Shown here piece by piece: positions 1-20,436 of a DNA stretch of 20,436 nucleotides; the stretch's first letter is position 1; every line of letters starts with the position of its first letter. The notes under the pieces are model-generated. The model saw only the letters and a list, made by a program, of their open reading frames with translations. It did not search any database and was not told the origin of the DNA. Source of the DNA: a virus. A program made the position numbers and the translations under genes. Where the stretch lies: positions 1-20,436 of IMG/VR virus record IMGVR_UViG_3300025889_020557. The stretch is one strand, 5' to 3'.

Positions 1-1476
1 ATTGGAATCGAAAAACTTAGTTTGTGTATTTCTAATTGAGAGATAACCGCCATTATTCCATACAAACAAAGTTACAGGACATTTGTAGTGTAAAAGAGTT
101 TGTAGCTCCTGTATGTTCATCTGTAGAGAGCCGTCGCCTATGATGGCTGCTATCCTATTATAGTCGCCCAAGTTGAAACTCGCACCGATAGATGCAGGAA
201 GTGAAAAACCCATCTCAGCCTGCGCGGCTGATAGGATCAATTTTCTACCAGCAGCAACACGAGTTTGGCAAGGAACATAAATAGCTGACCCAGCGTCACC
301 TACTATTACGGTCTTCTTATCCGCAACCTCCCCCAAGTGAAAACAAAAATCATATAAATCAATTTCAGAACTTTTATCTCTTTTTCCACACCAAATATCA
401 AACTTTGGATACCAAAAAGTTCCTTCTCTTTTTATATCAGATAGTTTTATAAAATGTAAAAACTTTTCAACATAGGTATTATAAACTTTATTAACTTTTA
501 CATGAGACTCTTTTAAATGTTCTGTATGATCAATATCAATAACATCGACTATAGCTCCACTATTTATAATCTGTCCTTCATGATATCCAATGTGTGGAAT
601 TCTTAAGGAACATCCTAAGGATAGAATATATTCCGCTTCTTGTAAATAAGCATTCGCATTTTTTTTCCCCTTTATTCCTATAACTCCTCTGTAATTAAAA
701 AACAGACCGAGCTTATCATGCATAGGAAAAGTGCTTACCAGAGGTATGGCAGAAAAATTATCTCGTAAAACATCAAGATCGCTCTCCCTTGCCCCTTGAC
801 CTACTAATATACAAGCCTTTTTTGTTAGAAGAGAGTCAGCAATTTCTCTAAAACTAATAAGTTTGTTTTGAAGTGATGTTTTAAGAAACCCTAAATCAAA
901 ACTTAATTCTTTATGAAATTTTGGTAAATCAGGGAACCAGTCTGGGATCTTTGCTTTCTGGATATCCATAGGAACGTCCAGCCAAACAGGCCCTTTTCTT
1001 GGTGTTAGCAAGGCAAAAAAAGCATCCTGTAACATATAAAAAACTTCGTCAACTTCTTTTACCATATAGGCAAACTTAGTTATTGGTTTTACTATACTAA
1101 CAATATCAGCTTCTTGAACTCCAAAACCTCTCCCTGAGCCACCTGCCACAGAAAAAGTCTCAGATGAGTTTATCTGTCCTGATATGAATAGTACCGGACA
1201 CGAGTCTTGCCATGCTGTTAGAAGTCCTGTAATGGTATTGGTGCCTCCACAACCTGTTGTTACCATTGCAGCGGCAGGACCATCATTCATCTTGCTATAA
1301 CCAACAGCAGCCATAGCACTAGCTTGCTCATGGTGGTTACACACAAACTTTAAATTCTTATTCTTACGAACTCCTTCCGTAAGATACATTGACCCGCCAC
1401 CAGTAACCCCAAAAATAGTATTTACTTTTAGAACGTCACTAATAAAGTGACTAATGTAATCTGCTATAGTTTCCAT
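1..1476 (-). CDS. Thiamine-diphosphate-dependent enzyme, acetolactate synthase-like (3' end outside window)
   Basis: Reading from ATG at 1476, the frame stays open for 492 codons to the window edge, so the C-terminus is missing. The protein has the order of the acetolactate synthase/pyruvate decarboxylase superfamily: an N-terminal PYR domain with the cofactor-activating glutamate (E50 in CNHHEQASAMAAVGY), a central domain, and a PP domain. The PP domain carries the ThDP/Mg motif, GDGS at 447-450 and WNNGGY about 25 residues later. The family cleaves or joins 2-keto acids such as pyruvate. ThDP enzymes of this type also occur in polysaccharide clusters, where some transfer a two-carbon unit to a keto-sugar (YerE is an example). 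It overlaps the upstream GT2 gene by 13 bp and is the last visible gene of the glycosyltransferase operon. A role in sugar modification is inferred from context only; the substrate is unknown. Confidence 0.88.
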   Translation of the reverse strand, partial: METIADYISHFISDVLKVNTIFGVTGGGSMYLTEGVRKNKNLKFVCNHHEQASAMAAVGYSKMNDGPAAAMVTTGCGGTNTITGLLTAWQDSCPVLFISGQINSSETFSVAGGSGRGFGVQEADIVSIVKPITKFAYMVKEVDEVFYMLQDAFFALLTPRKGPVWLDVPMDIQKAKIPDWFPDLPKFHKELSFDLGFLKTSLQNKLISFREIADSLLTKKACILVGQGARESDLDVLRDNFSAIPLVSTFPMHDKLGLFFNYRGVIGIKGKKNANAYLQEAEYILSLGCSLRIPHIGYHEGQIINSGAIVDVIDIDHTEHLKESHVKVNKVYNTYVEKFLHFIKLSDIKREGTFWYPKFDIWCGKRDKSSEIDLYDFCFHLGEVADKKTVIVGDAGSAIYVPCQTRVAAGRKLILSAAQAEMGFSLPASIGASFNLGDYNRIAAIIGDGSLQMNIQELQTLLHYKCPVTLFVWNNGGYLSIRNTQTKFFDSN

Positions 1477-2213
1477 TGTTTTTTCCAATAATCTTGAATC
1501 TTATGATCGAAAACATTACCTTTTTTTGCTTCATTAACCATACCCCAAGTAGCCTGGGTTGAGTGCCACCTATAAACATACCCCAGACACCTGTTAGCCG
1601 GTCTGATAAAGACTCCTGCATCCGCTAGCTTAAAATATAGGTTATAGTCCGCAGCCCCTGAATATTGATCCGAATCCCACTCTATTAGACCTGACTCCCA
1701 ATCTTCCCTCTTATAGAATACCGTAGGGGTGTTGACAGGGCAACCAATAAACAGTTTTCTTTTAAACTCTTCCAAATCTTGGTAACTATGTTGGACTTCT
1801 TTAGAAGTTGCAAATCCTGCACCATTGGGAACAATAGTTGCGATGTTAGATTGAATTGCCCTTGAGCCACTTCCTTCCATGAAGACCAATGAATTTTCAA
1901 GATAAGAAGGAGCTATGTAATCATCAGCACCAATAATGGTAAAAACCTCACCAGAAGAGTTCTCTAAAGCCTTATACACTGGCTCGTCCCAGGAGTAGGG
2001 TTTAGTGTTTGGGGCAGTAAAGATCTTTACATGTTTCTCTAGACGTAAATTCTTTACTAAATTTTCAACCTTTTGTAAACTATCATCAGTGCTCTCATTA
2101 TCAACAAAGATAATTTCATACTTAGGTAGAGTTTGGTTTACTACCGATACCAAACATTGCTCTATATACTTTTCAGCATTAAAGCAGGGTATAATTACTG
2201 TTAAACTAGGCAC
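1464..2213 (-). CDS. Family 2 glycosyltransferase
   Basis: A 249-residue GT-A fold enzyme. It begins with SLTVIIPCFNAEKYI (beta-strand 1 and nucleotide loop), has D38 in FVDNESTDDS, and the metal-binding DxD-like segment GADDY at 96-99. This is the full classical GT2 N-terminal domain, so it should transfer a sugar from a nucleotide-sugar donor to an unknown acceptor in the cytoplasm. The start is GTG at 2213, because the family's first strand begins right there and the frame overlaps the preceding gene's stop by 13 bp. It sits fifth in the glycosyltransferase operon, followed by the ThDP enzyme. No membrane segment is visible. Donor and acceptor cannot be predicted. Confidence 0.9.
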   Translation of the reverse strand: MPSLTVIIPCFNAEKYIEQCLVSVVNQTLPKYEIIFVDNESTDDSLQKVENLVKNLRLEKHVKIFTAPNTKPYSWDEPVYKALENSSGEVFTIIGADDYIAPSYLENSLVFMEGSGSRAIQSNIATIVPNGAGFATSKEVQHSYQDLEEFKRKLFIGCPVNTPTVFYKREDWESGLIEWDSDQYSGAADYNLYFKLADAGVFIRPANRCLGYVYRWHSTQATWGMVNEAKKGNVFDHKIQDYWKKQWKL

Positions 2214-3109
2214 TGTAATAGGGAATCCAATCTTTTATGTGATGTATGGTCTTTTAAAGCCCTTTCGAAACCAGCGTTTGCTATTTTACCTACTAAAGCA
2301 GGTTTTGATCTAAAATAGTTAACGTTATCAATTAGTTCCTCAACACTTTCAAATGTAGAAATCTCATTCGTACAATCAAAATTATGGACAAGATCAGAAG
2401 TATTTTCTGTGAGAAGCATGGCTCCCGACATAGGGATCTCAAACATGCGTGCCTTCATCTGAGTTCCATTATTAACAGAGTTCCTACTAAAATTAAGACC
2501 AATCCTTGATTGATTATATATGGAAATCATGTCTTCGAAAGAAACTTGTTGTTGGGTGCATAATACCTCAATCCCATTATCTACCAAAGCTTTAATACTG
2601 CTATACCTATCAGGTCTCATCCCACCTACATGGCAGATAAAGGTGCTTTTAAAAGTAGAATTATTAAAAAAGTTAGGATTAGCGTGCCATGTTTTATAGA
2701 GAATATTTTTATACCCTATACCTTCATATTTTTTAATAAAAGACCTTTCCGGAGTTGAACAGTAATGAAACTTCTCACATATCTTACTAGAAAAATTCTC
2801 AAACCTCCAGGAGTCATCACAGAACCAGTTAAAAGTAATACGACTTCCTTTTTTAGTTTCTTCCTCTACTACTTCGAAAGGCTCATCTGGGATGACATTG
2901 GTGTTGCCCACTGCTACCATAAACAAAAGATCCGGTTGGAACTTGTTTATCTCGTCTCTCAACTCCGAGTTTCCCCCGTACCCAATATCAAAAAATCTTA
3001 CCTCATGGCCTAGCTCCATCATTGGAATATAGAAATTCCAGTAACCTAGATCCAGTCTTAGAGGAGATTGAGAAGAATACTTAGGTGCTATAAATAGTAT
3101 TTTAGACAT
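2201..3109 (-). CDS. CgeB-like glycosyltransferase (GT-B type)
   Basis: A 302-residue protein beginning KILFIAPKYSS, with an N-terminal Rossmann-like half containing WFCDDSWRFENF (95-106). The C-terminal half carries RIGLNFSRNS, then KARMFEIPMSGAMLLTE (219-235). In the CgeB/Glyco_trans_1_2 group, R and E in this last segment contact the donor nucleotide. The ending (region 250-300) matches the family's closing helices. It overlaps the preceding gene by 8 bp (ATGTCTAA) and the next by 13 bp, so it is co-translated with its neighbours. It resembles the 329-residue gene just upstream in the operon, suggesting an old duplication. Role: probably addition of a sugar to a phage- or host-derived glycan; this is inferred from family and context. 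Confidence 0.8.
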   Translation of the reverse strand: MSKILFIAPKYSSQSPLRLDLGYWNFYIPMMELGHEVRFFDIGYGGNSELRDEINKFQPDLLFMVAVGNTNVIPDEPFEVVEEETKKGSRITFNWFCDDSWRFENFSSKICEKFHYCSTPERSFIKKYEGIGYKNILYKTWHANPNFFNNSTFKSTFICHVGGMRPDRYSSIKALVDNGIEVLCTQQQVSFEDMISIYNQSRIGLNFSRNSVNNGTQMKARMFEIPMSGAMLLTENTSDLVHNFDCTNEISTFESVEELIDNVNYFRSKPALVGKIANAGFERALKDHTSHKRLDSLLQCLV

Positions 3110-4091
3110 TTATTATTTGTAAGAATTGTTCTACTCGGTTTAGGTAAGTATGGTTTTCTTCAATTTCTTTTTGGTTCTCAGCTCTTATCTTGGAAAGCTT
3201 TTTTTGAACTTTTCTATTAAAAAGATAATAACTTACCAAACTCTTCAATTCTTCAGTAGTTGTAAATTGTGGGATCTGTAAATCAAAATCATCAAGACAT
3301 TCAATTCTGTCTGAAATCATAAATCCATTTAAGCCAAGGGATTTAAAAGTTCGCTCGTTGGTATCTCGTCCTAACTCTCTTTGATATGCATCATGGATGT
3401 TAAGTGTTATTTTGGCTCTGCTAAGAGCCTCTACCTCAAATTGATGAGTTACATTACTACCAATATAAAAACCTAAGTTAATATTTAAATCCTCTAGAGC
3501 TTTCTTTGCATCTAGCATTAAATGAAGTTTTTCATTAAAACCATTATTAGCTACCCCTCCGATAAAAACTACATCAAAGGATGGTGTCTCTTGCCCAAAG
3601 CAGGTAATAGAAAACTCAGAGTTATAGCCTGCGGAATCAAAAGCTAACGGAACATGGTGGATTTTCATCATCCCTTTAGGACGCCATACTTTCCACTCAG
3701 AGAAGAAATCTGGGTTAGTACCTTCTGTTTTAGAAAAATTCCACAGGTGGACATTTTCTCTCTCAGATATATTTCTAATAAGACTTGATTTTAAAGTGGA
3801 AACAAAATTTGGATGCGTGCCCCAAGGATGTGGAAAAGTATTTGGATTCACATACATGAATATGGCTTTAGCTTTGTCCATAAATCTTTTTGCAGCGTCT
3901 GGAAAAGCTAGGGTTGGTAAACTCCCTTCAACCATCATAGCCATGTAGGGTTGATTGGACTCCACTGCCTCTTTCATTGTTCTTTCACAAAGAAGGTCTA
4001 TTTGATATCCCGCCAAAGCCCATGCTGCCGCGTAACCTTTATAGATCCAGTGTCCTGCTCCAGATGGGTAGCTAGGAAGATAAACTTTCAT
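3102..4091 (-). CDS. CgeB-like glycosyltransferase (GT-B type)
   Basis: A 329-residue protein beginning KVYLPSYPSGAGHWIYKGYAAA, where the glycine-rich segment after strand 1 is typical of GT-B acceptor domains. The C-terminal domain starts at about 173 with FDVVFIGGVANNGF. It continues with RAKITLNIHDAYQRE and NERTFKSLGLNGFMISD (246-261), the E-containing donor-binding helix of the Glyco_trans_1_2/CgeB group. Its start ATG overlaps the previous stop as ATGA, which implies translational coupling. Together with its neighbours it forms a run of five glycosyltransferases, more than is needed for simple DNA glucosylation. Substrate unknown. Confidence 0.8.
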   Translation of the reverse strand: MKVYLPSYPSGAGHWIYKGYAAAWALAGYQIDLLCERTMKEAVESNQPYMAMMVEGSLPTLAFPDAAKRFMDKAKAIFMYVNPNTFPHPWGTHPNFVSTLKSSLIRNISERENVHLWNFSKTEGTNPDFFSEWKVWRPKGMMKIHHVPLAFDSAGYNSEFSITCFGQETPSFDVVFIGGVANNGFNEKLHLMLDAKKALEDLNINLGFYIGSNVTHQFEVEALSRAKITLNIHDAYQRELGRDTNERTFKSLGLNGFMISDRIECLDDFDLQIPQFTTTEELKSLVSYYLFNRKVQKKLSKIRAENQKEIEENHTYLNRVEQFLQIINV

Positions 4092-4906
4092 CGGTTAATC
4101 ACTTCCATCCAAGCATCATAAATCTTATCCTTGGGCCAATACTCAGACCCAGGATCGGCACTTGGAAGGCCATTATACTTAACCCCAGTCATTTCACACT
4201 CATGCTTTATATAATTGAATGTTTCTCCTAAGGATGAGTGAAATACCTCTTGGAGCATGTCATACATTGCCTGCTTATTATCTTGGAATCCTAAATACCT
4301 AACATCACGTCCAAGAAGAGGTTGAACTTGTGATCTGAAATAGGTATAATCTGTTAGATCACCAAAAATTTCTATTTGAGAGTAACCAGCTTTTTTCGCT
4401 CTTTGAATTGAAACATGAGTTTGCTTATGTGGATCAATACTTCCAATTACGCCCGCAATATTTGTATGTTCACACGTTTTCTTTTTAAGTTCATGGATAA
4501 CATTAGGGATTACATCCCCCGGGACTCCTTGCCAATCTGCTTGGGACTGGGACACGAATACCATCTCATCCCAGAAATCAAATATATTGCTACCGGCTTT
4601 ATTTAACTCATCCTGTACTTTTCCTAACAGTGGGAATACTGCTGTCTCATGGCAAGCAAGGATGTGTTTTTTCATAGGAACCCCTGTTTTACGACTAGGG
4701 AGACAATAGTGGGAGATTACTACATTGTCAGGTGTTGGTCTCCAATTTTGAATATTATCCCCAAAATCCGTCATCTTCATATGCCAGGGGTTTGGCCCCC
4801 ATAAAGTTGCATTGTGGCCTTTTTCACGAAAAAGCTCTACCAAATTAATTAGGGCTACAGTCGAGCCACCAGGATTAGAATAACCAGTTACTATATCAAT
4901 TTCCAT
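4088..4906 (-). CDS. Glycosyltransferase, GT4-like
   Basis: A 272-residue protein beginning with MEIDIVTGYSNPGGSTVAL, a GT-B first strand followed by a glycine/serine loop and helix. VSQSQADW and GDVIPNVI (about 120-140) are the linker region seen in GT4 enzymes. IAGVIGSIDPHKQTHVSIQRA (about 149-170) is the start of the C-terminal donor domain, where GT4 proteins usually read G.....K. The last part, SSLGETFNYIKHECEMTGV, holds an E-x7-E-like pattern in a slightly unusual form. It overlaps the preceding gene by 11 bp and the next by 4 bp. It is shorter than typical GT4 enzymes (350-400), so it may be a compact or divergent member. Function beyond sugar transfer is unknown. Confidence 0.75.
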   Translation of the reverse strand: MEIDIVTGYSNPGGSTVALINLVELFREKGHNATLWGPNPWHMKMTDFGDNIQNWRPTPDNVVISHYCLPSRKTGVPMKKHILACHETAVFPLLGKVQDELNKAGSNIFDFWDEMVFVSQSQADWQGVPGDVIPNVIHELKKKTCEHTNIAGVIGSIDPHKQTHVSIQRAKKAGYSQIEIFGDLTDYTYFRSQVQPLLGRDVRYLGFQDNKQAMYDMLQEVFHSSLGETFNYIKHECEMTGVKYNGLPSADPGSEYWPKDKIYDAWMEVINR

Positions 4907-6128
4907 AAGATCTTAATTCCTCGTCAAACGCTCTATTCTCAATAGGATTCACATTTAAAGTTTTGAACGACTCCGAATACATCAGCAGACGATCCTTCAC
5001 CACCTTATTGATATCATAGAATCGCTCCGTTATTTCATGCAGGCTTTCCCCCATTTCTTTTATCTTTTTCTTGTTACGGATGAGACTTACTAAAACCTTA
5101 ACCCAATCACTCTGTTTAGCATCAGCCGGTAATAAGTAACCGTTCTGACCATTGATAATTGTATCTCTATAGCAACCTACGTCAGATGCTACGAGCGGAA
5201 CTTTATATCTTCCACACTCAGCTAGTTTAATATCACTTTTACATTCATTAAAGAGATTAGACTTTAGAGGAGCTATTGAAATATCCATATTAGCATAAAC
5301 TCGTCCATACATATGAGGAGGTAGAGCATTATGAATTCTATAGTTTTTTACACCTTTCATACCTCTCATCATGTTAGCAACATAATCGTTCCAAGTCTCC
5401 TTCTGCCATGCATAGTTTGGGTCGTCCGATGGTGGTGGATGGCCGTACAAGTCCCATATTACGTTCTCCACGCCCACCTTCTGGTTCACGAGATGCGGAA
5501 CACCTTGGAAAACACGAACGTCAGGGAAGTGGTGAATCCCCCCTGCCCATCCTATTCTCACCCTGTCTGATTCTATCCTCGGAGCATTCCAGGCTGGTAG
5601 CTCATAGTCTATAGCATTCCGAATCACGCCAAGCATCGCACTACAATGTGGCTTAATCTGTTTTGCAAACTCTTGTTGAGTGCAGGTTACAAGATGAACA
5701 TTATTATACACGAAAGCTGTAATCTTGTCAAGTTGTTTTTCTTTATAAACATCAAAAAGACGATGTTCCTCGTAGAGATTAGTTAAAAGATCATCTGTGT
5801 CAAAATGAACAAACTTTCCTAGCTCATGGGCTTTCCCTATAGATCTAGCTAAATAATTACCTCCATAGTTAGTAATATTATTTGCTAAAAATACATCACA
5901 AGCTTTCATGTCAGCGAAAGAGAATTCTGTGTCCCAGATTATGCTGCCCGGCATACTATTAGGGTCAGCACCAGGGTTTTCCTCCATCCACTTCCGGCGG
6001 CGTTCTTCTATAACTTCAGGTTCTGTCACCATTCCAAGCGGGTTCTTATTAAACACTATTTGAACTTGGTCAGGGAATTTCTCAGCCAATTTTTGCATAG
6101 GCATCAGGCTGCGGTAATAGGCACACAC
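4896..6128 (-). CDS. GT4-type glycosyltransferase, main part; N-terminus encoded separately at 6164-6268
   Basis: A 410-residue frame opening at GTG 6128. The C-terminal donor domain is clear: VRIGWAGGIHHFPDV (190-204), YRIHNALPPHMYGRVYANMDISIAPL (263-288), then FNECKSDIKLAECGRYKVPLVAS with the GT4 E-x7-E helix. The protein starts abruptly at CAYYRSLMPMQKL, which in such enzymes follows a strand plus glycine-rich loop. That missing piece (ILVFPPNEGG) is encoded 38 nt upstream in another frame. In this frame the codons before GTG are GGA TGG GGA GAA ATC, back to a TAG at 6144-6146. GGGGAG lies five bases before GTG and could drive reinitiation, giving an N-truncated enzyme. Alternatively the ribosome bypasses the 38 nt and makes one protein of about 445 residues. 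First gene of the glycosyltransferase operon. Confidence 0.85.
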   Translation of the reverse strand: MCAYYRSLMPMQKLAEKFPDQVQIVFNKNPLGMVTEPEVIEERRRKWMEENPGADPNSMPGSIIWDTEFSFADMKACDVFLANNITNYGGNYLARSIGKAHELGKFVHFDTDDLLTNLYEEHRLFDVYKEKQLDKITAFVYNNVHLVTCTQQEFAKQIKPHCSAMLGVIRNAIDYELPAWNAPRIESDRVRIGWAGGIHHFPDVRVFQGVPHLVNQKVGVENVIWDLYGHPPPSDDPNYAWQKETWNDYVANMMRGMKGVKNYRIHNALPPHMYGRVYANMDISIAPLKSNLFNECKSDIKLAECGRYKVPLVASDVGCYRDTIINGQNGYLLPADAKQSDWVKVLVSLIRNKKKIKEMGESLHEITERFYDINKVVKDRLLMYSESFKTLNVNPIENRAFDEELRSYGN

Positions 6129-6163
6129 GATTTCTCCCCATCCCTAAGGATGGGGAATATTCA
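6126..6163 (-). other. 38-nt insertion interrupting the glycosyltransferase; candidate translational bypass (byp) element
   Basis: Seen directly: between the GGG codon (6164-6166) and the TGT codon (6123-6125) lie 38 nt that break the reading frame. They begin with TGA and contain CCCCATCC-TTAG-GGATGGGG (6155-6136), an 8-bp stem with a 4-nt loop that can add a T-A and a T-G pair. They end with GGGGAGAAATCGTG. Removing them restores NEGG/CAYYR. T4 gene 60 has the same plan: a glycine take-off codon, an immediate stop, a hairpin, an SD-like stretch and a glycine landing codon in a coding gap of about 50 nt. Possible landing codons in the correct frame are GGA at 6135-6137 or 6141-6143. Active bypass is inference; an inactivating insertion is the alternative. 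Confidence 0.55.
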
Positions 6164-6268
6164 CCCACCCTCATTAGGTGGAAATACCAAGATCCGCAAA
6201 CGTTTGTCGTTTGGATCTAAGTTAAATCCAGTCCGGTCAGAGGGTGGGCCTTTCTTAGTTTCTGTCAT
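6161..6268 (-). CDS. N-terminal fragment of the split glycosyltransferase (35 codons, then TGA)
   Basis: ATG at 6268 opens a 35-codon frame whose last part reads KRLRILVFPPNEGG and is stopped by TGA at 6161-6163 directly after GGG. KRLRILVFPPNEGG is a standard GT-B first beta-strand plus glycine loop and fits exactly in front of CAYYRSLMPMQKL in the downstream frame. The join GGG-TGT-GCC is perfect if the 38 nt at 6126-6163 are left out. An in-frame TGA lies just upstream of the ATG, so this is the only ATG start available. No strong Shine-Dalgarno is seen. The start overlaps the last 14 nt of the HNH gene, so coupling is possible. It is either the 5' exon-like part of a bypassed gene or a remnant of a broken gene. 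Confidence 0.75.
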   Translation of the reverse strand: MTETKKGPPSDRTGFNLDPNDKRLRILVFPPNEGG

Positions 6269-6905
6269 TGAAGCGATTTTTCATCTTATCAATTAAGTTA
6301 GGATTATATTCTTCTAAAAGTTTAAATCCTTTTTCTAGATTACATGCAGGACATGTAATGGCTAAGTTCTCTAGATCATTATTACCACCACGAGATAATG
6401 GTATTAAATGTTCTAGCCAATAGTTACTACCAACAGGCTTATCACAAAATTCACAGTGAAATTCTGTTGTGTTGTAGACTATGTTATTATAGCTCTCTAG
6501 AAAAGTAATTGATGAAAAATCTAAAGGAGGGATGTTTTTTTCCCTCACCCTTCTTATATTTTTATCCCTCTTCTTCTTTGCCCGCCAATATTGCGGCTGC
6601 CTTTCTTTATTCTTAATCCTCGCCTGTCGTCTCTTCTCTTTACCGTGCTCAGATTTTTGCCAAGAACTTATTCTTTCCTTGGCACGTTCTTTATTATTTT
6701 CATACCACTCTTTTGCTCTTTGGCGAGCAGCTTCTTGTCGCTCCTCTTCATTTTTATATTTTAAAATTTTAGGAGATGGTGTATACTTGGAACGTTGTTT
6801 TTTATTGTAACAAGATTTGCAGTGGGCTTTGGTTCTTCCTGAACCAGCTTTAGGGAATAATTCAATAGGAAGATCTTCTTTACAAGTTCGGCATGATTTG
6901 GTCAT
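6255..6905 (-). CDS. HNH homing-type endonuclease with N-terminal zinc finger
   Basis: A 216-residue protein. An N-terminal CxxC...CxxC finger (C5, C8, C29, C32) has the form common in phage HNH proteins. A long Lys/Arg/Glu-rich helical stretch (50-125) follows, probably DNA-binding. Then comes a canonical HNH domain at about 149-193: CEFC, LEHLIPLSRGGNNDLEN (H166, N180) and CPAC. The HNH family nicks or cuts DNA with a single metal, and free-standing phage members often act in homing. Start ATG 6905 abuts an 18-bp palindrome; GGAAG lies upstream of it. The gene's 3' end overlaps by 14 nt the start of the split glycosyltransferase, about 100 bp from the 38-nt insertion. This resembles T4 mobA beside gene 60. 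No RuvC or PLMP part is seen, so it is not IscB. Confidence 0.9.
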   Translation of the reverse strand: MTKSCRTCKEDLPIELFPKAGSGRTKAHCKSCYNKKQRSKYTPSPKILKYKNEEERQEAARQRAKEWYENNKERAKERISSWQKSEHGKEKRRQARIKNKERQPQYWRAKKKRDKNIRRVREKNIPPLDFSSITFLESYNNIVYNTTEFHCEFCDKPVGSNYWLEHLIPLSRGGNNDLENLAITCPACNLEKGFKLLEEYNPNLIDKMKNRFNDRN

Positions 6906-6923
6906 AGTAGTATATATACTACT
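6906..6923 (-). promoter_or_regulatory. 18-bp perfect palindrome abutting the HNH start codon
   Basis: AGTAGTATATATACTACT reads the same on both strands and ends at the base before the HNH ATG (6905). As RNA it can fold into a 7-bp stem with a TATA loop next to or over the SD-like GGAAG, which would reduce translation. The TATATATA core is 6-7 of 8 like the T4 late promoter TATAAATA. In T4, I-TevI-type genes have their ribosome site in a hairpin with a late promoter in the same place; the same logic is inferred here, not shown. Confidence 0.5.
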
Positions 6924-6938
6924 TCCACGCCTATAATA

Positions 6939-7448
6939 CTACTTTTCTGATTTATCCCTCAGTCTATCAATATCATCTTGAAGTCTCTCTGTCTTCTCTT
7001 CAAGTGGTTTAATTAGCAATCTCATTTCACGTTGAAGAATACTATCTAACCTATCAGTTCTGTCCCTATTGTTCTGATCTAAAACTTCCATATCACGGTG
7101 GAGGTCCTTCTCTAACCTCTCAGACTCAGCATCAGTAAATACAGTTTTTTCTAAATCTCTAACTGTACTCTCAATCCTAATAATTTCTTGGTTGTGCCGG
7201 CTTAAATCATTTAAAGGGCCATATGAACCTAAAGTAACAAGACCACCTATTATACCTATGACAACAGCAGCAGCAGCAATTATTGGTGCCCACTGAGTTT
7301 TATTTGATCCTCTCATTTCCTGGGCAAAGAGTTGGAAGTCTCCTCTTAACCCTGAGATGTCATTCCTGAGTCCTTTATACCCTTCTTCTAGAGCTGCGAT
7401 ACGGTCACTTTGATTCAATTTTGGCTGCGTCATTTTATTACTATTCAT
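6939..7448 (-). CDS. Single-pass membrane coiled-coil protein of unknown function
   Basis: A 169-residue protein with three parts. A short heptad-like N-terminal helix (IAALEEGYKGLRNDISGLRGDF, about 17-39) comes first. One hydrophobic membrane segment with Ala/Ile/Gly character lies at about 53-76 (APIIAAAAVVIGIIGG). A long charged C-terminal coiled coil (about 85-168) is rich in Leu, Glu, Arg and Asp. No enzyme motif is visible. It follows the terminator at 7482-7526, so it probably heads a new transcript that runs into the HNH and glycosyltransferase genes. ATG at 7448 is used as start; a second ATG five codons later is possible, and neither has a strong Shine-Dalgarno. It could be a lysis-related or envelope protein, but nothing proves this. 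Confidence 0.75.
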   Translation of the reverse strand: MNSNKMTQPKLNQSDRIAALEEGYKGLRNDISGLRGDFQLFAQEMRGSNKTQWAPIIAAAAVVIGIIGGLVTLGSYGPLNDLSRHNQEIIRIESTVRDLEKTVFTDAESERLEKDLHRDMEVLDQNNRDRTDRLDSILQREMRLLIKPLEEKTERLQDDIDRLRDKSEK

Positions 7449-7481
7449 TAATATTTAGTTTTCACCGTATTAAAGAATAAT

Positions 7482-7526
7482 AAAAAAAAACTCTCTTCGA
7501 CTCACAGTAGATAGTCGAAGAAAGTT
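7482..7526 (-). terminator. Rho-independent terminator
   Basis: On the minus strand a 14-bp stem (AACTTTCTTCGACT paired with AGTCGAAGAGAGTT, one G-U wobble) closes a 10-nt loop at 7503-7512. It is followed at once by nine T (7482-7490). It lies 24 bp after the stop of the HNH gene at 7550 and should end the transcript that includes the tRNA cluster and both tandem HNH genes. Confidence 0.9.
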
Positions 7527-7549
7527 CGGACTTAGAATTCTTATATAAG

Positions 7550-8230
7550 TTAGGAATGGTTAAGCAGGTATCTTTTACATGCTCGGGCATAAACCTTTTT
7601 TATTGCTTCTACGTCTTTTTCTGACATTATCTCTCTTACCAAAGGATCTTTAAACTCTACATTTATTGATTTTACTACATCCTCTATTTTTGATCCTAAC
7701 CCGTCTAACCATTCTTGTTTTTCTTTTTCATTAAGAATCTTACGTTCATAGGGAAGCTGGCCAGAATTTTTACTACAATTACAATAATAGCATAAAAATT
7801 GTACATTACCCTTTGTATACCCACCTTCATTATTAAATCTGTCCAATGTAGCCGAATCGAGGTCATGTTTACCCCTTCCGCCTCCAGTTTTCAACTTTTT
7901 CCCACATTCTGGATTTTCACATTTCCCACCGATAGCTTTAAAACGTTTCAATCCCCATTCAACAGTTAAATCATCATCAAAGGGTCGATTATATTTTTTA
8001 GCTCGGGCCTGCGCGGACCCTAAAAGTATTCCCATCCAATTTTTTTTCTTGCTTTTAGCATTGATTTTTTTAAAACAAATTTTACAGTAGCAGCCAAAAC
8101 CGTCTTTTAATGTTTTCCTTTTATAAAAATATTTTGATAATTCTTTAAGTTCATCTACGGTAAAAACTTTTTTACATTTTGAACAAGTTTTTTCTTTTTT
8201 TCCGTTGTCTAGTTTTTTGTAGTGTGTCAT
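7550..8230 (-). CDS. HNH-type endonuclease, second tandem copy
   Basis: A 226-residue protein. The N-terminal zinc finger has CSKC (16-19) and CKIC (49-52). A basic stretch follows, then a zinc/HNH-like nuclease core: KCENPEC (103-109), HDLDSATLDRFNNEGGYTKGNVQFLC (122-147) and YCNCSK. The segment S-A-T-L-D-R-F-N-N-x5-T-x-x-N-V-Q matches the SLDRIDN..KGY..GNV pattern of phage HNH homing endonucleases. It starts at the base after the stop of the preceding gene (TAAATG) and is a clear paralogue of it, sharing the opening HYKKLDNGK and most of the core. The terminator follows it. A role in homing or host/competitor DNA cleavage is inferred from the family. Confidence 0.85.
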   Translation of the reverse strand: MTHYKKLDNGKKEKTCSKCKKVFTVDELKELSKYFYKRKTLKDGFGCYCKICFKKINAKSKKKNWMGILLGSAQARAKKYNRPFDDDLTVEWGLKRFKAIGGKCENPECGKKLKTGGGRGKHDLDSATLDRFNNEGGYTKGNVQFLCYYCNCSKNSGQLPYERKILNEKEKQEWLDGLGSKIEDVVKSINVEFKDPLVREIMSEKDVEAIKKVYARACKRYLLNHS

Positions 8231-8887
8231 TTAAACGCCTATAAATTTTTCTACTGCCCTTACTATGATTTTATCTATGTCATCTTTATCTTTTTTAAGT
8301 AAGACTTTTTCTCTAAAAAAATCTTCAAATAGTATTAATTTATCAATTTTAGGTTTTAATTCTTCCAACCATTTTTGTTTTTTTCTTTGATATAAAACTT
8401 CACGCTCATAAGGAAACTGACCAGATCTTTTACTTGTATTACAGAATGAACATAAGAACTGTACGTTATCTTTTGTATATCCACCTTCATTATCAAACCT
8501 ATCCAATGTAGCTGAATCGTGGGTCTTTTTACGTTTTCCCGTTCCGCCGGTTTTCAACTTTTTCCTACACTCGGGATTTTCACATTTCCCGTCGATAGTT
8601 GTAAATCGTTCTAATATCCATTCCACGGTTAAATCAAAGTCCCGACCATATTTTTTAGCTCGGCATAGAGCACTGTATAAAAGGATTTTTTCCCAGTTCT
8701 TTTTATGATATTTAAGACAAGCTTTTTTATTACAAATTTTACACTGACTTATAAAACCATCTTTTTTTATTTTATCTTTATAAAAAAATTCTAATAATTC
8801 CTCAGATTTGTCTACAGTAAAAACTTTTTTACATTTTGGACAAGTTTTTTCTATTTTTCCGTTGTCTAATTTTTTATAATGTGGCAT
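8231..8887 (-). CDS. HNH-type endonuclease, first tandem copy
   Basis: A 218-residue protein starting at ATG 8887 (PHYKKLDNGKIEKTCPKC). The frame stays open further upstream to 9109, but that extension reads AVAQLGEHLLCKQK and similar. This is the well-known false peptide from translating tRNA genes, so the internal ATG is the true start. Domains match the paralogue: CPKC (16-19) and CKIC (49-52) finger, KCENPEC, then HDSATLDRFDNEGGYTKDNVQFLC (123-146) and CSFCN. The two copies differ mainly in loop lengths and the C-terminal helices, so the duplication is not recent. It lies just downstream of three tRNA genes, a common place for phage homing genes. Confidence 0.86.
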   Translation of the reverse strand: MPHYKKLDNGKIEKTCPKCKKVFTVDKSEELLEFFYKDKIKKDGFISQCKICNKKACLKYHKKNWEKILLYSALCRAKKYGRDFDLTVEWILERFTTIDGKCENPECRKKLKTGGTGKRKKTHDSATLDRFDNEGGYTKDNVQFLCSFCNTSKRSGQFPYEREVLYQRKKQKWLEELKPKIDKLILFEDFFREKVLLKKDKDDIDKIIVRAVEKFIGV

Positions 8888-8914
8888 AATAGTTAAATAA
8901 TTAAGAAATAAAAT

Positions 8915-8968
8915 TGGGGATGAGGCTCTAAACTCCAATAAGCTATGGAATGGCAAGTTAAATCCCCA
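8915..8968 (-). other. Structured spacer, possible degenerate tRNA
   Basis: On the minus strand this 54-nt stretch starts TGGGGAT and ends ATCCCCA, a perfect 7-bp closing stem. An inner hairpin ATTCCA/TGGAGT (one wobble) has an 8-nt loop. It follows tRNA-Ala after the same spacer that separates the CAU tRNA from tRNA-Ala (CCACCAATTTTTATGGGG). This suggests a fourth tRNA once stood here and lost its arms. It lacks a normal T-loop and anticodon arm, so it is not called as a tRNA. Confidence 0.4.
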
Positions 8969-8981
8969 TAAAAATTGGTGG
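8964..8981 (-). repeat. 18-bp direct repeat, copy 1
   Basis: The plus strand reads ccccataaaaattggtgg here and again at 9049-9066, 85 bp away. Each copy spans a tRNA 3' CCA end, an AT spacer and the GGGG start of the next element, as expected from tandem tRNA duplication. Confidence 0.85.
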
Positions 8982-9052
8982 AAACCGCTCGGACTTGAAC
9001 CGAGACACTTTTGCTTGCAAAGCAAATGCTCTCCCAATTGAGCTACGGCCCC
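8976..9052 (-). tRNA. tRNA-Ala (anticodon TGC), with a one-base bulge in the acceptor stem
   Basis: A cloverleaf can be drawn by hand. Acceptor GGGGCCG; D arm GCTC/GAGC; anticodon stem TTTGC/GCAAA with loop TTTGCAA (anticodon TGC); T arm CTCGG-TTCAAGT-CCGAG; encoded ACCA end. The 3' acceptor strand CGGTTTCC has eight bases instead of seven. Pairing works with one unpaired T, which leaves a G3-U70 pair, the alanine identity element. The extra base may weaken or abolish function. Confidence 0.85.
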
Positions 9053-9066
9053 ATAAAAATTGGTGG
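9049..9066 (-). repeat. 18-bp direct repeat, copy 2
   Basis: Second exact copy of ccccataaaaattggtgg (plus strand), spanning the 3' end of the CAU tRNA and the 5' end of tRNA-Ala. Confidence 0.85.
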
Positions 9067-9139
9067 CGGGAGCAGGATTCGAACCTGCGACCTCTTGGTT
9101 ATGAGCCAAGCGTCCTAAACCGGACTAGACCACCCCGCA
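9061..9139 (-). tRNA. tRNA with CAT anticodon (Met or lysidine-type Ile)
   Basis: 79 nt. D arm GTCT/GGAC with 11-nt loop; anticodon stem CTTGG/CCAAG with loop CTCATAA (anticodon CAT); T arm GCAGG-TTCGAAT-CCTGC; acceptor GCGGGG paired to TCCCGC; encoded ACCA. Base 1 (T) faces base 72 (C) unpaired, an initiator-like trait, but the anticodon stem lacks the three G-C pairs of initiators. Elongator Met versus Ile2 cannot be settled by eye. Confidence 0.9.
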
Positions 9140-9140
9140 A

Positions 9141-9215
9141 TGGCTGACGAGGCAGGAATTGAACCTACACCCATCCGTTTAACAAACGGATGCTCTCCCT
9201 TTAAGCTACTCGTCA
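9141..9215 (-). tRNA. tRNA-Asn (anticodon GTT)
   Basis: 75 nt with a complete cloverleaf. Acceptor TGACGAG/CTCGTCA, D arm GCTT/GAGC, anticodon stem TCCGT/ACGGA with loop TTGTTAA (GTT), T arm GTAGG-TTCAATT-CCTGC, discriminator G and encoded CCA. It is first in the tRNA cluster and separated from the next tRNA by one base, so processing from one transcript is expected. Confidence 0.93.
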
Positions 9216-9228
9216 TTATGTAAGTAAC

Positions 9229-9253
9229 AGTAGTTTTTTATATAGAAACTACT
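9229..9253 (-). promoter_or_regulatory. AT-rich inverted repeat upstream of the tRNA cluster, possible promoter
   Basis: On the minus strand AGTAGTTT and AAACTACT form an 8-bp inverted repeat around CTATATAAA. The T-A-T-A-A-A-A-A stretch is 7 of 8 like the T4 late promoter TATAAATA and lies 14-25 bp before tRNA-Asn. The AGTAGT...ACTACT arms are the same as those of the palindrome at 6906-6923. No T-run follows, so it is not a terminator. Confidence 0.35.
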
Positions 9254-9268
9254 AAAACTATATTAACC

Positions 9269-9802
9269 TTAAGCCGCCTTCTTAGTCTCGAAAACGTCTT
9301 TAGTTTCCTTACTACTGTGGCCAAATCCTAGCGCCTTACCAACACTCATAACAGCATCAGCTAGATCAACTTTACCATCTGTTGGCAGTGCTGCCCGAAT
9401 TGCACTAAGATAATGGTCACGTTTGCGTCGGAAGAATAATGCCCCAAGACCTTCTAATGCTACCAGAGGAGGCCAAAAAGAGCCGCCAACTTTACCGGCA
9501 AAGGCCAGGACATCGCCCCAAAAGTCTGAACTTCCTGGGTCTAAGGTTAGTTTAAATGCATCTGGTTTTACCTGATCCACATCAGCCAGAACTATCTTTT
9601 CACCAGGAAAGTTTTCTTCCATATATTTCCTAGTACCTTCAGAAAGATCCTCTAGAGGAATGTGCTTGACATTATCTTTTTGGTCCTCTAAGATAAACTT
9701 ATCTGTAGTAATAACTTTATCGTGGACTGCATTTTTTAGCAGTTCACAACTCGACATCATTACCACTATAAAACCCAAAAATACTAGGAGAAACTTTTTC
9801 AT
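9269..9802 (-). CDS. Predicted lipoprotein of unknown function
   Basis: A 177-residue protein. The N-terminus is a lipoprotein signal: KK, a hydrophobic core (FLLVFLGFIVVMM), then lipobox MSSC with C19 as the likely lipidated residue. The mature part has a hydrophilic region to about 85 and a Gly/Trp/Leu-rich segment, FWPPLVALEGLGALFF (about 109-124). This is followed by RRKRDHY, which could be membrane-associated. The C-terminal 40 residues are mildly amphipathic. No enzyme motif is seen. The start codon overlaps the SSB stop as ATGA. Phage lipoproteins serve in lysis (outer spanins), superinfection exclusion or envelope change, but spanins are usually shorter and Pro-rich, so no specific role is assigned. 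Confidence 0.8.
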   Translation of the reverse strand: MKKFLLVFLGFIVVMMSSCELLKNAVHDKVITTDKFILEDQKDNVKHIPLEDLSEGTRKYMEENFPGEKIVLADVDQVKPDAFKLTLDPGSSDFWGDVLAFAGKVGGSFWPPLVALEGLGALFFRRKRDHYLSAIRAALPTDGKVDLADAVMSVGKALGFGHSSKETKDVFETKKAA

Positions 9803-10608
9803 GCTTGTAACTCTTCCCGCTTATCTTTCTCAGTCCGCCCACCTGATTCTACGGGACGACCAATTTCTAAGGTTGGGCATAATGTTAATGCCGCAGCCTT
9901 TACCTTATCAAACTCTTCTTTACGAACCAGAGCCTGGAGATCATGAAGCGAATCCATGTATTCTGCCATCTTCTTCTTTGTAGTAGCTGCTGGCTTGGAT
10001 TTTGGGCGAACAGCGGACTCATCATACTTTGGCCACTTACCCTCCATCTTCTTTACAATCTTGAAATCATGACCATTCTCTAGATCAGTGATATCTCCAT
10101 ATTCTGCCTGACCGTAAGTCTCTGACTCCTCGTCATCATCTACCGCAAGTATTGTACTAATAATCTTTCGGAAGATGATCTGACCGACCGAAAGAATCTT
10201 AACCGCTGATTCCTCTGAGTCATCCTCAATCGAGCGATCAACTACATTCATGTAATACCGTTCGCGAGGTTTGATTTGCTTAGCAGTTTCAGAATAAGTA
10301 GTTTCCGTCTTTCCAGTCTTATTGTAGAGATCCCACAGTTTATAATAAGCATCACAAAGTGGGCAAGATTCCCCATGAACCTTAAGACAGTGGAAATTTG
10401 TAACACCGTCCTCTCCATCTGGGACTCGGTGAATCTTGGTCTCAGCATACCAAGGGTCATCTTCTTCCTTCCCAGGTAGAATTCGGACATTAGTATTACC
10501 GTCTTCTAACTTTAGGAAATTATTGGTGAATCCCTCACCTGATTGACGAGCAGCTTGCTCCTCTAGTTTTTGTTGTTTTTCTCGTAATGCTTTTAGATCA
10601 ATTGCCAT
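9799..10608 (-). CDS. gp32-like single-stranded DNA-binding protein
   Basis: A 269-residue protein matching the plan of T4 gp32. A basic, helix-forming N-terminus (LKALREKQQKLEEQAARQ) may serve cooperativity. The core begins at about 31 with FLKLEDGNTNVRILPG. The zinc site follows, HC-x3-H-x3-C-x2-C at 73-85 (FHCLKVHGESCPLCDAYY), comparable to the zinc-binding Cys/His cluster of gp32. YYMNVVD and KILSVGQIIFRKIISTILAVDDD correspond to the second half of the OB fold. It coats ssDNA and organises replication and recombination. The C-terminus (ESGGRTEKDKREELQA) is not strongly acidic, unlike the gp32 tail that recruits partners. It follows the UvsY-like gene by 18 bp. Confidence 0.88.
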   Translation of the reverse strand: MAIDLKALREKQQKLEEQAARQSGEGFTNNFLKLEDGNTNVRILPGKEEDDPWYAETKIHRVPDGEDGVTNFHCLKVHGESCPLCDAYYKLWDLYNKTGKTETTYSETAKQIKPRERYYMNVVDRSIEDDSEESAVKILSVGQIIFRKIISTILAVDDDEESETYGQAEYGDITDLENGHDFKIVKKMEGKWPKYDESAVRPKSKPAATTKKKMAEYMDSLHDLQALVRKEEFDKVKAAALTLCPTLEIGRPVESGGRTEKDKREELQA

Positions 10609-10626
10609 TTTTTTTCGTTCTTTCGT

Positions 10627-11079
10627 TTAAGTGTATAGGCGTGTTTCGCCGCGTTGATTGGCGCTAAGTTGCACCAACATATCCTTACGTTGTTCAAGAG
10701 CTTTACAAATACTCTTAATCCATCCTAATTTTTCTGTTGTAGTAAAAAGAGATTTCTTTAGCTCATTATATTTAGTATCTTTAAGAGCGAAAGATTCTAT
10801 CTTTTTGTCCGTTACTTTAATACCCCTCGTCATCATATCATCTAGAGCCTCAAATTTTGCTTCATTCATTCTTTGCTCGATTTCATGCTCTAGAATCGCT
10901 AGCCTTTTCTCAGCTATTTTTTGAACTCCTGACCATAGTCCGTATACATGTGCTTGGGCTGCGAGTTCTCCATCCATATCTTTACTGGATACCTTGAGCA
11001 CACTGTCACAGATATCCACGTAAGACGCCCAATCCAAATTATCAAGAGTCTCCAGTAATACTTTATCTACTTCTTGCAT
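10627..11079 (-). CDS. UvsY-like recombination mediator (tentative)
   Basis: A 150-residue all-helical protein. AQAHVYGLWSGVQKIAEKRLAILEHEIEQ (about 42-70) resembles the start of T4 UvsY, where a Y/W-containing segment is followed by a K/L/E-rich helix. The next part, DKKIESFALKDTKYNELKKSL, then KLGWIKSICKALEQRKDMLVQLSANQR, has the pattern of phage UvsY-type proteins, which end in a helix with a repeated arginine/leucine motif. UvsY loads the UvsX recombinase on gp32-coated ssDNA. Position directly before the SSB gene supports this. No UvsX is in the window. Sequence similarity is weak by eye, so the call rests on pattern and neighbour. Confidence 0.5.
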   Translation of the reverse strand: MQEVDKVLLETLDNLDWASYVDICDSVLKVSSKDMDGELAAQAHVYGLWSGVQKIAEKRLAILEHEIEQRMNEAKFEALDDMMTRGIKVTDKKIESFALKDTKYNELKKSLFTTTEKLGWIKSICKALEQRKDMLVQLSANQRGETRLYT

Positions 11080-11361
11080 TTAACCTTTATACCTGTTATC
11101 TAAAAAACTTGCTTGCTTCTTGGGAATTATACCGTAACTACTATTTGGGTATCTTACTAAGACATCACCAATATTACCTCGTTGAAAAGTTATTTCAGGG
11201 TCTAAAACACCTTCAAGCACTGTCCCCATCTCAAAAGGAATTATAGCTTGATTATCCTCAAATTGAAAAGACCCTTCATCAATAAACATCCATCCGATGT
11301 TTGAATTCCTTGCTAGCCTTGTTGGTAATGCTGCTCTACGTTGTGTGGTATCTTCAGTCAT
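11080..11361 (-). CDS. Hypothetical protein, 93 aa
   Basis: Not recognised. The protein has an Arg-rich start (RRAALPTRLARNS) and then a beta-rich pattern (IGWMFIDEGSFQFEDNQA, ITFQRGNIGDVLVRYP) ending in basic residues. The stop lies right before the ATG of the UvsY-like gene and its start overlaps the previous gene by 8 bp, so it is part of the replication operon. No zinc or catalytic motif is present. Confidence 0.7.
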   Translation of the reverse strand: MTEDTTQRRAALPTRLARNSNIGWMFIDEGSFQFEDNQAIIPFEMGTVLEGVLDPEITFQRGNIGDVLVRYPNSSYGIIPKKQASFLDNRYKG

Positions 11362-11536
11362 TACTAAACCTTATTGAGTCGTCCTTACCAGGAATTATAC
11401 AGTCTATTGCTTCAATCATAAATCTAACTTGTTCCCTCTTCTCGGAGGGTTCATCATATAAAAGATCATAATAAAGATGTAAACTTTCTATAAGAATCTT
11501 TCTGTCAGATTTAGTTAATAAAAGAGTAGATGTCAC
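11354..11536 (-). CDS. Hypothetical protein, 60 aa
   Basis: Not recognised. A small helical, acidic protein (LTKSDRKILIESLHLYYDLL, EKREQVRFMIEAIDCII). The start overlaps the metallopeptidase stop as ATGA and the end overlaps the next start by 8 bp, which supports that it is translated. Codon use resembles its neighbours. Confidence 0.65.
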   Translation of the reverse strand: MTSTLLLTKSDRKILIESLHLYYDLLYDEPSEKREQVRFMIEAIDCIIPGKDDSIRFSND

Positions 11537-11925
11537 TTATATTTCTCCATTAATACTTCAAAAAGTTCAATATTAAGTTGCTGTGCTAAAATAAACCCAC
11601 GAGATATTCTTGTTACAAGATCCTCATTTTTAACTTCAAGAACTCGATCGTCATCACCCTCACTAGCGTAGTCCAAGCCCACCGTAGCCGTTATGACGTG
11701 GAAGATCTCATGTATAATAGCCTCCCTAACCCCGAATTCGGTTTGCTTTTCCTCAATTTTTATTTCAGTTGGAGACCACTCACAAAGCCCGTCACATTTT
11801 TGTCCATCCTCGGATTTTAAATTAGAATGGAATGTGATTGGGAATTTACTCCACCCAACATCAAGAAAGCAAAAATCACTATCTTTTAATCTTTTAACCA
11901 GAGAATTCGCTGATCGCCTGCCCAT
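11533..11925 (-). CDS. Putative zinc metallopeptidase with HExxH motif
   Basis: A 130-residue protein from ATG 11925. The frame is open to 12000, but that part overlaps the helicase, and AGGA lies 8 bases before ATG 11925, so the shorter form is chosen. AIIHEIFHVITATVGLDY (69-86) contains HEIFH, the zinc-binding signature. The later NEDLVTRISRGFILAQQL provides acidic residues and the helix seen in ImmA/IrrE- and SprT-like minimal gluzincins. Two cysteines (CDGLC, 44-48) lie before it. Such phage peptidases may cut host or regulatory proteins; the target is unknown. It overlaps the end of the helicase gene by 32 bp, more than most neighbours. Confidence 0.65.
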   Translation of the reverse strand: MGRRSANSLVKRLKDSDFCFLDVGWSKFPITFHSNLKSEDGQKCDGLCEWSPTEIKIEEKQTEFGVREAIIHEIFHVITATVGLDYASEGDDDRVLEVKNEDLVTRISRGFILAQQLNIELFEVLMEKYK

Positions 11926-13210
11926 GTATTTTATCCTGCTCCATAATGAGAGTCTCATAGTCCACGCGCATGGGAACAATGTATTTTTGTTTTGCATCAC
12001 GAGCCTTCATCACGTATGCACGCATTCTACCATTATCATACTCCTCAGTAGTCTGATTTAGAGAAATTGCCCAATCTGCTACACGAATCTTACCATAGGA
12101 ATCTCCCAACTCTTTTCGTGTAATGATTTCCACAGATTCACCCTGCCGATTGGTTTGGGTTGCCGTCCATACAAGAACATTGTATTCCATAGCAATACCT
12201 CTAATTTCTTCAGCAATACGTTGTTGGGCAGCATACTCTGAATCAGTTTTTCTAATCGGTAATAATAACTCTAAATAATCTATACAAATTAATTCAGGGA
12301 CGAAACCTTCATGGTTCTCTAGGTTGTGCAGAATTTGTCGAATATTGTTAGCCGTGGCTGTTGCAGTTGGGAATTCCTTAATTACAAGAAAAGAGTTCTT
12401 GTATTTATCACGGAATTTTACCAAACGCTCTGTAAGTTCCATATGACCATCAATGGAATTTAATTTATTATTTGGAATTCCAGTAATTACTGAATCAAAC
12501 CTCTTAGATACTTTATCACTCGACATTTCTAATGTGATATAAAGGACTTTTTTATTCTCAAATAATGCGCTTACAGCTTGATTAACAAGATATAAAGATT
12601 TTCCAATACCAGGAGCAGCCACAACCATAGCTAATTCCTTAGCATTGTTACCACCATTAAGATATGCATTACAAGCTGGTAAGATCGTGGGAAACACCTT
12701 ACGACTCTTAACTGAGGTTTCCCGCTCCCACCTTTCTTGGATCTCATGAAAATATAAAGAACCATAATCAACCTGCCTGCCAACCATTATGGCTTCTTTA
12801 ATTAAGAATTCGATTTCATCAATCTTATCTTCTTGGACTAAAGTAATACCCTTTTTGATGGCGTCCTTTATTGCCTGCTTCTTAGCAAAGTTTTCCACCA
12901 AATCCATGTAGTATTCTTTATTTGCAAGAGTATCCTCATTGATGGAGTGGATTTCTTCTAATTCATCCTCGTAATCTGATAAAGACTCATTCTTTTGTAA
13001 ATTATTTTTGATCTCTTGGAGAAGGACATCTTTAGGAGGTAATTCCTTATACTTCTCAAAATAATTATGAGTCAGGGAATAGATAATTTGATGTGGTATA
13101 CAATCAAAATACTCCGGTTGAATCATGTTCATGGCTTCTACCAGAAAACCACGATCAGTTGTCGCTAAATGTAAGATTCCACGTTCTACATTATCTATAA
13201 AATCAAACAA
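11894..13210 (-). CDS. Replicative DNA helicase, DnaB/gp41-like
   Basis: A 438-residue protein. An N-terminal helical domain (1-140; FDFIDNVERGILHLATTDRG) precedes a RecA-fold helicase domain. Walker A is AAPGIGKS (198-205), the catalytic-glutamate strand is VLYITLEMS (222-230), Walker B is LICIDYLELL (307-316), and TATQTNR (349-355) is the DnaB/gp41 sensor motif. An arginine finger region follows in the C-terminal part (RMRAYVMKARDAKQKYIVPMRVD). It unwinds duplex DNA 5' to 3' at the fork as a hexamer, working with a primase that is not in this window. Start ATG 13210 overlaps the zinc ribbon gene by 8 bp. Confidence 0.93.
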   Translation of the reverse strand: MFDFIDNVERGILHLATTDRGFLVEAMNMIQPEYFDCIPHQIIYSLTHNYFEKYKELPPKDVLLQEIKNNLQKNESLSDYEDELEEIHSINEDTLANKEYYMDLVENFAKKQAIKDAIKKGITLVQEDKIDEIEFLIKEAIMVGRQVDYGSLYFHEIQERWERETSVKSRKVFPTILPACNAYLNGGNNAKELAMVVAAPGIGKSLYLVNQAVSALFENKKVLYITLEMSSDKVSKRFDSVITGIPNNKLNSIDGHMELTERLVKFRDKYKNSFLVIKEFPTATATANNIRQILHNLENHEGFVPELICIDYLELLLPIRKTDSEYAAQQRIAEEIRGIAMEYNVLVWTATQTNRQGESVEIITRKELGDSYGKIRVADWAISLNQTTEEYDNGRMRAYVMKARDAKQKYIVPMRVDYETLIMEQDKIHGQAISEFSG

Positions 13211-13628
13211 GCTTTCTATCCTCTTTTATCTTCTTCACTAATTTAGTTGCGGCTTGCGCTTTTTTCTGAGCTTTCTCAGGTGTGGTCTTTTGGACCTTAT
13301 AACCCATTTTTCTTAATTCCTCCTCAGAGGTTACCATTTTCTTATAATGCTGTCCTCCTGTCTCCATCCTTTCCTTGCTTGTTTTTATTGAATTCTCTAA
13401 GAACTCATTAGCAGTATCTTTATCCATTCCATCTCTTCGGAAACGATCACGCTCATGTTCCTTCGTTTCCCAATCTTCACCAACAAATGTGATATAAGGA
13501 GAAGTGTAGACTCGATTGCCCATCTTACCACACTTTTTGCACTTCTTCTTTTTAGGAGGATTGTCTGCTGATGCTTCCACATCCCAGCTAATCTCACAAT
13601 GTTTACATTCTATTAAATATATGGGCAA
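13203..13628 (-). CDS. FmdB-type zinc ribbon protein
   Basis: A 141-residue protein starting PIYLIECKHCEISWDVEA, the typical FmdB opening (PIYEY.C..CG..F). The first codon is TTG (13628-13626): the family N-terminus begins exactly there and no ATG is available, so this rare start is preferred. It overlaps the previous gene by 16 bp. A CxxC pair at 8-11 and CKKCGK at 30-35 form the zinc ribbon; RVYTSPYITF follows, also typical. The C-terminal two thirds (60-141) is a charged, lysine-rich helical extension. Zinc ribbons of this type are found in many large phages next to replication genes; function is not established. Confidence 0.8.
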   Translation of the reverse strand: MPIYLIECKHCEISWDVEASADNPPKKKKCKKCGKMGNRVYTSPYITFVGEDWETKEHERDRFRRDGMDKDTANEFLENSIKTSKERMETGGQHYKKMVTSEEELRKMGYKVQKTTPEKAQKKAQAATKLVKKIKEDRKLV

Positions 13629-13861
13629 GAGTCTAAATCTTCCTTTAGTTTACTTATTTTTTCCAATATATTATGAAGAATGTTCAATTGTTCACTACAA
13701 CAAAATAACATTTCTTTAGAAATAAATTCTTCCAAATCTTCAAAAGCTATTAATCTTTCTCTAACCATAGCTCTTTTAATATCCCTATTAGACCCATAAG
13801 GACCATGAATACGATTTATAGCTAATGCAATTCTATCATAAAAGGTATCTTTACTATTCAT
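13613..13861 (-). CDS. Hypothetical protein, 82 aa
   Basis: Not recognised. An all-helical small protein (FYDRIALAINRIHGPYGSNRD, IAFEDLEEFISKEML, then LNILHNILEKISKLKEDL). It overlaps the GroES-like gene by 8 bp (ATGAATAG) and the zinc ribbon gene by 16 bp. Both overlaps suggest it is a real coupled gene. Confidence 0.7.
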   Translation of the reverse strand: MNSKDTFYDRIALAINRIHGPYGSNRDIKRAMVRERLIAFEDLEEFISKEMLFCCSEQLNILHNILEKISKLKEDLDSCPYI

Positions 13862-14132
13862 CTTCTTCAGCTAATCTGATCTGAACATCCTCTTCCAAAA
13901 TTACTACAGCTTCCATACCATTAAGAGTGAAATCCGTTCCAGTCTGGTAAGGGATCAGTATTCGATCACCCTTCTTAATTTGTTGGCAGTCAGGGCCAAC
14001 ATCAAAAACTATAGCTTCCTTTTGTTGTTCTCTCGCCTGCTCAGGAATTAAAATCCCGCCTACTTCTTCCGGCGATTTTTCTCTAAGCGCGATAACACGT
14101 CGCCCGACAGCCTCTGGTCTGTATTTACCCAT
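13854..14132 (-). CDS. GroES-like co-chaperonin (gp31-type)
   Basis: A 92-residue protein. RPEAVGRRVIALREKSPEEVGGILIPEQA corresponds to GroES from its first strand through the mobile loop (…GGI.IP, the site that docks on GroEL). GDRILIPYQTGTDFTLNGMEAVVILEEDVQIRL matches the second half of the fold. The roof hairpin between them is very short (DVGPDCQQIKKGD), so the protein resembles compact phage versions. Such proteins help host GroEL fold the large phage capsid protein. ATG 14132 has AAGGAG four bases upstream. It overlaps the end of the 76-residue gene by 73 bp in another frame. Confidence 0.85.
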   Translation of the reverse strand: MGKYRPEAVGRRVIALREKSPEEVGGILIPEQAREQQKEAIVFDVGPDCQQIKKGDRILIPYQTGTDFTLNGMEAVVILEEDVQIRLAEEDE

Positions 14133-14290
14133 TCTTCTCCTTCTTCTTCTGCTTTAAGGTATCTGTATTGATTTTCTAATAATAGTGCAATGGCTTTTTG
14201 TTGAATAGGATCAGCAACATCTTCACAAGCCCATGCCCATTTATCATAGATCTCAGGGGTCACTTCTTCGTGTGATTCTAATAATTTCAT
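14060..14290 (-). CDS. Hypothetical protein, 76 aa
   Basis: Not recognised. ATG 14290 overlaps the NrdJ stop as ATGA and has GGGG seven bases upstream; a TTG two codons earlier is less likely. The protein is helical (EVTPEIYDKWAWACEDV, PIQQKAIALLLENQYRYLKAE) and ends with basic residues (RLEKNRRKK). Its last 73 bp overlap the GroES-like gene in another frame, which is unusual, but both frames have good ribosome sites. Confidence 0.65.
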   Translation of the reverse strand: MKLLESHEEVTPEIYDKWAWACEDVADPIQQKAIALLLENQYRYLKAEEEGEEWVNTDQRLSGDVLSRLEKNRRKK

Positions 14291-16188
14291 TCGCAAACCC
14301 CATCAATACTACAAAAACTTGCGTTACTCACCATTGCATAAGCATCCTTATCCAAATACTTCTTTATATTTTCTTCTGTCACGGGAATAGCTTTTAACGG
14401 TTCATCACCCTTACTACCAGCTTTGTACAAAGTTGCTCCTTTAATATAAGGTGCAAAAGCAATAGATTTTTCAATAAATTTATCTATCTGTTTCTCACTC
14501 ATTTCTTCAGGTAGATTGATGGTTTTACTTATTGAGGAATCCACATACTTTTGAACAGTAGCCTGCATTTTAAGATGAGCTACCGGATCTATATCATAAG
14601 CACAGACAAAATTATCCAATGGTCTTTTATTAATAACAAACTCTCTAAACAGAGGATCAAAAAGAACCTCCTCCCGAACCACACCCTTCTCACGGGTCCG
14701 TCTCTTATACATCGGGGCAAAGATGGGCTCTATGCCCGTTGAGACGCCCATAAGCATGGCTGTAGTGCCTGTTGGAGCTACCGTAAGCATCACAGCATTC
14801 CGAATTCCATGCTCCCTGATGAGCATTCTTACCTCCACAGGAAGAGTTTTAGCAAAAGCTTCCGCTAAATACTTCTTGGAGTCGAAGGCTGGGAAAGCGC
14901 CCTTTTCCCGCGCTAGATAGGCTGAGGCTTTGTAGGCTTCATTGCGTATCTTGGAGAATAGCTCCGCAGCAAACTCTAAACTCCTATCTGATCCATACTT
15001 AATCCCCATCTTAATAAACATGTGATGGAGGCCCATTACTCCTAAGCCAATTCTTCGACTTCGGTGACCGACTTCTCGACACTCAGGAATTGGGAAATTA
15101 TTAACCGTAAGGACATTATCCAAAAACCTTACAGCAGTTTTTACTGTTGATCTTAGTTTATTAACGTCAAATCTACCAGACTTATCAAACATTTCTGCTA
15201 AATTAATAGCAGCTAAATCGCAGTTGCCATAAGGTGGTAATGTAATTTCTCCACATGGGTTTGTCCCAGGAAGATACTCGAAGTAGCTAACATTAGTATA
15301 CTCATTTGCAAAACTAATGTTGAAAATACCAGGACAGCCACACTTGACGGCACTACGCCAAATCCGATCCCAAATTTCTCTCGCTTTCACACGAACATAC
15401 TTAACTTCAAGGATCTGATCGTCCCACCCTCGTCGTAGAAAATTATCAGCCCTGCCTTTGGCATCTTCAGTATCAAAAGCCGAAATGCGATCTGTATAAA
15501 TTTCACCATTTTCATCTTCAAATGTAACTTCATAAGTTAAGTATTTTTTTCCTTGAAAAGTAAAAAACCATTCCTCATTTCCTTCTACAGCTTCTATAAA
15601 GCGATCAGTGATAGCAACTGAAATATTAAAGTTGTTTAATTGGTTTAAATCCAATTTAACATTTAAGAAGTGAAAAAGATCAGGATGTGTTACTTCGCAA
15701 ATACCAATAAGAGCTACTCTACGATTACCACCTGATCTAACCTCTGCTCCGATGGCATCCAACTTTTTCATCTCAGAAACTAAGCCAGGAGCAGCAAAAG
15801 GCATATTGGAAATAGAACTGCCACGAGGACGAATCTTAGACATATTAAATCCTATTCCCCCACCACTACATGAAATCTTATACATGTTCGCCTTTAGCTC
15901 AGCGATGGAATCAACATTATCCTCAGGCATCATAAAGTAGCAGTTAAGCATGTTGTGCTGGCCATTCTTCCGACCGGCACCAAAGAGTATTCGACCTCCT
16001 GGGATAAACTCACCAGCACCTATTGACTCATAGAATCTCTTCTCCCACTTTTCTTTATCCTCATCACGTTCAGCAGATGCAATCTGTCGTGCAACTGTTT
16101 TAATTCTATCGGACCAATTACGGTCGCCGGGATAGGCATATTTTGAATCAAAAATGTGCTTGCTGTAACCATCTAATACTTTCAACAT
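14287..16188 (-). CDS. nrdJ: Class II (adenosylcobalamin-dependent) ribonucleotide reductase
   Basis: A 633-residue protein that reduces ribonucleotides to deoxyribonucleotides for phage DNA synthesis. Active-site residues are visible: NCYFMMP with C83, SCSGGGIGFNMSKIRPRG (106-123), the radical and catalytic triad NPCGEI (N310, C312, E314), and GLGVMGLHHM. PTGTTAMLMGVSTGIEP is the phosphate loop. C626 and C632 near the end (FCSIDGVCE) are the likely redox pair that hands electrons from thioredoxin or glutaredoxin. There is no activating subunit or tyrosyl-radical partner nearby, as expected for class II. A segment at about 210-265 (FQGKKYLTYEVTFEDENG onward) is an extra piece between two conserved blocks. 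Overlaps gp46-like by 7 bp. Confidence 0.92.
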   Translation of the reverse strand: MLKVLDGYSKHIFDSKYAYPGDRNWSDRIKTVARQIASAERDEDKEKWEKRFYESIGAGEFIPGGRILFGAGRKNGQHNMLNCYFMMPEDNVDSIAELKANMYKISCSGGGIGFNMSKIRPRGSSISNMPFAAPGLVSEMKKLDAIGAEVRSGGNRRVALIGICEVTHPDLFHFLNVKLDLNQLNNFNISVAITDRFIEAVEGNEEWFFTFQGKKYLTYEVTFEDENGEIYTDRISAFDTEDAKGRADNFLRRGWDDQILEVKYVRVKAREIWDRIWRSAVKCGCPGIFNISFANEYTNVSYFEYLPGTNPCGEITLPPYGNCDLAAINLAEMFDKSGRFDVNKLRSTVKTAVRFLDNVLTVNNFPIPECREVGHRSRRIGLGVMGLHHMFIKMGIKYGSDRSLEFAAELFSKIRNEAYKASAYLAREKGAFPAFDSKKYLAEAFAKTLPVEVRMLIREHGIRNAVMLTVAPTGTTAMLMGVSTGIEPIFAPMYKRRTREKGVVREEVLFDPLFREFVINKRPLDNFVCAYDIDPVAHLKMQATVQKYVDSSISKTINLPEEMSEKQIDKFIEKSIAFAPYIKGATLYKAGSKGDEPLKAIPVTEENIKKYLDKDAYAMVSNASFCSIDGVCE

Positions 16189-17762
16189 TCGAACTTAGTT
16201 TCTCCATTTTTCATAGTGACCCGCAGAGTTTTTGAACCTTCTAATAATGATTTTAAATATTCACTGTGGGTGATGAGGAATATAGTTTTTTCCTTCTTAA
16301 GAGCGGATAAGAGTATGTATAATCCATTATAGCCTTCAGCATCCAAATTTTCTGTTATTTCATCTAAAAATAGGATATTTGATGTGGTTTTACCAGTAAA
16401 AGTTAGGAGACTCTGTAGGGCCAGCATTACGGCTAAGTTAACTCGCCTTTTCTGCCCCCCGCTTAAAGAACAATGATGGATTATTCTGCCATTTATATAG
16501 ATGGTCTCGCTCAACTCTTCATCAAAATTTACACTATAAGTTCCATTCGATAAAAGAGATAAATACTCATTACATTTTGTATTAAAATAATCTAAAATAT
16601 TTCTTATTACATACTTGATTACACCCTGCTCTGAGAAAGCTTTTTCCCAAAATCTCATTACTTCATAATCTATAGTTGCCTCATTACACTCTTTCTCAAG
16701 AGTTTCTATTTTAGTCTTGTTATTATTTAATGTTTTCTTGAGTTCTTTTTTTCTAGTGTAAAGATTATACAGCTCAATATTTTTAGAGTATTCCTCTGAT
16801 GATATCTTTGGTGTCACTTCTTCAATATTTTTTCTTATAGATTCCCTAGTCTCTTTTAATTTTTCTATTGAAGATTTTAGTATCCCAGCTTGGGTCTCTA
16901 ATTTTTTAATATCTTCTTTTGTTTGGGTCTTTTCCACAGACTGTTGGCAAGCGTTACATTTCTCAATGCGAGTATAAACACCTTGATCTAACTTATATTT
17001 AATAGTATTATATTTTAGTTTAACTTCTTTTAATTCAACACCCACAAAACTATAAGTTTTCTCAAAATCCCTTACTTTCTTTTCATCAGCTAAAACATCT
17101 TCTAAAGATACTGAAGGTATTTCAACACTATCTTTGCATTGTTCCAGTTCCCTTTGTATTTGATCTTGTTCAGCACTCAGGCTTTCTATCAAAGCTGACG
17201 CTACTGATGCTTTATTCTTATACTCAGCCTTTATAGGACGTATCCTATCTCTCCACTCAAAAAGATCATCTAAACTAAGAAAATGTTTTATAATGGATCT
17301 CTTATCCTCCGCTGGAGCGGAAAGAAAATCAATATTGACATGCTGGCCAAACGCGATTGAGGCAGCAAAGGTTTTAAAATCTGTTCCTAATACCCTATTG
17401 ATTTCAGCCTGAGTTGCATTTGCATTCTCTTTGGTTATGTCGTTGCCCTTAAAAGAAGCTTTCAAAGAAGTTGGTCGTCGGGTTCTCTTTATTACTAGAT
17501 CATATTCATCACTGTATAGTGTCACAGATAAGTTTTTTCCGGTATCCGTGTTAACCATAGCATCTTCTGTGCTTTTACGAAGAGTTCTTCCAAACAACCC
17601 ATATACTACTGCCTCAATTATAAGAGATTTACCAGCGCCGTTACTACCTCCTGTGTCCTTGTTCTTTCCTTCAATAAATATAATTCCCTCAAAATCAGCT
17701 AGACGGAGAGTTTGAGACTTAATTGAGTAAAAGTTCTCTAATTCAATTTTAGTTATCTTCAT
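16182..17762 (-). CDS. gp46-like recombination nuclease ATPase subunit (Rad50/SbcC family)
   Basis: A 526-residue SMC-type ATPase. The N-terminal half has Walker A GGSNGAGKS (38-46) and the conserved segment SIAFGQHVNIDFLSA. Two coiled-coil arms (about 180-260 and 280-390) flank a zinc hook CNAC (269-272). The C-terminal half carries signature LSGGQKRR (433-440), Walker B ILFLDE (463-468) and the switch histidine in ITHS (H499). With the gp47-like nuclease it forms a complex that resects DNA ends for recombination-dependent replication. The 47-46 gene order is that of T4. It overlaps the gp47-like gene by 14 bp. At 526 aa it is close to the length of T4 gp46 and much shorter than SbcC. Confidence 0.92.
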   Translation of the reverse strand: MKITKIELENFYSIKSQTLRLADFEGIIFIEGKNKDTGGSNGAGKSLIIEAVVYGLFGRTLRKSTEDAMVNTDTGKNLSVTLYSDEYDLVIKRTRRPTSLKASFKGNDITKENANATQAEINRVLGTDFKTFAASIAFGQHVNIDFLSAPAEDKRSIIKHFLSLDDLFEWRDRIRPIKAEYKNKASVASALIESLSAEQDQIQRELEQCKDSVEIPSVSLEDVLADEKKVRDFEKTYSFVGVELKEVKLKYNTIKYKLDQGVYTRIEKCNACQQSVEKTQTKEDIKKLETQAGILKSSIEKLKETRESIRKNIEEVTPKISSEEYSKNIELYNLYTRKKELKKTLNNNKTKIETLEKECNEATIDYEVMRFWEKAFSEQGVIKYVIRNILDYFNTKCNEYLSLLSNGTYSVNFDEELSETIYINGRIIHHCSLSGGQKRRVNLAVMLALQSLLTFTGKTTSNILFLDEITENLDAEGYNGLYILLSALKKEKTIFLITHSEYLKSLLEGSKTLRVTMKNGETKFEC

Positions 17763-18756
17763 ACTTTAAAATCTCTAATCCTTCCATTAGCCTCTTTTTT
17801 GGTATTTTACATTTTGTCTCGTTAACGTATTTCTCAATTAAAGTGTCATCAATTGTAAAAATAGGTTTTGTTGGATCAAAATTACTTTCAAGTTTATCAT
17901 CTACAAGAGACCTAAATTTAATATCAACCCATCTAATATTAGGATATTTCCTAAATATATCTTTTCTTATGGACCTAGCATTTAAATTTTTAATTTGATT
18001 TACATAAACTTGAAGATAAGTAAAATAGTTTTTATCTAATAGGGCATCTTCGTAAGATTCCATATCATCCAAATCTATACGAAAATGCCTTAATCCTTGC
18101 TTAATTTCATGATAAGTAAAATTATTATTCTCATCAACTACTGCATAGTAGTGGGATTTTCCCCCCTCATAGTACTCTGTAGAGTAAGGCGTCCCGAGTA
18201 TATGAAGTTTATCATTAGCTCTATGATGCCAATGAATATGGCCAAGGATAGTGTGATTATTAAAATCGGAAGCAGGAATATCGCTGTCATAATCACCAAT
18301 GCTATTGTAACAACCAGAATAACCGAAATGCCCAAACACGCAGTAACTATCTGGGACAGTCGCAAGACATTCTCTAATCCTGTTTGTATCTTCGTAATGA
18401 GGGATGAACGCTCTTTTTCTTTTGTCATCGAAACCTATATGATCGTAAATTTTAATTGTTGGAAAATCTTCAAATATTTTTAATACAGTTCTACCATCAT
18501 CCGCTTTCGATTCTGAGTCGTGGTTTCCTCTTAGAATCTTAATATCCAAAGGATAAAACGCATCTAAAATTTCTCTAAATGCCAATAACTCAGTTGGGGA
18601 AGGTTTTCTAAAATGAAACACATCACCTAGAAATATCACTTCCTTAAAATCACTACTAGGAAATAAATTCGTAATAGTGGAAATTTGGTCCTTTAAGTAT
18701 TGAGGATTCCCAGGTATATCTCTTAAGTGGATATCACCTATGACTACAGATTTCAT
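17749..18756 (-). CDS. gp47-like recombination nuclease subunit (Mre11/SbcD family)
   Basis: A 335-residue metallophosphoesterase. All five phosphoesterase motifs are visible: GDIH (D8, H10), LGDVFHFRKPSP (D45, H48), RGNHD (N78, H79, D80), FGHFGYSG (H143) and LGHIHWHH (H173, H175). These bind two metal ions. The C-terminal 130 residues form the capping region and the part that contacts the gp46 coiled coil. It acts with the gp46-like ATPase in end resection and in degradation of host DNA. The start overlaps the upstream gene's stop by 4 bp. Confidence 0.93.
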   Translation of the reverse strand: MKSVVIGDIHLRDIPGNPQYLKDQISTITNLFPSSDFKEVIFLGDVFHFRKPSPTELLAFREILDAFYPLDIKILRGNHDSESKADDGRTVLKIFEDFPTIKIYDHIGFDDKRKRAFIPHYEDTNRIRECLATVPDSYCVFGHFGYSGCYNSIGDYDSDIPASDFNNHTILGHIHWHHRANDKLHILGTPYSTEYYEGGKSHYYAVVDENNNFTYHEIKQGLRHFRIDLDDMESYEDALLDKNYFTYLQVYVNQIKNLNARSIRKDIFRKYPNIRWVDIKFRSLVDDKLESNFDPTKPIFTIDDTLIEKYVNETKCKIPKKRLMEGLEILKYEDN

Positions 18757-19133
18757 ACTGGAGGGATAATATGACGTTGCCCTTTCTCTAAGGACTCAAT
18801 TTGTGGCTCCAGAGGGACGCTTAAATCTCTGTCCTTATCCGCTAAACTAACAAGAACTTCATTGGAACCAAAAGTAATACCTTTAACATCTAACTTAAGC
18901 TTCTTAAAAAGCCTTAAGATACATAGATGAAATCCCAGCTTTCTATTATACATCTCATTATCCCGGCACACTGAGAATGCTGTCCACACTTTTCCTTGGA
19001 CAGATAAAGATACAGTGGTAATCCCACCTTTACCTTTCGATCCACCTTGTTTAAAACCGGGTTTTCTAAGATGCTGAACTCTACCGTAATAAGTCGTTTC
19101 CACACCTTCAAATTTAACTCTAACTTTAATCAT
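18753..19133 (-). CDS. Hypothetical protein, 126 aa
   Basis: Not recognised. A basic, beta-rich protein (IKVRVKFEGVETTYYGRVQHL) with a Gly/Lys-rich stretch (KQGGSKGKGGITTVSLSVQG, about 28-47). A core with two cysteines and an aromatic pair follows (FSVCRDNEMYNRKLGFHLCIL). The basic character and position just before the gp47-like gene would fit a nucleic-acid-binding helper, but this is only suggestive. It overlaps both neighbours by 4-8 bp. Confidence 0.7.
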   Translation of the reverse strand: MIKVRVKFEGVETTYYGRVQHLRKPGFKQGGSKGKGGITTVSLSVQGKVWTAFSVCRDNEMYNRKLGFHLCILRLFKKLKLDVKGITFGSNEVLVSLADKDRDLSVPLEPQIESLEKGQRHIIPPV

Positions 19134-19323
19134 TTTGAATTACCTCTACTCTTTGGATATTAAAACTATACAGCGAAAACCTATCTATATCTTCGTCTTC
19201 CAGGTGTGGGAAATGAGGTCTAAAATCTTCTAAAATTTCTTCTTCACTAGGTTCATTCTCAAAAATAGCAATAAAATCATCATACCATCCATGAGTGACT
19301 AGAAAAACATGTCTAGTGCTCAT
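19126..19323 (-). CDS. Hypothetical protein, 65 aa
   Basis: Not recognised. A small acidic protein, hydrophobic strand first (HVFLVTHGWYDDFIAIF) and then EPSEEEILEDFRPHFPHLEDEDID. It overlaps the next start by 8 bp (ATGATTAA) and the previous stop by 11 bp, consistent with translation in the operon. Confidence 0.65.
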   Translation of the reverse strand: MSTRHVFLVTHGWYDDFIAIFENEPSEEEILEDFRPHFPHLEDEDIDRFSLYSFNIQRVEVIQND

Positions 19324-19525
19324 AAGCTTCTCCTAGTTTTTCCATTAACCAACGAAGTTGTAATCCCGTAATTCCCTCCACCATAGTTTCAGGATCATAT
19401 CCTTCCAACTCCTCTAAATTTACACAATGGTAGTCATCACCAACCAAACAAAGGTCATATTTTTTATAAAGCTTTTTAAGTTCTTTCCTGAAAGCTAAAT
19501 GCCGTTTTACATCTTCTTCTGTCAT
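19313..19525 (-). CDS. Hypothetical protein, 70 aa
   Basis: Not recognised. A helical N-terminus (EEDVKRHLAFRKELKKLYKKY) is followed by CLVGDDYHCVNLEELEGYD and a C-terminal helix (LQLRWLMEKLGEAYEH). It starts 3 bp after the previous stop and overlaps the next gene by 11 bp. No known motif. Confidence 0.65.
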   Translation of the reverse strand: MTEEDVKRHLAFRKELKKLYKKYDLCLVGDDYHCVNLEELEGYDPETMVEGITGLQLRWLMEKLGEAYEH

Positions 19526-19528
19526 AGT

Positions 19529-19864
19529 TCAACTCCAATTACTTGCTAGTGTCCATTGACATTTAGGATTCTCTACATATTTCATTAAATCATGTTCTCT
19601 TAAGAAATCCATTAACTTAATCGACCATTCTTCTTCTACTTCTTTAGAGGTCTTAAGCTCATCTTCAAAAAATACAGGATATCCTCTTCTAGCAAGATGA
19701 AAAGACTTCTTAATACAAACAAACCACACAGGGTAATCTGAGGAACAATGAGTTTGAAGATCTATCTCAGGATGCTCCCACAATTCTTCAGCCTTTTCCC
19801 AAAGATCATGTTCGTCTCCAAGTTCAACACCAAAATAAATCATTGCATCTGTTGATACACCCAT
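19529..19864 (-). CDS. Hypothetical protein, 111 aa
   Basis: Not recognised as an enzyme. The opening GVSTDAMIYFGVELGDEHD resembles a type of small acidic protein with no known role that I associate with large phages. The middle holds CSSDYPVWFVCIKKSFHLARRGYPVFF (41-67), with two cysteines and aromatic residues, and the end is an acidic helix. Its start overlaps the ThyX stop by one base (TAATG). Confidence 0.65.
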   Translation of the reverse strand: MGVSTDAMIYFGVELGDEHDLWEKAEELWEHPEIDLQTHCSSDYPVWFVCIKKSFHLARRGYPVFFEDELKTSKEVEEEWSIKLMDFLREHDLMKYVENPKCQWTLASNWS

Positions 19865-20436
19865 TATATTTCTACTCCTAGCTTATCCAAATCATCTTTA
19901 ATTAAAAGCTTCACTGCTTCAGCTACTTTCCTAATCTCGTATTGTGCTTCAGGTTTCAGACGCTGGGATAGAAAGTGGAGCACAGCTTGGAGACTAACTG
20001 TCCACTGAGCGGTAGTGTAGATGTTCTGAGGCAGAAACATCCTTGCCATCTCTTTTGCTACTCCATCAGCTAGCAAACATTTATAGAACTCATAGGAGCA
20101 CTGAGCTTCGAACTCCATGTCGCCAATTAAAATATTTCCGGCAGGACTATCTTCCCATTCGTTTGCTGCTTGCTTACTACCCTGCTTAACAGGACCCCTA
20201 ATTGTTTTGGGAATATAGAACTCGGGCTCAAGTTCTTTATACCGTCCACTAAGTTCGTTCCAAGAGCATCCTTTGTCAGTGTCAAACATATGCTCAAACA
20301 CTTCAAATGATACTTCCTGTCCGTCTACCTCAAATGTTCTCCAACTGCTTCCTACTTGGTATTTAACTATTTGTCTAAAAAGAAATAAGGGGCATTTAAG
20401 TTGGAAGGTATAAAATGTGTGTCTGAAGGGAGAGGT
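19864..20436 (-). CDS. thyX: Flavin-dependent thymidylate synthase ThyX (5' end outside window)
   Basis: The frame is open from the window edge, so a GTG at 20301 is internal and not the start; 190 C-terminal residues are visible. ThyX makes dTMP from dUMP with FAD, NADPH and methylene-THF. Visible landmarks are SPFRHTFYTFQLKCPLFLFRQ (strand and helix with the family histidine) and CSWNELSGRYKELEPEFYIP (the NE.SGRY part of the signature). LPQNIYTTAQWTV and EAQYEIRKVAEAV make up the C-terminal helices. The RHR half of the signature reads KYQVG and is separated from CSWNE by an extra 27 residues (20269-20349). Positions equal to Arg147 and Arg174 of T. maritima ThyX appear to be Gln and Leu by eye. 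It is a divergent ThyX; activity should not be assumed. Confidence 0.85.
   Translation of the reverse strand, partial: TSPFRHTFYTFQLKCPLFLFRQIVKYQVGSSWRTFEVDGQEVSFEVFEHMFDTDKGCSWNELSGRYKELEPEFYIPKTIRGPVKQGSKQAANEWEDSPAGNILIGDMEFEAQCSYEFYKCLLADGVAKEMARMFLPQNIYTTAQWTVSLQAVLHFLSQRLKPEAQYEIRKVAEAVKLLIKDDLDKLGVEI

Follow-up and report, generated by a model that had tools for sequence, protein, structure and literature searches.

To our knowledge, gene 60 of bacteriophage T4 was for decades nearly the only efficient translational bypass of the bacterial type, and a connection with a homing endonuclease was known from this case alone. The insert of gene 60 is 50 nt long, with GGA-UAG at the take-off site; mobA, the upstream HNH gene, has an annotated copy of only 37 codons. 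Several reports (PMC5009743, PMC2988022, PMC3014915) describe an HNH endonuclease gene located upstream of gene 60, against which the 50-nt insert is thought to protect.

Three other systems are related to the locus described here. Hops over a stop codon placed between matched codons have been obtained in laboratory constructs, whereas a 2016 review (PMC5009743) stated that natural examples of an in-frame stop hop were not known. In the mitochondria of Magnusiomyces capitatus, short inserts (byps) are bypassed during translation of many genes, apparently independently of mRNA context and in some cases with imperfect landing codons. In phage Aeh1 the nrdA gene is interrupted by insertion of the HNH endonuclease gene mobE, yet the enzyme stays functional, two polypeptides assembling. 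We describe here a glycosyltransferase (GT) gene and an adjoining HNH gene of a virus which, on sequence evidence, together look like a natural, spreading relative of the T4 ribosome jump.

An interrupted glycosyltransferase gene

The window, i.e. the whole 20,436-nt stretch of viral DNA that was analysed, carries on its minus strand a GT gene that is divided between two reading frames. The first frame (6161-6268) starts with the ATG at 6268, comprises 35 codons and encodes the peptide MTETKKGPPSDRTGFNLDPNDKRLRILVFPPNEGG, which corresponds to a leader and strand beta1 with its glycine loop; its last residues, ILVFPPNEGG, are followed by the stop codon TGA (6161-6163). The continuation CAYYRSLMPM starts in a different frame with TGT (6123-6125), extends over 409 codons to the stop, reaching position 4896 (second frame, 4896-6125), and represents the remainder of a GT-B glycosyltransferase (Pfam Glyco_trans_1_4 and Glycos_transf_1). 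Between the putative take-off codon GGG (6164-6166) and TGT there are exactly 38 nt (6126-6163), of which the in-phase TGA is the first codon. The preliminary description of the locus had proposed a programmed bypass on the basis of this layout, and its coordinates for the end of the first frame and the resumption 38 nt later agree with ours.

Searches with the GT and SSB proteins of the window as sole queries gave no relatives at first. A pattern obtained by back-translation of the conserved motif led to the first syntenic relative (L002), and profile searches of IMG/VR yielded many more. In all 102 distinct uninterrupted GT genes GG is directly followed by C[AS]YYR (one exception in form, CAFYR), and none of them has any insertion at this site. 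The insert thus lies inside a motif that ranks among the best conserved of the protein. Assignment to the GT-B (GT4-like) enzymes was borne out by the Pfam group 1 profiles and by the predicted structure of the uninterrupted homologue L221 (pLDDT 88.5), which matches the GT-B enzymes GlgM, BshA and HepE. According to the model, the insertion point follows strand beta1 and its glycine loop and precedes helix alpha1 of the GT-B fold.

The interruption is associated with one family of HNH genes

Directly upstream of the GT gene there is an HNH endonuclease gene (6255-6905, minus strand; Pfam HNH_5, E = 6.8e-10 and HNH, E = 6.6e-9), whose end overlaps the GT start. This gene, the 9-bp stem and the four homologous cassettes presented below had been missed in the first reading of the sequence. 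Two of the genes found by the GT search (L198 and L223) had a homologue of the window HNH gene upstream and a stop codon inside the motif. A search with these three HNH proteins then led to L230 and L232, where the HNH homologues adjoin the same GT gene and the GT gene is again interrupted. The association was thus found from both directions. The Pfam HNH nuclease domain was matched in all five cassettes. Interruption at the same motif was observed in 5/5 GT genes located beside this HNH family and in 0/102 others (nominal exact p = 9e-9, with the genes taken as independent though the phages are related). No close cassette relative of the window was found among the other four, the HNH protein of the window being 51% identical to that of L232. 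The possibility that any neighbouring HNH gene causes the interruption was rejected, as the GT genes of L177, L203 and L209 are uninterrupted although HNH genes of other types adjoin them.

As in T4, the HNH gene lies upstream, the insert is near the start of the downstream gene and, in the window, the stop codon comes right after a glycine take-off codon. The two loci differ in that T4 has 60.1 between the endonuclease gene and gene 60, whereas in the window the HNH reading frame overlaps the interrupted gene.

The gaps of the five cassettes measure 6, 8, 9, 9 and 38 nt, as compared with 50 nt in T4. With the gap in parentheses, the junctions read GGC(TAG-TTA-GGC)GGA-TGT in L198, GGC(TGA-CTA-GGC)GGG-TGT in L230, GGT(TAA-GGT)TGC in L223 and GCT(TGA-AT-GCA)TAC in L232. 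The downstream part is in frame in L198, L230 and L223, whereas the frame changes in L232 and in the window, where GGG is followed by TGA and the rest of the 38 nt before TGT. In 5/5 cassettes an in-phase stop codon directly follows the take-off codon, and all three stop codons are represented. L198 and L230 share descent, thus there are at most four independent inserts; the chance that a stop would be the first in-phase codon in four inserts is approximately 5e-6 if codons are taken as uniform. The four interrupted genes that were long enough to be placed in the GT tree occupy four separate positions. The second frame could be read in four cassettes and has its full length in each of them.

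In L198, L230, L223 and L232 the last codon of the gap encodes the same amino acid as the take-off codon, and a hop would produce NEGGCSYYR, NEGGCAYYR, NTGGCSYYR and NYGGCAYYR, respectively, which is in each case the exact native sequence. Short direct repeats at the gaps may stem from the way the inserts originated, therefore the matched codons alone do not prove hopping. The arrangement in L223, GGU-UAA-GGU, has the form of the synthetic stop hops (a stop between matched codons, nine bases giving one amino acid), but it is natural.

The leader is complementary to the take-off site

In the window, the sequence CCCACCCTC in the GT leader (6240-6248, minus strand) can form a perfect 9-bp stem with GAGGGTGGG (6164-6172, minus strand), whose end is the take-off codon GGG. 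The calculated duplex energy is -22.7 kcal/mol, the pairing probabilities are 0.92-1.00, and an equally stable stem was found in 2 of 1000 shuffled sequences. Complementarity between leader and take-off site was found in 5/5 cassettes (perfect pairs: 9 in the window, 11 in L198, 8 in L230, 9 in L223 and 14 in L232), the 3' arm ending at most 2 nt from the end of the take-off codon in every case. Duplex energies ranged from -20.4 to -29.6 kcal/mol, as opposed to a mean of -10.4 and a lowest value of -19.9 kcal/mol in the 102 uninterrupted genes, and the pairing probabilities of the stem cores were near 1. Leader folding in the cassettes was stronger than in dinucleotide shuffles (z from -3.9 to -7.8) and stronger than in synonymous recodings (z from -2.7 to -5.0). 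The sequences of the arms vary between cassettes while pairing is kept; for example, a U-A pair in one of L198 and L230 corresponds to C-G in the other. Pairs could not be counted in a three-way MAFFT alignment of the leaders because of its many gaps, and pairing was therefore compared cassette by cassette.

The element common to the cassettes is thus a hairpin before the take-off codon. In this respect they differ from gene 60, where the take-off hairpin lies within the gap and the first frame folds no more stably than expected (z = +0.3), which indicates that the GT cassettes are not a copy of the T4 design. The preliminary description had listed a hairpin in the gap among the T4-like parts of the locus; this part of the parallel applies to the window only (see below).

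The HNH gene and the insert are replaced as one block

Occupied and empty alleles were found in close relatives in two instances, L223/L221 and L198/L196, while no such pair is known for the cassette of the window. L221 is an uninterrupted twin of L223: the two are 98% identical on both flanks and differ by one replaced block, which in L223 comprises the HNH gene, the rewritten start of the GT gene and the insert. Identity returns within a few bases of the insert. The same block replacement distinguishes L198 (occupied) from L196 (empty), with flanks 96.6% and 93.8% identical. Judged from these alignments, the allele pairs show the HNH gene and the insert to move as one block, as homing predicts. 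Because the insert travels with a homing endonuclease gene, the parallel with T4 is closer than was known at the first reading. T4 and the GT loci also have in common that there are relatives lacking both the insert and the endonuclease gene, and that self-protection has been proposed for the insert.

The related cassettes L198 and L230 (approximately 76% identical) allowed selection across the gap to be assessed. The 30 codons after the gap contain 15 synonymous changes and one amino acid change, a serine/alanine replacement at a position where both residues are usual. The same pattern holds for the 10 codons that separate the gap from the next possible start codon. At the gap itself the stop codon is TAG in L198 and TGA in L230, i.e. 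the codon changed but is still a stop. The 15:1 excess of synonymous changes and the maintenance of a stop argue, for these two cassettes, against a dead gene and against reinitiation at the next ATG.

The gap and the putative landing site in the window

The gap of the window contains a hairpin (6134-6157, minus strand) of 10 bp, including one U-G pair, with the loop UUAG. It starts 6 nt after the take-off codon, and no other GC-rich hairpin in the window is as strong, so the stable gap hairpin of the preliminary description is indeed present. Its 20-nt core had 0 matches in dinucleotide shuffles of the window. The hairpin was not present in the four other cassettes, its core had no match in other IMG/VR contigs, it belongs to no Rfam family, and there is no second copy within the window. 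Derivation from an IS200/IS605-type or other repeat was rejected on the grounds that the core is absent from IMG/VR and that looser bacterial matches share no flanks, and a terminator on the grounds that there is no U run. Hairpins much like this one (TCCCCATCC-loop-GGATGGGGA) occur in the bacterial genome loci L088, L099, L116, L136 and L147; our impression is that the looser bacterial matches are mostly terminator-like stems, with a few resembling insertion sequence ends.

Also found as described earlier were the SD-like GGGGAG (6134-6139), the codon GGA (6135-6137) and the codon GTG (6126-6128), all on the minus strand. The GAG is 5 nt before GTG in the window, and in T4 a GAG is located 6 nt before the landing codon. 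The resumed frame of the window is closed by a TAG at +17, therefore a hop would have to land beyond this TAG. A hop from GGG (6164-6166) to GGA, the candidate cognate codon that had been suggested for landing, would add the residues EIV within a motif that is free of insertions in 102 relatives. Landing on GUG (6126-6128) would yield the seamless protein, but this near-cognate candidate mismatches the take-off GGG and pairs poorly with a glycine anticodon. The imperfect match is a difference from T4, as is the lack of a KKYK nascent peptide signal in the window leader. Judging by the title of a 2004 report by Herr et al., minimal pairing can reportedly suffice. Imperfect landing codons are also a feature of some byps of M. 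capitatus; the GT cassettes differ from byps in being located in phages, at one site and tied to an HNH gene. A phage-encoded glycine or suppressor tRNA was considered and rejected, the tRNAs of the window being Ala, Met and Asn, and so was an altered genetic code, all three stops occurring at the gaps.

Proposed explanation and alternatives

We consider it probable that the locus is a mobile HNH homing cassette with an insert that protects it from its own endonuclease and that ribosomes hop over. The cassette would consist of an HNH homing endonuclease gene and the rewritten 5' end of the neighbouring GT gene. In cassette-free relatives, the probable target of the endonuclease is the DNA encoding the invariant GG-C-[AS]-YYR motif; in the cassette itself this site would be broken by the short insert and thus protected from cleavage. 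During translation the ribosome would pause with the stop codon in the A site directly after the take-off codon, and the peptidyl-tRNA would let go. By analogy with the 5' stem-loop of T4, the stem formed by leader and take-off site may close behind the ribosome, masking the take-off codon and pushing the ribosome onwards. Re-pairing of the tRNA with a matching codon just past the gap would then allow the normal protein to be completed. DNA cleavage, self-protection and the hop itself are steps that we infer from the sequences. The core of the earlier proposal, a bypass of the gene 60 kind, is strongly favoured by the finding that all five HNH-linked copies have the in-phase stop after the take-off codon.

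For the window alone, reinitiation at GTG 6126-6128 is the main rival. Translation would terminate at the stop and start afresh downstream, and the 35-residue beta1 peptide and a 410-residue body would assemble, as do the two polypeptides of split NrdA in Aeh1. The GTG just before TGT has the well-spaced GGGGAG, which would become accessible once the hairpin is opened by a ribosome that terminates at TGA, and split genes that remain functional are known next to homing endonucleases. A gene in pieces nevertheless appears unlikely. At least three of the five GT cassettes, in contrast to Aeh1, have no start codon for an intact second piece: in L198, L230 and L223 there is none from the stop to CSYYR/CAYYR, and the first in-frame ATG is 7-10 codons further on. 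The codons preceding this ATG are under protein-level selection in L198/L230, and the start codon candidates of L232 are weak and lack a spaced SD sequence.

Alternatively, insertion of the endonuclease gene may have broken the GT gene, the inserts being scars. A stop is present in every interrupted gene, and some tips are recent, as the 98% identical flanks of L223/L221 show. In addition, of 74 columns that are otherwise invariant, 5 differ in the window GT, more than in any other row examined, thus some relaxation in the window is possible. On the other hand, the rate of evolution of the window GT is in step with that of the neighbouring genes, the second frame is of full length wherever it is readable, and strong purifying selection extends across the gap in L198/L230. 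In-phase stops, matched codons and a stem would not be expected at all sites in scars, and we regard a dead gene as quite improbable.

Stop codon readthrough or ordinary frameshifting instead of a hop is very improbable. For L198, L230 and L223, where the frame is the same on both sides of the gap, decoding the stop as an amino acid would yield a complete protein enlarged by 2-3 residues, but these would fall in the invariant motif, and each of the three stop codons occurs among the cassettes. Readthrough is excluded for the window and L232 by their change of frame, and frameshifting at the take-off codon fails in the window, where TAG closes the resumed frame up to +17. An assembly or sequencing error, conceivable for a single metagenomic contig with a hairpin core found in no other IMG/VR contig, is scarcely credible given that the same layout of HNH gene plus interruption, with different inserts, recurs in four further contigs that derive from four additional metagenome sets.

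Returning to the homing cassette with a hopped insert, the comparisons tend to favour, somewhat less firmly than for the locus itself, a second, independent class of natural bypass, made up of self-protecting HNH cassettes in which stem-driven stop hops between matched codons span 6-9 nt and, in one case, about 38 nt. If this is true, the class includes a natural GGU-UAA-GGU stop hop, T4 gene 60 becomes one instance of a recurring strategy, and the reason for the gaps would be to alter the DNA target while leaving the protein unchanged. Given a cassette family with varied gap lengths, stops, take-off codons and stems, for which the corresponding empty sites are available, natural variation would reveal the rules of hopping, and such rules would be testable in short reporters.

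Other features of the upstream region

In L198 a second putative endonuclease-like reading frame (444-944, CxxC...CNYK type) lies just upstream of the SSB gene; the near-identical L196 has no alignable sequence at this place (blastn gap, 413-937). Compared with L003 and L155, the window contains approximately 3 kb of extra DNA (6269-9268) between a lipoprotein-like gene (9269-9802) and the GT gene. It holds three tRNA genes (Asn, Met and Ala), a membrane-type reading frame (6939-7448), the HNH gene and two paralogous HNH-like reading frames without Pfam hits (7550-8230 and 8231 to approximately 8890). Sequences like these two are found just upstream of the uninterrupted GT genes of L177, L203 and L209, which suggests that the intergenic spot attracts several endonuclease families. 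The second of these frames, taken from TTG 9109 (8231-9109), crosses tRNA-Ala and part of tRNA-Met (8980-9052 and 9061-9139), and its true start is probably downstream, near 8890.
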